The translations under genes and the position numbers were made by a program. Positions 1-64,000 of a DNA stretch of 64,000 bases are shown here, one piece after another; positions within the stretch are counted from its first letter, which is position 1, and each line of letters starts with the position of its first letter. Under the pieces are notes generated by a model that worked only from the letters and a program-made list of their open reading frames with translations, ran no database searches and was not told the DNA's origin. Source of the stretch: Gammaproteobacteria bacterium (GTDB lineage Bacteria; Pseudomonadota; Gammaproteobacteria; S012-40); the NCBI GenBank assembly GCA_029881255.1, contig JAOUMY010000005.1, forward strand, positions 1 to 64,000, in the 5' to 3' direction.

Positions 1-558
1 TGCTGGTGGTGGTGCTGGTGGTGGTGCTGGTGCCGGTGCCGGTGCTGGCGCAGGAGCTGGTGCGCCCCCACCTCCGCCATGGTGTCCGCCTGCTGCTGGT
101 GCTGGTGCTGGTGCCGGGGTTGGCGCTGGAGCCGGCGCTGGTGCTGGTGCTGGCGTTGGTGCCGGGGTTGGCGCTGGAACTGGAGCCGGTGCAGGTGCAG
201 GTGCAGGTGCGGGCATGGGGTTAGCTGGCGCAGGCATCGGAGCCGGTGCTGCTGGAGCCGGAGCCGGAGCCGGGGCAGGAGTTGTTGGGGCAGGAGCAGG
301 TGCAGGCGCATGGTGAAATACTTCAACTAGCCCAGTACCGCTTTGCGTCGCCGTTATTGCGACACTTGTCGAATTCCCCGTTGGTACTACTGATCTTTTC
401 GATTTACCGGATACGGGTTGCTCTTTGGTGTTGCCGCCAGGAACAGATTCCGCGCAACCAGTGGCAACGCCAATGGATAGCATTCCTGCAATGAGTAACT
501 TAATTTGGTCTAGAAACTTCCGACTGACGCATCGGAATGATAGAAAACAGCGCTTCAT
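1..558 (-). CDS. Pro/Ala-rich lipoprotein, 3' end outside window
   Basis: The minus-strand frame opens with ATG at 558, behind a GAGGGAA-type ribosome site, and has no stop before the window edge, so the gene is cut. An N-terminal hydrophobic stretch ends in a lipobox (GVATGC, Cys about residue 35), so an exported lipid-anchored protein is expected. After a Ser/Thr/Gly-rich region of about 50 residues, the protein becomes almost pure Ala-Pro dipeptides with a short Gly-His insert (GGHHGGGGG). The Ala-Pro run would be a stiff extended spacer, like those that lift a domain through peptidoglycan. The functional domain, if any, lies outside the window. Function is not recognised. The skewed GGT/GCT composition of the plus strand here is only the complement of Pro/Ala codons. 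Confidence 0.75.
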   Translation of the reverse strand, partial: MKRCFLSFRCVSRKFLDQIKLLIAGMLSIGVATGCAESVPGGNTKEQPVSGKSKRSVVPTGNSTSVAITATQSGTGLVEVFHHAPAPAPAPTTPAPAPAPAPAAPAPMPAPANPMPAPAPAPAPAPVPAPTPAPTPAPAPAPAPAPTPAPAPAPAAGGHHGGGGGAPAPAPAPAPAPAPPPAPPPA

Positions 559-701
559 GGCGTTCCCTCGTCCTTTTATTCCCCAGGTATATTCTTGTTT
601 TTGCTTATTGACTCGATAGAGTGTCGCTAATTATAGGTTTCCGACTGACTATATTCAATGTGGGGTTTTGTAAATGTCACGAACTAGACGCTTTTTCGCC
701 A

Positions 702-2450
702 TCAGGCCCTCTTTTCCTGGGCCACCGCATAGTTCAAAGGCAAAACACAGTAAAAGGTACTACCCTTTCCTGGCGTAGACTCAAAGTTTACCTCGCCATG
801 CATTCCTTTCACCAATGACTGCGTAATACTCAGACCCAAGCCGGTCCCATACGCTTTCCTGGAATCCGATCCATCGGCCCGCGCAAATCGCATAAAAATC
901 CTATCTCTGAAACTTTCTGGTACACCGCAACCATGATCTTTCACATAGATTCTTACGGTGTCGTGCTGCCTCTCCGCGCCAATGTGAACAACGCATCCCG
1001 CATCAGAAAATTTGCACGCATTGGATATCAAATTGGAAAGCACCTGCATCATACGATCGATATCTACATATACAGTGATATCATCTTCCAAATAGTTTAC
1101 TTCCAATTGAATTTTATGTTGAGTTGCATATGCGGCATTGCTTTCGACAGCGGCTACGAGTAATGAATTTACGCCATGCTCGCCAAAATCATACACAATT
1201 TTACCGGATTCCATTTTTTCCATATCCAGTATTTCATTAATGAGCACCAGTAATCGCTTGGAGTTTGATAGCGCAATACGCAACATCTTACCTTCTTCTT
1301 CACCGACATTTCCGACCACGCCGGCCAGAAGTAAATCCAGCGAGCCTTTGATAGAGGTAATCGGCGTTCTCAATTCATGACTCACCGTTGAGATAAATTC
1401 TTTCTTTATACGATCGACTTTTATGCGCTCAGAAATATCCCGTATCGTTCCGACAAAATAAGTGTTACCTTCAATAGTTACGTCACTGACACTAATTTCG
1501 ATAGGAAATACTTCGCCGTTTTTACGAATCGCATCCAACTGTCGACCTATACCAATACTTATCTGCTCTTTAGTATCACGATAATTCATCAAATAGCCGT
1601 CGTGTGTAGAACTCGCAGCATCATCCATTAACATGTTGACACGATTTCCGACCATTTCATCTTCGCTATATCCGAATATGTCCTGCATACTTTGATTGAC
1701 CGAAACGATCACACCTTTGGCATCAATTGTTATAACGCCGTCACTTACCGTATTCAATACCGTTTGTACCCGCGTCGCGTTATCGATCAATTCCTTTTGC
1801 GTATTATTGAGACTCATACTCATTTCGGAAAACGCCGATACCAGACTGGCAATCTCGTTGTTGCGACTGGTGGGTAAGGCAAACCCAAACCGCCCTTTTT
1901 GCAGCTTACGGGTTGCTTCAACCAAAGCTGATACCGGTTTACGAATAGTTCTATCCATAAGAAATATCAACACAGCAGAGCTCAGTAGCAACAATCCCAT
2001 AATCATCCAGGAGAGTTGGCTCAGCGCGCTATTTTCCACGGCGATTACTTCCGACATATCCACGCCGATTTTTAACTTCCCGAGTAATTGCTCCCCAAGC
2101 ACAATATCCTGCTCTATATATAAAAGATTTTCAGGTGGCACATAGCTCTCGTCCATCGCCGCAGACAAAGGATATAAAGTCCTTCCGTCGATATTCTTCA
2201 GCATGACTTCTTTCCACAACCTGTGGACACTCAACTGTTCATCGAGCATTTCATAGACCTGTGAAAGCTGTCTTTTCAATAACGGAGAAACTAGCGCTGA
2301 TGCGACGGCAGAGGAGACACGAGATTCTGAAGTGACAATTCTTTCTTCGATATGTTGGCTATATTGTGGCTTCCAGTACAGGAATATGTAGCCACTCAGA
2401 ACGCTAATCTGAGCCGCGAACATCAGAATGATTAGCGCTCGCAATTTCAT
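702..2450 (-). CDS. Membrane PAS-domain sensor histidine kinase (orphan)
   Basis: A 582-residue two-pass sensor kinase. Transmembrane segments lie at about 5-25 and 147-165 and enclose a periplasmic sensor domain of about 120 residues. A HAMP-like linker follows (about 166-222), then one PAS domain (about 225-343). The HisKA dimerisation domain carries the HELRTP H-box (phospho-acceptor His about 358). The HATPase has a visible N box (NLISNACKFS) and G boxes (DHGCGV, GTGLGLS). It lies 14 bp after the PhnD-like gene on the same strand, so the two are probably co-transcribed. No response regulator gene is adjacent, so its partner must be encoded elsewhere. The binding protein next door may present the ligand to the periplasmic domain; that is inference. 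Confidence 0.93.
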   Translation of the reverse strand: MKLRALIILMFAAQISVLSGYIFLYWKPQYSQHIEERIVTSESRVSSAVASALVSPLLKRQLSQVYEMLDEQLSVHRLWKEVMLKNIDGRTLYPLSAAMDESYVPPENLLYIEQDIVLGEQLLGKLKIGVDMSEVIAVENSALSQLSWMIMGLLLLSSAVLIFLMDRTIRKPVSALVEATRKLQKGRFGFALPTSRNNEIASLVSAFSEMSMSLNNTQKELIDNATRVQTVLNTVSDGVITIDAKGVIVSVNQSMQDIFGYSEDEMVGNRVNMLMDDAASSTHDGYLMNYRDTKEQISIGIGRQLDAIRKNGEVFPIEISVSDVTIEGNTYFVGTIRDISERIKVDRIKKEFISTVSHELRTPITSIKGSLDLLLAGVVGNVGEEEGKMLRIALSNSKRLLVLINEILDMEKMESGKIVYDFGEHGVNSLLVAAVESNAAYATQHKIQLEVNYLEDDITVYVDIDRMMQVLSNLISNACKFSDAGCVVHIGAERQHDTVRIYVKDHGCGVPESFRDRIFMRFARADGSDSRKAYGTGLGLSITQSLVKGMHGEVNFESTPGKGSTFYCVLPLNYAVAQEKRA

Positions 2451-2464
2451 AATTTTTCATTCAA

Positions 2465-3277
2465 CTAATCGATACGCATAGAACTAATTTTGGCGTATTC
2501 TTTCATCTTGGCGAGGCCGACCTGGCTTATCGGTACTTTGGCATATAATTCTTTTCCATTCTGCCTGTCTCCCAGTTCCAAAATAGCTGCCTTCAGTCGT
2601 TCTACTGCCTTATCAGACATGCGTGGATGAACCGCAATTGGATGTGGAGGATAGGCATCGGTCTCGTAGAGTATATGCAAGGCATCCTGCAACTTTGGAC
2701 TCTGTTGACGCAATGTACGCAAGACGCCTCCACCGGCATCCGTCATTCCCAAAACCACATTCAAATAGACAGAGTCGTGATTACCAACAAAGATGGACTT
2801 CATTTCTATATTATGTCGATTCTGTAGCTCGAAGCGTGTTAGCTGCGATGCCCCAAAAGCATTCGGCGCAGGCAAAGCGAGCTGTTTACCACGCAGTTGA
2901 TCCAAGGTCGTGATACCGCCATTTTTCTTCACCACGATGATTCCGCGTAATGAACGTGATACGTCTTTCACAATGGGGAGGTAACCTTGCACTTTATTGG
3001 CAACAGTAATGTGATATGGGTTGAGATAAACAATATCGAAGTTTCCAGATTGAAAACTCGATTCAAATTCCGGAATATTTGCCGACTGCATTAGTTCAAG
3101 TTCATAGCCGGTCATTTCGCCGAGCGCGTGCAAAATCGGTTGCCACACGCTATGCAATTGCCGCGCATCATATTGAGGGACAACGCCGACAGTAAACTTT
3201 TCCTGCGCGCTTGCGACTGTGATCGAGGACAACAAAAGTAGTCCCACGCACGTAAAGAAGTCGCTAAATTGTTTCAA
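2465..3277 (-). CDS. PhnD-like periplasmic phosphonate/phosphite-type binding protein
   Basis: A 270-residue periplasmic substrate-binding protein of the PhnD/SsuA type II fold. A signal peptide ends at about residue 24 (VASA-Q). The opening FTVGVVPQYDA, the central FDIVYLNPYH and the hinge region GKQLALPAPNAFGAS match the phosphate/phosphite/phosphonate ABC binding-protein family. The start codon is TTG, chosen because AAGGAAATATT lies directly before it. No ABC permease or ATPase gene is next to it. Instead it precedes a sensor kinase gene in the same operon, so it more likely acts as a sensory binding protein than as part of a transporter. The operon diverges from the spondin genes, and the GTGA array lies between them. 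Confidence 0.88.
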   Translation of the reverse strand: MKQFSDFFTCVGLLLLSSITVASAQEKFTVGVVPQYDARQLHSVWQPILHALGEMTGYELELMQSANIPEFESSFQSGNFDIVYLNPYHITVANKVQGYLPIVKDVSRSLRGIIVVKKNGGITTLDQLRGKQLALPAPNAFGASQLTRFELQNRHNIEMKSIFVGNHDSVYLNVVLGMTDAGGGVLRTLRQQSPKLQDALHILYETDAYPPHPIAVHPRMSDKAVERLKAAILELGDRQNGKELYAKVPISQVGLAKMKEYAKISSMRID

Positions 3278-3383
3278 AATATTTCCTTAATTTATTACAC
3301 TTTTCCGATCTTTACTTATCGGTATAACTGCAAACACAAATAAGTCGTAATTACTGGTCTTATTTATCTTCCCCTCGATAGTC

Positions 3384-3437
3384 GTGATAATTTTGTGATA
3401 ACTCGGTGATGATCACGTGAATGCCTCCTCCTAGTAT
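3384..3437 (+). promoter_or_regulatory. Four-copy 11-bp GTGA direct-repeat operator plus -10 box
   Basis: Four direct repeats start at 3384 (GTGATAATTTT), 3395 (GTGATAACTCG), 3406 (GTGATGATCAC) and 3417 (GTGAATGCCTC), exactly 11 bp apart. A -10-like TAGTAT follows at 3432-3437, 15 bp after the start of the last repeat. No TTGACA-like -35 is present, as expected for an activator-dependent promoter. The spacing of one helical turn is typical of OmpR/PhoB-family response regulators (known for the family). The same layout recurs before msrA and bufA1. The site may also act on the divergent PhnD/kinase operon. Confidence 0.7.
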
Positions 3438-3481
3438 GGCTTCGTCAATCTATTCAATTGCGTATCTTTTACGGAGGTAAT

Positions 3482-4189
3482 ATGAAATACAAATCACAGA
3501 TTCTACTGAGTGCTCTCGGGCTTGCGCTGACGGCTCAATCCGCGTCCGCTGCCGATGTATCGGTCAATATCACCAATCTGAGTCACGGTAACCATTTCAC
3601 GCCTTTGTTGGTTACAGCGCACGACACCATGACGCATCTGTTTCAAGAGGGAATGGCGGCATCGGCAAACCTGCGTGCGATGGCTGAGTGCGGAGACATC
3701 TCCGGACTGCTAAGCGATGCTGGCGGTGCCGATATGGATACCGTAGAAAACCCGGCCATGGGTCTACTCGCACCCGGAGCAAATGCCACGGCTATGTTGA
3801 TGACCAATAGCACAAACACAAAACTATCAGTAGTTGCGATGATACTGCCGACTAACGATGGTTTTGTCGGCGTAGACAGCCTGGACATACCGCAAACAGC
3901 GGGTACTTATACCTATTATCTGAATGGCTACGATGCCGGTACGGAAGCAAACGATGAAACACTGCCTGGTACCGATTGCGCTCCTGGTGTCGCTGGTATT
4001 CCTGCAGCGCCAAACGGCGACGGTGGAATGAATGGCTCCGGCGTAGCTATGGCCGACAGCAATACAACAGTACACATTCATCGCGGTGTTTTAGGCGATA
4101 GCGACGCAAGCGCTGGCAAGAGCGACCTGGATAGCAGCATCCATCGTTGGCAGAACCCGATTGCAAAACTTGTCATCACAGTGCAATAA
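3482..4189 (+). CDS. Spondin-domain exported protein 1
   Basis: A 235-residue protein with a Sec signal peptide (cleavage near SASA-AD, residue 24), followed by a single Spondin_N-like domain. Family hallmarks are VSVNITNLSHGNHFTP near the start, a LLAPGANA stretch, the GYDAGTEANDE segment and the closing HRWQNPIAKLVITVQ. The ATG at 3482 is preferred over an upstream in-frame start because GGAGGTAAT sits directly before it. Bacterial spondin-domain proteins are exported, but their role is poorly known. It forms a two-gene operon with the next spondin gene, 12 bp downstream, under the four-copy GTGA array. Shared operators suggest a function linked to msrA and the bufferins. Confidence 0.88.
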   Translation: MKYKSQILLSALGLALTAQSASAADVSVNITNLSHGNHFTPLLVTAHDTMTHLFQEGMAASANLRAMAECGDISGLLSDAGGADMDTVENPAMGLLAPGANATAMLMTNSTNTKLSVVAMILPTNDGFVGVDSLDIPQTAGTYTYYLNGYDAGTEANDETLPGTDCAPGVAGIPAAPNGDGGMNGSGVAMADSNTTVHIHRGVLGDSDASAGKSDLDSSIHRWQNPIAKLVITVQ

Positions 4190-4201
4190 ACCGGAGGTCT
4201 T

Positions 4202-4912
4202 ATGAAACGACTTTTAAGTACAAGTCTGTTGGGACTGACAAGCCTGACAATGGGCGCGTGTTTTCACAGTGATGACAATATGGAAAATGGGCATAGCCAC
4301 GAAGCCATGTATGAAGTCAGCATTGTGAATCTCAGCAACCACCAGGTACTCACGCCGCCGGCGGTGATCATACACGATAACACCTATAAGCCGTGGCAAC
4401 TCGGTCACGCCTCGTCTGTCGCATTGGAAAAACTGGCAGAAGGCGGTGATACCACCGACTTCGTCGCGGAAGCGATGATGCACAATGGCGTGTACACAAC
4501 AAAGGTGATTAGTGCGGCACCTATCGCACCGGGGGCGTCATCTAAGGCAACACTGAGTACAGAACATGGTGCATCACTCTCTCTCAGTCTGGCGAGCATG
4601 TTGGCCAATACCAATGATGCCTTTACTGGTATCAACAGTGCGGATATCGCAACGCTCGCTCAAGGTGAGTCAATAGAGATGCTTGCACACGTGTATGACG
4701 CAGGCACAGAAGCCAACACCGAAGCCATGGGTACTATTCCTGGACCGGCCGACGGCGGCACCGGATTTGATGCTATGCGCGATGATCTGATTGATGCCAT
4801 TGTGGTGCATGCCGGCGTTGTCAGCAAAGACGATGGACTCAGCACATCGGTACTGGATGAATCCCATCGTTGGAATGGACCCGTTGCCAGGATCGTAATC
4901 ACGCGGATATAA
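4202..4912 (+). CDS. Spondin-domain lipoprotein 2
   Basis: A 236-residue paralogue of the preceding gene. It has a lipoprotein signal (TMGAC, Cys about 20) in place of a cleavable signal peptide. The spondin-type motifs are kept: YEVSIVNLSNHQVLTPP, APIAPGASSKA, YDAGTEANTE and HRWNGPVARIVI. A histidine-rich segment (HSDDNMENGHSHE) follows the lipid-anchored Cys and could bind metal; this is inference. The pairing suggests one soluble periplasmic copy and one membrane-anchored copy working together. AGGTCTT lies just before the ATG. A strong terminator follows directly after the stop, so the operon has two genes. Confidence 0.87.
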   Translation: MKRLLSTSLLGLTSLTMGACFHSDDNMENGHSHEAMYEVSIVNLSNHQVLTPPAVIIHDNTYKPWQLGHASSVALEKLAEGGDTTDFVAEAMMHNGVYTTKVISAAPIAPGASSKATLSTEHGASLSLSLASMLANTNDAFTGINSADIATLAQGESIEMLAHVYDAGTEANTEAMGTIPGPADGGTGFDAMRDDLIDAIVVHAGVVSKDDGLSTSVLDESHRWNGPVARIVITRI

Positions 4913-4920
4913 CACTCGTA

Positions 4921-4950
4921 GTGAGGGGGTTATCCCCTCACTTTCTTTTC
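4921..4950 (+). terminator. Rho-independent terminator of spondin operon
   Basis: Perfect 8-bp stem GTGAGGGG/CCCCTCAC (4921-4928 and 4934-4941) with a 5-nt loop, followed by the T-rich tail TTTCTTTTC. It lies 8 bp after the second spondin stop codon. Confidence 0.9.
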
Positions 4951-5010
4951 CCCTACCCTGGATTTATACCCGGATAAGCGCCTGAATCGGGCAAAATCGC
5001 TGTCTTCTGT

Positions 5011-5016
5011 TATAAT
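5011..5016 (+). promoter_or_regulatory. Candidate sigma-70 -10 box for ppiC operon
   Basis: A perfect TATAAT lies 39 bp before the ppiC-like ATG and downstream of the spondin terminator, where a new promoter is expected. No clear -35 hexamer is visible at normal spacing, so support is moderate. Confidence 0.5.
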
Positions 5017-5054
5017 CCCCCCGCTTAAATAAAACACGTCAATAGGGGATTTGT

Positions 5055-5336
5055 ATGACTAGCGCAACCGCACGCCATATTCTGGTATCGACAGAACAAG
5101 AATGTAGTGATTTAAAAGCACAAATTGAAGACGGCGCAGATTTCGGTGATATCGCCCGCCAATATTCTTCCTGCCCATCAGGCGCGCAAGGTGGAGACCT
5201 GGGTGAATTCGGTCCAGGTATGATGGTACCTGAATTTGACAAAGTCGTATTCAGCGCAGAAGTGGGAACCGTACAAGGCCCTGTACGCACGCAGTTCGGC
5301 TATCACTTACTGGAAGTCACCAGCCGCACCGAATAG
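5055..5336 (+). CDS. ppiC: Parvulin-type peptidyl-prolyl isomerase
   Basis: A 93-residue single-domain parvulin without a signal peptide, so cytoplasmic. It isomerises Xaa-Pro bonds. Family features are ARHILV at the start, the YSSCPSGAQGGDLGEFGPGMM loop region, FSAEVGTVQGPVRTQFGYHLL and a terminal EVTSRTE. The length matches E. coli PpiC (about 93 residues). GGGGAT precedes the ATG. It heads a run of four closely spaced genes (gaps of 8, 9 and 4 bp) with three small unknown proteins, probably one operon. Confidence 0.93.
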   Translation: MTSATARHILVSTEQECSDLKAQIEDGADFGDIARQYSSCPSGAQGGDLGEFGPGMMVPEFDKVVFSAEVGTVQGPVRTQFGYHLLEVTSRTE

Positions 5337-5344
5337 TTGTTTGT

Positions 5345-5743
5345 ATGCAGATCGTTCTTATCATCAGCACCGCAATCCTTGCGCTAGCCCTGGTCTTTTT
5401 TCTATCGCTGCGTCGACGTTATAACGCCGCCATGAATGTCATCATGGCGCGCTATACCTTCGACCGACTCAATCGAAATCAACAGGCACAGATCAAGGAA
5501 GTGGCGCAGCAACTGGTCAAGCAACGCGGACTCAACATCGAGGGCTATGCCCACGATGTCGAACGATACGGATGGTATGCGCAGGCCATGCGCCAGCTCA
5601 GCATTCCATCGAAACTGCCAGAGAATCCAAAATGGCATGTCATCGCTAATCCGACAAAGGCCTTAAAGCGCCGTGATTTTCTGATCGGATTTGTCAGCGG
5701 CCTGGTCAAGCAACATTATTCCATCGATATACAATTGTCCTGA
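5345..5743 (+). CDS. Small membrane-anchored protein of unknown function
   Basis: A 132-residue protein I do not recognise. One N-terminal transmembrane helix (about 3-22) is followed by a basic RRRY, which suggests a cytoplasmic C-terminal domain. That domain is rich in charged helices (for example DRLNRNQQAQIKEVAQQLVKQ) and ends with a second mildly hydrophobic stretch (FLIGFVSGLVKQ). It starts 8 bp after ppiC and probably shares its transcript. The ribosome site is weak, so translation may be coupled to ppiC. Confidence 0.7.
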   Translation: MQIVLIISTAILALALVFFLSLRRRYNAAMNVIMARYTFDRLNRNQQAQIKEVAQQLVKQRGLNIEGYAHDVERYGWYAQAMRQLSIPSKLPENPKWHVIANPTKALKRRDFLIGFVSGLVKQHYSIDIQLS

Positions 5744-5752
5744 AGGTGTAAT

Positions 5753-5986
5753 ATGCCCTACTACGTATTCAAATATGAAAATTCTGAAATGGCGCGACTC
5801 CAGCCCATGGAATTACTCGAACAGTTTGATGCCTTTAAAGAGGCATCGAACTACGCCAAAACCAAACGTGCTGAACTCGAATCCACCTCGAATATGATTA
5901 TCAAAGTCATGTTTGGGGAAAACCAGGTTTCTGCAGAAGAACAATTGCGCGAAAAACGCGATCCGCGACCGACAGGCGAGGAATAA
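5753..5986 (+). CDS. Small conserved-looking protein of unknown function
   Basis: A 77-residue soluble protein with no signal peptide. Its start, MPYYVFKYENSEMARL, resembles small conserved hypothetical proteins in which an N-terminal beta strand precedes a charged helix (FDAFKEASNYAKTKRAE). The C-terminus is strongly charged (EEQLREKRDPRPTGEE). GAAGGTG sits before the ATG. It lies in the ppiC cluster, 9 bp after the previous gene. Function is unknown. Confidence 0.72.
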   Translation: MPYYVFKYENSEMARLQPMELLEQFDAFKEASNYAKTKRAELESTSNMIIKVMFGENQVSAEEQLREKRDPRPTGEE

Positions 5987-5990
5987 AATT

Positions 5991-6311
5991 ATGATACTTG
6001 CGGTACAAATTGATGAGCAGACTTACGATGTTGATGTTCCGAAAGAGCTGATTAAAGACGCCGAAGAATTTTATCGCAAGATAGACGAGGACATGGATGA
6101 GGGCTGGCAATTAGGCCGTGACTGGATATCACGTCCTGATGCGCTGCAACGCTGCCAAATCGTCGCTGATAAAATACTGGATGGCTTCGAAAAGGAAAAC
6201 GAACAACTCGTTATAATGATGTGCGGTTATATTCTGAGTCGCATGCCGTCGGCTCGACAAATCAATATCGATACCAACGGCGAAGCTGCGAAGACAGAAA
6301 TTATTACCTGA
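5991..6311 (+). CDS. Small acidic protein of unknown function
   Basis: A 106-residue acidic protein. The ATG at 5991 is chosen because GGCGAGGAA lies just before it; a longer in-frame start at 5913 would overlap the upstream gene by 74 bp. It opens with a short beta strand pair (MILAVQIDEQTYDVDVPK) followed by acidic helices (DAEEFYRKIDEDMDEGWQLG). It is the last gene of the ppiC cluster, 4 bp after its neighbour. I do not recognise a family with certainty. Confidence 0.72.
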   Translation: MILAVQIDEQTYDVDVPKELIKDAEEFYRKIDEDMDEGWQLGRDWISRPDALQRCQIVADKILDGFEKENEQLVIMMCGYILSRMPSARQINIDTNGEAAKTEIIT

Positions 6312-6336
6312 CCAGCCTTTCGGCCGGTGCTAAATC

Positions 6337-6741
6337 TTATTGGTGACTCGCCTTTACCTTGATCGCATTGTCTTTGATGTAGCTGACAATGTCATGCACC
6401 TGCTTTTCATTCAATTCACTACGAAACGGGGGCATGAACTCGCTCAGGCCATGGGGCCCGCCGCCATCGAGGATAACACCGACCAGATAATCATGTGGAC
6501 GATCGATGTAAAAACCGACGGTCAGATTTGATGGTGGCCTACTCCCCTGTTTGATATAAATACTCGCCATTCTGCCCTGTCCATCGAGCTTGGGCCCGTG
6601 ACATCTATCGCAATAGTTGGTATACAGCTTCTTCCCTTCAGCGATACTGGCCTGGTTCAACTCTCCTGCATAGGCATTTAAGCCGGAAAACCCCAGCAAT
6701 ACCGTTATAGAAATTGCCAGATAAAAAAGTCTTTGTGTCAT
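6337..6741 (-). CDS. Periplasmic monohaem cytochrome c
   Basis: A 134-residue class I c-type cytochrome. It has a signal peptide (cleavage near NAYA-G, about residue 25), one haem site CDRCH (about 43-47) and a methionine ligand in the EFMPPF segment (about 103). The C-terminal helix QVHDIVSYIKDNA is the usual packing helix of the fold. It would act as a small periplasmic electron carrier or a detached cytochrome subunit. It is convergent with the preceding small gene and divergent from selD, with no oxidase or dehydrogenase gene nearby, so the redox partner is unknown. Confidence 0.9.
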   Translation of the reverse strand: MTQRLFYLAISITVLLGFSGLNAYAGELNQASIAEGKKLYTNYCDRCHGPKLDGQGRMASIYIKQGSRPPSNLTVGFYIDRPHDYLVGVILDGGGPHGLSEFMPPFRSELNEKQVHDIVSYIKDNAIKVKASHQ

Positions 6742-6885
6742 CTCCCTGGTCCCTGTTGGTTTAGTAAGCGTTTCAAGAACTGACAGTCAGCAATTTTCAA
6801 ACCAGTTACCCAGGTTAGCATTCATTCATCCTTCACGGCATTTTTCAGGCTATAATCGCCCATCTCGCGAAACGGATGACACCAG

Positions 6886-7956
6886 ATGACAGGGCAAAAT
6901 ACCAACGCAAACAACAAAATTCGCATGACGGAATACAGTCATGGCTCAGGCTGTGGTTGCAAAATCGCGCCACGACTGTTGGAAGATATACTCCGCACCG
7001 AAACTCCCGGGCCAATATACCCTGAATTACTGGTGGGATATGACACCCGCGACGACGCTGCCGTCTATGATACCGGCAACGGTTTTTCCGTCATCAGCAC
7101 CACCGACTTTTTCATGCCTATCGTGGACGATCCCTTTGAATTTGGACAAATTGCCGCCACCAACGCGATTAGCGATGTCTACGCCATGGGCGGCAAACCG
7201 CTGATGGCAATCTCCATATTTGGCTGGCCGATAGACAAACTCGGTCCCGAGGTTGCCAGTCAGGTGATTGAAGGCGGACGACACGCTTGTCGACTGGCCG
7301 GAATTCCCCTCGCCGGTGGTCATTCTATAGACTGTCCTGAACCGATATTCGGCCTTGCCGTTACCGGTCAAGTGGAAAACCAGCACATCAAGCGCAATGA
7401 CAAGGCAACAGCGGGATGCAAACTCTATCTAACCAAGCCGCTGGGCATTGGCATATTGACCACAGCACAAAAAAAGAAATTGCTTGATGCCCGCCACGCA
7501 CGACTGGCGCCGGAAACCATGTGCCAACTAAACAAGGCGGGCAGTACTTTTGGAAAACTCGACTGCGTAAAGGCCATGACCGATGTCACCGGATTTGGTT
7601 TGATGGGGCATTTGAGTGAGATGTGTGAGGGTAGCGGTCTGCGCGCCATTATCCGCTACGAAGATGTACCAAAACTCGCAGAGGTGGAACATTACCTCGC
7701 CCTCGGTTGTTCGCCCGGTGGCGCGCAACGCAATTTTGATAGTTACGGTCACAAGCTTGCGCCGATGACTGAACAACAACAAAAAATTCTATGTGATCCG
7801 CAGACATCGGGTGGATTGCTGGTCGCCGTCAGCACTGAAGGCGAAGCCGAATTTTTACGCGTTGCCGATCAAGAAGGTTTATCCCTTAGCGCGATCGGTG
7901 AGTTGTGCGCAGACCTTCCTGACGATGACGGGCATGTTTTGATCAAAGTGGTTTAG
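6886..7956 (+). CDS. selD: Selenide, water dikinase (selenophosphate synthase)
   Basis: A 356-residue SelD, which makes selenophosphate from selenide and ATP. The N-terminal [11 protein letters not shown] motif carries the catalytic pair Cys23 and Lys26 (E. coli Cys17/Lys20). It is an ordinary Cys form, not a selenocysteine form. ATP and metal-binding segments include [31 protein letters not shown] and [11 protein letters not shown]. Selenophosphate can feed tRNA selenouridine or selenocysteine. The next gene, 1 bp away, is selU, so tRNA selenation is the clear local use. A TATAAT at 6851-6856 is the likely -10 box. Confidence 0.97.
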
Positions 7957-7957
7957 T

Positions 7958-9076
7958 GTGGACGAATTAAAAGAACTGCCCCAGGTCGACGATTACCGAC
8001 AGTTGTTTATCCAGGATACACCTATGATCGATGTGCGTGCGCCCGTCGAGTTTCATCAGGGTGCTTTTCCGCACGTCGATAATTTACCTCTCATGGACGA
8101 CGATGATCGTCGCGAAATTGGTATTCGTTATAAAGAGTCGGGGCAGGAGCAAGCCATACTACTCGGCAAGACTCGCGTCAGTGGCAATGTCAAAACTGAA
8201 CGGGTCGATGCCTGGGCCAACTTTGTGAGAAACCATCCCCAGGGCGTGCTCTATTGTTTTCGCGGTGGTCTGCGTTCCAAGATCAGTCAATTCTGGATTT
8301 ACGAAAAGACCGGCATCATTTATCCGCGAGTAAAGGGCGGATACAAGGCTATGCGACACTTTTTGCTGGAGACCTTGCAGGCCGTCGAACACCATATGCA
8401 GGCCATCGTCATTGGTGGACGCACCGGTACAGGTAAAACCCTGTTACTCAATCAGACGCAACACAAAATTGATCTGGAAGGTATTTATCATCATCGCGGT
8501 TCGGCCTTTGGCAATCATGCAAAACCGCAACCCTCGCAGATCGATATTGAAAACGCGCTCGCTATCGCGTGGCTTAAGCTACAACATGCCGGGGTGAGTA
8601 CTGTCATTATGGAAGATGAAGCGGCCAACATCGGTTCCCGTCGCATACCAGATACCTTTATCGAAAAATTGAAGACTTCGCCGCTGATTTTACTCGAAGA
8701 AGATATCGATACCCGAGCGAACAATGTATTCAACGATTACATAGTCGATGCCTTGCAGGAACATCGCAATGTGCATGGCGAGGAAATCGGCAACATCGCA
8801 TGGGCGGAAAACCTGAGGGCCTCGCTGAGAAAGATTGAACGACGTCTTGGCGGAAAACGATTTCAGGATTTGAACGCACTGCTTGAAGAGGCGCTCTTAC
8901 AGCACCGTGAAAGCAACGAAACCGATTATTTCCGATCACTGATACGTCAGCTACTGGTCGATTACTACGACCCGATGTACGACTTCCAGTTAGCCAAAAA
9001 AACCGAGCGCGTCATATTCAAAGGCGATACGGCAGCGGTACTTAGCTATTTGCGCGAACATCACCAGGTGGTTTGA
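7958..9076 (+). CDS. selU: tRNA 2-selenouridine synthase
   Basis: A 372-residue SelU (MnmH), which replaces the sulfur of 2-thiouridine at tRNA wobble position 34 with selenium via a geranylated intermediate. The N-terminal rhodanese domain carries the catalytic Cys at about 100 in YCFRGGLRS. The C-terminal P-loop domain has GGRTGTGKT (about 153-161). The start is GTG, one base after the selD stop, so translation is coupled. It ends 11 bp from the convergent large gene. Confidence 0.96.
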   Translation: MDELKELPQVDDYRQLFIQDTPMIDVRAPVEFHQGAFPHVDNLPLMDDDDRREIGIRYKESGQEQAILLGKTRVSGNVKTERVDAWANFVRNHPQGVLYCFRGGLRSKISQFWIYEKTGIIYPRVKGGYKAMRHFLLETLQAVEHHMQAIVIGGRTGTGKTLLLNQTQHKIDLEGIYHHRGSAFGNHAKPQPSQIDIENALAIAWLKLQHAGVSTVIMEDEAANIGSRRIPDTFIEKLKTSPLILLEEDIDTRANNVFNDYIVDALQEHRNVHGEEIGNIAWAENLRASLRKIERRLGGKRFQDLNALLEEALLQHRESNETDYFRSLIRQLLVDYYDPMYDFQLAKKTERVIFKGDTAAVLSYLREHHQVV

Positions 9077-9087
9077 ATTTCGACTCG

Positions 9088-12000
9088 CTAAATTCTTATG
9101 TCCCTGGGGTCTGGTCGTCTCAAGGTAAACTTCAATACCTTGCTGCTCATCTTTTTGGCCTTTTCCAACTCACTACGCCTGAAATATTTTTTCGATGCGG
9201 ATTGTGGATCTAAATACAAACCATGCGCTAGCAGGGAGAGACGCTCCTCGCGATTATCCGTAAAACGCGCCTCAACCATATAGGCCCAGGCAGCAGTTGG
9301 ATTGAACAGACGTTCATGCCTCGCCCATTTTTTGGCAAGCTCAGCATAGACAATTTGCTGTGTATCTTCGTAGAGCCAGAGAAACACCTGGTTAAAGGTA
9401 TACCAGATATCGATCAAATCACCTTCCTGTTGTTTCTTGCGTACTATTGCGCGCTCTATCTGTGCCACCGCACGCTGATGATCACCGCGTTTACCTGCCA
9501 ACAAGGCTTGCGCCAAATAGTAGTACGCACTCTGTGATGTCAATTCGGACAGGTATTTCTCCACATATTCTGTTTTATCCTGGCGCAGGTAGGCGCGTAC
9601 ATAATACGGCAAGCCATACGCACCGAAGGCCAGATCATGACTGATATAGCGTGAGCGTTTCGCGAACGCCGCTACAGCAGTCTCCAGTTCATCATTGAGT
9701 AACGCCACATAGGCATCGAGAAAAAGTTGGTGTTCATTTATGTCTAATTCACCTTGCTTTAAATCGCTGTCTTTGTTTGCGACTACATCCGGACCAATTT
9801 TCGTATTGAGGTGGGATTTGCGTTCCCGTACATACACCTGACCATCGGGCTTTACGGAAAACACTTTTTCGTCGTCGTACTGGCGCAACAAATGAGAAAC
9901 TGAAACGGGTTTCTCTTTGTCCTCCACAAAATACTTGAACACAAAACGATTGCGACACACAGATTGATTCTTATCGCCAGAATAATCTTTCAACCACTTT
10001 TCCACCTCGCCTGGCTGCATATTCTGGATTCGACTATTGACCGCAGCCGCGGCCCACACCGGGCTTCCCGGGTCTTTGCTTAACAGCGAGTTGAACAAGG
10101 CGGAGGCAATTTCATTATGACCAAAGGCATACAATAAATTGAGATAAGCCGCATACATTTCATGCGCATTATATCGTTTGCCGATATAGCCGCTGAGTTT
10201 CGCCGCAGTCACCAAATCATCCTCATACATCGCAAGCATCCACTCCGACATCAGGCTGATCGCGGAAAAGGTGTGTAGCTTTTTTGACAATTCCAATAAT
10301 GGCCTGGCCTGCTCATAGGCGCCAAAACTGGCGAGCAACATACCACCATTTCCCGCCTCATTGGAAACGGCAACTTTATTTTCACCTTCGTAATCGCTAA
10401 ATACGGGATACTGCCAAAAAACATTTTCAGCTTCTGAAAACTTCCCTTCATCGATTAATAACTGACCCAATCCGAAATAACCGTCCCAAACTCTTGGATC
10501 AGATTTCATCAGCCCTGAAAATATTTCTTTGGCCTGCTCAAAAGAGGATGTCCTGATGGCTCTCGAGGCGAAATAATTTTCTCTAACGAGCGCGCCGTGA
10601 AAGCGATGTTTCTCTCGCGCGATCAAGGCCTCAATATCTGCCACTCTTTCTTGTTCGTTCAAGGCATCGACGACATCTTTAAATGTCGAGAAGTCACTAA
10701 TGGCATACTTTAGCGCCAGCAGAGCGTTGCTAAGAAATGCTTCACTCCGTTCCTCTCCCAGATCTCTATCGGTAATAGTCGTATTTGTTGTCCAATAGGA
10801 ACGGCGCGGAAAATCGGTATTGAAAAATGGCAGGACCTGTCGCCTGGTCATCAAATGATTGACGCTGGAAATTGCATTGGCGGTTTGTCCTTGCTCCCAG
10901 TAATAGACACTATACGCAAGTGAAAACCCACGTTTTTCAAAATTGTCCTTAATCGTTCCCGAGGATTCCTGTGCCAGTTTGTCCAGGGCCTTGGCCTCTA
11001 ACCACATTAGGGACGGAAGACCGGCGTAGGTTACGCGGTATTGATCTATCAGCGATTTCGCCTCTCTAGGCTTGCCCTTATTTATCAACTGAATTTCAAT
11101 CGCACGCAGATTAAAAATAATCGAAAGGTCTTCCAGGTAGTTAAGAAAATCCAGTTTCGACACCACGCCGATATCCTGGTCACAACACAAATGGCTGGCG
11201 AACTTATTTCTGTAATCGCTGATATGTGTATAGGGTGATAGTTCGCTCTCCAGCACCTGACCTGTGCCACCAAAAACCATTTGCGAGGCAAACATGTCTT
11301 TTGCGCTGGCGCCACTCAGTGGCAGCTTGCTGTCTAACAGCGTTTTGATCTCGAGGTTCGATTGATAAAACCAGACATAACCGTAGGACAAACGACGCAA
11401 AACCAGCGGTTCCCACTCGCCATAGGTCTTGGCAATCTGCGCCAATTCATCTTTGATATTGACACTCTTCTCATATTTCCAGTGCAAATCGTACAGCTCT
11501 ATCTGTGACAGTAGACGCATATAGGGATTGTCGATCTTGCCTGCTGCGGCCTTTAATCCTGCATAATCACCATCAAGATAGAATCGCAAGGCAAGCGCCG
11601 TTTGGTCCCCATTTTTTTCCAGCAGCGCTAAAGCTGCAGGTCGGCGATACAAATGCGCAAGCGCACGCGCCTTAATCACCTGGTAGCGCATGTCTTTGGT
11701 TTTGATACGCTCCAACACCGCCAGGGATCGCACAAAAAACGCGTCACGATGTCGCGTGTGTTGCAGAGGTAATAGCGCGCCCATAATTTGTAGATTAATG
11801 GCCTGTTGATAATCATCGACATGATGGTTTTCAAGAATGTCGCTTATCGCAAACAATTTCTCGGCCGCCGCTAGTTGTTTTACGGTTTTGGGTTCAACGG
11901 TATTGGCATCTATCCATAATGACAATTCAGGCAGGTGTTTTTGAAAAACATCAAGCGGTAGGCTTTCATCACTGAAGCTCAGATCCGTCCATTCCCGCTG

Positions 12001-12507
12001 CGCAAAATTATCTTTGTTGTCAAAGCCACCCTGTGTGTTACGCGTCTGTACGATGGCGGTGATGTCCAGTTTCAAATCCAGTTCATGCCCCACAAACACC
12101 CACACAATTTTTTCGGCCTTGAGCAGGTTTGCCAGTTGATAGACATGTTTGCCACTGTGGCGACGCAAACCACGGCCCAAGGCTTGCTCGACCAGTGCAG
12201 GATCGATAATAGCCTGCCCATGATGACGACGCAGATGTTCTGCCAACAGTTGCGCCATTGCCAATCGACCAGGTCTGTCGATCGCATGTTTCTGCACTTG
12301 TACGGGAAGGAGCAATATTTTGGTGTTGCGATGATTTAGCAATTCGAGGGCGCTTTTACTCTCCTGACTAAGCCATTGCGCCGCCTCGGGTTGCTCTGCC
12401 TGCTGGGTGATCTGACTAAAAATGTCTGCAGACGGTCCGGCGTCAGCGACCGAGGAAAATACCGATGTGAGTAAAACAACGCCAAACAGGCCTTTTATCA
12501 TTTTCAT
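9088..12507 (-). CDS. Large exported TPR-like helical-repeat protein
   Basis: About 1139 residues from the ATG at 12507; an upstream in-frame TTG at 12588 would add a poor leader. A signal peptide (GLFGVVLLTSVFSSVADA) directs it to the envelope. The region about 40-170 looks like a small alpha/beta domain (NTKILLLPVQ, GQAIIDPALVEQAL, EKIVWVFVG), similar in style to the TolB/CsgG N-terminal domains of envelope proteins. The rest is helical, with several TPR-like pairs such as WDGYFGLGQLLIDEGKFSEAE and YYLAQALLAGKRGDHQRAV. No catalytic motif is visible. It is probably a scaffold for an envelope or secretion complex. It lies downstream of the PKD lipoprotein but behind that gene's terminator. 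Function is not recognised. Confidence 0.8.
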   Translation of the reverse strand: MKMIKGLFGVVLLTSVFSSVADAGPSADIFSQITQQAEQPEAAQWLSQESKSALELLNHRNTKILLLPVQVQKHAIDRPGRLAMAQLLAEHLRRHHGQAIIDPALVEQALGRGLRRHSGKHVYQLANLLKAEKIVWVFVGHELDLKLDITAIVQTRNTQGGFDNKDNFAQREWTDLSFSDESLPLDVFQKHLPELSLWIDANTVEPKTVKQLAAAEKLFAISDILENHHVDDYQQAINLQIMGALLPLQHTRHRDAFFVRSLAVLERIKTKDMRYQVIKARALAHLYRRPAALALLEKNGDQTALALRFYLDGDYAGLKAAAGKIDNPYMRLLSQIELYDLHWKYEKSVNIKDELAQIAKTYGEWEPLVLRRLSYGYVWFYQSNLEIKTLLDSKLPLSGASAKDMFASQMVFGGTGQVLESELSPYTHISDYRNKFASHLCCDQDIGVVSKLDFLNYLEDLSIIFNLRAIEIQLINKGKPREAKSLIDQYRVTYAGLPSLMWLEAKALDKLAQESSGTIKDNFEKRGFSLAYSVYYWEQGQTANAISSVNHLMTRRQVLPFFNTDFPRRSYWTTNTTITDRDLGEERSEAFLSNALLALKYAISDFSTFKDVVDALNEQERVADIEALIAREKHRFHGALVRENYFASRAIRTSSFEQAKEIFSGLMKSDPRVWDGYFGLGQLLIDEGKFSEAENVFWQYPVFSDYEGENKVAVSNEAGNGGMLLASFGAYEQARPLLELSKKLHTFSAISLMSEWMLAMYEDDLVTAAKLSGYIGKRYNAHEMYAAYLNLLYAFGHNEIASALFNSLLSKDPGSPVWAAAAVNSRIQNMQPGEVEKWLKDYSGDKNQSVCRNRFVFKYFVEDKEKPVSVSHLLRQYDDEKVFSVKPDGQVYVRERKSHLNTKIGPDVVANKDSDLKQGELDINEHQLFLDAYVALLNDELETAVAAFAKRSRYISHDLAFGAYGLPYYVRAYLRQDKTEYVEKYLSELTSQSAYYYLAQALLAGKRGDHQRAVAQIERAIVRKKQQEGDLIDIWYTFNQVFLWLYEDTQQIVYAELAKKWARHERLFNPTAAWAYMVEARFTDNREERLSLLAHGLYLDPQSASKKYFRRSELEKAKKMSSKVLKFTLRRPDPRDIRI

Positions 12508-12713
12508 TATCAATAGCCACACCCCAATACTAACGCAAAAGACGAGGTATCTGCTGAAGGAGTCTGCAAACGAGTGAGAACAAGACAAAGCCAGACAGGC
12601 AAACCCGATGAAATCTTCTAAGCAGGTATTTGCTTGTTAGCCGTCTTGTTCAGGAGATACCCAGGCACATTATTCCTGAAGCCCCGGGCGGAATCAATTT
12701 GGCAGGCACAAAC

Positions 12714-12750
12714 AAAAAAGGCGTGGAGCTGTCACACTCCACGCCTTTTA
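12714..12750 (-). terminator. Bidirectional-looking terminator after PKD gene
   Basis: GGCGTGGAG/CTCCACGCC (12720-12728 and 12737-12745) is a perfect 9-bp stem with an 8-nt loop, flanked by A-rich (5') and T-rich (3') tracts. On the minus strand it ends the PKD-lipoprotein transcript 12 bp after its stop codon. Confidence 0.9.
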
Positions 12751-12761
12751 TTGATCCTCGA

Positions 12762-15700
12762 CTAAGGACTGACCTGCACAACTACCGATGGTGGTGTGGT
12801 GTCGTATTGGCCAAATGCGTTTCGAACCAATAAGGTCACGACAAAAGTACCGACCTGATTGAAGGAAATCGTGCCGGGGTTTTGTGTTTCGATATTGCGT
12901 GCCGCGCCACCAAAACTCCACTGGAAGATCAGTTGGCCAGCACCAGAAGGATCAAAGCCCATACCTGAGAACTGCAGAGACTGACCTACTCGAATCTGCA
13001 CAAAAGACGAACTGGGCGATACGATATATCCTTCCGGACCACTAACACCAGCCACCGGTGGGAATGGGCTTCCCCCTATCGGCGCTCCGCCAATTGGCGC
13101 ACCTATCGGCGGTGTTGGGAATGGATTAGCGATCGGTGACTGAAAACCCTGTTGCACCGTTACCACCCGTTGATCGAAGACATTCACTGGCGCGCCATTG
13201 ATGCTACCTGTGATCTGCAATGTCACGAAAAACGTTCCCGGCGTTGTGAACTGTACCGGCTGAGGATTACGGAAATTACTCGGCGCGGCGGCACCACCAA
13301 AATTCCATTGGTAATTAATATTGTTACCATTGATCTGGTTCGCCTCGAAGTTCACGCTATCACCCACATTGATTACCACATCCCCGCTTGGCGTAAGTAT
13401 CCCGCCTCCGGTAAATGGTAATCCGGCTGGTGGTTGCGGAAGATTAGGCTGTCCGACAGGCGGCGCAGGAAGCGATGGTTGCAACACCGTGATCACGCGA
13501 CGATCAAAGACATTGAGTGGCACACCATTAAGCGTTCCGGTTACCGTCAATGACACAAAGTACGTTCCGGGTGTCGTAAAACGTACCGGGTCCGGACGAC
13601 GATCATTGCTAGATCGGGCTGCTGCACCAAAATCCCACAGATATGTTGCGATGGCACCAGTTAAACGGTTGGCTTCGAAGTTAACCGTGTCACCCACATT
13701 AATCACCAAATCTGTTGCTGGCGAAACAATACCGGTACCCAAAGGCACTTGCCCTGCAGGGAAACCAGGCGGCAACGTCGGTGGAAATGGTGATGCACCT
13801 GGCGGTAGAGCCCCGTTTGTTTGCATGACCGTGATATTGCGTTGATCAAAAATATTTACGGGAACGCCCGCAGCATCAGTACCTGATATTCTTACTGCAA
13901 TTGTAAAGGTACCAATTCGATCAAAAGTCACTGTTGCGCTTCGACGCGTACTATTGTTACGCAATCCAGCGAATTCCCAGTTGTAGTTGAGATTCGCACC
14001 TGGAGGATCGATCGCCTCGAAACGAATCTGACTGCCGAGATTCACGACGGTATCCGCTGCTGGTGAGACTATGCCTGCCGTTGCACCGTTTATCGGATTG
14101 CCAGGAAAAGGTGGAAATGGATTCGGCGCCGGTGATGGTGGAAATGCGGGATTCTGTTGCATAACCGTAATCACGCGTTGATCGAATATGTTTATCGGAA
14201 TTCCCGCGCTCGTACCCGTCACCTGTAAGGTCACGAAGAAAGTTCCTGGCGTATTAAAACTCACCGTACCTGGCGACTGTCGATTGCTATTGCCGCGTAC
14301 GCTACCAAAGTTCCAGTTATAGTTGAGATTCGCACCGGGAATATTGATGGCCTGGAAATTAACCTCGTTGCCGACATAAATCACCATGTCCGTGGCTGGC
14401 GAAACAATACCGCTGTTCGCCGCAATAGGATTAACACCTCCACCCGGCGGTGGCAGATTTGGTAGTGGCGTTCCGGTCACGCTGACACGCACTGACTCGC
14501 GATCGGAAACCTGTTGTCCGCTCAGCACATCTGTTCCGGTAACGCGCAGGTGCACATGATAATTTCCCGGATCCGTGAAGATGTATTGCCCAGGTGATTG
14601 CTGATTGGAAGTAAACACATCCCGATCATTGTCCTGTCGATGGATACGCCATTCATAAGTAATGTTACTGACCGTCTGAGCATTACGCGCCTCACCCATC
14701 AGAAATATCGGTGTACCCAGGGTCACTGAAGTATTGTCTGTTGGAGAGGTAATACTTGCATCTACATTACTCGGCGCTCGAACCGTAATCGTGCGCGTCG
14801 CCGGATTACCCACGACGTTACCGGTCTGATCGGTGACATAAAATGTCACGAAGAACTGCCCCGGAATTGGAAAGGTGATGTTACCCGGTGTTGGCAGATT
14901 GGAATTCGCGGCCGCGCCACCAAAGGTCCAGAAATATTGAAAAAGCCCTGGATTATTATTGGCACTGGCCTGACCGCTAAAGAATACCGATTCACCCGGA
15001 CGTATTGTAACGTCTGACTGTGGCGAAATTATCGTGGTTGCCAGTACGCCATTGACTGGCGGAGTTCCTGCGAAGGGATCGATAACGGTAATTCTGCGCT
15101 TGGGTGGATTCGGGTCTTTTGTACCAAGCGCATCGGTGACCGTCATTTCAATTTCGAAGATACCTGGTGTCGTAAACGTCACCGCGCCTGCAGCACCAAC
15201 CGGGCTCATATAAATATTCGGTGCTAGCCGTTCAAACTCCCACGAGTAATATAGCGCGCCACTATTATCGGGATCATAGCCAGTGGCATCGAAAAATAAA
15301 CTTTCACCAACGTTAATCGTCACGTCATTCATTGGCGAAGTAATCATGCCTACGGGCGCCTGATTTGCGGCAGCCACTCCTGCGCCCACGACCACCGTAA
15401 CAGTCGCAGGCACCGGACTACGTAGACCAAAAGTACTGGTTGCATAAAGGCTAACGATATAAGTGCCCGCACGTGAAAACGGAACCGCGCCAGGAGTCGC
15501 GCCAAACTGTGGTGGAAAAATTCCAGAGAAATCCCATTCAAAGGTGAAGCTTTGTGAGTTCAAATCATCGGTTGCCGTACCACTGAAAAACAATGTCTCA
15601 CCGACATTGATATTTACCGTGCCATTCACGGCGACAGGAGACAAAATCGTCGGTGTTGGCGTAGTCGCCAGGGTGGTGTTTGGATCTGTCACCGTTACTG

Positions 15701-16412
15701 AACGCAAGGCAGGCGTGGGATCAACATTGCCTGCGCCGTCGGTTACATAGAGTCTGATTAAATACGTGCCAGCGGTGTTAAACCACAACGGTCCAGGATT
15801 CTGTACCGCAGAATTTGGCGCGACCCCAGCCAGATCCCAACGAAAACTAAACGGCGGCACCACTGCACTTCCGATAACTGTCGCCTGCAGATCGACGCTT
15901 TGTCCAACCGCGATCGTGACATCCTGCGGCGGACTGAGTATGACGCCGTTAGGAATGTTTGCCAGGTCTACCGGGTTGGCAACCACTTTGACGCCATTCG
16001 GTATATCAGTGGCCGCTATAGCTCTGCCTCTCACCCCCTGTGAGTTGGCAGAGCAATTAGCTGGCGCATTCTGTACCGGGATGGTTGTCATCCCTTCCGG
16101 CAGATCCACGTGCACATCACAGGCAGCGACGGTCGAACTGGCTGACCAGTATCCTTCGTCGTCAACGCTAGCGTGACCGATTACCGCGCCGTTCGCAGCA
16201 TCGTGTATCTGTACCGTATCCACCTTGGAAGATGCTATTCCGGAAACAAGCAGGGTTTGCGTGTCCTCTTCCCAAACAGCGTTGGCGTTCACATCCACGC
16301 CTGTTGGTAATTGCTCACAAGCGCTGAAAAAAAATATCGCTAGTATTAAATAGGATATTGCTATGGTGGTCTCACTAACTATAGAGCGAGCATTCGTTCT
16401 CCATGTATTCAT
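12762..16412 (-). CDS. Lipoprotein with ten PKD-type domains
   Basis: A 1216-residue surface or envelope protein. The N-terminal hydrophobic segment ends in a lipobox (FFFSAC, Cys about 32). A short unique domain (about 35-125) is followed by ten Ig-like PKD-type modules of about 90-100 residues. Each opens with a TSP/LSP-type turn and a VTINVGE-like strand, has a central WDF/WEF/WNF core, and ends with PGTFFVTLxVTG then a terminal VITV strand. Modules 6-9 also share the NIFDQR segment and are joined by Pro/Gly-rich linkers, which shows recent tandem duplication. PKD modules usually mediate protein or polysaccharide contacts outside the cell. No enzyme domain is present. Confidence 0.88.
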   Translation of the reverse strand: MNTWRTNARSIVSETTIAISYLILAIFFFSACEQLPTGVDVNANAVWEEDTQTLLVSGIASSKVDTVQIHDAANGAVIGHASVDDEGYWSASSTVAACDVHVDLPEGMTTIPVQNAPANCSANSQGVRGRAIAATDIPNGVKVVANPVDLANIPNGVILSPPQDVTIAVGQSVDLQATVIGSAVVPPFSFRWDLAGVAPNSAVQNPGPLWFNTAGTYLIRLYVTDGAGNVDPTPALRSVTVTDPNTTLATTPTPTILSPVAVNGTVNINVGETLFFSGTATDDLNSQSFTFEWDFSGIFPPQFGATPGAVPFSRAGTYIVSLYATSTFGLRSPVPATVTVVVGAGVAAANQAPVGMITSPMNDVTINVGESLFFDATGYDPDNSGALYYSWEFERLAPNIYMSPVGAAGAVTFTTPGIFEIEMTVTDALGTKDPNPPKRRITVIDPFAGTPPVNGVLATTIISPQSDVTIRPGESVFFSGQASANNNPGLFQYFWTFGGAAANSNLPTPGNITFPIPGQFFVTFYVTDQTGNVVGNPATRTITVRAPSNVDASITSPTDNTSVTLGTPIFLMGEARNAQTVSNITYEWRIHRQDNDRDVFTSNQQSPGQYIFTDPGNYHVHLRVTGTDVLSGQQVSDRESVRVSVTGTPLPNLPPPGGGVNPIAANSGIVSPATDMVIYVGNEVNFQAINIPGANLNYNWNFGSVRGNSNRQSPGTVSFNTPGTFFVTLQVTGTSAGIPINIFDQRVITVMQQNPAFPPSPAPNPFPPFPGNPINGATAGIVSPAADTVVNLGSQIRFEAIDPPGANLNYNWEFAGLRNNSTRRSATVTFDRIGTFTIAVRISGTDAAGVPVNIFDQRNITVMQTNGALPPGASPFPPTLPPGFPAGQVPLGTGIVSPATDLVINVGDTVNFEANRLTGAIATYLWDFGAAARSSNDRRPDPVRFTTPGTYFVSLTVTGTLNGVPLNVFDRRVITVLQPSLPAPPVGQPNLPQPPAGLPFTGGGILTPSGDVVINVGDSVNFEANQINGNNINYQWNFGGAAAPSNFRNPQPVQFTTPGTFFVTLQITGSINGAPVNVFDQRVVTVQQGFQSPIANPFPTPPIGAPIGGAPIGGSPFPPVAGVSGPEGYIVSPSSSFVQIRVGQSLQFSGMGFDPSGAGQLIFQWSFGGAARNIETQNPGTISFNQVGTFVVTLLVRNAFGQYDTTPPSVVVQVSP
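13147..14420 (-). repeat. Four near-tandem PKD coding repeats (modules 6-9)
   Basis: Within the PKD lipoprotein gene, four consecutive units of about 300-330 bp encode modules that share IVSPATD-type starts, NYNW/NYQW cores and the NIFDQR or NVFDRR-VITV ending, separated by Pro/Gly-rich linkers. They are much more alike than modules 1-5 and 10, so they look like a recent expansion and a likely site of copy-number change. Confidence 0.7.
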
Positions 16413-16975
16413 TGTAATCTGGCTCCCCGTGTTTGCTCATTGCACTGACTGCGTGGCTGCTTGGTCTAATTTTTTTACACATAATTGAAAGGACGACGCA
16501 GCACCGTAGGCGTGCCAGCGTTCCAGGCGAATACACATTTGTGGTAACAACATGGAGTACCGATGCGTGATGTCACACACCTAGTTTTTTTAGGAAATAA
16601 AGCAAATAACGATAAAGCAGGATTCTGTTATTTTTTATTTTTTCTACGCAACCCAATGCGCTATTCATCTCCTGTATACAATGGCAGCACCCCTTCCCAC
16701 ATGCGCCATGTTGCCATACTGCCCTTCAAGTTTGAAATGGGACTGAATTTCTCGGATTAAAAATCAATGTTTGAGCGTTTGATTACTAACGATTTTTTGC
16801 TGTGGCATTTCACACAGTGTCAAACCTTGGACACGAACCGTAGCAATGGATAGCAGGGTCGAAAGTAAATACTGTCGCCGCATGCTTGGACAGTTTTTTT
16901 TGCAGGAGATTTTAGCAGACATCTTTTGCTGTCCAGCTGACCGAACGCTTGAGCAGAATCAGTGACTGAGCGTAG

Positions 16976-17007
16976 AAAAAAAACCGGGGCTATAGTACTG
17001 CCCCGGT
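16976..17007 (-). terminator. Strong orphan terminator on the minus strand
   Basis: ACCGGGGC/GCCCCGGT (16983-16990 and 17000-17007) forms an 8-bp GC-rich stem with a 9-nt loop. On the minus strand it is followed by eight T residues. No long gene lies upstream on that strand, so it must end a short transcript from about 17.0-17.3 kb. Confidence 0.85.
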
Positions 17008-17068
17008 GTTATACATGAGAAAAGAGAAATTGTTGGCTGAAAAAAGTGATCGTCAAAACATTCGAGAA

Positions 17069-17158
17069 TCAGGGAATGAAATCAAACGCGATTAAAAGTA
17101 CACACAAAAAGAGCAGACCGAAAACAGGATGTTGTATACGCGCATGAAATGGAGACAT
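17069..17158 (-). CDS. Candidate 29-residue hydrophobic small protein
   Basis: ATG at 17158 to TGA at 17069 encodes 29 residues: a short basic start (MSPFHARIQHP) and one hydrophobic helix (VFGLLFLCVLLIAFDF). AAAGGTGA stands 8-9 bp before the ATG. It begins 6 bp after a second short ORF and lies before the orphan terminator. Size and layout fit a small membrane protein, but chance cannot be excluded. Confidence 0.35.
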   Translation of the reverse strand: MSPFHARIQHPVFGLLFLCVLLIAFDFIP

Positions 17159-17164
17159 AATGCT

Positions 17165-17248
17165 TCACCTTTTCTTCGTACCCGTCCCTTCGGGTGGAAA
17201 TACACCGCGCGTTCGAACCATGAAATCCTTGCCGGTGTCCTGTGACAT
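17165..17248 (-). CDS. Candidate 27-residue basic small peptide
   Basis: ATG at 17248 to TGA at 17165 encodes 27 residues, starting MSQDTGKDFMVRTRG and ending in a basic GTGTKKR. An AAGG ribosome site lies 7 bp upstream. It precedes the hydrophobic ORF by 6 bp. Together they could be a two-gene small-protein operon or a leader-peptide pair. No homologue is recognised. Confidence 0.3.
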   Translation of the reverse strand: MSQDTGKDFMVRTRGVFPPEGTGTKKR

Positions 17249-17399
17249 GGATCTACCTTACCCCAGTTACCCTCCAAAGGGTATCCCAAATGTGTAAACA
17301 TCTGTGTCCTGTCTACCCGTATACTGGAAATGATTTGGCTTTTCTGTTAGATGATAGTTGCGTAGAATTTACATTCATCTATCACATTGATTTTTTATA

Positions 17400-18587
17400 A
17401 TGAAACTGTCGCTCAAAACATTTTTACTTTTGTTTATTGTTTTTAAGCAAAGCTACGCTGCAACTTGCACTGTAGACGACATCACCTCGATACCGGACAT
17501 ACGTCTAGAACTCGCGGTAAATGGCACGGAAGACCCGGTCGCAATAGCCCATGCCGGTGATCAAAGCAAACGTTTGTTTGTTGTCGAACAAGACGGTCGG
17601 GTGCGCGTAGTGAAAGACAACAAACTCGTCGACAAACCATTTCTCGACATCACCGACAAAGTAAAATCCGGTGGTGAAAAAGGCCTGCTAGGTATCGCCT
17701 TTCATCCCCAGTTTCGTAGCAATGGAAAATTCTATGTTAACTACACGAGAGAAGTAGATCACCTGGAGACGGTTGTTTCGGAATTTCGCGCCGATAAAAA
17801 CAACATCGTTAATCCCAAAAGCGAACGCATACTTCTACAGTTTTCTCAACCGTGGGGAAATCATAACGGTGGACAGTTAGCCTTTGGGCCGGACGGTATG
17901 CTTTACATCGGCGTGGGTGACGGCGGATCCGCCAACGATCCTGACAATAATGGACAACAAAAAGAAACCTTATTAGGCGCAATTTTACGCATTGATGTTA
18001 ACCACACCCCCTACGGCATTCCCAAAGACAACCCGTTTGTGAATACGCCCAAGGCGCGTCCCGAGATATGGGCGTACGGCTTGCGCAATCCCTGGCGATT
18101 TTCCTTTGACCGCGAAACAGGGCAGTTATATGCCGCCGATGTGGGTCAGGATGAGGTGGAGGAAATCAATATTATCGAGAAAGGCGGTAACTATGGCTGG
18201 CGCATTATGGAAGGTGATATTTGTACGCCGGGAGTCGCGACCAACTGTGATAAAACAGGATTGAAACTACCTTTCTATCACTATCGACACAATATCGGCA
18301 GGTCCATAACGGGCGGCTATGTGTATCGCGGTGTTCGCAGTCCTTCCTTATGCGGTACCTATCTCTATGGCGACTTCGTTAACCAGGCATTGTGGGGGTT
18401 GCGTTACCACCAGGGTAAAGTGGTTGCGCACAAAACTCTGTTTGAGGCGCGTTCACTTTGGCGTTTGCCCCTGGACTATTTCGATGACAACGGTTTGCTC
18501 ATCAGCACCTTCGGTGAAGACGAAGACGGCGAGGTCTATGTGGCCGCTTATCAAAGCGGACGTATTTATCGCATAGTGGCCAAATAA
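17400..18587 (+). CDS. Exported PQQ-type sugar dehydrogenase (GSDH/HHIP family)
   Basis: A 395-residue periplasmic six-bladed beta-propeller of the glucose/sorbosone dehydrogenase family. The signal peptide ends near SYA-AT (about 21). Family motifs are RLFVVEQDGRVRVV, EKGLLGIAFHPQF, HNGGQLAFGPDGMLYIGVGDGG, LRNPWRFSFDRETGQLYAADVGQ and GGNYGWRIMEG. Relatives such as E. coli YliI are PQQ- and calcium-dependent aldose dehydrogenases, but many members have no proven substrate. It stands alone, between the gap and the convergent PBP4 gene. No clear ribosome site precedes the ATG. Confidence 0.92.
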   Translation: MKLSLKTFLLLFIVFKQSYAATCTVDDITSIPDIRLELAVNGTEDPVAIAHAGDQSKRLFVVEQDGRVRVVKDNKLVDKPFLDITDKVKSGGEKGLLGIAFHPQFRSNGKFYVNYTREVDHLETVVSEFRADKNNIVNPKSERILLQFSQPWGNHNGGQLAFGPDGMLYIGVGDGGSANDPDNNGQQKETLLGAILRIDVNHTPYGIPKDNPFVNTPKARPEIWAYGLRNPWRFSFDRETGQLYAADVGQDEVEEINIIEKGGNYGWRIMEGDICTPGVATNCDKTGLKLPFYHYRHNIGRSITGGYVYRGVRSPSLCGTYLYGDFVNQALWGLRYHQGKVVAHKTLFEARSLWRLPLDYFDDNGLLISTFGEDEDGEVYVAAYQSGRIYRIVAK

Positions 18588-18597
18588 TACAGCGGTA

Positions 18598-20028
18598 TTA
18601 CTGCTGATAAACCCAGCGTATCAATTCATCCTGCAAGGCTTCTGCTTTTTTTGTGTGCGCCTGTTTATCGTTGTGCAACATGACGACGACGTATCGCTTT
18701 CCGCTTCTAGCATAGACATAGCCGGCCATGGTTTGAACAAAGTCGAGCAGCCCCGTTTTGATATGCGCGCGTCCAATTAAAGGTTCACCATGAAAACGAT
18801 GGGCCATAGTACCGTCATAACCGCTGACCGGTAGCGACGCCATAAACTCCGGCATATAGGCTTGATGATAAATGTATACGAGCATTTGCCCGAGCATGAC
18901 AGCACTGGTACGCGTATCACGCGACAAACCGGCACCGTTATCCAGTTGCAATACGCTGTCATCCACGCCGGTTTCCTGCACCCAGGATCGAACGGCTTTT
19001 AGACCTTTATCTGTTGTACCCGGCGCCTGATATCGCGCAGCTCCCATCGTCAACAACACTTGTCGAGTCATTACATTATTACTGAATTTGTTTATCAGGC
19101 GGATCGCTTCCGCGAGTGATATCGATGATTCCTGTATCGCGGAAGTGGCGGAACTGGGAACGCGAGCGGGCTGAATACGTCCTCCAACACTGCCGCCTAG
19201 CTGTTGCCAGATCGGCAAGAAGTAATGACTGAAGTGATCCGCCGTTTCCACCACACGACGATACAGGGTACGTCTCTCGCATTCTCTTGCATAGCGTCCA
19301 TCGAAAGTTACAACGACATCATCGCCTTTGTTATCTACGGATAGCGTTAAACGCTTTTGCCAGTTCCCGCAACTTCCATTGACCAGTTTGACCTTGTTCA
19401 CCAGACGCAACCGCGGCGAGGCCGGGAAAGTAACGATGTTCACCTGATCCTGCTCAACCCCAAAATGAAATTCCGTTGCCTGAAATCCTACCAGTACAGC
19501 ATTCGGCCCCACGTGGTAGGTGCGAAAAGGCTGATCATCGAACGCGCCATAATCCACCTTGTCCGGACGAAAATAGCTGTCATCGAAATACACATTGCCT
19601 TTGATGTCATGTATGCCAAACATGGAAAGTCTGTTGAGGAGTAACCAGAAGCGCTCTGGCGTCAGATAAGGATCGCCATTGCCGACGAAATACACGTCAC
19701 CGTTTAATGTCCCTCTATTCAGGTCGCCGGTATACAAGACGTCGGTAGACCAGCGATAACCAACGCCGAGGGTTCCCAATGAGGCGGCGGTAGTCACCAG
19801 CTTGATTACGGATGCGGGATTAAACGGTTTGTGTGCCTGAAACGACACTAACGGTTTATTTGCGCCGACTTCCTGAACGAAAAGTCCTATGCCGTCGAGT
19901 TCAAATCCTTTGTCCGCAATCGTCTGTGCAAGAATTGGAGGTAAATCTGCAGCGGCATGGGCGCATAGGGAAAACAACAAACACAAAACGACACGCACAT
20001 TGAAACGAATATGTCGTGTCGTCAGCAT
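18598..20028 (-). CDS. dacB: D-Ala-D-Ala carboxypeptidase/endopeptidase (PBP4 family)
   Basis: A 476-residue peptidase S13 enzyme that trims peptidoglycan stem peptides or cuts cross-links in the periplasm. The signal peptide ends at about residue 27 (CAHAA-A). Active-site motifs are present: SVIK (SxxK), SNN (SxN) in INKFSNN, and HIKTG (KTG). The insert between SxxK and SxN is long, as is usual for PBP4. The ATG at 20028 is chosen because GGGGCG precedes it and a longer frame would overlap the cytochrome gene. It follows the triheme cytochrome by 8 bp, probably on the same transcript. Confidence 0.93.
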   Translation of the reverse strand: MLTTRHIRFNVRVVLCLLFSLCAHAAADLPPILAQTIADKGFELDGIGLFVQEVGANKPLVSFQAHKPFNPASVIKLVTTAASLGTLGVGYRWSTDVLYTGDLNRGTLNGDVYFVGNGDPYLTPERFWLLLNRLSMFGIHDIKGNVYFDDSYFRPDKVDYGAFDDQPFRTYHVGPNAVLVGFQATEFHFGVEQDQVNIVTFPASPRLRLVNKVKLVNGSCGNWQKRLTLSVDNKGDDVVVTFDGRYARECERRTLYRRVVETADHFSHYFLPIWQQLGGSVGGRIQPARVPSSATSAIQESSISLAEAIRLINKFSNNVMTRQVLLTMGAARYQAPGTTDKGLKAVRSWVQETGVDDSVLQLDNGAGLSRDTRTSAVMLGQMLVYIYHQAYMPEFMASLPVSGYDGTMAHRFHGEPLIGRAHIKTGLLDFVQTMAGYVYARSGKRYVVVMLHNDKQAHTKKAEALQDELIRWVYQQ

Positions 20029-20036
20029 TAACGCCC

Positions 20037-20624
20037 CTATTTCTTTGCCTTGGGTTCTACGGAATGACAACGCATGCAATTCAATGTCGGTGAAAACGCG
20101 ATCTTGCCGTGACAAAGACCGCAATACTTACCGTTTAGGATATCTGCCATCTGAATTTTGGCTGCGCCTTTTTTCTGTTCGAACACCGCGGGATGACAGT
20201 TCTTACACGCCAGCCATTCAGTGTGGACTTTATGAGAGAACAAGACATTAGGCATTGCCTGTGTATTGGTAAACAACAGATCGAGATCAAAAGGTTTTAG
20301 TTCTGGCCCGGTTCCCATCAAGTCTGAACGTGGTGCAATCATGCCACTACGCAAGGCCTGCACCCAGTTAGTCAAACCGGCGTCATCACGCGGAAACTCA
20401 GCCAATGCCTCGTCCGGTGGCTGCAAACCATACATAGCAGTAATATTTGTCGGGTCGTGGATACCGTCTTCGGCGATGGGAATGGCTTTACCCGTTAATT
20501 GAAAATGCGTTCCCTTGTTCCAGAACTCACCTTCAAATTTACCTGGCTCTTCGGCCTGAACTGCCGAGCCAATAAATCCTGCCAGTAAAACCCAAAAAAC
20601 CAATTGAATAAACGTGTAATACAT
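20037..20624 (-). CDS. Periplasmic triheme cytochrome c7-type protein
   Basis: About 195 residues from the ATG at 20624. A signal peptide (cleavage near SAVQA-E) precedes a unique region of about 100 residues, then a c7-type triheme domain. It has three CxxCH sites (CKNCH, CGLCH, CMRCH) and the FSHKVHTEWLACKNCH signature, in which a His before the first haem supplies a distal ligand. It is likely a small periplasmic electron shuttle. The partner is unknown; the downstream gene in the apparent operon is a peptidoglycan peptidase, which is an odd pairing. Confidence 0.9.
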   Translation of the reverse strand: MYYTFIQLVFWVLLAGFIGSAVQAEEPGKFEGEFWNKGTHFQLTGKAIPIAEDGIHDPTNITAMYGLQPPDEALAEFPRDDAGLTNWVQALRSGMIAPRSDLMGTGPELKPFDLDLLFTNTQAMPNVLFSHKVHTEWLACKNCHPAVFEQKKGAAKIQMADILNGKYCGLCHGKIAFSPTLNCMRCHSVEPKAKK

Positions 20625-20850
20625 ATTTTCCAACTTTTTCTATAGTGTAGTCTAACGCCAAGGCATCCTATTATACCGCGTGGAAGAGAAAATTTGACCC
20701 AAGCTCTGAGGATAGCAAGCACTATTCGGACCTGAATATCTTCAATCGAGGGGCTGTATAAAAACTGAATGACGAACATACACTTAAACTTGGACGAATG
20801 ACTGCCGCAATAGTAATCTTGGAAAATCTGCCTCGGACGAATAAGCATTA

Positions 20851-22224
20851 ATGTCTCTTTCAAATAGTTTTCTTCGTGAATCCCGCGCCTTGTTAGTACT
20901 TGCTACGCCTATCGTTATCAGTCAACTGGCGCAAATGGGTATGAGCTTCACCGATACCGTAATGTCTGGGCGACATGCAGAAAGCAGTCTGGCCGGCGTG
21001 GCGATAGGCTCCAGTGTATGGATTCCCTGTTTTCTGTTTCTTACCGGTGTACTCATGGCGGTAACGCCGTTCGTCGCACAGGCCTGGGGAGCACAGCAAC
21101 ACAAGGACATCAGAGTGACTGTCCAGCAAGGCATGTGGTTAGCACTCGCACTCGGTATCGCGATGATGCTGGTGATGCAGAGCCTGGGAATTATCTTCGA
21201 CTACATGGAAATGGAACCCGTCGCGTACGAACAGGCGCGGGGTTATAGTTATGCGGTTTCTTTCGGACTGCCCGCAATGGCCTTGTTCGTGGTATTGCGC
21301 AGCTTGAACGAAGGCACACACTTCACCCGCCCCTACATGTACGTCAGCATAGGGGCCGTGCTGTTGAACATTCCGCTGAACTATATTTTCGTCTACGGAA
21401 AATTAGGACTACCCGAAATGGGTGGCGTGGGCTGCGGTTGGGCGACGGCACTGGTGTTATACCTGGAATTTTTCGCCCTGTTGTTTGTCACCCGACGCCA
21501 GAAAGAATTGAATACCCTGGGCTGGTTCACCAACTGGCAAAAACCCGAGCTATCGCGGATTATGGAGCTACTGCGTCTCGGCATTCCCATTGGCATCGGC
21601 TTACTCATCGAATCCAGTATGTTTTCACTCATCGCCTTGTTTCTCGCCAAGCTGGGAAGCACAGCAGTCGCCGGGCATCAGGTGGCGATGTCTTTCGTTT
21701 CATTGATGTTCATGGTGCCGCTGAGTCTTGCCATGGGACTGACAATACGCTGTGGCTATTTTGTCGGTCGAGGTGAACCAGACAAAGCGCGCTATGCGGC
21801 ATTTCTGGGTATGGGACTGACACTTTGCTGCGCCTGTATTTTTTCGTCGTCGATGTTGCTGTTTCCGCAATACATTGCCTCGCTCTATAGTAATGATGTC
21901 GCCGTGCAGGCACTCGCCGTAAAGCTGTTGTTCTTTGGCGCGATTTTTCAATTCTCAGATGCCATACAAGTGAGCGCTGCCGGAGTATTACGCGGTTACA
22001 AGGACACGCGTTTCACTTTTGTCACTATGCTTTTGGCCTACTGGGGAATAGGTTTACCTTTAGGTTATATGCTGGGCGTTACTGAGATATTTGGCAGTGC
22101 GCTTGGCGCGCAAGGGTTTTGGGTGGGACTAATCGCCGGACTGGGTTTCGCTTCGGTTTTTCTTGCCGCGCGCGTGCATATGATCAGCAAGAAGGCAGTA
22201 AAAACAGCACCCGTCTTTGCTTAA
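20851..22224 (+). CDS. norM: MATE family multidrug efflux transporter
   Basis: A 457-residue protein with about 12 hydrophobic segments. N-terminal features are typical of NorM-type MATE proteins: LATPIVISQLAQMGMSFTDTVMSGRHAESSLAGVAIG and PFVAQAWGAQ. It exports cationic drugs or metabolites in exchange for sodium or protons. The second half repeats the fold (GIPIGIGLLIESSMFS, GHQVAMSF). The gene stands alone, divergent from the cytochrome/dacB pair. Its stop codon lies in the loop of the downstream terminator. Confidence 0.93.
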   Translation: MSLSNSFLRESRALLVLATPIVISQLAQMGMSFTDTVMSGRHAESSLAGVAIGSSVWIPCFLFLTGVLMAVTPFVAQAWGAQQHKDIRVTVQQGMWLALALGIAMMLVMQSLGIIFDYMEMEPVAYEQARGYSYAVSFGLPAMALFVVLRSLNEGTHFTRPYMYVSIGAVLLNIPLNYIFVYGKLGLPEMGGVGCGWATALVLYLEFFALLFVTRRQKELNTLGWFTNWQKPELSRIMELLRLGIPIGIGLLIESSMFSLIALFLAKLGSTAVAGHQVAMSFVSLMFMVPLSLAMGLTIRCGYFVGRGEPDKARYAAFLGMGLTLCCACIFSSSMLLFPQYIASLYSNDVAVQALAVKLLFFGAIFQFSDAIQVSAAGVLRGYKDTRFTFVTMLLAYWGIGLPLGYMLGVTEIFGSALGAQGFWVGLIAGLGFASVFLAARVHMISKKAVKTAPVFA

Positions 22225-22236
22225 CGGGTGCTGTTT
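22202..22236. terminator. Shared terminator between convergent genes
   Basis: AAACAGCACCCG/CGGGTGCTGTTT (22202-22213 and 22225-22236) is a perfect 12-bp stem with an 11-nt loop that contains the MATE stop codon. Flanking T/A tracts suit the minus-strand gene best, but both convergent genes may use it. Confidence 0.8.
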
Positions 22237-22241
22237 CGCGT

Positions 22242-22628
22242 TTACCACATATATTTTTTCAGCGTCGCCTTATCATCCGCGCTTGGCATATGGTTTAAAT
22301 CATGAACGATGCCGGCCAGTTCACGCGCTGCTTCCGGTACAGCGCTATCGCCCTTGATCTTCGCCAGTTTGGCTTTATCTTCACCACTTGCCTTGTGTTG
22401 CAGATTTAGAATGGCAGTGGCGATATCGCGTTCGTATTGAGGAGCGTTGGCGTTATTGACGATGTCTTGCAACTTCGGCCGGTCCGCATCACCAGGATAA
22501 TGATTCAGATAGTTCAAAATTGTCGCCATAGTCTTTATTGATGCGCTGGGTTGACCACTTGCGACACTGAGTTGTGAAACAGCAAGCATCGCCAGCATCA
22601 ATAATAACGCTGTAATTCCCTTATTCAT
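22242..22628 (-). CDS. Small exported helical protein of unknown function
   Basis: A 128-residue protein with a clear signal peptide (ITALLLMLAMLAVSQLSVASG). The mature part is about 100 residues, helical and charged, with two similar helical segments (LNYLNHYPGDADRPKLQDI and IVHDLNHMPSADDKATLKK), so it may be a small internal duplication. The ATG at 22628 follows AAAGGTGAC, which decides the start. It ends at the shared terminator. No family is recognised. Confidence 0.72.
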   Translation of the reverse strand: MNKGITALLLMLAMLAVSQLSVASGQPSASIKTMATILNYLNHYPGDADRPKLQDIVNNANAPQYERDIATAILNLQHKASGEDKAKLAKIKGDSAVPEAARELAGIVHDLNHMPSADDKATLKKYMW

Positions 22629-22714
22629 ATTGTCACCTTTCAATTATTTCCGTTAAAAAGTACTTCACCCTGATGCACGCAAATCATTTGTCAAATACAT
22701 GAATTTGTCAAACA

Positions 22715-23626
22715 TTATGCTTGATCAGGCCTGTATTCGAAAACCGACACCTTGGTGCCCTGTCCCGACACAGTTTCTTTATACGCTTCAGGCAAGGGTA
22801 TTATTTCCGTGTAGCGACAAACATCACATTCGGCAGACACTATCTCATGAAGAAAATTTTGATCGAGATTGGGGGCATTCAGACAGAGCACCAACAAACC
22901 GCCTGGCGCCATAAACTCGGGCAGGCGCCGAATGATTTTCTGATAGTCTTTTCCGATATTGACACTACCGACTTGAAATGCAGGCGGGTCGCAGATTAAC
23001 AAATCATACGGCCCATGCTTGCGCAACCGTGACCATGAACGAAATATATCCACGCCTTCAAACACGACATGCGCTGTGTCCTGATTATTCAAGCGATGGT
23101 TCTCCCTGCCACGTTGCAGTACGCTCTTGTTGTTATCAAAATTCACAACCTTGCGCGCGCCACCTGCCAGTGCCGCAACTGAAAACGCACAGGTATAAGC
23201 GAACAGATTCAATACGCGTTTATCGGCGGCCTGTTCTCTCACCCAACGTCGCCCATTGCGCATATCCAGAAACAAACCGTAATTTTGCAGACGGCCAAGT
23301 TGGATATAGAACTTCAGTCCATCTTCGGTAACCACAATCTCTGTCAGCGCCTCTCCCAGCAAAACTTCGGTTGGCGATTTTTCCTGGTATCGATGCTGAA
23401 CTTGTACCGAACGACAACCGTCAATGCGCGACATCAACGTATCCGCCAGTTCCGCAAGCCATTTAGTGTCTACTGGTTCGTACAACATGATCAATGCGAC
23501 AGGCGGCAACCAATCTATATTGACATGTTGGTAGCCGGGATATGCCTTACCGCGACCATGAAACAGGCGCCGACATTCCGCTTGCGGAACATTTTTTGGT
23601 GGAACGAAAGCGATGTCATTTATCAC
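22715..23626 (-). CDS. Class I SAM-dependent methyltransferase (RlmI/RlmK-like)
   Basis: A 303-residue methyltransferase. An N-terminal domain of about 110 residues precedes a Rossmann domain with VLNLFAYTCAFSVAALAGGARKV (motif I), an acidic residue after VVNFD, and the catalytic-type DPPAF segment. The order resembles RlmI and the C-terminal half of RlmKL, which methylate 23S rRNA, so an RNA target is likely. No PUA domain is evident, so it is not RlmI itself. The start codon is GTG. It is divergent from the GST gene, with about 170 bp between. Confidence 0.82.
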   Translation of the reverse strand: MINDIAFVPPKNVPQAECRRLFHGRGKAYPGYQHVNIDWLPPVALIMLYEPVDTKWLAELADTLMSRIDGCRSVQVQHRYQEKSPTEVLLGEALTEIVVTEDGLKFYIQLGRLQNYGLFLDMRNGRRWVREQAADKRVLNLFAYTCAFSVAALAGGARKVVNFDNNKSVLQRGRENHRLNNQDTAHVVFEGVDIFRSWSRLRKHGPYDLLICDPPAFQVGSVNIGKDYQKIIRRLPEFMAPGGLLVLCLNAPNLDQNFLHEIVSAECDVCRYTEIIPLPEAYKETVSGQGTKVSVFEYRPDQA

Positions 23627-23796
23627 TTTTGGAAACTACCCTCTTGCCAGCCTTGCGTTACATGTCACTAAAAATAGTATGGTATGAATCTTATCACTAT
23701 TGTCCACGCGTCCAAAAAGTAACAAACCTTGTACTCAATCGTCTAAAGGACTAACGTAGGTTTGATACAGCGACTATTCGTTACAAGGAAGCCATC

Positions 23797-24468
23797 ATGA
23801 AACCACAACTGATTAGCTTCGATCTCTGTCCGTTCGTGCAACGTTCGGTGATCACCTTACTGGAAAAGCATGTGGAGTTTGATATTACTTACATCGATCT
23901 CGCCAAGCCACCACAATGGTTTCTCGATATCTCACCCTTTGGCAAAGTGCCAGCGTTACGGGTAGGGGATAAAACCGTGTTCGAATCGGCAGTGATAAAC
24001 GAATATCTCGACGACACCACGCCGCCATCTATGCATCCCGTCGACCCATTGCAACGTGCCATCAATAAATCGTGGATAGAGTTTGCCTCTGAACTACTGG
24101 CGCAACAATATCTCTATAGCGTCGCCAATACGGAAGACGAATTTGACACTCACTTACACCAACAGATAAGCCTCTTATCTCGCCTGGAGAAACACTTCGG
24201 CGACGGGCCGTTCTTTAACGGCGACGCCTTTTGTTTGATTGAAGCGGCGTACGCCCCATTCTTTACCCGCGCAAAACTATTAGTCGACATATTCGACAAT
24301 ACGTTTATGGATGAGACACCGAAGCTATCCCTCTGGGCTGACAAACTGGTGAAGCGTGAGTCCGTGATGAATTCGGTTAATGCCGATTTTCGGCAAAAGT
24401 ACATCGCTTATCTTCAAAATGTCGGTGGCTACGCCTCATCCCAGATGGCGAAATCGGTGATGATATAG
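23797..24468 (+). CDS. Glutathione S-transferase family protein
   Basis: A 223-residue two-domain protein. The thioredoxin-like N-terminal domain has a CPFVQRS active-site motif (Cys about 9), PFGKVPAL with the cis-proline, and ESAVINEYLDD, where Glu-Ser binds glutathione. The C-terminal helical domain follows (about 85-215). The single Cys at the helix start resembles omega-, LigF- and SspA-type members, so thiol transfer or dehalogenation-type chemistry is possible. The substrate cannot be told. AAGGAAG precedes the ATG. Confidence 0.88.
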   Translation: MKPQLISFDLCPFVQRSVITLLEKHVEFDITYIDLAKPPQWFLDISPFGKVPALRVGDKTVFESAVINEYLDDTTPPSMHPVDPLQRAINKSWIEFASELLAQQYLYSVANTEDEFDTHLHQQISLLSRLEKHFGDGPFFNGDAFCLIEAAYAPFFTRAKLLVDIFDNTFMDETPKLSLWADKLVKRESVMNSVNADFRQKYIAYLQNVGGYASSQMAKSVMI

Positions 24469-24573
24469 AACCCGTCCATGCGCGATAGGCTACACGCAAG
24501 TCATCGACAACGCTTCCCTCACGGGAGACGCATGCTACAATTTGCTCAGTGTTTACAGAGCTGAGAGCCACCC

Positions 24574-25446
24574 ATGAACCAGGAAGCCTATATATTTGAA
24601 GTCACAGAAAAAACATTCCCTTCTGCCGTTCTGCAAAACTCCGAGCAACTTCCCGTATTCGTGTTGTTTCAGGGCGTGTGGTCAGAGCCCTGTTTTGTTG
24701 AGGCCGAACTCTTAAGTCAGCTGGCCAATGAATTCGCGGGCAGATTTGTGTTTGCCAAGGTCGATATCGACGAACAAGCCGAGCTGCGCAAACAGTACCG
24801 CATCGAAAACGTTCCGACCTTAATTATTTTTCAAGACGGTGAAGAATCCCGACGCGAAGAAGGGCAGATGCAAGAGGCCGAGGCTCGCGCGGTGCTCGGT
24901 ACCTATGGGATTAAACACGAATCCGACGACTTGCGCGAAGAGGCGCGTAAAAAACATCTTAGCGGCGATACAGCGGGCGCAATTGTGTTGTTAACTCAAG
25001 CCATACAGAAACACCCATCGAACACACGCGTTGCCATGGACATGGTGCAGATCTTTATCGATATCGGTGACATAAACAGCGCACAGGGACTTTACGGCAA
25101 ACTGCCACAGCGCGACAAAGAAAGCGACATGGGCAAGGCGCTCAATGGTCAGCTTAGTTTTCTTGAGCTTGCATCTAAAACCGAGGGTCTTGACGTTTTA
25201 CAACAGCGCATCATCTCTGAACCCAAAAATCATGAGGCCCGATTTGATCTGTCGGTCTGTCAGGTCGCCGCGCATCAATACAAATCCGCAATGGACAATC
25301 TCTTCGAGATACAGCAAAGCGATCCTGCGTTCCGCAATGGCGCAGCCCGTGAAATGATCATTACATTGATACGCATGTTGACGCCGTCAGATCCGCGACT
25401 CGCGCAGGAATACCAGCGGCGGCTGAGTAATCTATTGGCGAATTGA
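24574..25446 (+). CDS. cnoX: Thioredoxin-TPR co-chaperone CnoX
   Basis: A 290-residue protein with an N-terminal thioredoxin domain (about 1-110) and a TPR-like helical domain (about 120-288), the plan of E. coli CnoX (YbbN). The redox site is WSEPC: the first Cys is Ser37 and Cys40 remains. Loss of the dithiol, as in other CnoX proteins, fits a holdase that protects clients by mixed disulfides rather than by reductase activity. The cis-proline loop ENVPTLIIF is intact. It stands alone, with a strong terminator about 60 bp downstream. Confidence 0.9.
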   Translation: MNQEAYIFEVTEKTFPSAVLQNSEQLPVFVLFQGVWSEPCFVEAELLSQLANEFAGRFVFAKVDIDEQAELRKQYRIENVPTLIIFQDGEESRREEGQMQEAEARAVLGTYGIKHESDDLREEARKKHLSGDTAGAIVLLTQAIQKHPSNTRVAMDMVQIFIDIGDINSAQGLYGKLPQRDKESDMGKALNGQLSFLELASKTEGLDVLQQRIISEPKNHEARFDLSVCQVAAHQYKSAMDNLFEIQQSDPAFRNGAAREMIITLIRMLTPSDPRLAQEYQRRLSNLLAN

Positions 25447-25502
25447 TACCTTGCGCCACGTTGTTTGGCCGTGAAAAGATTCATTGAAAAATGTGCAGAT
25501 AC

Positions 25503-25536
25503 AAAAAAGGGGTAGATGATACTTCTACCCCTTTTT
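25503..25536. terminator. Bidirectional terminator between cnoX and carbonic anhydrases
   Basis: GGGGTAG/CTACCCC (25509-25515 and 25525-25531), with A6 on the left and T5 on the right. It works in both directions between the convergent cnoX gene and carbonic anhydrase genes. Confidence 0.9.
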
Positions 25537-25575
25537 CTATGCTTTCAAACGTTCAGCGCCAGGGCTGAAAACGTC

Positions 25576-26406
25576 TTACTTGATAACTGATAACAACTTT
25601 GGATTAGTGACCAGTTTACGCACGCCGTGCGCGTGGTCTTCTTCGAATTCATTGTTTTCACACCACCGACCCAAGCTGTTGATGTCGAGTTTGGCGCATT
25701 GTGGACGAACGCTCCAGGTAACCTGAAGCGGAGAACAGGCGGCTTCAGTGTACTTAGGTCCAGTCGTTGAACCGAGGAACTCTACAGGTGTACCAGTACC
25801 AGTAGGCAAACTCTTCGCCTGATGTCGGCCGTTTGCCATGTTGCCGTCGTAGGCAAGATCGTTGAAGTTCAATGCACCCGAGTCATTAACCAGTGTAAAC
25901 ACCTGAGTCTCTACACGCAGATCAGGATTGGCGCACTTGTCGCTCAAGCATGAACCCAGACCTTTGCCCGGAATGATTTGGCAAGAGGTGTGAACCCAGT
26001 GAACTTCAATAGTGTCGCCTGGCTTCAGACCTTTACAGATTTCTTTTGAAGGCGCTTTCATTTCCGCAGCAGACAAATTCTCGCTCATGCCGCACATGTA
26101 ACCACCGCCGTGACCGTGATCGCCTTCACCCGCATAAATAGCGAAATCTCTTGATTTATGCTCGGCATTATTGTGGAAGTGGATATTACACAGATTCATA
26201 TCCTGATACTTAGATGCAATAGGAAACAACTGCGTATTTGTTCCATTTTTGCTATCGATATCGCGAGGTGTTTGAGGACCAAAACCTTCACAGGCCGGAC
26301 CTTCAGCTACCTGATTATGGCCACCTGCTGCAAATACATTTGTCGTGCTCAAACCAAAAGCGAGCACTATCAGAAGCAGACATACTTTCTCTAACTTCAA
26401 AAACAA
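25576..26406 (-). CDS. Delta-class carbonic anhydrase, second copy
   Basis: About 276 residues from a TTG at 26406, chosen because AAAGGAG stands 8 bp before it. A longer in-frame ATG at 26484 would place codons inside the hairpin between the two genes. A signal peptide (LLLIVLAFGLSTTNVFA) exports it. The core NLCNIHFHNNAEHK supplies the His-x-His zinc ligands seen in delta-class and related carbonic anhydrases, followed by GEGDHGHGGGY. GDTIEVHWVHTSCQ and VTWSVRPQC complete the family pattern. It would interconvert CO2 and bicarbonate in the periplasm. It carries more Cys residues than its tandem paralogue (for example SCQIIPG, GSCLSDKC), so disulfides are likely. Confidence 0.85.
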   Translation of the reverse strand: MFLKLEKVCLLLIVLAFGLSTTNVFAAGGHNQVAEGPACEGFGPQTPRDIDSKNGTNTQLFPIASKYQDMNLCNIHFHNNAEHKSRDFAIYAGEGDHGHGGGYMCGMSENLSAAEMKAPSKEICKGLKPGDTIEVHWVHTSCQIIPGKGLGSCLSDKCANPDLRVETQVFTLVNDSGALNFNDLAYDGNMANGRHQAKSLPTGTGTPVEFLGSTTGPKYTEAACSPLQVTWSVRPQCAKLDINSLGRWCENNEFEEDHAHGVRKLVTNPKLLSVIK

Positions 26407-26434
26407 TTGACATTCTCCTTTCGGCGAGGGAAGA

Positions 26435-26473
26435 ACAAAGCCGGTAGAGGACGAGCCCCGTACCGGCTTTGTT
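26435..26473 (-). terminator. Hairpin between the two carbonic anhydrase genes
   Basis: AACAAAGCCGGTA is repeated as its inverse at 26461-26473, giving a 12-13 bp perfect stem with a 14-nt loop, in the 85-bp gap between the genes. The tail on the minus strand is only weakly T-rich (TTCTTCCC). It may therefore be a partial terminator or a stabiliser that sets the ratio of the two proteins. Confidence 0.7.
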
Positions 26474-26491
26474 ACGCGATGCAATGCTGAA

Positions 26492-27370
26492 TTACATTTC
26501 AGAAAGCAGGCTAGGATTCACAACGAGGTTTCTTACGCCATGCGCATGATCTTCGTTAAAGGTATTACCCTTACACCATTTACCAACAGACTCCGCGTTA
26601 ACTTTGGCAACTTTAGGACGTACGCTCCAGGTAACCTGGAAAGGTGAGCCCGTTTCGTTGTAACCAGGACCCGTGGTTGATCCAGCATACTGTACTGGCT
26701 TACCTGTATTTGTAGGAATGTTCAGGGGCTGGTGAAGGCCGTTCTTCACGCCATGCTTGGCCAACTCGCCAAAATCCGCCGCATTCTTGTCGTTAACCAA
26801 TACGTAGACTTGAGTTTCTACACGCAGTTGAGGATTCTTGATCGCTTCGCTCAAGCAAGCACCCAGGGTTGGGCCAGGCTGAATTTGCGCAGAAGAATGT
26901 ACATAGTGAACCTCTATGGTATCTCCTGGAGCCAGACCACCGTGTTCACTTGGGCAGATATCGCTGCCAGTAGGCTGCAGCTCGGCTGCGCTCAATTTAC
27001 CGGAGTACTTGTAGCCACTGCCAAATCCGTGACCGTCGCCATTTCCTGCATAGGTAGTAAACTCGCCACCTTTGTGCTCGGCATTTCTGTGAAAGTGAAT
27101 GTTACACAGATTCATCGCTGTGGAAGCAGGTGCCGCGTTAAACATGCGATCATTCGCGCCTTTCCTGGCATCAATGTCACGAGGAGACTGTGGACCAAAA
27201 CCTTTTCCATCCGTATTTTTTGCCAGCGAGCTACGTTGATCATTGATCATGCTATCAGCAACGGCACCGTGAGAACCGTGAGAATCGTGACTCATCGCTG
27301 CAAAGCCATTCGTGGCGAACAGACCCAGTGCGGCTACTGCCAGGGCTTGTTTAGTACTCCCAAATTTCAT
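26492..27370 (-). CDS. Delta-class carbonic anhydrase, first copy
   Basis: A 292-residue exported protein. The signal peptide ends near GFA-AM (about 24), followed by a His-rich stretch (SHDSHGSHG). The zinc-site segment NLCNIHFHRNAEHK (His92, His94) matches its tandem paralogue, as do PQSPRDID, NGDGHGFGSGY, GDTIEVHYVHSS, NPQLRVETQV and the EDHAHGVRNLV ending. Delta-class enzymes were first known from diatoms and also occur in bacteria. A periplasmic copy could speed CO2/bicarbonate exchange for carbon uptake or pH control. GGGAGAT precedes the ATG. It is the promoter-proximal gene of the pair. Confidence 0.87.
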   Translation of the reverse strand: MKFGSTKQALAVAALGLFATNGFAAMSHDSHGSHGAVADSMINDQRSSLAKNTDGKGFGPQSPRDIDARKGANDRMFNAAPASTAMNLCNIHFHRNAEHKGGEFTTYAGNGDGHGFGSGYKYSGKLSAAELQPTGSDICPSEHGGLAPGDTIEVHYVHSSAQIQPGPTLGACLSEAIKNPQLRVETQVYVLVNDKNAADFGELAKHGVKNGLHQPLNIPTNTGKPVQYAGSTTGPGYNETGSPFQVTWSVRPKVAKVNAESVGKWCKGNTFNEDHAHGVRNLVVNPSLLSEM

Positions 27371-27946
27371 TTTTTCTATCTCCCATAAGTTCGAAGTTGT
27401 TTATTTGCGCCTCTTGAGGCACGCAATAGGCTAATCAGCCTTTTGATTCTTCGCTAATCAAAGCGCAAAATATTGCCTCGTTTTTTGGGTAAGATCAATA
27501 AAAATATACTAGGTATAAATACAGAATATATAAGAATATTATTAATTAGCATTCTACAGCCAGGCTATTTACGGACTCCACAAAAATCCGTATTTCACTA
27601 TCGTCTTCCAACATCGCATTGTTTTCATTGATGGATAAATGCAGACAACTTCCTGGTAGCCGCACGAGCGTTGAGTGAATCGCTATCGCCAGTATCGCCT
27701 GACCCGAATAGCCACTGAATATATCTCTTGCTGTGGCGGACCGAATAAGTCAATTATTCGTCACCCACTAAATATACCCGCTTTTTTCTTGATCAATTTG
27801 CTGTGAAATAGTCGCTTATTTTGAATACTACCGAAGCTAAACCCCGCGATTAGCCCGTTTAATCTTGCCGACAAGCATACCGATACAAAAAAGACATTCC
27901 ATATTCTGCGTCTATAGACAACACGGTTATTGAGACAACTTACAAA
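27371..27946. other. Divergent 576-bp control region
   Basis: The region separates the leftward carbonic anhydrase genes from the rightward sensor kinase gene. It is AT-rich, most of all at 27489-27555, where several TATACT/TATAAA-like elements could be -10 boxes on either strand. A small GCCTC-tt-GAGGC palindrome lies near the carbonic anhydrase start. No ORF with coding character, no GTGA array and no recognised riboswitch is visible. Confidence 0.55.
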
Positions 27947-30097
27947 GTGAATATAACGGCAATCAAAAGCACGAAAAACACCCGTGGACCGACTGAAAAT
28001 TCTGGCGCTGAAAAAATGTCCGCGCTGGATCGCGCGAGCATGACTTCCCTGTTAATCAAACAGACCAATGCACTCTATGCGGGTCTTCCGAGTGCCATTG
28101 CCGCTAATGTATTGAATGCCCTGTTGCTGACATTTATCTTGCGCGACCAAATTTCGATTTCAATATTATTTCCCTGGCTTTGTTCAATCACCATGGTGAA
28201 TTTGATTCGTTTGAACTCAGGTAACACATATAAGCGAAATCGTCCCACGTCAATTACCGCGGCAAAAACACAGTTACATCGTTTTTATTTCTGGCTCGTT
28301 GTTTCGGCAGCCCATTGGGGATTGGCATCATTCATTTTATTTGCCGAATACAGTCAGGTACATCAGGTCTTTCTGGCATTTGTACTTGGTGGCCTGGCAG
28401 CAGGCGCCATCACCACGTTGTCTCATAGACTGGTAGCCATCAATGCCTATCTAAGTATCACCATGTTTCCACTGGTTGTTCACCACTTCATACATGGTGA
28501 TGAAATCCAGCTATCGATGGGAACGCTGTTACTTCTGTTTACATTTATCATGTTTGTTTCCGCACGGCGCATGAATCATCAGCTCGATCAGACAGAATTT
28601 CTTCGTATCGAAAACAAAGACATTATTGATCAAAGTGAACGGCGCTATCAGACACTATTACAAAGCGCAACCGACGTTTATATATTACACGATGAAGATG
28701 GTCGCCTACTGGACGTCAACCAGGAAGCGTGTGACACGCTTGGCTACACACGGGAAGAATTACTACAACTCAAAGTTGCCGATATCGAAGTCGGCGTAGG
28801 CAAGGACTTTCTAGGCGATCATTGGTCAAAACTGGCATCTGACGGACGCATTCGTTTCGAAGGTATGCACAAGAGAAAAGACGGCAGCGTTTTTCCTGTT
28901 GATGTAAGTCTGAGCCGCATCACCATGAATGGGCAAAACTTGTTACTTGCTTTTATTCGTGACATCACGCAGCAGAAGGCAAATGAAGAAGCCTTGCGTC
29001 AAAACGCGCAAAGAATGTCCTTGCACGTTATGCGTACACCTCTCGCCGTCATCGAATGGGATAGAAACTTTCAAGTCACAAAATGGAACCCGGCAGCGGA
29101 GACTATATTTGGCTATAGCGCTGATGAGGCCATCGGAAAGAATGCGACTGAACTTATCGTAACAGAAGAGTGGAAACCCCATATCAAACTCAGTTGGAAG
29201 CAAATACTCGAACAAAAAGAAAGCGACAGCAGTACCAACGAAAATCTCACCAAGAGTGGAAAACTGATACTGTGTAAATGGTATAACACCCCTCTCATCG
29301 ACGAAACCGGTCGCGTCATCGGTGTAGCATCATTAGCCCAAGATATTACGGAACAGGTGCAAGCAGAAGTGGCGCTTTACGAAGCGAAAGAAGAAGCCGT
29401 AACGGCAAACCGGGCCAAATCCGAATTTCTGTCACGCATGAGTCACGAATTACGCACGCCGTTGAATGCCATTCTGGGTTTTGGTCAACTATTGACTATG
29501 GACGAGCAAGACGAGCAAAAAAGAGAAAATCTAACTGAAATCCTAAAAGCTGGTGAACATTTGTTAACGCTGATTAACGAGGTCTTGGATCTGGCGCGTA
29601 TAGACGCCGGAAAAATCGGCATCAAACTGGAACAGGAATCACTGTATCCCATCGTCGTTGAATCGATCAATCTCATATCACGTCCGGCGCAAGAACGGAA
29701 AATTACGATTACAAACGAGATCACCAATGAACATGACTATCGTATTCACGTTGACCGCGTGCGCTTCAAACAGGTGTTGATCAACTTGCTGTCTAATGCC
29801 GTGAAATACAATCGGGAAGGCGGCAATATAGATCTCTCCTGTTATGAGGAGGATGGTTTACTTAGAATCAACGTCACCGATACCGGAGAAGGACTCACCT
29901 TGATACAGCAAGAGGTTTTATTCAATCCATTCGACCGACTCAAATCTCATCATCACATCGAAGGCGCAGGTATCGGGTTATCAATCACCCGACAACTACT
30001 GGAATTGATGGGCGGCACGATTGGCGTTGACAGCGAACCCGGCAAAGGCAGTACCTTTTGGGTCAAAATTCGATTAGCCGATGCAAACACGAATTGA
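27947..30097 (+). CDS. Multi-pass membrane PAS-PAS histidine kinase
   Basis: A 716-residue kinase. The N-terminal region (about 45-210) has about six hydrophobic segments, as in MASE-type input domains. Two PAS domains follow (about 230-345 and 350-475, the first with DVYILHDEDGRLLDVNQEA). HisKA carries HELRTPLNAILGFGQLL (His about 500). The HATPase has NLLSNAVKYN, DTGEGL and GAGIGLS. No receiver domain is fused and no regulator gene is adjacent, so it is an orphan. The GTG at 27947 is the first start; an ATG at 28016 is also possible, since neither has a good ribosome site. Confidence 0.9.
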   Translation: MNITAIKSTKNTRGPTENSGAEKMSALDRASMTSLLIKQTNALYAGLPSAIAANVLNALLLTFILRDQISISILFPWLCSITMVNLIRLNSGNTYKRNRPTSITAAKTQLHRFYFWLVVSAAHWGLASFILFAEYSQVHQVFLAFVLGGLAAGAITTLSHRLVAINAYLSITMFPLVVHHFIHGDEIQLSMGTLLLLFTFIMFVSARRMNHQLDQTEFLRIENKDIIDQSERRYQTLLQSATDVYILHDEDGRLLDVNQEACDTLGYTREELLQLKVADIEVGVGKDFLGDHWSKLASDGRIRFEGMHKRKDGSVFPVDVSLSRITMNGQNLLLAFIRDITQQKANEEALRQNAQRMSLHVMRTPLAVIEWDRNFQVTKWNPAAETIFGYSADEAIGKNATELIVTEEWKPHIKLSWKQILEQKESDSSTNENLTKSGKLILCKWYNTPLIDETGRVIGVASLAQDITEQVQAEVALYEAKEEAVTANRAKSEFLSRMSHELRTPLNAILGFGQLLTMDEQDEQKRENLTEILKAGEHLLTLINEVLDLARIDAGKIGIKLEQESLYPIVVESINLISRPAQERKITITNEITNEHDYRIHVDRVRFKQVLINLLSNAVKYNREGGNIDLSCYEEDGLLRINVTDTGEGLTLIQQEVLFNPFDRLKSHHHIEGAGIGLSITRQLLELMGGTIGVDSEPGKGSTFWVKIRLADANTN

Positions 30098-30120
30098 AAT
30101 ATAGCAGTGAAAAAAAGAAG

Positions 30121-30162
30121 GGGCTTGTCCAACCAGGCATAAAACCCGGCCGATACAAGCCC
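30121..30162 (-). terminator. Terminator of the SoxXA-binding-like gene
   Basis: GGGCTTGT/ACAAGCCC (30121-30128 and 30155-30162) closes a 26-nt loop. On the minus strand the second arm is followed by CCTTCTTTTTTTC, a good U-run for the leftward small lipoprotein gene. Confidence 0.75.
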
Positions 30163-30192
30163 ACAAATGTTGCTAGTCAGGAAATCTTTCGT

Positions 30193-30501
30193 TTAGAACA
30201 ACCAGGGTCCGGCGTTTTTTTGCGACTCTAGCTGTTGCGCGGCCAGTTTGGACTCCTCTAATGCCTCTTTAGCCAGAGAAGTAGCCTTGCCGTAATTGCC
30301 ATCACCCGCTTCTTTTTTCGCGGCATCTATCATATCGCCAGTATCACGCCACGCGCCACCGGCTGAATTGACAGACTTGTATGCAGACTCGGCTTCGGCA
30401 ATTGCTGCCTCATACTCAGTTGAGGAACCACCACCGGTAGTTGCACACGCAAAAAGAACTGTACTTGCGGCCCCGATTAATACCATAGTCAATTTTTTCA
30501 T
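30193..30501 (-). CDS. SoxXA-binding-like small lipoprotein
   Basis: A 102-residue lipoprotein (lipobox VLFAC, Cys about 19) with a mature helical domain. YEAAIAEAESAYKSV, GGAWRDTGDMIDAAKKEAGDGNYGKATSLAKEA and the ending KNAGPWLF resemble the SoxXA-binding (SoxK-type) and DUF4398-like proteins of sulfur oxidisers. In those it supports the SoxXA cytochrome that starts thiosulfate oxidation. No other sox gene is in the window, so the assignment rests on sequence pattern alone. AAGGAT precedes the ATG, and a terminator follows. Confidence 0.6.
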   Translation of the reverse strand: MKKLTMVLIGAASTVLFACATTGGGSSTEYEAAIAEAESAYKSVNSAGGAWRDTGDMIDAAKKEAGDGNYGKATSLAKEALEESKLAAQQLESQKNAGPWLF

Positions 30502-30602
30502 GTCTATCCTTTTCCCCAGGCGAGTGAATATAGAAAAGAATTTACGGGATATCTGGACTAATTGAACAGCGAAATAATTTGCTGGTTACGATCACTTTTT
30601 TC

Positions 30603-31940
30603 TCACAAAGTAAACGTCAGACCGTCTACCAATATCCCTGGAAGGCGCATGCTACTATTGGAACGATGTTCGTAAGTCGCCGGATCAAGCATGTGTTCGC
30701 TGTCGCTGGTGATGGCGATTAGCTTATCCCCGAGCAAGTCAAGCACACTTTCATCAAAACGCATCACATTTAATGGAGAAACTGGCTCGCCGTTTTCCAC
30801 CCACATGCAGGCGAAACGTGTCATACCGGTTATCCGACAATGATTGCGGTCGGAATAGTTTCCGTACCAAAGATTACTGATATAAACGCCGGTTCCCAGT
30901 TGCGATAAAACATCTTTTGAGCTGAGCGTACCCGTTTCCATAACCAGTGAACAAGGGTGTTCAATATCGCAATTGACTTCGACAGCATATTCCCTCGCGC
31001 TACGCGGATTGGCCAGACAGTCCTGATAGACGCCCTCGCGTATCAAACTCACCTGCGCGGGTTTCTTGAATCCCTGACGGGTAAACAGCGGCGCAAATCC
31101 CTGATCGTGTCGTTCAGTCAGACTCACCCTGGAATCCAGACGAACATTGTCGCGCGTCATTCTTATCAGTGGCGTTTGTTGCGTGCGGTGGCTTTTTAAA
31201 CCAAAACCACCCCAGTTCAACAAACCCATAATTTCGTGTAAGGCCGCAGGCGCCAGAAAGGCGCGGTATTGACCTGGTGATATCGTCTTTGCTGGGCGTT
31301 CTAACAAAGGCAACGTCTGGCGCGCGAATTCCAGTTTGTGTTTCAGCGTATCCCTGTCCCATTGCGCACCGGCGTAGTTTTGTTTGACGGCCTTGTCGCC
31401 TTGTGAATACACACTCCAGTCCAGATTGACATTGCGATCGCTATACCAGTTGCGTTGTCCAAGGGAGTTGGCAAAACCAAAGAACAATGTTCCACTGGCC
31501 AGTATGCCAACGAGGTCCAGCCCTGTCGCCAGCTCAACAATCGACGATGTCATTTCACCGCTAGCCGGTAATTCCTGGTCGCTGCTATAGCTACTGTTAT
31601 GGATGTCTTGCGCATAATGTATATAGGGGTCTTGCGGCAACAAGGGCAGTTGCTCTCGCATCGAATCGAGCATTACACCCGCTTGCGCAAGATCTTGCGC
31701 AAACTCGCCACACAGATTAAAAGCCACGCGTGTCTCGCGCCCGCTGTCGACGAGATCCATGTGTATTTGCTGCTGTAGAACCTGACCCGCCTGACGTATC
31801 CGCGCTTTGTTAAATCGCACAAAATCCGATTGCTCGGATTCATAATTCAACAACAGAACCTCACTCCCCCTGAGCCGCGCAAAAATCTGCTGACTGAGTT
31901 CCGAAAAATAGTTTTCCTGCTTAGTCTTATCAGGCGCCAC
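30603..31940 (-). CDS. TldE/PmbA-like partner protein
   Basis: About 445 residues from a GTG at 31940, chosen because GGAGG lies 6 bp before it inside the end of the tldD-like gene; an ATG at 31982 is less likely. It belongs to the TldD/PmbA family, shown by the late GTLSSKDVLSQLGTGVYISNLWYGNYSDRNHCRITGMTR region. It lacks the HExxxH zinc motif, as TldE proteins do; only a partial HEIMG is present. TldD-TldE pairs form a heterodimeric protease that unwinds and cuts extended peptides, including RiPP precursors. It overlaps its TldD-like partner by 11 bp, so production is coupled. Confidence 0.85.
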   Translation of the reverse strand: MAPDKTKQENYFSELSQQIFARLRGSEVLLLNYESEQSDFVRFNKARIRQAGQVLQQQIHMDLVDSGRETRVAFNLCGEFAQDLAQAGVMLDSMREQLPLLPQDPYIHYAQDIHNSSYSSDQELPASGEMTSSIVELATGLDLVGILASGTLFFGFANSLGQRNWYSDRNVNLDWSVYSQGDKAVKQNYAGAQWDRDTLKHKLEFARQTLPLLERPAKTISPGQYRAFLAPAALHEIMGLLNWGGFGLKSHRTQQTPLIRMTRDNVRLDSRVSLTERHDQGFAPLFTRQGFKKPAQVSLIREGVYQDCLANPRSAREYAVEVNCDIEHPCSLVMETGTLSSKDVLSQLGTGVYISNLWYGNYSDRNHCRITGMTRFACMWVENGEPVSPLNVMRFDESVLDLLGDKLIAITSDSEHMLDPATYEHRSNSSMRLPGILVDGLTFTL

Positions 31941-33360
31941 CAAAGACCTCCACATCGCTAAAGACACAAGCGGGGGATGCATGACCCACGTGTATCATTT
32001 GATTCGGCTCACCTTTACCGCAGTTTGGCGTTCCCCAGACTTCGAATGTACTTTGATCACCCACGGCGGCAAGATTACGCCAGAAATTTGCAGAGATTCC
32101 ACGGTAGTTGGGATTACGCACGATTTCGCCGACGACGCCATCTTTAATCACTCGGCCCAGTTCGCAACCGAATTGAAACTTGTTACGACTGTCATCAATA
32201 GACCAGGATTTATTGGTATCCATTAACACGCCGTTTTCTATACCGGCAATCAATTCAGCGAACGTTTTGTCACCCGCCTCCACATTGAGATTGGCCATGC
32301 GATCAATGGCCGGACGATTCCAGTCACAGGCGCGCGCATTGGCAACCCCGGTGAGTGAAGCGCGTGCCTGCGACAAGGCGCTGCCAAGTGGACGAAGTAA
32401 TTTTCCCTTCTGGATGAGAAAGTGCTTTTCAGAAGGTGTGCCATCGTCATCAAAACCTATCGTCGCCAGCTCCTCGGCAATTCCCGCATTGGAACTCACA
32501 TTGAGTAGTTCTGAACCGTATTGATATTGGCCAAACATCTCGCGCGTCACAAAACTCGTGCCCGCATAGTTGCGTTCATCACCGAGTATGCGATCGAGCT
32601 CCAACGGGTGGCCGATGCTTTCGTGTATTTGCAGCATCATTTGATTCGGCATTAACAGCAGTGAAAGTTTTCCCGCTGGACACTCCGGCGCATCGACCAG
32701 GGCTATCGCCTCCTCCGCGGTGCGTCGCGCGCCCGTGGGAAAATCAAACGCGCTGAGTTGCTCAAGACCTCCCTGTCGCGCCGAACCCCAACCACCGCCG
32801 CTGCGTATCTGAGTCTGAGCACCTTTATTTGCGACGGCATCATAGCCCGGCATGACGTAATGAAACACCTGCTCGATGTTTACTTCATCACTGGTGATGA
32901 GATGCATATGGGTTTGACGATGCGACAGATGCGCCTGCCAGTCGACGATGCTTTCATGAATATTCAATTCGGCGTTGATATCACTCAGCCAGCCGATTTT
33001 ATCTTTTAAGCCAACGGAATCCCACGCCTGCGTCACCGGCGTTTCATATTTTCCGGATCGACTCGGACGAGGAATTACCGTGGTATCGAATAACATCTTG
33101 CCAGCCGTGTGCTGACACCAGTATTGCGCCTGTCTGATCGCATGTAACAGACCTTCCCGCGTCAACTCACTACTGGCCGCGTAGCCCACGCCACCATGGT
33201 CTATCATCGTCAGGTGCAGGCCGGTGCTACGATGCAGTCGTGGCGGCTGTACGATATTCTCGCGCACGTTCAGGGTTTCTGTAACATCATCGACAATACG
33301 CAACGACCAGAAGTCACATTTTGGCGCCAGTGATTTAAACATATCCAGTATCGACTTCAT
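31930..33360 (-). CDS. TldD-like zinc protease subunit
   Basis: A 476-residue metalloprotease of the TldD/PmbA family. The zinc site HESIGH (His246, Glu247, His251) and the late NCGKGEP (Cys about 447) give the ligands and catalytic Glu. NPNYRGISANFWRNL and GGGWGSARQGGLEQL are further family segments. It should form the active half of a TldD-TldE heterodimer with the next gene. It overlaps the upstream MMPL gene by 4 bp (ATGA) and the downstream tldE-like gene by 11 bp, so the three are translated as a block. No precursor peptide gene is obvious beside it. Confidence 0.9.
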   Translation of the reverse strand: MKSILDMFKSLAPKCDFWSLRIVDDVTETLNVRENIVQPPRLHRSTGLHLTMIDHGGVGYAASSELTREGLLHAIRQAQYWCQHTAGKMLFDTTVIPRPSRSGKYETPVTQAWDSVGLKDKIGWLSDINAELNIHESIVDWQAHLSHRQTHMHLITSDEVNIEQVFHYVMPGYDAVANKGAQTQIRSGGGWGSARQGGLEQLSAFDFPTGARRTAEEAIALVDAPECPAGKLSLLLMPNQMMLQIHESIGHPLELDRILGDERNYAGTSFVTREMFGQYQYGSELLNVSSNAGIAEELATIGFDDDGTPSEKHFLIQKGKLLRPLGSALSQARASLTGVANARACDWNRPAIDRMANLNVEAGDKTFAELIAGIENGVLMDTNKSWSIDDSRNKFQFGCELGRVIKDGVVGEIVRNPNYRGISANFWRNLAAVGDQSTFEVWGTPNCGKGEPNQMIHVGHASPACVFSDVEVFGGA

Positions 33361-35831
33361 GATGTCTCCGCAGACGGTTGTCCCAGGGGCCGGAAAAAAA
33401 CCAATAACAAAGGTAATAGCAGAAAATTGGCCAGCAATGCCACGATCATGGCCACCCCTGTCAACATGCCAAAATAAATGGTCGGTACAAAACTGGACAA
33501 GACCAGAATGGAAAAGCCCAGCGTGATGGTCACCGAAGTATAGTACATCGCTCTACCAATACTGCTGTGGCAACGCCGTATGCTTGCCCAATAGTTTCGG
33601 TCTTTGGGAAACTCTTCCATAAAACGATGAACATAATGAATGGTATCGTCCACACCGATACCGATGGTAATCGCCGCAATCGTAATCGTCATAATATCCA
33701 GCGGTATTCCTAACCAGCCCATCAAGCCGAGCACAAAGACCGCAGCAAAGATATTCGGAATAATAGCCAATACCGAAATCCTGATCGAACGGAACAAGAC
33801 CATGAACATCAGCATAATGGCGAGAAAGACTACGCCCAAAGTCAAAATCTGTGACCGAAACAAACTCTGTAATAGATTGTTGTACAACACCGTCATGCCA
33901 CTAAGCTTAATCTGGTCGTCGCTCAAGCCGAATTTACTCTTCAGATCACTGTGAATCTTTTGCAACAGCTCGTGGCGCTGCAAGGTTTTATCCGAATCAA
34001 ATAAACGAATATCGAAGCGTATCTGGTTGCCGTCCTCGGTCATATACGGCGTAATCAAGGCCTGCCTGACATTGTCTGGCAATCGCTTGTATAAAACAGC
34101 GAGACTGACATTATCCAGTTCCTTGTCATTATTCAGCTGACGCAACAATTTTGCTGTCGTGGCGATCGACAAGACCTTGCCGGTTTCAGGCAGGCCCTCG
34201 AGATAATCATGAATCTGTTCCACCAGCCCCAGCCGAAACATATTGAACCAGAAACTCGCGCCGGTAATGCCGATATTGTCATCGAGCATATTTTCTGAAC
34301 GCAGATATTCCAGTTCCTCGAAAAATTCCTTCGTCGGATTCAACACTACGTCGAGTGGCGCGGAACCTCCCAGATGCTGATCGATGGTGAGTATGCCCTG
34401 ATATATTTCGGTCGATGATTTGAAGTAATCGATAAAGCGATTATCGACGCGCAGTTTGCTGATGCCCACGATACCGGCAACGGCGACGACTACCGCAATC
34501 GTCGTCACCAGCAGCGCGCGTTTTTCAATTAGACGTGCGGCATAAGCCGTCACGCGCGCGGTGATATTGAGTCGAGCCGAAGGCTGACCGGCACGCACGA
34601 ATTGCAAGGCACTGGGAAAAATCAAAAACGTCAACACAAAGGCCAGCCCAACACCAAACACCATCATCCAGCCAAAATCCATGACCGGACGTATCCCGCT
34701 GACGACTAGCGAACCAAAGGCAACCATCGTCGTGATCGCGGTATAAAACGCAGGAGATGCCTTGCTGCGCATGGTCTCCCATACTCTTTGCCTGTGATCA
34801 CCCTGCGGATCAAGACTGTGCAGTTCGCGATAACGCACCACCAGATGCACGGTCAGCGACAACGTGATTATCAACATCAATGAAATAAAATTTGATGACA
34901 CCACGGTCACCCGCCATTCCATCAGGCCGAGAAAACCGACGATGCCTATACCGCTGGCGACGCAAATCAACATCGGTATCAGCACCCAACGGGGCTTTCC
35001 AAAAAATACCAGCAATAGCAAAATCAGAAATCCCAGCACCGCCGCACCGAAAGTCTTAATGTCGTGGGCGATGTAGTCGATCATGTCTGATGTGACGAGG
35101 GTGACGCCACCTAAATGAATCTGCGCATTGCTGCGATAGGGTTCGAGTATGGCGCGTATCTGCGCGAGGTCCAACTGCTCCTGCAACTGCACTCGATCAT
35201 TGACGCGACGAAACTCACGATTGAGGCGTGCGAGTTCGTGTTTTTCCTCCGCGTTGAGTGGTGTATGCAAAGATTTTTCACGCATGCCATCCCGTTGCTG
35301 ACGCAGATCGAGATATTCTTCATCGCGTTTGAAAAACACCTGCATCGCCGTGGCCTTGCCATCGCGACTGACGATGAGGTCGCGATACAAAGGGCTATGT
35401 GTAAATTCCTGTCGCGCCAGATCGCGATCGGTACGTGCGCTTTCCAGCGTGGGAACTTCTCCCTGCAGATCGGCAGAAGATACCGCCGGACTATTGATCA
35501 AGGGTACGTTAAGCAGATTGGTAACTGATTCGACGCGCTCATGCGCTTGCAGTTCGTCTGTTAAACGACGTATCTGTGCCAGCGTTTCATCCGCAAACAA
35601 ATCACGCTTGGGCGTATAGGTAATAATCAGGTAGTCGCCGGCACCATAGCGTGCCTGTAATGCGCGATAAAAAAGTAAATCCTGATCGCCTTCCAGCACT
35701 AACGATTCAGCACTCGCATCCAGATGAAAACGTGGAATGAAAAATGCGAGGCTAACAAGCAGAATCAGCGGCAGACTCAATCCCAACAGGGGTTGATCGA
35801 TTACCAGCTTCTTATATAGGGATTTCAACAC
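33357..35831 (-). CDS. RND/MMPL-family membrane transporter
   Basis: An 824-residue permease with two homologous halves, each with one helix, a large periplasmic loop and a bundle of five helices. Helix 1 is at about 14-30. The first bundle is at about 260-420 and the second at about 650-815. The segments ITIGIGVDDTIHYVHRF and TLSLTVHLVVRYRE are the paired helix-4 signatures of MMPL/hopanoid-type RND exporters. Such proteins move lipids or hydrophobic compounds without needing a TolC partner gene nearby. The start is GTG. It is first in an operon with the TldD/TldE-like genes, so it may export a peptide or lipid product linked to them; that is inference. Confidence 0.87.
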   Translation of the reverse strand: MLKSLYKKLVIDQPLLGLSLPLILLVSLAFFIPRFHLDASAESLVLEGDQDLLFYRALQARYGAGDYLIITYTPKRDLFADETLAQIRRLTDELQAHERVESVTNLLNVPLINSPAVSSADLQGEVPTLESARTDRDLARQEFTHSPLYRDLIVSRDGKATAMQVFFKRDEEYLDLRQQRDGMREKSLHTPLNAEEKHELARLNREFRRVNDRVQLQEQLDLAQIRAILEPYRSNAQIHLGGVTLVTSDMIDYIAHDIKTFGAAVLGFLILLLLVFFGKPRWVLIPMLICVASGIGIVGFLGLMEWRVTVVSSNFISLMLIITLSLTVHLVVRYRELHSLDPQGDHRQRVWETMRSKASPAFYTAITTMVAFGSLVVSGIRPVMDFGWMMVFGVGLAFVLTFLIFPSALQFVRAGQPSARLNITARVTAYAARLIEKRALLVTTIAVVVAVAGIVGISKLRVDNRFIDYFKSSTEIYQGILTIDQHLGGSAPLDVVLNPTKEFFEELEYLRSENMLDDNIGITGASFWFNMFRLGLVEQIHDYLEGLPETGKVLSIATTAKLLRQLNNDKELDNVSLAVLYKRLPDNVRQALITPYMTEDGNQIRFDIRLFDSDKTLQRHELLQKIHSDLKSKFGLSDDQIKLSGMTVLYNNLLQSLFRSQILTLGVVFLAIMLMFMVLFRSIRISVLAIIPNIFAAVFVLGLMGWLGIPLDIMTITIAAITIGIGVDDTIHYVHRFMEEFPKDRNYWASIRRCHSSIGRAMYYTSVTITLGFSILVLSSFVPTIYFGMLTGVAMIVALLANFLLLPLLLVFFRPLGQPSAETS

Positions 35832-35897
35832 CAGACACTATCTCAATGCGTGTAGGCCCGATTCTACGTGAATCCTGCGAGGGGTGCGATTTGAAAT

Positions 35898-35951
35898 TGG
35901 AAACTTGCGTGATACGCATGTGAATATTTGCGCCGATACTGTGTCTATATA
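35898..35951 (+). promoter_or_regulatory. 11-bp GTGA repeat operator and -10 box before msrA
   Basis: Two GTGA repeats start at 35909 (GTGATACGCAT) and 35920 (GTGAATATTTG), exactly 11 bp apart, with a degenerate unit at 35898 (TGGAAACTTGC). A -10-like TATATA lies at 35946-35951. If 35920 is unit 3, the -10 starts 15 bp after the position of unit 4, the same register as at the spondin and bufferin promoters. The TTGC-GTGA junction is shared with the bufferin array. Confidence 0.65.
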
Positions 35952-35977
35952 GGCTGTAACGAGAGGACATCGTCGAT

Positions 35978-36568
35978 ATGAAAAACCCACTAACTTTTAT
36001 GCTTATCATAGGCTTGTCAATTTTTGCCGCCAACGCGCAGGCGGCGACAGCGGTCTTCGCCGGTGGTTGCTTTTGGTGTATGGAATCGGATTTTGAAAAA
36101 GTCGATGGCGTTAGCGACGTTATCTCCGGCTTTACCGGCGGCACAATCCCTAATCCTACTTATAACGGCAACCACCAGGGCCACTATGAAGCGGTAAAAG
36201 TGACTTACGACCCGAACAAAGTCTCGTATCAACAATTACTGGACTACTACTGGGTCCACATCGATCCCTTCGATGATCGCGGCCAATTCTGCGACAAAGG
36301 ACACAGTTATCTCAGCGCCGTATTCGTCGCCAATGCCGAGGAAAGAAAACTGGCCGAGGCGTCAAAACAAAAAGTCGCTGCCCGCTTTCCCGATCAACGC
36401 GTCGTCACGCCCATACTGGACGCCTCGACGTTTTACCCTATCAAGGGCGAAGAAAGTTATCACCAGGATTACTACAAAAACAACTCTGTACGCTACAACT
36501 ATTATCGTTGGGCTTGTGGACGTGATCAGCGTCTGGAACAGATCTGGGGCGCAAAAAAATCTCATTAA
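35978..36568 (+). CDS. msrA: Periplasmic peptide methionine sulfoxide reductase A
   Basis: A 196-residue MsrA with a Sec signal peptide (cleavage near AQA-AT, about 22), so it repairs Met-S-sulfoxide in envelope proteins. The catalytic GGCFWCMES holds Cys31 as the nucleophile. GGTIPNPTYNGNHQGHYEAVKVTYDP, FDDRGQFCDKGHSYLSAVF and YHQDYYKNN complete the family pattern. C-terminal Cys in WACGRD may take part in recycling. Its promoter carries the 11-bp GTGA array found at the spondin and bufferin genes, which points to shared envelope-stress control. GAGAGGA stands 9 bp before the ATG. Confidence 0.95.
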   Translation: MKNPLTFMLIIGLSIFAANAQAATAVFAGGCFWCMESDFEKVDGVSDVISGFTGGTIPNPTYNGNHQGHYEAVKVTYDPNKVSYQQLLDYYWVHIDPFDDRGQFCDKGHSYLSAVFVANAEERKLAEASKQKVAARFPDQRVVTPILDASTFYPIKGEESYHQDYYKNNSVRYNYYRWACGRDQRLEQIWGAKKSH

Positions 36569-36597
36569 AACGGTATATGCGCGCGCATGGATGCGCC

Positions 36598-37521
36598 TTA
36601 TCGCCTAGCGTAACGCTCCAGCGCCGTCACTCTATCCACCGGCAGGCGCGGTAATTTTCCGCCATAAATCTGCTCCTGCAAAAATGCCATTTCAGCGTCT
36701 AATTCACTTTCCGGAATCTCGCAATACCAGGCCTTGCGCATATCGTTTTCACCGGTAGACCAACGATAGCCGCGTGATTTGAGTTTGTCTTTTTTCTCGA
36801 AAGGCGCGCGCTCCGCCCATAGACGCGCCATCACTGTGGCCGAATTATCGAGCAGTCGTTTGAGCACCGGTTCACCGGAGGCCGGGAGACGTTGCGCCAG
36901 TATTTCGATTCCCGCATAACAGTCCACGGTAGCGCGATGTCCCTCGTAGAAAAATCCGTATTTAAAACCGAGGTACTCCAGCTTAACGCCTTCCATACCC
37001 TCTTCGTTCCAGTTGATGTCATTGATCGAACAGGCCCAGGCAATTTTTTTAAAACCCTCAGATTGCCCTTCGACAAAAGGACGATCGAATCCCGCATTGT
37101 GGGCGATCACCAGATTGGCGGTGGCCAACATGTCTTCAACCGCCTGCCAGTCTATCGCCTGGCCTTTGACCATTTCATCGGTGATATGGGTGATCTGGGT
37201 AATATGCGGCGGAATCGGAAAACCCGGATCCTGCAAGGCGTTCAGCGCAGGCAATACGCGGTAGATTCGCCCCTCGGCATCATACTCAAAAGGCACCATC
37301 GCGATTTCAATAATCTTCTCTTTTTTCGCGTCAAAGCCCGTGGTTTCGGTATCGAGATAGATGGCGATTTTTTTCTCGCCCTCGCCGCTATGGTAACTTT
37401 CCACCGGATTCAGGCGACGCAATACCCGGTATTCCCCACCTGCCTCAAGCGCATCAATCATCGCCTGCGGCGTCGGTGCTTTCGTGTCTTCGGCACTAAA
37501 ACCGATTTCCAGCTGTTCCAT
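36598..37521 (-). CDS. DEDDh 3'-5' exonuclease (DnaQ-like)
   Basis: A 307-residue cytoplasmic protein. The exonuclease domain (about 50-210) has LDTETTG (Exo I), the HITDEM region with HNAGFDRPF (Exo II) and HRATVDCYAG (Exo III with the catalytic His). The C-terminal 90 residues are charged, with a GYRWSTGENDMRKAWYCEI segment typical of stand-alone DnaQ-like exonucleases. It is not the polymerase III epsilon subunit of usual length. It is divergent from the bufferin operon and convergent with msrA. GGAAGGG precedes the ATG. Confidence 0.9.
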   Translation of the reverse strand: MEQLEIGFSAEDTKAPTPQAMIDALEAGGEYRVLRRLNPVESYHSGEGEKKIAIYLDTETTGFDAKKEKIIEIAMVPFEYDAEGRIYRVLPALNALQDPGFPIPPHITQITHITDEMVKGQAIDWQAVEDMLATANLVIAHNAGFDRPFVEGQSEGFKKIAWACSINDINWNEEGMEGVKLEYLGFKYGFFYEGHRATVDCYAGIEILAQRLPASGEPVLKRLLDNSATVMARLWAERAPFEKKDKLKSRGYRWSTGENDMRKAWYCEIPESELDAEMAFLQEQIYGGKLPRLPVDRVTALERYARR

Positions 37522-37597
37522 TAAACTGCCCTTCCGGTAAACCGCGCTTCTAGTATTTGCCCGGCATTATACAACGAGTACCGGGAAACCCCTATTT

Positions 37598-37651
37598 GTG
37601 ACTTTTGCGTGAGATTTGCGTGATACCTATGCCGCAACTACCTCGTAGGAT
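37598..37651 (+). promoter_or_regulatory. Three-copy 11-bp GTGA operator and -10 box before bufferin operon
   Basis: Repeats start at 37598 (GTGACTTTTGC), 37609 (GTGAGATTTGC) and 37620 (GTGATACCTAT), exactly 11 bp apart; a fourth unit position at 37631 is degenerate. The -10-like TAGGAT at 37646-37651 lies 15 bp after that fourth position, exactly as in the spondin promoter. The inferred transcript start near 37658 falls just before the first leader hairpin, which supports the -10 call. Confidence 0.7.
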
Positions 37652-37660
37652 GTGTTTCAA

Positions 37661-37740
37661 CGATTTGACGACAGCTCAAATCGCTGTAACGAAGCCCAGG
37701 CACTTACGTCTATGCCTGGAAGCAAGGGAGACCACCTTGC
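37661..37740 (+). other. Three consecutive hairpins in bufferin mRNA leader
   Basis: Hairpin 1 is CGATTTGA/TCAAATCG (37661-37683), hairpin 2 CCAGGCA/TGCCTGG (37696-37719) and hairpin 3 GCAAGG/CCTTGC (37722-37740). All are perfect stems. The first starts within a few bases of the inferred 5' end of the transcript, where it could protect the message from decay. None overlaps the ribosome site at 37761. It does not match a riboswitch class I know. Confidence 0.6.
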
Positions 37741-37772
37741 ATGAATGACGACTCAGTAACAGGAGAATGATT

Positions 37773-38039
37773 GTGGCTAAAACAGTTAAAACTACAGGTG
37801 TCGCTATTGCTGCAGCAGCGGCGGGTTTAATCATGGCTGGTTGCGCCAGTTCCGGCGGATCCATGGGCAATATGGCCATGAGTGGCGATGTACATTGCGC
37901 GGGTGTTAATGGCTGCAAAGGCAAGACCTCTTGCAAGAGCGCCAAAAACGACTGTAAAGGCAAAAACAGCTGTAAAGGCCAGGGTTGGTTGAGCATGAGC
38001 AAGAGCGACTGCGACGCCAAGGGCGGCGAAGTGATTTAA
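37773..38039 (+). CDS. bufA1: BufA1-type bufferin precursor (RiPP metallophore)
   Basis: An 88-residue precursor. The GTG at 37773 is chosen because AGGAG stands 7 bp before it; an ATG at 37767 is too close to it. The leader TTGVAIAAAAAGLIMAGCAS ends in a lipobox-like MAGC, unlike a simple Sec signal. The core has the bufferin pattern: VHCAGVNGCKGKTSC, KSAKNDCKGKNSCKGQGW and a final SDCDAKGGEV. In characterised bufferins, core cysteines are turned into thiooxazoles by the MNIO enzyme BufB with BufC, and the product binds copper in the periplasm. Six core Cys are present. bufB and bufC follow. Confidence 0.88.
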   Translation: MAKTVKTTGVAIAAAAAGLIMAGCASSGGSMGNMAMSGDVHCAGVNGCKGKTSCKSAKNDCKGKNSCKGQGWLSMSKSDCDAKGGEVI

Positions 38040-38051
38040 ACGCGGTGGGCT

Positions 38052-38092
38052 GAGGAGGACTTGCCGGGCGTAAATCAACCGGCATCCTCCTC
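38052..38092 (+). terminator. Long hairpin between bufA1 and bufB
   Basis: GAGGAGGA (38052-38059) pairs with TCCTCCTC (38085-38092), and TGCCGG pairs with CCGGCA inside it, giving about 14 bp with a 2-nt bulge. The tail GCATTTTGC is short of U, so it is probably a partial terminator or processing-site protector that gives more precursor than enzyme. It ends 11 bp before the bufB ATG and may limit ribosome access there. Confidence 0.7.
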
Positions 38093-38103
38093 GCATTTTG
38101 CAC

Positions 38104-38964
38104 ATGACAACATCACAACGCTATCCCACTCTCGGTTTCGGACTGGGTCTACGCACGGACCATTACCAGCAGGTACTGGATACCCTTCCGTCGGTCGACT
38201 GGTTCGAGATCATTAGCGAGAATTATCTGGTGCCTGGGGGCAAGCCTCTGCACTTTCTCGATCGTATACGCGCCGATTACCCGATGGTAATGCACGGCGT
38301 TTCGATGTCGATCGGTGGCAGCGAGCCACTCAATCTCGACTATCTCAAACAACTCAAGCAACTCGCCCAGCGGATTGACGCCGGATGGATTTCAGATCAT
38401 TTGTGCTGGACGGGTTTTGGTCGCCACAACGCCCATGACTTGCTACCACTGCCCTATTCAGAAGAGGCGTTGAATTACGTCTCTCAACGCATCCAACAGG
38501 TACAGGACATACTGGGCCGACGCATACTGATAGAAAATGTCTCCAGCTATGTCGAGTTTAACGATTCGCAAATGAGTGAATGGGATTTCGTGGTGCAAGT
38601 CGCTGAACGTAGCGACTGTTTACTACTCGTTGACGTAAACAATATCTATGTCAGCGCGCGCAATCACCAGTTCGACGCGCGCGAATATATCGATGCGATT
38701 CCAACACATCGTGTACAACAGATTCACCTCGCCGGACATACCGATTGCGGGACGCATATTATCGATACCCATGATGAACCGGTGTGTGACGATGTATGGC
38801 AGCTCTATGCCTATGCCATCAAACGCTTCGGCGAAGTGTCGACCATGATTGAAAGAGACGATAACATCCCGCCGTTAGAAACACTGCTTGATGAGCTAGA
38901 TGAGGCGCGCAGATTGGCTGAAGAAACATTAGCCGAATCTACGGCAAAAGAGCTTAGCGCATGA
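38104..38964 (+). CDS. bufB: BufB-type MNIO enzyme (DUF692)
   Basis: A 286-residue TIM-barrel multinuclear non-haem iron oxygenase that modifies cysteines of the bufferin precursor. Metal and family motifs are all present: GFGLGLR at the start, [55 protein letters not shown] and DTHDEPV. The ATG at 38104 is used; upstream in-frame codons are not ATG. No good ribosome site is visible, and the hairpin just upstream may limit its output. It overlaps bufC by 4 bp. Confidence 0.95.
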
Positions 38965-39731
38965 GTACGCTCACCGAACTGCAAAGACAGTTTTACCAAG
39001 GTGTCGTCAATCTCGATGCTAAAGCGGAATCCATTATTGTCGACGGCGGTGCACTCGATGCCAGGCAACGCATGTTTATCTACGCCGAGGCCTATCGGCT
39101 ACGTCTGATCGAGGCCTTGGACGACACTTATCCCGCTGTGCATACCTTGATGGGCGATGAAGACTTTGAACAGGTGTGCAGCAGCTATATCGACGCCCAT
39201 CCTTCAACGCATTTTTCGATACGCTATTTTGGCAATCATTTCAGCCAATTTCTGGCGCACAATTTCAACTTGTCGCACCGCGAACTCTTGAGTGAAATGG
39301 CCTATTTTGAATGGCAGCTTCGCGATGTCTTCGATGCGCAAAACGACGAGGCGCTTACGCTGGCGCACTTGGGTAACGTTGCAGCGGAGGACTGGCCTGA
39401 GCTATGTTTTCAAACACGCGCGGCCGTGCGTATGCTTAGCCTGCACTGGAATGTACCGATTTTGTGGAAGGCCGCTGAGCAAGAAGCTGAACCACAAATA
39501 CCGCACAGGGAAGACAAGGCGCTCAATTGGTTGATCTGGCGTCCCGAATTGGAAACCCTTTTTCGCTCGCTTTCCGTTACGGAAGCGCGCGCGCTATCGG
39601 CTCTGCGCGAAGGCCAGAATTTTGCAGGTATATGTGAGGCGATTGGTGGTGAGGAATCTACTGCTGCGCAAACCGCAGCGATGTATCTGCAGCAATGGAT
39701 AAACAGTGGTCTTTTGGCCGCGCCTGTGTAG
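38961..39731 (+). CDS. bufC: BufC-type partner protein (DUF2063)
   Basis: A 256-residue protein that recruits the precursor to the MNIO enzyme in bufferin pathways. The N-terminal domain has [43 protein letters not shown] and [13 protein letters not shown], typical of the DUF2063/BufC family. The C-terminal half (about 140-255) is a winged-helix-like or RRE-like region ([18 protein letters not shown]). The ATGA overlap with bufB couples translation. No doxX-like gene follows, so the local operon ends here. Confidence 0.92.
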
Positions 39732-39867
39732 TCACCGATTGCGGAACAACAATTTCGTTACTTCAGGAAACGCCTGACCGGAAAACTTTGTACACTCCTG
39801 CTTGCAACTCCTTCGTGATTACTTTTCCCTACTTTCACCGCCACACCACTCAAGCCGAGCGTTTTTC

Positions 39868-39895
39868 CACCTGCGCTTGTATGCAAGCACAGGTG
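39868..39895. terminator. Hairpin between convergent bufC and arsM-like genes
   Basis: CACCTG-c-GCTTG/CAAGC-a-CAGGTG forms an 11-bp stem with one mismatch and a 4-nt loop, in the gap between the convergent bufC and arsM-like genes. Neither side has a strong T-run, so it may protect 3' ends rather than act as a classic terminator. Confidence 0.5.
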
Positions 39896-39907
39896 ATCTA
39901 ATAAACA

Positions 39908-40948
39908 CTAACAGCACGCCCCACTCGCGCAATCATCCCCCGCATCCGCTGTTCCAGTACTGCAGTCAAACAAACCATAATGCACCGATGTATCACCCTC
40001 CACACGAAAGTGATCGCGGAAACGCGTGTCCTGCAACATCATCGCGGTATTGGAACAAACCAACATTGGTCTACCCTTTTCAAAACGGTGATGATCATCG
40101 AGTTCAAAAAATATTGGATGGTTTTCCATAGTGCCTTTATACCAGGCCACTTGACCATAGTCTTCGCAACGGTCTTCCAGAGGTAATTTGAATGCACGTA
40201 CGGTAATTGAATAAAAACGCGCGCCGGCAACTTTTTCCGCGATCTCGGGATTGGTGATCTGGATTTCCGATTGTTTGATCTGACGAAAATCGCTACAACC
40301 TAAATTCGCTACCAAACGACGAAAGTCTTCGATATACATTGCACCGCCCAAACACTCACCGAGCAATACCTGGTCTTCGCGACAAGCCTGGGGCAAACGG
40401 CGATCGCAGAACACATCGGAAAAATACAATTCCCCACCCGGCTTTAACACGCGGAATATTTCTTTAAACACCTGCTCTTTTTCAGGCGAGAGATTGACCA
40501 CACAATTCGATACCACCAGATCGACAGATTCACTGGCGATGTCGGCGGCTTCCAGATCCTCGATATAACCTTTTACGAAAGAGACATTGCTTCGGTCGTA
40601 GCCAAAACGTTGCATCTGCGTATCGGTGTGGCGGCGTGCGACTTCCAACTGCTCGTCGGTCATATCGATACCCATCACCTGGCCGTCTTGGCCGACCAAT
40701 TGTGATAACAAAAAGACATCACGCCCGGTGCCACAACCCAGATCGAGCACGGTGAGCCCTTGCAAACATTCCGGGATAGGCGCGCCGCAGCCATAGAAGC
40801 GTTCGAGAATTTCCTTATCGATGTTGCGTATCAAGGTCGTGAGATGCCTGGGCATGGTATCCACGGCGCAGCACGCGGATGTCTGTAAATCGTTCTTGGT
40901 TTTCAGAACCTTGCCATAGTAGTCCTGGACTTTTTCGAGATGATTCAT
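39908..40948 (-). CDS. arsM: Arsenite methyltransferase-like protein
   Basis: About 346 residues from the ATG at 40948, behind AAGGG. A class I methyltransferase with VLDLGCGTGRDVFLLSQLVG (SAM site). Cysteines are placed as in ArsM: the SACCA pair near the N-terminus, SNCVVNLSPEKE and the GECLGGA segment. It would methylate As(III) with SAM to methylarsenicals. The start YYGKVLKTKNDLQTSACCA is typical of ArsM-like enzymes. Unusually, the C-terminus ends in a Cys-rich tail (DDCASGACC). No arsR or arsenite pump gene is adjacent. It is convergent with the bufferin operon. Confidence 0.85.
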   Translation of the reverse strand: MNHLEKVQDYYGKVLKTKNDLQTSACCAVDTMPRHLTTLIRNIDKEILERFYGCGAPIPECLQGLTVLDLGCGTGRDVFLLSQLVGQDGQVMGIDMTDEQLEVARRHTDTQMQRFGYDRSNVSFVKGYIEDLEAADIASESVDLVVSNCVVNLSPEKEQVFKEIFRVLKPGGELYFSDVFCDRRLPQACREDQVLLGECLGGAMYIEDFRRLVANLGCSDFRQIKQSEIQITNPEIAEKVAGARFYSITVRAFKLPLEDRCEDYGQVAWYKGTMENHPIFFELDDHHRFEKGRPMLVCSNTAMMLQDTRFRDHFRVEGDTSVHYGLFDCSTGTADAGDDCASGACC

Positions 40949-40987
40949 AAATAACCCTTCACACAATGGATACACGATTAGCGACAA

Positions 40988-41243
40988 AAACTGGCGCTCA
41001 TGGTTTGAAATTCATGTGGTTTAAAGACGTAAACTAAGCGGCAATGTTACATGCCGAATGGGAGACTTTAAATAGCTCAGCCTATCCCTCGAATAAGAAA
41101 CGCACCGGTCAAAACGCCGTGTTTACCGGTCTTAGACAGGGCTCTACACCCGCGGGCGAACAACGAAACACCGGTGTTGCAGCGATACCTGAATGCCCTC
41201 CGGTCCGGGAATTGCTACCTCCTTCCCACAAGGAGTTTCCCCC
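40988..41243 (+). other. Long, possibly structured leader before amn
   Basis: About 250 bp precede the amn ATG without a convincing gene. Several complementary pieces occur, such as CACCGGT near 41102, ACCGGTC near 41127 and ACACCGGTGTT near 41169, so a folded leader is possible. A 68-codon frame from 41044 lacks a ribosome site and coding character. No known riboswitch consensus is recognised. Confidence 0.35.
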
Positions 41244-42017
41244 ATGCTGACCTATGATGAAATTGTAAGCAACTGGTTACCCCGTTACACCGGAATGGAG
41301 ATCGACCAATTCGGTGACTATATTTTACTAACCAACTTTTCCAGCTATGTTGAAAAATTCGCCGAGCGCTTCAACGCCGACATCTACGGCGAAGGTCGAC
41401 CGATGCAAGCGGTTACGAACAATAAAGGACTGAGCATCATCAACTTCGGCATCGGCTCACCCAATGCCGCGACGATCATGGATTTGCTCAGCGCCCGCAT
41501 GCCAAAAGGGGTGTTGTTTCTCGGCAAGTGCGGCGGACTAAAGCGGACCACAGAAATCGGACACTTTGTGTTACCCATCGCAGCAATACGCGGCGAAGGT
41601 ACCAGTAACGACTATTTTCCGCCCGAGGTGCCGGCGCTACCGTCGTTTAAATTACACAAATTTGTTTCGCAAACCATAAGTGAATATGGTCACGAATATC
41701 GCAGCGGCGTGGTTTACACGACTAATCGTCGAGTATGGGAACACGATACGGATTTTAAAGAACGCCTGCGCGGCCTGCGTACCGTCGCCATTGATATGGA
41801 AACAGCGACCGTATTTATCGTGGGTCATGCCAATGAGATTTCGCGCGGCGCCTTGCTACTGGTCTCCGATGTGCCGGTAATACCGGAAGGCGTCAAGACC
41901 GAGGAATCGGATCGCAAGGTCACCCAAAAGTGGGCCGACATCCATCTCAATATCGGCATAGACGCGATGACGGGAATCGGCAGCAAGGGCGAGAAGATCA
42001 AACACTTTACGTTTTGA
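41244..42017 (+). CDS. amn: AMP nucleosidase (short form)
   Basis: A 257-residue enzyme of the purine nucleoside phosphorylase fold that splits AMP into adenine and ribose 5-phosphate. Features are NFGIGSPNAATIMDLLSA, VLFLGKCGGLKRTTEIGHFVLPIAAIRGEGTSNDYFPPEVPALP, the substrate segment AIDMETATVFIVG and LLVSDVPVIPEGVKTEESD. It is the short single-domain form; E. coli Amn has an extra N-terminal domain. The ATG at 41244 follows AAGGAG at good distance. It is convergent with the repeat lipoprotein, with 7 bp between. Confidence 0.9.
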   Translation: MLTYDEIVSNWLPRYTGMEIDQFGDYILLTNFSSYVEKFAERFNADIYGEGRPMQAVTNNKGLSIINFGIGSPNAATIMDLLSARMPKGVLFLGKCGGLKRTTEIGHFVLPIAAIRGEGTSNDYFPPEVPALPSFKLHKFVSQTISEYGHEYRSGVVYTTNRRVWEHDTDFKERLRGLRTVAIDMETATVFIVGHANEISRGALLLVSDVPVIPEGVKTEESDRKVTQKWADIHLNIGIDAMTGIGSKGEKIKHFTF

Positions 42018-42024
42018 ACCACGC

Positions 42025-43809
42025 TTACTGGCTTACGCTTATCGCCCCCGCCTGTACCGAGATTGTCATCGGATCTAGCCATGCATCGCGTTTTATATCC
42101 AACGCTGTCGCTTCCAGATAATAGTTATTCGCCACAGGCGTGTTTGCATCGACAGTCAAGACAACGCTTATTTCGCCCGAAGTCTCCAGAGCATCGACTG
42201 CTGCATACTGCACCCGGGCGTATACGTCTTGTCCATCACTCAATTCCAGTAGCAAATCGTGCGTGGAAAAATCCACGCCCGAATACGTCAGCGTTGCCGT
42301 GATTTCCCCACCGGCGTTTACCGTCGTCGCGAAGTTGCTAATGCCTAACACCGGAGGCGCAACACTATTCGCGCTTATCTGTACCGGGTTGCCTGCGGAT
42401 TTTACCACCAGGGTACGCGGGTCACTCCAGCCGTCACGCAATTTATCCAGCGCCACCAATTCGATATAACAGTCGCTACAAGGCTGCGTCTGCCAGGCGA
42501 CCGGAATATTGAGTGTTAAGGTCGACTGTGCATCACCTTGAACAATTTCCATAGCGCTTTTTGTTTCCTGCGCGTTACGTAGCACTATCTGCAGACTATG
42601 GGTATTGAAATCCACCTGACTATAACTAATGTCGACGGACAAATAGTTTCCGCTGACAATTTGTTGCGTATACGTGTCGATACTCAATTGCGGTAAGGCG
42701 ACACTCGACGCAGTCACTGTGACCGGACTCGACACTAATTCCTGGGAATAAATCGCCTGACCACTGCTGGCGGCGTCCAGAGAAACCATCGCCCACCCCA
42801 ACACATAATCCTGCGCTGCCGCACTCGCCCAAGGCATGGGAATACGCAGTTGTTGCGCACCATCGGCCGCCGTAGGCAGGGCAACAAACTCATAGACACC
42901 ACTGCTGCTGCGCAGATAAACCTGTAATTCAAAACGGTCGAAAGCGACATTCTGGTGCGCGACATCAACGACAAAATAGTCACCGGCGGCGACGCTTGTT
43001 GCGGCCGGCGTCAAAGTAATTTGTGGTAAATCCGGGTTGGCCTGAATCTGCAAAACATATTGCTCAGATTCATGAAAAATCGTCATTGGACTGTCCCAGC
43101 CATCGGTCCGCGATACCACTGCCCAGGCCCAGCGATAACTACCTGCCGTGGTATCCATCGCCAGCGGAATCTGTAACTGCTGCGTACCGCTACCGCTCAC
43201 GTCCAGTTCCAGATCAAAACTGGCGCCGGAAGCATCCATGATGTAAACCAAAAACTGATGACTGGTGCTAGGCGGAATATTGCTATAGCCAATTTCGATA
43301 GTGGCAGGACTGCCTGCCGTCACCTGGCTATCCGCCTGCACAATCGTCACCGACGGAAACGGCACTGGAACACTGAGAGTAATCAACTGAGTATCGTCGA
43401 TAATCATGGTGCCGGGGTCATCCCAACCACCACTATTGGACACCGCCGCCACTGATACATAGTAATCGCTGCCAGCAGTCGCCTCCCAGTCTAAGGGAAT
43501 TCTCACCGAACTATTACCCGTTGCGGCGGTATGCGTTGTACTCTCCTGGCCAATGACGCTACTGGCGTTTTTGATTTCCACATACAGGGTGAACAGGGAG
43601 GGATCGACATTCTGATAGGAAAAACTGACATCGGCATAGCCACCTGCATTTATGCTCGTGCTATGACTCAAAACGCTTAAACTCATTCCATCATCGGTTT
43701 CCTGAGCAGGCGTAACGGTAACAGGTAAATTACAGGCGGAAAGGATGATGAATAAAAAGGCCAGCATGCACAAACGCTTAGCGCTCAGGCGTGAATGAAA
43801 CACTACCAT
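42025..43809 (-). CDS. Five-repeat beta-sandwich lipoprotein
   Basis: A 594-residue lipoprotein (lipobox IILSAC, Cys about 26). The mature part is five repeats of about 105-110 residues. Each has an N-terminal strand with an INAGGYADVSFSYQNV-like element, a central QQLQIPLAM-like strand, and a closing pattern of DGW then DP or SP (GGWDDPGTM, DGWDSPMTI, DGWSDPRTL, DAWLDPMTI). They look like Ig-type beta sandwiches, probably surface or periplasmic binding modules. One CSDC pair occurs in repeat four. The DGW-DP ending recalls blade endings in the multihaem proteins nearby, but homology is not claimed. GGGGAGTAT precedes the ATG. Confidence 0.8.
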   Translation of the reverse strand: MVVFHSRLSAKRLCMLAFLFIILSACNLPVTVTPAQETDDGMSLSVLSHSTSINAGGYADVSFSYQNVDPSLFTLYVEIKNASSVIGQESTTHTAATGNSSVRIPLDWEATAGSDYYVSVAAVSNSGGWDDPGTMIIDDTQLITLSVPVPFPSVTIVQADSQVTAGSPATIEIGYSNIPPSTSHQFLVYIMDASGASFDLELDVSGSGTQQLQIPLAMDTTAGSYRWAWAVVSRTDGWDSPMTIFHESEQYVLQIQANPDLPQITLTPAATSVAAGDYFVVDVAHQNVAFDRFELQVYLRSSSGVYEFVALPTAADGAQQLRIPMPWASAAAQDYVLGWAMVSLDAASSGQAIYSQELVSSPVTVTASSVALPQLSIDTYTQQIVSGNYLSVDISYSQVDFNTHSLQIVLRNAQETKSAMEIVQGDAQSTLTLNIPVAWQTQPCSDCYIELVALDKLRDGWSDPRTLVVKSAGNPVQISANSVAPPVLGISNFATTVNAGGEITATLTYSGVDFSTHDLLLELSDGQDVYARVQYAAVDALETSGEISVVLTVDANTPVANNYYLEATALDIKRDAWLDPMTISVQAGAISVSQ

Positions 43810-43948
43810 ATACTCCCCATATCAACGGTCTGCCGTTGTCTTTTGTTGTATTTGCCCGGCTATTATAGGCTAGCTGACAAGGCAAAAATAGCGGGACGAG
43901 GAGATATGGAATGCTTCCAGATATTCAAATAATCAGGCGTCCTGGCAA

Positions 43949-44938
43949 CTAGAGATGGTGACTGTAAAAACGAGACGAAACCTGATTGCGCCCGTTCTTC
44001 TTGGCCTGATATAAGGCGGCATCGGCGCGGCCGATTAAGGCGATGGGATCAAGACCATCTTTCAACTCTGCAATGCCGATGGAAACGGTTACATCGGGAA
44101 GTGTATGTCCATCGGCATCCTCAATCACATACTGACTAATCGCAAGACGCACACGCTCGGCAATTTCCCGCGCCTCGATAATGCCGGCGCCCGGCAACAA
44201 GGCAATAAACTCCTCACCACCATAACGCGCGGCAAGATCTATGGAACGCAAGGTCTCCAACAACACCTTGGCAACACTTTTGATTGCCACGTCTCCAGCA
44301 AGATGACCGTAGCTATCGTTATAGCGTTTGAAGTGATCGATATCCAACATCATCAGGCTGAGTTTGTCTTGTTGTGTTGTCCAACGCGGCAAGGATTCAT
44401 CCAACCATCGACGATTATATAAACCGGTCAGCGCATCGATCTTGGCTTCGTGTTTGTAGGCGCGTTTTTCTTCGATGCTGAGAGAAATATTCTGATTGCT
44501 ATTGCGCACGCGCGCGCTAAGTAATAACAAAAGATTGCGCGCCAAGGCCTGTGAGTGATGTATCAGCGACCAGATAACCGTGTCACTGATTACCAGTAAA
44601 CGGGTATCCATGTCGGCGTAGACAAAAGCGGAAACCGGCTCAGACTCCAACACCGACATCTCACCCACACAAGCGCCGGGATGAACATAGTTAAGCCTCT
44701 CCTCGCTATCACGTGAGAGTTTTACGGCAAGACGACCTTCGAGCACCAGAAAGAGCTGGCTATTGACTTGACCTGGCTCAAACAGCACTTGCCCGGCCTT
44801 TAACAACTGAACGCGAGAGGCATCTAACACACGCGCAAGAGTATGCTCATCCTCTCCTGCAAACAGCTGGGTTGCCTGTAGATCTTCTACAGCAGGTAGT
44901 ACCAGATCGGCGAATGGAATGGATTCATCCAGCGTCAT
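43949..44938 (-). CDS. Cyclic-nucleotide-binding diguanylate cyclase
   Basis: A 329-residue protein. The N-terminal cNMP-binding-like domain (about 20-145) has LFEPGQVNSQLFLVLEGRLAVKL and PGACVGEMSVLESEPVSAFVYA. The C-terminal GGDEF domain (about 160-325) has DALTGLYNRRW, LDIDHFKRYNDSYGHLAGD and the signature RYGGEEF, so it should make cyclic di-GMP. No RxxD inhibitory site is evident at the usual place. The ATG at 44938 is used; the codon at 44944 is TTG. Input may be a nucleotide or another small ligand. It is divergent from the EipA-like gene. Confidence 0.92.
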   Translation of the reverse strand: MTLDESIPFADLVLPAVEDLQATQLFAGEDEHTLARVLDASRVQLLKAGQVLFEPGQVNSQLFLVLEGRLAVKLSRDSEERLNYVHPGACVGEMSVLESEPVSAFVYADMDTRLLVISDTVIWSLIHHSQALARNLLLLLSARVRNSNQNISLSIEEKRAYKHEAKIDALTGLYNRRWLDESLPRWTTQQDKLSLMMLDIDHFKRYNDSYGHLAGDVAIKSVAKVLLETLRSIDLAARYGGEEFIALLPGAGIIEAREIAERVRLAISQYVIEDADGHTLPDVTVSIGIAELKDGLDPIALIGRADAALYQAKKNGRNQVSSRFYSHHL

Positions 44939-45079
44939 GATCAAATCCCTATGTATTGATATTGGCGTTGGTAGGGTATTGTTGACGAGTTAGCAGGCAT
45001 AATCAATACTGTCGGGGCAAACAACCGCGTTTTCCTGGCGATTTTTCACCTATCACTCTCACTCATGGAGGAGTTAAAC

Positions 45080-45670
45080 ATGAGCGCACTATTCGCATAC
45101 AAAAAACTAATAACGTCATTATTTACGTGCCTGTTGATGAGCGCCATGTTCATGACATCCGGCATCGCCGCTGAAAAAGGCAAGAACAAAGGCTTTGACC
45201 ACAAGGCCATCGTCAAAGAAGCCGCAGAATTTCTCGGTGTAACCAGCGAGGAAATCGCCAAGGTACTGGCCAAAACATTTGAGGAACATGGCAAACCCAA
45301 TGCCTATATCAAAGGCGAAGAAACCGCTGGCGCCTTAGGCGTCGGTGTCAGATTCGGCACAGGCGAGTTACACACGGTCGATGGACAGACACGACAACTG
45401 GAATGGGATGGTCCTTCTATCGGGTTTGATCTCGGCTTGAACACATCAAAGGTATTAATGTTGATTTACCATCTCGATTCACCGGATGACATCTTTAAAC
45501 GTTTTCCTGGTGTTGAAGGCAGTGTGTATCTGGTGGCAGGAATTGGCATTAATTATATGAAATCCGGTTCCACAATTATTGCACCGGTGCGTGTCGGTGT
45601 TGGCTGGAGACACGGCGCCAATGTCGGATTCATCGATTTCAAAGACAAGCAAAAAAAATCGTCGATATAA
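45080..45670 (+). CDS. Exported EipA-like (DUF1134) envelope protein
   Basis: A 196-residue protein with a signal peptide (cleavage near GIAAEK). The mature domain has the DUF1134/EipA pattern: HGKPNAYIKGEETAGALGVGVRFGTGELHTVDG, WDGPSIGFDLGLNTSKVLMLIYHL, RFPGVEGSVYLVAGIGINY and APVRVGVGWRHGANVGFIDF. EipA supports envelope integrity in Brucella and relatives. The start is set by GGAGGAG 10 bp before 45080. A helix-rich piece before the domain (KAIVKEAAEFLGVTSEEIAKVL) is less usual. It ends one base from the convergent cytochrome gene. Confidence 0.85.
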   Translation: MSALFAYKKLITSLFTCLLMSAMFMTSGIAAEKGKNKGFDHKAIVKEAAEFLGVTSEEIAKVLAKTFEEHGKPNAYIKGEETAGALGVGVRFGTGELHTVDGQTRQLEWDGPSIGFDLGLNTSKVLMLIYHLDSPDDIFKRFPGVEGSVYLVAGIGINYMKSGSTIIAPVRVGVGWRHGANVGFIDFKDKQKKSSI

Positions 45671-45671
45671 A

Positions 45672-48146
45672 TTAGTTGCCCGCAATGATTGCCCACGCAC
45701 CCGGTGCATGGCAGTTTTCGCAAACCGTTGAGGAAAAAATGTGCGTCGGTGATTTTCCGGTCGCCGTCACACCGTTGTGACAGCTGAAACACGTGCCAAC
45801 GACTTCTTGATGATCGACACGTATCGCTGGCACCCAGGCGTTGATTGTGTGGCATGCTTCGCATCGTCCGGTATTTGCGATGTGTGTTGGTGCAACTAAA
45901 GGCGGTGTCGTGTCGATGAGTGGTAGCCAAGCTTGTGTGGTGTGGCAGGCGTCGCATTCTTCCGTGTAACCAAAATGGCTTTCAGGTAAAACAGTTATCG
46001 CTAGAGTCGAACTCTTGTGACAACCGGAACATGTACCGATCACTTGAGTGTGGTCAACTACTAAATATGGGACCCAAGCAACACTTGAATGGCATGCAGT
46101 ACAGTTATCGCTTGCAAGTATATGCGACATATTTTTTCCTGGTGCGATTACACCATTGTGGCAAACCGGGCAGGCCCAGAGATACTCGTTGTGATCGTTT
46201 GTGACAGCTGGACTCCATTGAATTGTATTGTGGCAGGCATCGCAGCTATTGGTTGTTGGCAAATGCGTATCTGTCTGTCCTGGAGCGACGATATTGTTGT
46301 GGCAACTAAAACAATCACCAAACACCTGCGTATGATCGACATTAGATACCGGTGTCCATGAACGATGGTCGTGGCAGGCTTCACAGGCGTAACTCGTGGG
46401 AAAATGAAAACTGGGTTGACCCGCTGCATAAATTCCATTGTGACAGATGACACAAGGTCCAAGGATTTCCCAGTGATCAATAGCTACCCCTGCAATCCAC
46501 ATTATTGTTGAGTGGCACGATTCGCAGCTATTGGTTGTAGGAATATGGGTTTCCGGTTTTGCACTTGCTGACACACCGTCGTGACAAGTAAAACAATTTC
46601 CACGCACTTCATTGTGATCGACCAAGATACTGCGATCGGCCTGATGGCAGGCAAGACAGTTGTCGCTAGTGGGAATGTGACTAGCGGGTTGAGTAATATC
46701 GGGCGTTACTACAATCGATGTAACCGGATTAAAGACATATTGGATTGCTTGTAGCGAACTACTGCGCCACAAACTATATTCACGCACGTTATTTTGAGTA
46801 CTCGTCTGCGTCCAATAAATCCATGGCGACCGATCTTGACGAAAAATAAAGGCATAATCCTCTATTTCCTGGCCGCTACCCAAACTAACAACGGCTTCTG
46901 CTGGTAACCAGCCACCTAACGTGCTGTTCAAAACCATATTGAGACTATTCGCCGTGTTTGTGCTTTCCACCCAGGTAATGGCGTAGTGAGTGCTTTTCGC
47001 CGCATAGAGACGAGTTATTGCCGTTTTATCGAGGGGATCATTCAATCTTCGCAGAACCGGAGACCCATGGGTTACCGGGCCAAGCCAAGCCCCTTTTTCA
47101 CGGCTGATCGAATTAACTGAAATACGACTGGTATCACCTTGAACCTTTTCTTCTACATAGGCAATCACGGGTGAATAGTACATACCGCCGATCTCGATTT
47201 CGTCACGTATGAAACGACCGGCTACTGGGGCTAAACCATCGACATATTTCAAGACCATCCACTGGCCTAGAAACTGGCTTACATGCAACACGGAATCTCC
47301 GTTTTGCGGGTGACGCATTTGTATGAAGACATCTGCCAAGGCCAACGGCACAGATATTTGGGCCTTCACTGCAACGACTTGATCGCTTGACGCTAACATG
47401 CCTTTTATCGTTTGAATATCCGTAGGCACCGGTTGCGATTGTTCGTTAACTGTCAAACTCAACACACGTTCCGTGCCAGCGCTGCTTCTTTCAAACCAAA
47501 CCAGCATAGCACTTGTATTTGAAATCGCGGCGGGTTCTGAAAAAACCGACTGAATCACATCGGGTCGATTGATCACTGTTCTCTTGCGTCCACGTTGCTC
47601 AATGACAATATCAATTCCCGTTGGGCTAGGACGTGTCCAGAACAGGGTATCGCTGACATACCAAAGATTGGTTGCCTCTCCGAGCTCCCAAGGGACATTG
47701 GAAGATTGTATATCGGACTTAAAATACCACTGCCCTTGAACTTGCCAAGCCGCGTATGTTGTGTTGGTCAAACTATCAGAAAAGAATTCTAGCTCGGTAA
47801 CGACACCAACATGTTCTGGTGGAAGAAAACTCGTTGTGCTAATTGCGCTGGAAATAGGGTCTACTTGAAATGCTTGTGTACGACTTGTTGATGTGCGCAA
47901 ATTCCATGCGACTATGTCGCGATCTATTGTTGACGCAACTATCGGTCCTTGCGCTTGTACGTCTACGCCTGTGGCAAAACTTTGTGAGTCTATTTGGGTA
48001 GGCACACTCCAATTTACTGATGCTCGAGCACTAAGTAAGCCTGTGTTCCCTGTCGTAACGTATTCAGGAAAGCGTTCGCCACAGGCGGACAAAACACCTA
48101 TAACTATTGCAACCCACAAGGTAATGTGTCTCAGTATTGCATTCAT
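45672..48146 (-). CDS. Tetradecahaem propeller-cytochrome lipoprotein
   Basis: An 824-residue lipoprotein (lipobox GVLSAC, Cys about 22). The N-terminal 470 residues look like a beta-propeller, with recurring blade ends such as AAWQVQGQWYFKSD, ITWVESTNTANS and GAWLGPVTHG. The C-terminal 330 residues hold 14 CxxCH haem sites. They come in two-haem modules of about 47 residues: Cx2CH, then W, then DH, then Cx2CHN, then HxPT. The order is five full modules, one half module (ECDACH then a Pro-rich linker), one full module and a terminal half. His in DH and HxP are the likely distal ligands. It should be a surface or periplasmic electron conduit. It is the most divergent of three tandem paralogues. 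Confidence 0.88.
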   Translation of the reverse strand: MNAILRHITLWVAIVIGVLSACGERFPEYVTTGNTGLLSARASVNWSVPTQIDSQSFATGVDVQAQGPIVASTIDRDIVAWNLRTSTSRTQAFQVDPISSAISTTSFLPPEHVGVVTELEFFSDSLTNTTYAAWQVQGQWYFKSDIQSSNVPWELGEATNLWYVSDTLFWTRPSPTGIDIVIEQRGRKRTVINRPDVIQSVFSEPAAISNTSAMLVWFERSSAGTERVLSLTVNEQSQPVPTDIQTIKGMLASSDQVVAVKAQISVPLALADVFIQMRHPQNGDSVLHVSQFLGQWMVLKYVDGLAPVAGRFIRDEIEIGGMYYSPVIAYVEEKVQGDTSRISVNSISREKGAWLGPVTHGSPVLRRLNDPLDKTAITRLYAAKSTHYAITWVESTNTANSLNMVLNSTLGGWLPAEAVVSLGSGQEIEDYAFIFRQDRSPWIYWTQTSTQNNVREYSLWRSSSLQAIQYVFNPVTSIVVTPDITQPASHIPTSDNCLACHQADRSILVDHNEVRGNCFTCHDGVSASAKPETHIPTTNSCESCHSTIMWIAGVAIDHWEILGPCVICHNGIYAAGQPSFHFPTSYACEACHDHRSWTPVSNVDHTQVFGDCFSCHNNIVAPGQTDTHLPTTNSCDACHNTIQWSPAVTNDHNEYLWACPVCHNGVIAPGKNMSHILASDNCTACHSSVAWVPYLVVDHTQVIGTCSGCHKSSTLAITVLPESHFGYTEECDACHTTQAWLPLIDTTPPLVAPTHIANTGRCEACHTINAWVPAIRVDHQEVVGTCFSCHNGVTATGKSPTHIFSSTVCENCHAPGAWAIIAGN

Positions 48147-48232
48147 TACTATTTTCCCGAGTCTCTTTTTGTTTATTGCTGAACTACTTGGTTGTCGTAT
48201 TTCTTTTTACACGACGAAACCAACTTCAATTT

Positions 48233-50608
48233 TCATATACCGCCAATTGCAGGCAACCAAGCACCTGTGCCATGACAGTTTTCACAAACATTTGATGCAG
48301 GAACATGATTCGCTGGTTTTCCGATAGCTGTCACGCCGTTGTGGCAACTGCTACACGCTCCTAACACTTCTTTGTGATCAACACGAATGACGGGTATCCA
48401 GGAAGTTATTGAATGACAAGCAACGCAGTTATCGGTCGTTGCGATATGTGTTGGCGGTAATCCGGGTGTAGGTTCAGGCAACTTGAGCGGTAGCCATGCT
48501 TTGGTTGTATGGCAGGCATCGCACTCTTCGCTTATAGATATGTGACTAGCTGGCAAACCGAAAGCTATACTATTGTTATGACAGTCACTGCAAACACCAA
48601 TAACATAAGAGTGATCCACAAAAGTAACAGGCGACCATATGTCACTGCTGTGGCAAGTTTCACAAACTAAGGTAGAGGGAATATGCGAAGACGATTTTCC
48701 AGGCGCTACAAGCCCGCTATGACACGCATAACAAGGTGACAACTTTTCATCGTGATCAATAAAAATAACTGGCACCCATCTATTACTACTGTGACAACTT
48801 CCACACGAATTCGAGGAAGGAAAATGCCAAATTTCCTTTCCTGCTGCTAGAATATTGTTGTGACAATCTTCACAGATACCTAGAACTTCATCATGTGACA
48901 CAGAAACGGATTTATCCGGAAGATGGCAACCAAGGCAGTTTTCGGAGGTTGGCAGATGATTCGACGGTTTTGACATCCCTGGCGTCACAACCATCGACGT
49001 TGTTCTATTACTAAAATCCGGTACCGAAACTGCCAAGGTGGTTGTACTATGATATATGTCAAATACAATCGCATTATTTTCTGGTCGTGATGTCTTCCAA
49101 TAGATGTCTGCTTGATAAACTTGGTTACGTACTCCAATCGGACCCGCGATAGGTTTATTCTGACGAAGTAATACAGCGGGATTTTCCACGATACCGGCTC
49201 GATCGTAAGTAGCAATTGTCTCCGGCTGCGACCATAGACCGACAGAGTCGTTATGAACACTTTTCAACTCGCTGGTATTTCCTCGGTTTTCCACCCAAAC
49301 CAATACATGAATCGGCCCCAGCGATACCCAGTCACCCTCTGTCCCAAAGGCCAGATCGAAATACGTCGAATACTCTGCATTTTGGGCGGACGAATTTGTA
49401 CTACGCACAAGAGGAATACCATGGGACTGCGGCTCCCAACTACCACCCTTTATTGAGACTGTTTTAACGCTGGTTGTTATCGTATCTACACTGATTAGTT
49501 CTTCTATATACGCCAGCACTAAGCTTTCGAAATTGCCGGCTGCTTTGATCGGCCCACGAATGCCTCTATCAGGCATAGGCCCTAGACCAAAAACATATTT
49601 AGAGTCACTCCACTGGTTTCCATAGAAATTCGCTTGCGTCACAGAATCACCCAAAACGAAGTCGCTATACTGAACAAAGAAATGTGCTTCAACGCTTGGC
49701 GTAGATACGACGGTTTGTGCAAAAACTATTTCCCCAGTTGGGTTATCTTTCCTGCCAATTTCGATCACGGCACCGAAAACGGGTTGACCGTCAACGTTGA
49801 TAAATGCACTAAAGTTGCGGGCAACGCCTAAGCTGTCAACTTCGACCCAATTCAGCAAAACACTTGTTGGTGAAAATTTCTTAGGCTCAGCAAAAATCGC
49901 TTTCGACACACCGTCACGTAGCAAAGTAGAACGAGTACCGACTATATTGCTCGTATAGATTCCAATTCCGGTTGCTGTGGTATTCCACCACACATATTGC
50001 CCATCTACCTCCCAACCTTCCTTCGCCAAGCCTAGCGAGACAGGATTTCCACCGGCGGAGACATCATATGACTTTAGTAACTCCCCATTGGAAACCCACA
50101 GCGCCGATGTCAAAGACGTAATTGAATTCAACTGAAATCTTGGTAATGTCACCGGCGCTGGCTGTTGTATCGACAGAAAATCGAAGGTTTGGGTTTGCTC
50201 GGACGTAAGATCATGTCGGGCAACACGAAACTGTTGGCTATTCGCCAACTGAGGTTCACTATTTCCTTGGTAGAGATTCCAGGCCAGCCAATTTTGTTCA
50301 CTCGACGCGCCACCGACTACCGGGCCATGCAAATAGCCTGTGCTACCCGCTGGCAGAGTTTCCCCACCGATTCTTTGTGGCGCGCTCCATTCACTCAGAC
50401 CACGTGAACTTATCTTCGCATCGCCAGGTGATTGAGTGTCGTACGTCGGGATGGTTTCATTCGCACACGCGTAGACCAAAATAAGCAGCACAACCAAGCC
50501 GAACGTATTCGTCCTAGTTGCCAATCCATTCCCACATATTGATGTGAATATAATCGCTCGTTTAGACCACGAGATTACAGACACTATGTTTCTCAGTTTT
50601 TGTATCAT
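48233..50608 (-). CDS. Decahaem propeller-cytochrome lipoprotein A
   Basis: Up to 791 residues; a TTG at 50524 would align its start with the next paralogue (TFGLVVLLILVYAC against TFGIIVLMGFAGIMVAC) and may be the true start. It is a lipoprotein (lipobox VYAC). The propeller-like region is close to that of the neighbouring gene (RGLSEWSAPQRIGG against RGLSEWSAPHQVGG). Ten CxxCH sites follow the same grammar: three full two-haem modules, one half module (ECDACH with a Pro-rich linker), one full module and a terminal half (VCENCH). It lies 89 bp from the next paralogue with no terminator seen, so co-transcription is likely. Confidence 0.87.
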   Translation of the reverse strand: MIQKLRNIVSVISWSKRAIIFTSICGNGLATRTNTFGLVVLLILVYACANETIPTYDTQSPGDAKISSRGLSEWSAPQRIGGETLPAGSTGYLHGPVVGGASSEQNWLAWNLYQGNSEPQLANSQQFRVARHDLTSEQTQTFDFLSIQQPAPVTLPRFQLNSITSLTSALWVSNGELLKSYDVSAGGNPVSLGLAKEGWEVDGQYVWWNTTATGIGIYTSNIVGTRSTLLRDGVSKAIFAEPKKFSPTSVLLNWVEVDSLGVARNFSAFINVDGQPVFGAVIEIGRKDNPTGEIVFAQTVVSTPSVEAHFFVQYSDFVLGDSVTQANFYGNQWSDSKYVFGLGPMPDRGIRGPIKAAGNFESLVLAYIEELISVDTITTSVKTVSIKGGSWEPQSHGIPLVRSTNSSAQNAEYSTYFDLAFGTEGDWVSLGPIHVLVWVENRGNTSELKSVHNDSVGLWSQPETIATYDRAGIVENPAVLLRQNKPIAGPIGVRNQVYQADIYWKTSRPENNAIVFDIYHSTTTLAVSVPDFSNRTTSMVVTPGMSKPSNHLPTSENCLGCHLPDKSVSVSHDEVLGICEDCHNNILAAGKEIWHFPSSNSCGSCHSSNRWVPVIFIDHDEKLSPCYACHSGLVAPGKSSSHIPSTLVCETCHSSDIWSPVTFVDHSYVIGVCSDCHNNSIAFGLPASHISISEECDACHTTKAWLPLKLPEPTPGLPPTHIATTDNCVACHSITSWIPVIRVDHKEVLGACSSCHNGVTAIGKPANHVPASNVCENCHGTGAWLPAIGGI

Positions 50609-50697
50609 TCATTTTCCCTGAGATTGTTTTGCTATTTTGTAACGTTTTTCGTTTGTATTTATTTTTCTACAGCCCAAAAACAAAAATTTAAAACACT

Positions 50698-52932
50698 TTA
50701 TAGACCTCCACCTGTTGCGGGTAACCAGGCACCTGTACCGTGACATCTTTCACAGGAATTTGATGCTGGCACGTGATTCACCGGCTTTCCTGTCGCGACC
50801 ACGCCATTATGGCAACTGTTACAGGTTCCTATGACTTCTCGATGATCTACACGTATCACAGGAATCCAAGATGTGACTGCATGACATGCGGCGCAATTGC
50901 CAGTCGTGGCTATATGCGCTGGTGGCAAGCCGGGTGTGGGTTCGGTTTGTTTGACTGGAATCCAAACATCGGTGTAGTGGCATCCATCGCACTCCTCGAT
51001 GATGGGAATATGTGTTGGTGACAAACCTTTTGCGATATTGTTGTTGTGACAACTGGAACATACACCGAAGACATCGGCATGATCAACCGTCGCTGCCGGC
51101 ATCCAAGAAGTGATAAAGTGACACGCCTCGCAGATCATTGTTGTGTTTAGATGCAAAGATCCTTTACCTGGTGCGTCAATTCCATTGTGACAATCAACAC
51201 AGAAGGACAATAATTGCGAGTGATCAAAAGTAATAATTGGATTCCAATAATTAGTGATGTGACAAGCATCACATACATTAGTGCTAGGTACATGCGAAAT
51301 CAGTTTTCCCGAAGCCAAAACATCATCGTGACAATCCCCACACATACCCACCACGTCGGCATGCGAAACGAGAATTGATCTGTCTGGAAAGTGACAAGCG
51401 GCACAGTTATCAGATGTGGGCAAATGATTAGCCGGTTTCGTTGAGCCGGGCGTGACTACTATGGGGGTGCTAGGAGTTGCGACGAAAGGCGCTGCCAATG
51501 TAACCGTGGTAGTACTGTACTTGATATCAAATACAATCGCACTATTTGACGGTTGTGCATGTTTCCAGTAAATATCGGCAACTTGATTGCGGCTAAAAGC
51601 AAGTGTTGGGCTCTCGACAAAGCCATTATTGCTATAAGCGACGATTGTTTCAGGACTAGACCATCCAATTGACTTATCGGTGTGCTCACTCTTAAGTTCG
51701 CTGGTATTCCCACGATTCTCAACCCACACTAATACATATGAAAGGTTATATGCCAGATCGAGATAGGTAGCGTACTCTGCATTCACTGCTTTCGGATCGA
51801 TACTACGCACCATCGGCACGCCATGGGCCGTAGGAACTCCCCATTTTCCGAAATTAGAAATCGTTTTAATATTGCTGGTGATCGTATCTGCATTGGTTAG
51901 TTCTTCAATATAGGCGAGCACAAATCCAATCGATCCGCCTGCTAACTTAATCGGCCCTCTTATTCCTCTGTCCGGTGTTGGTTCTAAACCGGTTACATAA
52001 GAAAAAAACTCCCACTGCGTTCCCGTGTATCGAACAGAGGCAACAGCATCACCTAGCACCGCATCGCTGTATTGCACAAAAAAATCCGCTCTAATCATAG
52101 GTGTCGAAACAAAGGTTTGCATCGAAGCTATATCGCTGTTTGCAATCTTGGGATTTCGAATCTCCTGCACGCTGCCAAAAGGCTGAGCGCTACTACCGTC
52201 AATCGCTACGCCAAAGAAACGCCTAACACCAAAATCATCGACCTCCATCCAATTCAACAACACCGTCGTTGCTGAAAATCGTTTCGGTGTTGCAAACATT
52301 GCCTGCGCGGCACCGGCACGCACCAAACGATCACGAATACCGGCTTCTTTATTGGTATAGATTTCAATGCCGGTGCTTGTCTTCGTCCACCAAACATATT
52401 GTCCATCGACATCCCAAGCTTCTTGTGCGAGCCCCAATGGCGTAGGATTTCCCGCAACGGAAATATCGCGCATCATGAACAACACGCCATTAAAAATCCA
52501 CAAAGCAGAGGTCAAGTTAGTAACAGGATCGAAACGAAGTTGTGGTAGCGTGGTCTGCGTAGAATGTTGCGCGGGAAGAAATTCGTAGGTTCGTGTTTGC
52601 GCGGTAATTCGATCAAATTGTACTGTGGTGATACGTTGGCTGAACGCTGCGAGTGGATCATCGCTGCCTTGATAGAGGTTCCAGGCCAGCAAGTCATAGC
52701 CGTCCGCAGCACTGCTCACCACTGGGCCTTGCAGATACCCAGCATTGCCCGCGGATAGCGTGTCACCACCTACCTGGTGTGGCGCGCTCCATTCACTCAG
52801 GCCGCGTGATACGAGTTGTGTATCGTTTGACAAACGGGATTTTTGCGAGGGAATAGTCTCCCCCGTGCACGCAACCATAATGCCCGCAAAACCCATCAGC
52901 ACGATGATGCCAAATGTGATCGTCCTAATCAC
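50698..52932 (-). CDS. Decahaem propeller-cytochrome lipoprotein B
   Basis: A 744-residue paralogue and the first gene of the three-gene cluster. It starts at a GTG (52932) behind GGGGGAG. The lipobox is IMVAC (Cys about 22). The N-terminal propeller-like region (about 30-480) has blade ends such as VLAYIEELTNADTITS and YVLVWVENRGNTSE. Ten haem sites are arranged exactly as in the previous paralogue, from NCAACH to SCERCH, with the conserved half module ECDGCH followed by a linker with PTPGLPPAHI. It should be exported, lipid-anchored and loaded with haem by the Ccm system. The promoter region is shared divergently with the propeller lipoprotein at 53303. Confidence 0.88.
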   Translation of the reverse strand: MIRTITFGIIVLMGFAGIMVACTGETIPSQKSRLSNDTQLVSRGLSEWSAPHQVGGDTLSAGNAGYLQGPVVSSAADGYDLLAWNLYQGSDDPLAAFSQRITTVQFDRITAQTRTYEFLPAQHSTQTTLPQLRFDPVTNLTSALWIFNGVLFMMRDISVAGNPTPLGLAQEAWDVDGQYVWWTKTSTGIEIYTNKEAGIRDRLVRAGAAQAMFATPKRFSATTVLLNWMEVDDFGVRRFFGVAIDGSSAQPFGSVQEIRNPKIANSDIASMQTFVSTPMIRADFFVQYSDAVLGDAVASVRYTGTQWEFFSYVTGLEPTPDRGIRGPIKLAGGSIGFVLAYIEELTNADTITSNIKTISNFGKWGVPTAHGVPMVRSIDPKAVNAEYATYLDLAYNLSYVLVWVENRGNTSELKSEHTDKSIGWSSPETIVAYSNNGFVESPTLAFSRNQVADIYWKHAQPSNSAIVFDIKYSTTTVTLAAPFVATPSTPIVVTPGSTKPANHLPTSDNCAACHFPDRSILVSHADVVGMCGDCHDDVLASGKLISHVPSTNVCDACHITNYWNPIITFDHSQLLSFCVDCHNGIDAPGKGSLHLNTTMICEACHFITSWMPAATVDHADVFGVCSSCHNNNIAKGLSPTHIPIIEECDGCHYTDVWIPVKQTEPTPGLPPAHIATTGNCAACHAVTSWIPVIRVDHREVIGTCNSCHNGVVATGKPVNHVPASNSCERCHGTGAWLPATGGGL

Positions 52933-53302
52933 AGGTTCTCCCCCAAACCATAGGTGTGATGAAGGTGCTAATCTGCTGCGGTGTGTATTTTTATGTATTC
53001 TTCGTCATACTTAGTCAGCGAACAGTTACGACGCAAAATCTAATTCGGAATATGTGTTTACCCGTGTAAACCGCGATTTTCCATTTGGTTTTGTCTTGCT
53101 CGCGTTTGCTAGCTAACTCATGCAAAAGATTTCTAATTTTTAAATTTAGATTAATTATGAGTACAACATACTGATTGGAGGGACTGAACCCAAAATGAAA
53201 ATAGTGATTACTTCGCTCGGAATTCAAAGCGCTTGACTTATCATTTCAGGATTGCGAGCATTGACGTGGGATTATTTCCCGCTCATTAAACGGAGAACAA
53301 CC
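52933..53302. other. Divergent control region of cytochrome cluster
   Basis: A 370-bp AT-rich region between the leftward multihaem genes and the rightward propeller lipoprotein gene. It holds a perfect dyad, GTTTAC-CCGT-GTAAAC, at 53056-53071, which could be an operator for a dimeric regulator. AT-rich promoter-like sequence follows at about 53135-53165. No GTGA array and no coding frame is seen. Confidence 0.5.
53056..53071. promoter_or_regulatory. Perfect 6-4-6 dyad, candidate operator
   Basis: GTTTACCCGTGTAAAC is a perfect inverted repeat with 6-bp arms and a 4-bp centre, midway between divergent genes. Its position suits control of both the cytochrome cluster and the propeller lipoprotein. 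A palindrome of this length can also arise by chance. Confidence 0.35.
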
Positions 53303-56143
53303 ATGGCTGTGGTTAATTCAAATAAGAATATGCTTATCCTCTTGTGCCTCTGCATTAGTCTTTCCGCCTGCGGCCTGGGAAAACAAGGCCCCCTGGCGAC
53401 CGAAGAAGACACGCCTGCAGAAGAAACACCGTTTCCAGATTCGTATTCCTTAATGGTCAACGAACAAAACGAGATGGTGTTGCATACCAATCAGGAAGAA
53501 ATGCCTGAGAATACCCAACACGTTTCGCTACCTAAATATAGGGAACCCACCGCTGCCAAGAAGTTATTAATGGGTTCTGGCGCCTGGTTGAGCATGCCTG
53601 AGCAACAAACCTATCAAACGCTACTACCCCAGCCCGAACTTTTTTGCGCGCCGATCGACAATACGGACTATGCGACAGCCGTCGAGCAATTAGGCGGTTT
53701 TCACAAAACCATACATATCGGAATCGAACCGGACGCCAGCACGCCGCGTTTTCTCGATGGTATTGAAAAACCGTATTATGGCATCGGCCTGGGAGGAGGC
53801 TTGGCCACTGCAAGCCCAATGGCCGATGGTAGCGAAGCTGCACAAGTCTCGATACAACGACCCAATCGCGTGGCCCGTTTTCAAAATACCGGATTTTATT
53901 TATCCGATATCTATGGTTTGATCGCGGTGTTGTTCGATGACAAATCGCAGATCAAGGTGTCCTGTGCTGTACCACTACCGGGTAATGCGGTCAATTTTCT
54001 GGTCAACCAGGATTCTTTAATCGTCTTAGTACGCAGCAGTAATAGCCGACACACTGGGCTATTGCAATTCAAGACCGATGGCCAACTGGGTCTGACCTTC
54101 CACGATGCCTTGTTTTTTGAGAACACACGCTTGCTCGACGCCAGGCTGTTTAATGAAACACTAGCACTTTATGTCGCGGAAGAAGAACCCTACGATCGGC
54201 CGGTGATCAGCCCACAAGCCGATTTCATGCCGATATATATTCCACCGGTGAAGACACTCAATCACCAGCTCAAGGTTATCGACACCAGCTCTGGACTGGA
54301 ATTAAAACACACCGAAGTATTTGCGCTAGAAGAGACTCCACCGGATTTTGCCGGACCGGAAGACAGCTGGTATTCAAACTACAATACCTTTCTCAGCGCC
54401 AGCGGCCAATATCTCATCGTCAGCGAACGCAAGACGCACCGCTATATCTCGCACTATGAAACACGCAAGCACAGTCGTTGTCAGGAATGGACATCACGCG
54501 AAGTGTCTTACCGCTACTGCAGAACGATTTGGAAACAGGTGGAAAACCCCGACTATGTACCACCAGGCGCCTCAGGCACGGTGGTCTGTACCGGTTCACT
54601 ACTCGACTGTATTAAACAACGTGGCCCACAATTGAGTCGCTATATCAATGTTGCCGATGGCCAGGAGTGTCGCGACGGAACCTATACCACAAGTTCGTGC
54701 AGCCGCTATAACTACGAAACCTATCAAGTACCGATCTTCGCCAATGCGGAGTATACCCATTTCAATATCTACCGTTTCGTGAACGGCGAGTTTATAAAAC
54801 TCGATGATCAACTGGGCGTCCTGAAAGACAATGAATTACTCAGCAGCAACGCGCCATTGCAAATCGAAGGGCATGTGCAAAAACACGATCACCTGAAATT
54901 TATTGGTGATCAGTTATACGCGGTGAGCCACGCTAACGGCGGCAAATCACACTTTCTGAATACGTTTTCCGTGGTTGGCAACTCAGCCATACACGTCGAC
55001 AAACAATTGCTAATGACGACGCCTGGTTATGCCAGTATCGCGACGTATTTTACGCCGGATAAAATTTATGTCAGCGAAAGCAGTTATCAATACAGCAGTA
55101 CCTTGCAATGGAGCAATATGCAACTGGTTTCCATTAGCAATCCGATTAAACCAAGTAAAACCGGCACCACCCGCGTGCCCACGCAATTCGATCAACTGTT
55201 TTTTGGCCAGGACACGCTCATAGGCGTAGGGCGAGTGACGTTAAATGATGAGGATGCCAACTTCGACATGACGCTGGGCAGTGTTACCAGTCTGGCCAGC
55301 GACGGGAATGAAATCGGCAGCGTGTTACTAGGTAGCGATTATCAGTTTTACAATCACAGCGTAACAGGCGACGACCAGGTGCTGGAACTCGACAGCGCAC
55401 TCAATCGATTAATACTTCCCTATCACGTACAACATCCTATCGCCAACCTCACTGCGGCGCCGGCCTTGAATCGTCTGAGTATGATCGACTTTGACATGAC
55501 AGGCCCAAAGGAAGAAGTCACCTTCGAACTTCCTGCGCAACCCAATCGCACGCTGAGCATCGCCAGCGATCTCGCTTTCTCATTCAGCGATGCCTTTATT
55601 CATAGCCTGACCAAGGGTGAGAATTGGCAAAAAAACGCGGTCTTTGATGGCGAAGTTCCCGCTTCGATCTATTATTCGCGCACGGTGGAGCAGCAAATAC
55701 AAAAGTTTGTCCGCGCTGATCAATTTGTCTTTAAGCTGGTCGACGCGGCAGATGGCGCGACAGGTAACATACTGGATAGTCTGTCGATACAGCGTGCCTC
55801 AAGTCAGTTCTGCGTTAACGAGCAAGTGTATTTCGATAAGAACCGCATCCTGGTTGTACAGGAAAAACCGGGCGTGTATTTATCCTATCAGGATTGTGAA
55901 ACCGAAGTCGCTGACAGACAGCTATTGCTTACCGGCTATCGTATCGCCGATAACAAACTCAGCTTGATCGAGTCGCAGAAAGAGTTACAGGACTTGTATC
56001 AATTGATCGGTTGGGATTTGCAGTGTGTGCTTGACATAAACAACCGCGAAGGAAAAGAGTTGCAAGAACCACCTGCCGACATGAGCTCAGTCAGTTGTTA
56101 CCCCCGGCAGGAATACGACACGCTGATGAACAGCGCTATTTGA
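53303..56143 (+). CDS. Large lipoprotein with beta-propeller-type C-terminal domain
   Basis: A 946-residue lipoprotein; the ATG at 53303 follows CGGAGAAC and gives a clean lipobox (SLSAC, Cys about 23). The start of the mature protein is acidic (TEEDTPAEETP). The middle and end look like the secreted beta-propeller family: FLSASGQYLIVSE, HLKFIGDQLYAVSH, ISNPIKPSKTGTTRVPTQFDQLFFGQDTLIGVG and the late LNRLILPYHVQHP. A Cys-rich insert (about 395-480, with SRCQEW, YRYCRT and SSCSRYNYE) may form disulfides. No enzyme motif is visible. It is divergent from the multihaem cluster and overlaps the convergent SUMF1-type gene by 8 bp. Confidence 0.78.
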   Translation: MAVVNSNKNMLILLCLCISLSACGLGKQGPLATEEDTPAEETPFPDSYSLMVNEQNEMVLHTNQEEMPENTQHVSLPKYREPTAAKKLLMGSGAWLSMPEQQTYQTLLPQPELFCAPIDNTDYATAVEQLGGFHKTIHIGIEPDASTPRFLDGIEKPYYGIGLGGGLATASPMADGSEAAQVSIQRPNRVARFQNTGFYLSDIYGLIAVLFDDKSQIKVSCAVPLPGNAVNFLVNQDSLIVLVRSSNSRHTGLLQFKTDGQLGLTFHDALFFENTRLLDARLFNETLALYVAEEEPYDRPVISPQADFMPIYIPPVKTLNHQLKVIDTSSGLELKHTEVFALEETPPDFAGPEDSWYSNYNTFLSASGQYLIVSERKTHRYISHYETRKHSRCQEWTSREVSYRYCRTIWKQVENPDYVPPGASGTVVCTGSLLDCIKQRGPQLSRYINVADGQECRDGTYTTSSCSRYNYETYQVPIFANAEYTHFNIYRFVNGEFIKLDDQLGVLKDNELLSSNAPLQIEGHVQKHDHLKFIGDQLYAVSHANGGKSHFLNTFSVVGNSAIHVDKQLLMTTPGYASIATYFTPDKIYVSESSYQYSSTLQWSNMQLVSISNPIKPSKTGTTRVPTQFDQLFFGQDTLIGVGRVTLNDEDANFDMTLGSVTSLASDGNEIGSVLLGSDYQFYNHSVTGDDQVLELDSALNRLILPYHVQHPIANLTAAPALNRLSMIDFDMTGPKEEVTFELPAQPNRTLSIASDLAFSFSDAFIHSLTKGENWQKNAVFDGEVPASIYYSRTVEQQIQKFVRADQFVFKLVDAADGATGNILDSLSIQRASSQFCVNEQVYFDKNRILVVQEKPGVYLSYQDCETEVADRQLLLTGYRIADNKLSLIESQKELQDLYQLIGWDLQCVLDINNREGKELQEPPADMSSVSCYPRQEYDTLMNSAI

Positions 56144-56960
56144 TTTCACGCACCGCGCGAAAACCGATAGAAGGACTGTGACTGGCAATCGTCGCCGCCA
56201 TGCGATCGGTAACGCGCGCCGCTGCGGGGCCTTCGTGCCACGACCCTCCGCGTAACACACGATTGCTCGACTGACAGTTGCGTGTCCACTCACGAGCGTC
56301 CTCAGGGGCGCCTTCGTAACTGGGGTGATAACAATCCCCCACCCATTCGCGCGCATTACCACTCATGTCGTATAGACCAAAGGCATTTGGTTTTTTCTTG
56401 GCGACTGCTTGTGGTGAAGTCAATTGACCAGTGGAATACCAGGCAACTGAACCAGCGATATTGTCACCACAAAAATCATTATTCTGAGCGGCACGACAGG
56501 CATATTCCCATTCCGCCTCGGTAGGTAGACGGTATACGCCCTTGTCCTCGGCAGGTTTGTGTTTATTCAACCAATGCAAAAACGTACGCGCATCATTCCA
56601 TGACACATACACCACCGGCCCCTGATCGCCGTGCTTATTGGCATTGATAAAATCGTCGTCGACGATTTTGATATTGCTGGACTCAAGGATATAGCGCTTG
56701 AACTGGGCCAGCGTAACTTCCGTCGACATCATTTGAAAACTATCGACCTTGACCGTATGCTGCGGCATTTCATCAAACTGCGCATCGACTCTTTGAGACG
56801 ATGCTCCCATCTTGTACTCACCTGCGGGTATGCTAACAAAGTCCATGCCTAAAAAGTTAACGTAATGATCCGCACTCCACACCGTTGTCGACAAACTGCT
56901 CATGATAAAGGCAACAGACGACACGGCGGCGATTTTGAATTTTTTTGCTGAGATCAACAT
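56136..56960 (-). CDS. Exported SUMF1-fold protein 2
   Basis: About 274 residues from an ATG at 56960, behind GAGGGC at good spacing; an ATG at 56975 would overlap the upstream gene. A signal peptide (VSSVAFIMSSLSTTVWSA) is followed by a formylglycine-generating-enzyme (SUMF1) fold: FVSIPAGEYKMGAS, PQHTVKVDSFQMMSTEVTLAQF, PVVYVSWNDARTFLHWLN, YRLPTEAEWEYACRAA, NAFGLYDMSGNAREWVGDCYHPSY, RVLRGGSW and SIGFRAVR. The Cys pair of true FGE is not seen at the expected place, so it is probably a binding or non-FGE member. It is the last gene of the four-gene operon and its stop overlaps the convergent propeller gene. Confidence 0.87.
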   Translation of the reverse strand: MLISAKKFKIAAVSSVAFIMSSLSTTVWSADHYVNFLGMDFVSIPAGEYKMGASSQRVDAQFDEMPQHTVKVDSFQMMSTEVTLAQFKRYILESSNIKIVDDDFINANKHGDQGPVVYVSWNDARTFLHWLNKHKPAEDKGVYRLPTEAEWEYACRAAQNNDFCGDNIAGSVAWYSTGQLTSPQAVAKKKPNAFGLYDMSGNAREWVGDCYHPSYEGAPEDAREWTRNCQSSNRVLRGGSWHEGPAAARVTDRMAATIASHSPSIGFRAVREIK

Positions 56961-56971
56961 ACGCTTTGCCC

Positions 56972-58030
56972 TCATGGCTTGCTCGCCGCAATGCGAAAAC
57001 CATTACCGTAATACCAATTGCCCGGTTCACCGGCTAGACGATATGTGCTGCGCGAAAAGTCTGCGGCAAAACGCCACGAACCACCACGCAGTACACGCGC
57101 AGCGACGGTCTCGCTCTTGATCGGCACGCCGCGACGATATTTCGCACCGGCGTCATAACGCAAACGTTCAACCGTCAACGCGGCCTCGGTCTTGCTTAGT
57201 TTTCCTTTTTTTGCCAGTGTTTCCACCTGCGCGATATCTTGCTGTAACACCACGTCCTCGTCCGGGCTGAGACTATTCCACGCACTACCATCAAGGGGCG
57301 CGCCAACATAGTTATCGTGATACACATCTTCCACCCATTGCCAGATACTGCCTGACATATCATACAAGCCCCAGGCATTGGCAGCCTTGGTTGCCACATC
57401 GTGTTGATGTTCAGATTCCTTACGGTTTACCCAACCGACATCGAACACATTATCACTACCGCAATAAGTCTGTTTCTTTCCGGCGCGACAGGCATATTCC
57501 CATTCCGCTTCGGAAGGCATGCGATAGACCAGCGGATCATTGGCCGGTTTGTTTTTATTCATCCAACGGATAAAATCCTGCGCCTCGTGCCATGACACTT
57601 GCACGACGGGCGCATTGTCACCAAACGAATTGAGTCGTTGAAATTCTTCGGTATACAGTCCCCAATCGTCTTTACTGTCCACCTCACCGATGGCCTTTAG
57701 GTAACGCACATATTGTCCAGCAGTGACCGGCGTTGTCGCCATTTTGAAAGTACTTACGGAGACTTTGTGACGAGGGGTTTCGTTTTCGTTGGCGGTTTTA
57801 TCAAAGGCGCCGCACCCGGGATCGACAGTCGGCAAGCCGAGAAAAACGCGCTTGCGATTTTCCTTGCGCATGCCTTCGGTCATTTTGCATGAACCCATTT
57901 GGAAATTTCCCGCCGGAATATCCACCAGTTTCATGCCCATGAAATTGGTAAACTCAGCGGCCGACAAGATTGGAGTAACTGCGAATAACAGTAACAACAA
58001 CGACAAACGACTTTTATTCAGGACACGCAT
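56972..58030 (-). CDS. Exported SUMF1-fold protein 1
   Basis: About 352 residues from the ATG at 58030, preceded by GGGGTTAAT; the in-frame codon at 58066 is only TTG. The signal peptide is LLLLLFAVTPILSA. The SUMF1 fold is clear: LVDIPAGNFQMGSCKM, PRHKVSVSTFKMATTPVTAGQYV, VQVSWHEAQDFIRWMN, YRMPSEAEWEYACRAG, NAWGLYDMSGSIWQWVEDVYHDNYVGAP and RVLRGGSWRFAADFSRSTYRLAGEP. A charged helical insert (about 265-310, EDVVLQQDIAQVETLAKKG) breaks the domain and is absent from its neighbour. Catalytic Cys of FGE are not evident. The two paralogues sit together, 11 bp apart. Confidence 0.87.
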   Translation of the reverse strand: MRVLNKSRLSLLLLLFAVTPILSAAEFTNFMGMKLVDIPAGNFQMGSCKMTEGMRKENRKRVFLGLPTVDPGCGAFDKTANENETPRHKVSVSTFKMATTPVTAGQYVRYLKAIGEVDSKDDWGLYTEEFQRLNSFGDNAPVVQVSWHEAQDFIRWMNKNKPANDPLVYRMPSEAEWEYACRAGKKQTYCGSDNVFDVGWVNRKESEHQHDVATKAANAWGLYDMSGSIWQWVEDVYHDNYVGAPLDGSAWNSLSPDEDVVLQQDIAQVETLAKKGKLSKTEAALTVERLRYDAGAKYRRGVPIKSETVAARVLRGGSWRFAADFSRSTYRLAGEPGNWYYGNGFRIAASKP

Positions 58031-58073
58031 ATTAACCCCATTCATTCTTGTGCGCGTTTGTATCAATTACCGA

Positions 58074-58487
58074 TCAGGAGAACCAGCGCAAAAAGGCCGC
58101 GGCACTCAGTGCCACCACGCCGAATAACGTGAGCGTTTTCCAGGCACGACGCCGCGAACCATCGGCCCAGGCATGCGCCGAAATTACATAAAACAACGCG
58201 AGAATTCCACCAGACGTCGCGCAAAACAATTTAATAATGAACGCGACTTGTGCAGTCGCGTGCAGGTCTGGTGTTTCACCATAAAAATAAAAACTAATAG
58301 CGCCAAAACTAATACCACTTGCCGCCTGTGCGCCCCAGCCGATTAAAACCAGCCACGCCAGCTTTCTTTGCGCACCTTGTTTTTCTGCGGCCAGATATAG
58401 GGTGGCCAAAGCACCGCCGACGACGGCCATCGCACCGAAGTTATGGACAAGTTGCGTCAGTGCGTAAAACAGGTTTTCCCACTGCAT
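58074..58487 (-). CDS. Four-helix membrane protein of unknown function
   Basis: A 137-residue integral membrane protein with four hydrophobic segments (about 10-32, 43-65, 80-102 and 115-134). His residues in or near helices (HNFGAM, DLHATAQ, SAHAW) and the overall size recall small cytochrome b561 or copper-resistance-type membrane proteins, but the pattern is too weak to name it. It lies 3 bp after the DUF4399-like gene and 43 bp before the SUMF1-type genes, so it is part of their operon. Confidence 0.7.
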   Translation of the reverse strand: MQWENLFYALTQLVHNFGAMAVVGGALATLYLAAEKQGAQRKLAWLVLIGWGAQAASGISFGAISFYFYGETPDLHATAQVAFIIKLFCATSGGILALFYVISAHAWADGSRRRAWKTLTLFGVVALSAAAFLRWFS

Positions 58488-58490
58488 CGG

Positions 58491-58841
58491 CTATTGCTGC
58501 GTCACCATAATACAGGTGGACTGGCCGATGGGCGCATGCGCCTTGTTGACCACTTTTAGACAGATCGAATGCTCACCCGGCGGCAAAGGGTCGAGCGTAA
58601 ACGTTGCCTTTTTGCGGCGCAGAATACCCGCCTCTTTGTGATTCACATAGATATGCGAGTGATCGCCACCGGGATCGGGTTTGATTTCGTATTTAACCGG
58701 AATAGACGCACCCGTGGAAAGCACGGCACCATCGGATGGGGTGAGAATTTTCAAATTCGGATCGGCTAACGCCGACGACATAGTGGTCGCCAAAATAATG
58801 GCAGACACCAACAAACTCAATGGGAAACCAATTCGGCCCAT
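58491..58841 (-). CDS. Small exported DUF4399-like protein
   Basis: A 116-residue periplasmic protein. The signal peptide ends near SSALA-D (about 27), and the mature domain is a small beta sandwich. VKILTPSDGAVLSTGASIPVKYEI-like strands, GGDHSHIYVNHKEAGIL, LDPLPPGEHSICLKVVNKAHAPIGQSTCIMV and two Cys that may pair recall DUF4399-type proteins. The DHSH and AHAPIG histidines could bind metal; this is inference. It is the first gene of a four-gene operon with the membrane protein and two SUMF1-fold proteins. GGGGAGAAGC precedes the ATG. Confidence 0.75.
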   Translation of the reverse strand: MGRIGFPLSLLVSAIILATTMSSALADPNLKILTPSDGAVLSTGASIPVKYEIKPDPGGDHSHIYVNHKEAGILRRKKATFTLDPLPPGEHSICLKVVNKAHAPIGQSTCIMVTQQ

Positions 58842-58929
58842 GCTTCTCCCCCCTCAGAAGTAGCGGAAATGTATAACATAGGGGAGTATTCGAGGCAAGG
58901 CAGCGCCCCTGCCCGCCGTAAAAATTACG

Positions 58930-59625
58930 CTATTTTATGGCTTTTAGATCAATCGCATCGAAACTGGTGACTTGTTGATGGGCAGCATTGGCGTCCACAC
59001 TCGCATCGCGCACAAACCAGATGGTATGCATACCCGCCTCCCGTGCCGCATCCAGTTCTTCACGGATATCAGACAAGAATACGATTTCATCCGCGGGTAA
59101 CCCGAGTTGACTGACGATGGTTTGATAGGCCGGGACTTCACGCTTGCTGCCAATATTGGTGTCGAAATAGCCGCTAAATAAGGGCGTCAAGTCGCCCGCA
59201 TCACTAAAACCAAATAATAGTTTCTGCGCAAATACCGAACCAGAAGAAAACACATACAGGGCTAAACCCTGCTGGTGCCACTGGCGCAAGGCGCGCACGC
59301 TATCGTCGTAGATATGTCCAGTAAAACTCCCAGTACGATAACCATCTTCCCAGATCATGCCCTGTATGGCTTTTAATGGCGTGATTTTTTTGTCTTCCGC
59401 AATCCACTGTTTGAACTGAGCTATCACCTCGGCCACACTCAACTCCGCCTGCCCGGTAATGGTGCGCACCTCATCGAGCAAGGCCTGAACTTCTGGTTTT
59501 TGCGCATTGGCTTCGACATAGGTCTGAATATGCTCGCGGGCATAAGGGAAGAGCACTTCATGTACAAACGAAATCGATGAAGTCGTGCCCTCGATGTCGG
59601 TGACTATGGCTTTTATTGTCATCAT
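58930..59625 (-). CDS. mtnC: Acireductone synthase (enolase-phosphatase E1)
   Basis: A 231-residue HAD-family enzyme of methionine salvage that enolises and dephosphorylates diketo-methylthiopentyl phosphate. The HAD motifs are IVTDIEGTTSSISFV (motif I), VFSSGSVFAQKLLFG (motif II) and FLSDIREELDAAREAGM (motif III), with GYFDTNIGSKRE between them. Length fits bacterial MtnC. Other mtn genes are not adjacent; the upstream neighbour, 84 bp away, is a PLP enzyme of the Cys/Met metabolism family, which fits a sulfur amino acid context. Confidence 0.96.
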   Translation of the reverse strand: MMTIKAIVTDIEGTTSSISFVHEVLFPYAREHIQTYVEANAQKPEVQALLDEVRTITGQAELSVAEVIAQFKQWIAEDKKITPLKAIQGMIWEDGYRTGSFTGHIYDDSVRALRQWHQQGLALYVFSSGSVFAQKLLFGFSDAGDLTPLFSGYFDTNIGSKREVPAYQTIVSQLGLPADEIVFLSDIREELDAAREAGMHTIWFVRDASVDANAAHQQVTSFDAIDLKAIK

Positions 59626-59709
59626 GCTCCCCTGGAATAGATGTCGATTATCGATCTGGCGAAATTATAAGACCCTCACCGGAAAAAGAAAGCCATCCTT
59701 TGTTGTTCT

Positions 59710-61551
59710 CTATTGCAACAAGGCAGACAAACCCGGCTGCCCCTGTATCCAGCGCGTATGCACATCAAGATAGACATCGTGATACAAGCTATCGACATCT
59801 TGCGCCGACATAAACTTATTGGAGAATCCCTGACACACCGGATCAAATACCAGCTCAGCGGTCTTGATAAACTGCGCCATCAGGCTACGCGCGTCTTCAT
59901 CGCCGACCGAGATGCGTATCGTGGTCAGACTAATACCCGCCTGTTTCAGCTTCTCTGCACTCATCTCTGAGTGACTGGTAAGCGCCGGACACAAGGCCAT
60001 GGTATTCGGCTGACCGAGTGAGACCATGTGCGAGAAACTCGGCTCAAGACAATCGAAGAAACGGGTAAAGGCGGCGCGATCAATACTCGCGTCATTGATA
60101 TCTATCGTGAACAAAGGCGCAGGCAGTCCCAGGCGCATATTCTGTTCGCGCAGCTTGGCGTTTTCATTACTGGGCAAGGCATTGCAATTGACCTTGATAC
60201 TGGGATGCGAATCAAAGAAACGCGCCAGGGCAATCGTGTTTATCGTCTTGCGCATCATGCGTAATTCCAGGGTGCGCGAACCGTTAATTACCTCGAAGGC
60301 CTTTTCCGAATCGAGAAACGCTCCTTTGACGTAATACACATTCCAGAACAAGGTATCGTTCCATTGATATACGCGCTCCACGCCTTTGGCGTCTTTACAC
60401 TTCACGCTTTCATTCTTGGGAATAAACATTTTTTCATTCGGACCGATGACCACACCGGCAGTGGTTACACCGGTACCGGCGATGTCTTTGGTATAACTAT
60501 GAATCAGAAAATCCGGGCGTTCGAGGCGATTGTCGCGTAACAAGGGTTGATACAAAAATGGCGTCGCCACCGTGGTATCGAGTAATACAGTCAAATCTTC
60601 CTGATGGGCGTGCGCGCATATACCTGCGACATCGAGTAGATAGCCGTGGGGATTACACGGCGACTCCAGGTAGACATAGATGTTGCGTCCTTCCTTGAGG
60701 CGTTGTGCGTAAAGTTTGCGTGCCTCTGCAAGCGACTGTTTAAACGCATCGACTTCGTAACCATCGAACCAGTGGATTGCAATATCGAGATTACTCGGTT
60801 TGCCAAACCAGTCGGCGAGTAATTGATACGTGCCGCCATACACATTGCGCGAACATACGATAATGTCTTGATAGCCGAGTACATGACTCAATACCGCATC
60901 GATCGCCGCCATGCCGGAGTTAAAATTCCAGGCCATGTATTCGGTGGCATAAGGACCGCACTCCAGATCGACAATATGGTTGGCGAGACTAATAGAAGTC
61001 GGATTGAGCAAACGGGAATACACTTCGAGCAACGGTTCTTTGCCCTGAAAGGCATCGTCTATCCACTCGGTACAGGCGTATAAATAGGTGGCGGTGCGGG
61101 TAATAACTGGCGTTGCCGAAAAGATCGCCGAGACATTATCGAATATCGGATACGGCCCTTTGGCTATACGCGAGGATTGTTCAGGAACAACGGATTGATA
61201 AGTACGACGAAACGGGTTTTGTAGACTGTCGAGCAACTTTGCTAATTGAAAACATAAAAACTTTTTGGCATTAAACCAGGCAATGCGATCACGTCGATCG
61301 AGAGTGCTCATTTCCTTGATCGACGACTCCCACAACTGATGCAGATTGACATTAGCGTGATAGATATTCACCGCCAATTGATATAAAGCCTGACCGGTTT
61401 GCGAGGCCGGATCGATCGAAAAATGCGCCAGCTGTTCCCGCGCCAGACCATCGATATCAGTCGCCGTCGTCGTCTTACGACGCGGACTCAGACTGCGCGC
61501 AATCGCCAGAGATGCCGAATCTTTCCCATTGACCGTAGAGTTTTTCGCCAT
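59710..61551 (-). CDS. Large PLP-dependent Cys/Met-metabolism family enzyme
   Basis: A 613-residue fold-type I PLP enzyme, longer than the usual 380-430 residues of trans-sulfuration enzymes, with an N-terminal helical extension of about 140 residues. Key parts are the cofactor segment AWNFNSGMAAIDAVLSHVL, the conserved ESPCNPHGYLLDVAGI, LLDTTVATPFLYQP and the Schiff-base Lys in HSYTKDIAGTG. The exact reaction cannot be told from the sequence; a cystathionine gamma-synthase/lyase or methionine gamma-lyase type is likely. Its place next to mtnC suggests a role in methionine or methylthio turnover. It may be co-transcribed with mtnC. Confidence 0.85.
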   Translation of the reverse strand: MAKNSTVNGKDSASLAIARSLSPRRKTTTATDIDGLAREQLAHFSIDPASQTGQALYQLAVNIYHANVNLHQLWESSIKEMSTLDRRDRIAWFNAKKFLCFQLAKLLDSLQNPFRRTYQSVVPEQSSRIAKGPYPIFDNVSAIFSATPVITRTATYLYACTEWIDDAFQGKEPLLEVYSRLLNPTSISLANHIVDLECGPYATEYMAWNFNSGMAAIDAVLSHVLGYQDIIVCSRNVYGGTYQLLADWFGKPSNLDIAIHWFDGYEVDAFKQSLAEARKLYAQRLKEGRNIYVYLESPCNPHGYLLDVAGICAHAHQEDLTVLLDTTVATPFLYQPLLRDNRLERPDFLIHSYTKDIAGTGVTTAGVVIGPNEKMFIPKNESVKCKDAKGVERVYQWNDTLFWNVYYVKGAFLDSEKAFEVINGSRTLELRMMRKTINTIALARFFDSHPSIKVNCNALPSNENAKLREQNMRLGLPAPLFTIDINDASIDRAAFTRFFDCLEPSFSHMVSLGQPNTMALCPALTSHSEMSAEKLKQAGISLTTIRISVGDEDARSLMAQFIKTAELVFDPVCQGFSNKFMSAQDVDSLYHDVYLDVHTRWIQGQPGLSALLQ

Positions 61552-61773
61552 AAATCATTCCTTCGACGCCAAAAAATACCAAGTCTGCGCATCATCGTAC
61601 AAGAAATTTGGGACTGGGGACAGACGGCACCGTGCCCAGACGCTATAATGCACGGACGGCAGTAACAAATAAAGATATCATCGAGCATAACGATATAGAG
61701 TCAGTAGACAAAACCCTGCCAAAAACCATGCCACAGGATAGACGGCATCAATGACCATAAAGGGATGCGGCGA

Positions 61774-62202
61774 ATGTACGCCACGAAAATGTTATTCGAC
61801 ACTAACACGACTACTGGAAAGCCTACAGGTAAACACTTCACGGGTGTTTGGCGAATAATACTCGCGCTGCTGATACTCAGTGCATGCAGCGGCAACGAGC
61901 CTGTCCTTTTCTTCACCTCTGAACAATTATCACTGACACTAACAACCGAAGACATCCAGGAAGCCGAGATCAAAAAAGACCTCATCGGCAACCACTACGT
62001 CAGACTGCATTTAACACCTATAGCGCAACAACAAGTCAGCGAATTCACCGAAAAACTCATCGGCAAAAAAGTCAGCATCGCGTATGGTGATAAAAAGTTG
62101 TACCAGAATATACCGTTGATAAACGAGATGGCGATGATGCATATAGCGGTGCCGGCCCAAGATGAAACCGAAGCGCAGTCCATTGCGGATCGGTTTCGCT
62201 AG
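61774..62202 (+). CDS. Small lipoprotein resembling the SecD periplasmic domain
   Basis: About 142 residues from an ATG at 61774, set by AAAGGG 9 bp upstream; an ATG at 61765 is also in frame. The lipobox is LILSAC (Cys about 38). The mature part of about 100 residues reads like a SecD-type periplasmic head subdomain: DIQEAEIKKDLIGNHYVRLHLTPIAQQQVSEFT, then IGKKVSIAYGDKKLYQNIPLINEM and a closing ETEAQSIADRF. In SecDF this region follows a moving substrate chain. As a free lipoprotein its role is unknown. A TATAAT at about 61641 is a possible -10 box. Confidence 0.7.
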   Translation: MYATKMLFDTNTTTGKPTGKHFTGVWRIILALLILSACSGNEPVLFFTSEQLSLTLTTEDIQEAEIKKDLIGNHYVRLHLTPIAQQQVSEFTEKLIGKKVSIAYGDKKLYQNIPLINEMAMMHIAVPAQDETEAQSIADRFR

Positions 62203-62211
62203 CGGGTAATC

Positions 62212-62775
62212 TCATACCTCAACTCCAGTCAACCACCCCAGAAAACTTACCCAGGCATCCTGATCCCATTGGTCGAGTTCATAGAGTGGATTTTGTGCCA
62301 ACACTTTGAGTGCACCGCTGTTATTGTGTTTTTTAAAATGATCTACCATAGGTTTGGTGATGCGACATTTTAGTTGCGTCCATCCCTTTTTCGCATTGTT
62401 AGGTGCGGTATGTGAACGGTCATCCCATAATGCATTCCACATCCGAAATGTGTTGTACATCATCGCCGCTTCGATCGGTTTCAAATCAGCCGCATTAGTA
62501 TTTCTGTTCTCTGACCGATTGCCACGGTGACTTTCCTTGAAGTGCGCTGAGATTTCTTCGAATGTTGCGTATTGACTGACCTTTGGTTTCCAGTGCACAT
62601 GAAAATAGCCATATGCCGGTCTCTTTCCTGGCTCGATCGCACGTATGGTCCAACCGATTTCATGTGACGTGAGCTTGCCACTGCGATTTGTGGTCGCGGT
62701 ATCATAGAATCGTGCAATATGTAGCTTAGCGTTTGGATCTTTGCTTAAGCGTTGAAATTCGTTGTATCCCATCAT
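62212..62775 (-). CDS. Uncharacterised soluble protein
   Basis: A 187-residue protein from the ATG at 62775, behind GAGGGGC; an upstream in-frame start at 62835 has no ribosome site. It opens MMGYNEFQRLSKDPNAKLHIARFYD and contains WTIRAIEPGKRPAYGYFHVHWKPK and a helical second half (MMYNTFRMWNALWDD, WDQDAWVSFLGWL). It has no signal peptide. It is Trp-rich and basic, and no known family is recognised. It is convergent with the SecD-like lipoprotein, 9 bp away. Confidence 0.65.
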   Translation of the reverse strand: MMGYNEFQRLSKDPNAKLHIARFYDTATTNRSGKLTSHEIGWTIRAIEPGKRPAYGYFHVHWKPKVSQYATFEEISAHFKESHRGNRSENRNTNAADLKPIEAAMMYNTFRMWNALWDDRSHTAPNNAKKGWTQLKCRITKPMVDHFKKHNNSGALKVLAQNPLYELDQWDQDAWVSFLGWLTGVEV

Positions 62776-62955
62776 GGTTATGCCCCTCTCGCAATGTTGT
62801 TGATGGGAAGCAATATAGCGGATAGTTATATGCAAGGATGTGTTGTTTTTAACAATCGACCAGGTGTAACACCAGCACTTTCTCCTGCCTAAAAAAGTTT
62901 GTTATTCAGCTCATCCGCCCCATGAAATATCAGTTTGGGCGCTTTTGCGATTCCA

Positions 62956-63654
62956 TTAATGCAAACAACACTTCTTATATTTCTTGCCGCTACCACAGGG
63001 ACAGGGATCGTTGCGGCCGACGTGTCCAGCGGCGCGTTTTACCGGTTGGCGTGTAGGCATGAACTCATCTCGTCGATTGAGCCAGTAACGATGTATCTCT
63101 TGCGCGCATGGACTAATTTGTTTTTTTAGGTTCTCGGACTTTTCTTCCTCTAATTCATGACCACTCCAACCACCTTCTTCACAAAAAGCCAGAATCGGAA
63201 TTAGCATTAAATCGATTTGTTCACCACCTTTACGCCATTCTTCAGTCGCTAACTTCATGCCCCGTAGATAACCTTCGCACCATTCGTCGACAATTAAATA
63301 GGTTTTGCCCTTCGATTCTCTTTCGTAAAAAATCGGTTCGTATTCTTCCGGGTAGTTCATAAGCACATGCGAGATGCTGTTCATGTGACGGAAGAGCAAG
63401 GACATCATGTTGTTCACTTCCTTCTCGTCTTTCCACGCGGGAGGATAATCGCCCCACATGTCTTCCATCCACTTAGAGGGTGGTATAGAAATTGGTCCGC
63501 TAACGATTGCGGTTAAATAACCATCCAGTTGCGGAAAAACCATGATGCCTACGTCTTTGTCCTCTGGCTCATCATCTTCATCAAAGCGGTCCAGGAGAAA
63601 GGCTTCCAGAAAGTCCATTTCTTCATCGTTGAGGAATTCGTTCAGGTTTTTCAC
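62956..63654 (-). CDS. YecA/UPF0149-type protein with SEC-C zinc motif
   Basis: A 232-residue protein starting at a GTG (63654) behind AGAGGTG. The N-terminal helical domain matches the YgfB/YecA family: [22 protein letters not shown]-like [24 protein letters not shown], and [11 protein letters not shown]-like [15 protein letters not shown]. The C-terminal 22 residues are a SEC-C motif, [18 protein letters not shown], which binds zinc and, in SecA and related YecA proteins, contacts ribosomes or SecB. It is probably a ribosome- or Sec-linked factor in the cytoplasm. Confidence 0.93.
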
Positions 63655-63685
63655 TTTACACCTCTTGTTGTTGTAATTGACGCTA

Positions 63686-64000
63686 TCACTGGTCTATTTT
63701 TCCATTGTTGTTTTGATCTATCAACGGCGGCAAAAACCACCACAATATCAATGCCGTTACCACCAGCGCCAATTGCCCCAGCGCCATCCACTCCACATGT
63801 ATTTGTAACAAGGGTATCGCGAGGCTGGCAATCGCCGCGTTACCCATCATTTGTACAAAGCCTTGCGCCGCCGATGCCGCGCCGCGATTTTTCGGGAAAC
63901 AGTCTAGTGACAACACCGTCATTGCCGGCGTGGCGATGCCCATGCCGAAGGTATAAAGCATTAGCGGCAGAATAGTCGTCAATAATTGCGGCGACAACAG
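63686..64000 (-). CDS. Bcr/CflA-type MFS drug transporter, C-terminal end
   Basis: The reading frame enters from the right edge and stops at 63686, so only the last 105 codons are present. The apparent first codon at 63997 is TTG inside the frame, so the true start is outside. Three hydrophobic helices are visible, with [21 protein letters not shown]-like sequence, the [18 protein letters not shown] helix and a last helix ending LWWFLPPL. This matches the last helices of Bcr/CflA multidrug transporters of the major facilitator family. The tail [10 protein letters not shown] is short and polar. Confidence 0.8.

Follow-up and report, generated by a model that had tools for sequence, protein, structure and literature searches.

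Three adjacent genes in the window, the stretch of 64,000 nucleotides that was analysed, encode lipoproteins in which a predicted beta-propeller is fused to a tail of 10 or 14 c-type haems (Table 1). The haem module of these tails is shared with the giant exported cytochromes of the same genome, which also carries two complete clusters of PCC3, a porin-cytochrome system with an extracellular many-haem subunit (He et al. 2017, PMC5566968). We propose, with a probability of roughly 0.55, that the three proteins are outer-membrane surface electron-transfer adaptors that work with PCC3 and use the propeller as a docking module. The giant-cytochrome systems concerned export electrons from cells or import them, and the propeller-haem family offers concrete proteins for testing how giant PCC3 cytochromes hand electrons to the outside of the cell.

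Table 1. Positions in the window of the three propeller-haem genes and of the parts of their products
Feature	Position	Strand	Description	Basis
Gene C	50698..52932	(-)	744-aa lipoprotein, predicted propeller and 10 CxxCH, blocks of 7 and 3; GTG start	ORF, blocks
Gene C propeller, eight-bladed, predicted	51505..52779	(-)	about residues 52-476	AlphaFold2, fold matches
Gene C haem block 1 (7 haems)	50956..51426	(-)	H-x6-CxxCH modules	
Gene C Pro-rich linker	50917..50955	(-)	VKQTEPTPGLPPA	
Gene C haem block 2 (3 haems)	50701..50916	(-)	H-x6-CxxCH modules	
Gene B	48233..50608	(-)	791-aa lipoprotein, predicted propeller and 10 CxxCH, blocks of 7 and 3	ORF, blocks
Gene B propeller, approximate	49037..50377	(-)		52% identical to modelled domain of C
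Gene B haem block 1 (7 haems)	48488..48958	(-)	H-x6-CxxCH modules	
Gene B Pro-rich linker	48449..48487	(-)	LKLPEPTPGLPPT	
Gene B haem block 2 (3 haems)	48236..48448	(-)	H-x6-CxxCH modules	
Gene A	45672..48146	(-)	824-aa lipoprotein, predicted propeller and 14 CxxCH, blocks of 11 and 3	ORF, blocks
Gene A propeller, approximate	46752..47999	(-)		29% identical to modelled domain of C
Gene A haem block 1 (11 haems)	45921..46679	(-)	H-x6-CxxCH modules	
Gene A linker	45885..45920	(-)	LIDTTPPLVAPT	
Gene A haem block 2 (3 haems)	45675..45884	(-)	H-x6-CxxCH modules	

The genes occupy positions 45672-52932 of the minus strand and are separated by gaps of about 90 bases. Their coordinates, strand and haem counts (14, 10 and 10) had been given correctly in the first-pass annotation, as judged from the open reading frames and a count of CxxCH motifs; shuffled versions of the three proteins contained at most two such motifs each. 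The lipid anchor that it had claimed was supported by a lipobox Cys located after a hydrophobic signal in each predicted lipoprotein (C22 in A and C, C48 in B). The residues that follow in the three proteins are GE, AN or TG, so that Asp is never found at +2; a non-Asp residue at this position is the usual outer-membrane sorting pattern for lipoproteins. The lipobox Cys of gene B is residue 48, and the true start of this gene is probably downstream of the listed ATG.

Diverged tandem duplication is the best explanation for the trio. In a tree of propeller domains A, B and C were monophyletic, with B and C closest to each other, and the trio grouped with a fourth paralogue, L029. Genes B and C are 56% identical. 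When they were compared in 40-residue windows, 35-79% of residues agreed, against 20-55% of third codon positions, and both genes therefore appear to be under purifying selection. A scan for promoters and terminators gave no more sites than were found in shuffled sequence, and an operon is thus unproven; a plasmid search found none.

The basic module of the tails carries one haem, has the form H-x6-C-x2-C-H and spans about 23.5 residues; it accounts for all 34 haems of the three proteins. Two flavours of the module alternate, one with W-x-P then D-H and the other with N-G then H-x-P, and the spacings of 24 and 23 residues result in a two-haem unit of about 47 residues. The two-haem unit reported in the first-pass annotation was therefore present, but it was not the smallest one. 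Motif spacing agreed with the order described there, namely n full units, a half unit, one full unit and a terminal half unit, with n being 5 in A and 3 in B and C, and the length of the three tails had indeed changed by whole two-haem units. Free His residues number 10, 10 and 15 for 10, 10 and 14 haems, the extra one being located in CEACHDHRS; since they are at least as numerous as the haems, every haem can be bis-His. The same module was present at 79 of the 80 haems of seven propeller proteins, and the three tails scored 63.9, 48.8 and 46.3 bits against the Cytochrome_C7 model (PF14522), for which the gathering cut-off is 24.8.

Each tail consists of two haem blocks split by a Pro-rich linker, and the haem that ends the first block is the half unit. 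The second block contains three haems in C, B, A and L029, in which it follows blocks of 7, 7, 11 and 9 haems, respectively, and the distance from the joint to the C-terminus is equal in all four proteins. To this extent the half unit does lie at one place, as had been claimed, but it is not a fixed joint: the blocks contain 5 and 5 haems in another family member, L027, and 7 and 7 in L036, while L155 is without a Pro-rich joint. Given these plans, the joint is a block boundary and has no fixed position. The two halves of L027 and of L036 match in register and their haem blocks are exactly symmetric; in the halves test 1 of 12 (L027) and 6 of 144 (L036) parity-keeping permutations, the in-register one included, scored as high. 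These symmetric forms suggest a way in which haem wires may be assembled and their length changed, by whole modules at a time. A full-length structure prediction for gene C, made without haems, gave a pLDDT of about 30 in the tail, hence rods and hinge are spoken of here only as putative elements.

The N-terminal domain comprises about 430 residues in A, B and C and was matched by no Pfam or NCBIfam model. The AlphaFold2 model of the gene C domain, produced with eight homologues, was all-beta, with a pLDDT of 82 and a pTM of 0.82, and by a manual count of the strand list the predicted strands at 31-454 fall into eight sheets. The top Foldseek matches were sialidase-like enzymes and propellers; a second aligner returned the eight-bladed Cdc4, Fbw7, BamB and DPP-IV at Z scores of 18-24 and about 6-12% identity, and sugar-binding lectins also were among the matches. 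These predictions agree with the propeller-like domain noted earlier (first-pass annotation). An alignment of eight propellers contained ten invariant columns, all of them W, G, P, A or L. No catalytic residue is therefore conserved, which speaks for a fold used in scaffolding or binding and against an enzyme. The same genome also encodes propeller lipoproteins of this family that lack haems (495 and 1527 aa), and the propeller thus has a haem-independent role. The 1527-aa protein (L157:3951-8534) apparently contains several propellers of this family.

The genome encodes five propeller-haem proteins, namely A, B, C, L029 (12 haems) and L027 (4515-8174), in which 10 haems are placed between two propellers. 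The propeller-haem-propeller arrangement was also found in two other genera of the family, in L036 (2380-6348, 14 haems) and L155 (10 haems), and a fourth family genome contained a copy of the fusion cut by a contig end. The search for this domain order across genomes thus found the propeller and haem parts together in other genera, and the fusion recurs in three genera. Outside the family, the propeller matches among 369 genomes of the class carried no CxxCH in the open reading frames concerned; a propeller search of 398 genomes of the phylum at E 1e-10 matched only the genome itself, and a scan of named genomes with gene C found no relative. Since one family genome (G003) was sequence-identical to the Gammaproteobacteria assembly Hainich-H32-bin001-1, the family lies in the Gammaproteobacteria. 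The fusion looks like a rare add-on to giant-cytochrome systems that is so far confined to one small bacterial lineage.

PCC3 comprises a porin, a periplasmic many-haem cytochrome, an extracellular cytochrome and a membrane protein of about 300 aa with SGxxG and two Hx13H motifs (PMC5566968). A candidate for the porin-cytochrome partner elsewhere in the genome, which it had been suggested to look for, was found in the two complete PCC3 clusters. In G000:C8 (L033:3963-13153) the 63-haem gene has a TPR-barrel porin on one side and a 21-haem cytochrome on the other, and next after this cytochrome comes a 296-aa membrane protein; G000:C10 (L161:4702-7285 and L034:1282-7817) is of the same make, and its extracellular cytochrome has 47 haems. 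The porins of the two clusters are homologous (E 1e-20), their 21-haem cytochromes are 42% identical and both inner-membrane proteins carry SGxxG and two H-x13-H motifs. Exported cytochromes of the genome with 66, 63, 47, 42, 27 and 26 haems share the module of the trio, and a haem tail was 50% identical to a 66-haem protein (E 5.5e-43). The H-x6-CxxCH form accounts for 63 of 66, 58 of 63, 41 of 47 and 38 of 42 haems in the giant cytochromes, in contrast to just 1-3 of 21 in the periplasmic 21-haem PCC3 cytochromes. The tail of the propeller proteins is thus of the extracellular type. In total, at least 422 CxxCH motifs were counted in only 16 exported proteins of the genome, and extracellular electron transfer is therefore strongly suspected in this lineage.

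When the 21-haem protein was used in a scan, the matches included Gallionella, Sideroxydans, Sideroxyarcus, Leptothrix and Sphaerotilus. The protein was present in all four family genomes with the fusion; this co-occurrence is not significant, since PCC3 is found in 10 of the 13 family genomes in any case. Among the open reading frames around 42-56 kb, no porin or PCC3 gene lies beside genes A, B and C, and BLAST searches for the porin and the membrane protein returned no open reading frame of the window. In this respect the trio differs from the PCC3 extracellular genes, which adjoin those for the porin, the periplasmic cytochrome and the inner-membrane protein; by their gene setting the three proteins are not PCC3 subunits. 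The PCC3 extracellular subunit (PMC5566968) resembles the trio in its tandem H-x6-CxxCH module, its Cytochrome_C7-type tail and its export, but the subunits that were compared have 19-63 haems and no propeller, whereas the trio has a propeller and 10-14 haems.

A conserved partnership between propellers and large cytochromes is already known from other systems, with the two as separate proteins. Separate propeller proteins accompany large multihaem cytochromes in operons of SEEP-SRB1 and Desulfofervidus (PMC5539420) and in Desulfovibrio ferrophilus (PMC8322314), and the UetHI NHL units of Uet are propeller partners of large cytochromes (PMC10734462). As in the trio, a propeller is paired with exported many-haem cytochromes in these systems, and some of the propellers are lipoproteins; unlike the fused and predicted eight-bladed propeller of the trio, they are separate and have six or seven blades or NHL repeats. 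In open full text on multihaem cytochromes and propellers, which the literature search covered, only separate propeller proteins and unrelated enzymes were found. The covalent, lipid-anchored and sometimes two-propeller fusion appears to be undescribed.

OmcA/MtrC is, like the trio, an outer-membrane lipoprotein with about ten haems, but has beta-barrel domains where the trio has the propeller. The first-pass annotation had named a match to this family as something to look for. The OmcA/MtrC models were absent among the NCBIfam and Pfam matches of A, B and C at E <= 1, and the similarity of the haem region to MtrC was weak (E 0.0008-0.012). The MtrB/PioB model (PF11854) had 0 matches in the genome; it matched only one of the control genomes, and that one below the cut-off, so that a divergent MtrB could be missed. 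An OmcA/MtrC identity was rejected because neither the family models nor an MtrB-type porin matched. No OmcS chain was matched in a sequence search of solved structures with gene A as the only query. The earlier opinion that the combination is not a described conduit therefore stands in that none with the fusion was found; the isolation that it implied does not, since the haem module is of the PCC3 extracellular kind.

According to the reading preferred here, A, B and C would be outer-membrane lipoproteins displayed at the cell surface, where a short N-terminal tether would carry a rigid eight-bladed propeller. The tail would be a string of bis-His c-type haems arranged in two rods with a putative flexible Pro-rich hinge between them, and may pass or store electrons between the extracellular cytochromes of PCC3 and a partner outside the cell, such as a mineral, another cell or humic matter. 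The propeller would not be an enzyme but would serve in docking or binding and so bring the tail into position, and the fusion may represent a covalent form of the partnership seen as separate proteins elsewhere. The family would thereby combine a PCC3-type haem module, a lipid anchor and a propeller of the docking type, in versions that have 10-14 haems and either a single propeller or two. As the direction of flow, electron uptake is slightly favoured because PCC3 has been described in iron oxidisers. A fuller version, in which lineage-specific surface adaptors made of a propeller and a two-rod hinged haem wire bridge PCC3 conduits to one another or to outside partners, the two-propeller form is ancestral, and haem number and propeller copy are tuned by duplication, is put forward only tentatively.

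The side of the membrane on which the proteins lie could be the opposite one. Bacterial lipoproteins by default face the periplasm, and the matches of the propeller model include BamB (Z 18-19), an outer-membrane lipoprotein whose eight-bladed propeller docks on BamA; the trio might thus be attached to the outer membrane from the periplasmic side, with the propeller docked on a porin or envelope machine and the tail relaying periplasmic electrons to the PCC3 porin. This is unlikely, given that the haem module is of the extracellular and not the periplasmic PCC3 type and that BamB is just one among many eight-bladed matches, at 6-9% identity. Somewhat less likely still is a role as electron sinks at the surface or as adhesins for extracellular material, in which the haems would be mainly a capacitor or metal reductase with no dedicated link to PCC3. 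The lectins among the propeller matches are consistent with such a role, as are lipoproteins of the same genome in which PKD domains replace the propeller ahead of a haem tail and which would be parallel versions; however, an isolated surface haem protein needs a conduit, and PCC3 is the one found here.

An eight-bladed propeller fused to a c-type haem occurs in cytochrome cd1 nitrite reductase and quinohaemoprotein alcohol dehydrogenase, and the sialidase-like enzymes at the top of the Foldseek matches also could be taken to mean that redox or hydrolytic catalysis takes place in the propeller, with the many-haem tail as its electron acceptor. However, no enzyme, PQQ or haem d1 family of Pfam or NCBIfam was matched, and the invariant propeller columns are without a catalytic-type residue. 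The two known fusions are periplasmic enzymes with one c haem and a cofactor in the propeller, whereas the trio has 10-14 haems, a predicted lipid anchor and no detected cofactor family. An enzymatic propeller is accordingly the least probable of these alternatives, and surface adaptors working with PCC3 remain the preferred reading.

Several other genes were recorded. An EipA (PF06577) gene at 45065-45670 (+) runs towards gene A so that their stop codons nearly touch, and a gene for a 963-aa lipoprotein at 53252-56143 (+) is divergent from gene C. The latter matched no Pfam or NCBIfam family, a search of 12 other genomes of the family found no homologue, and for these reasons it was dropped as a partner of the trio. 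The lipoproteins with PKD domains in the place of the propeller are L030:8938-10701 (10 haems), L034:14383-16197 (11 haems) and L032:5988-8816 (32 haems); a literature search for the two terms together found no paper. Exported cytochromes with no porin homologue found beside them are L035:5914-10911 (66 haems), L037:6894-11915 (66 haems) and L040:6527-11764 (67 haems), and the two 66-haem proteins have one block plan (9, 36 and 21).
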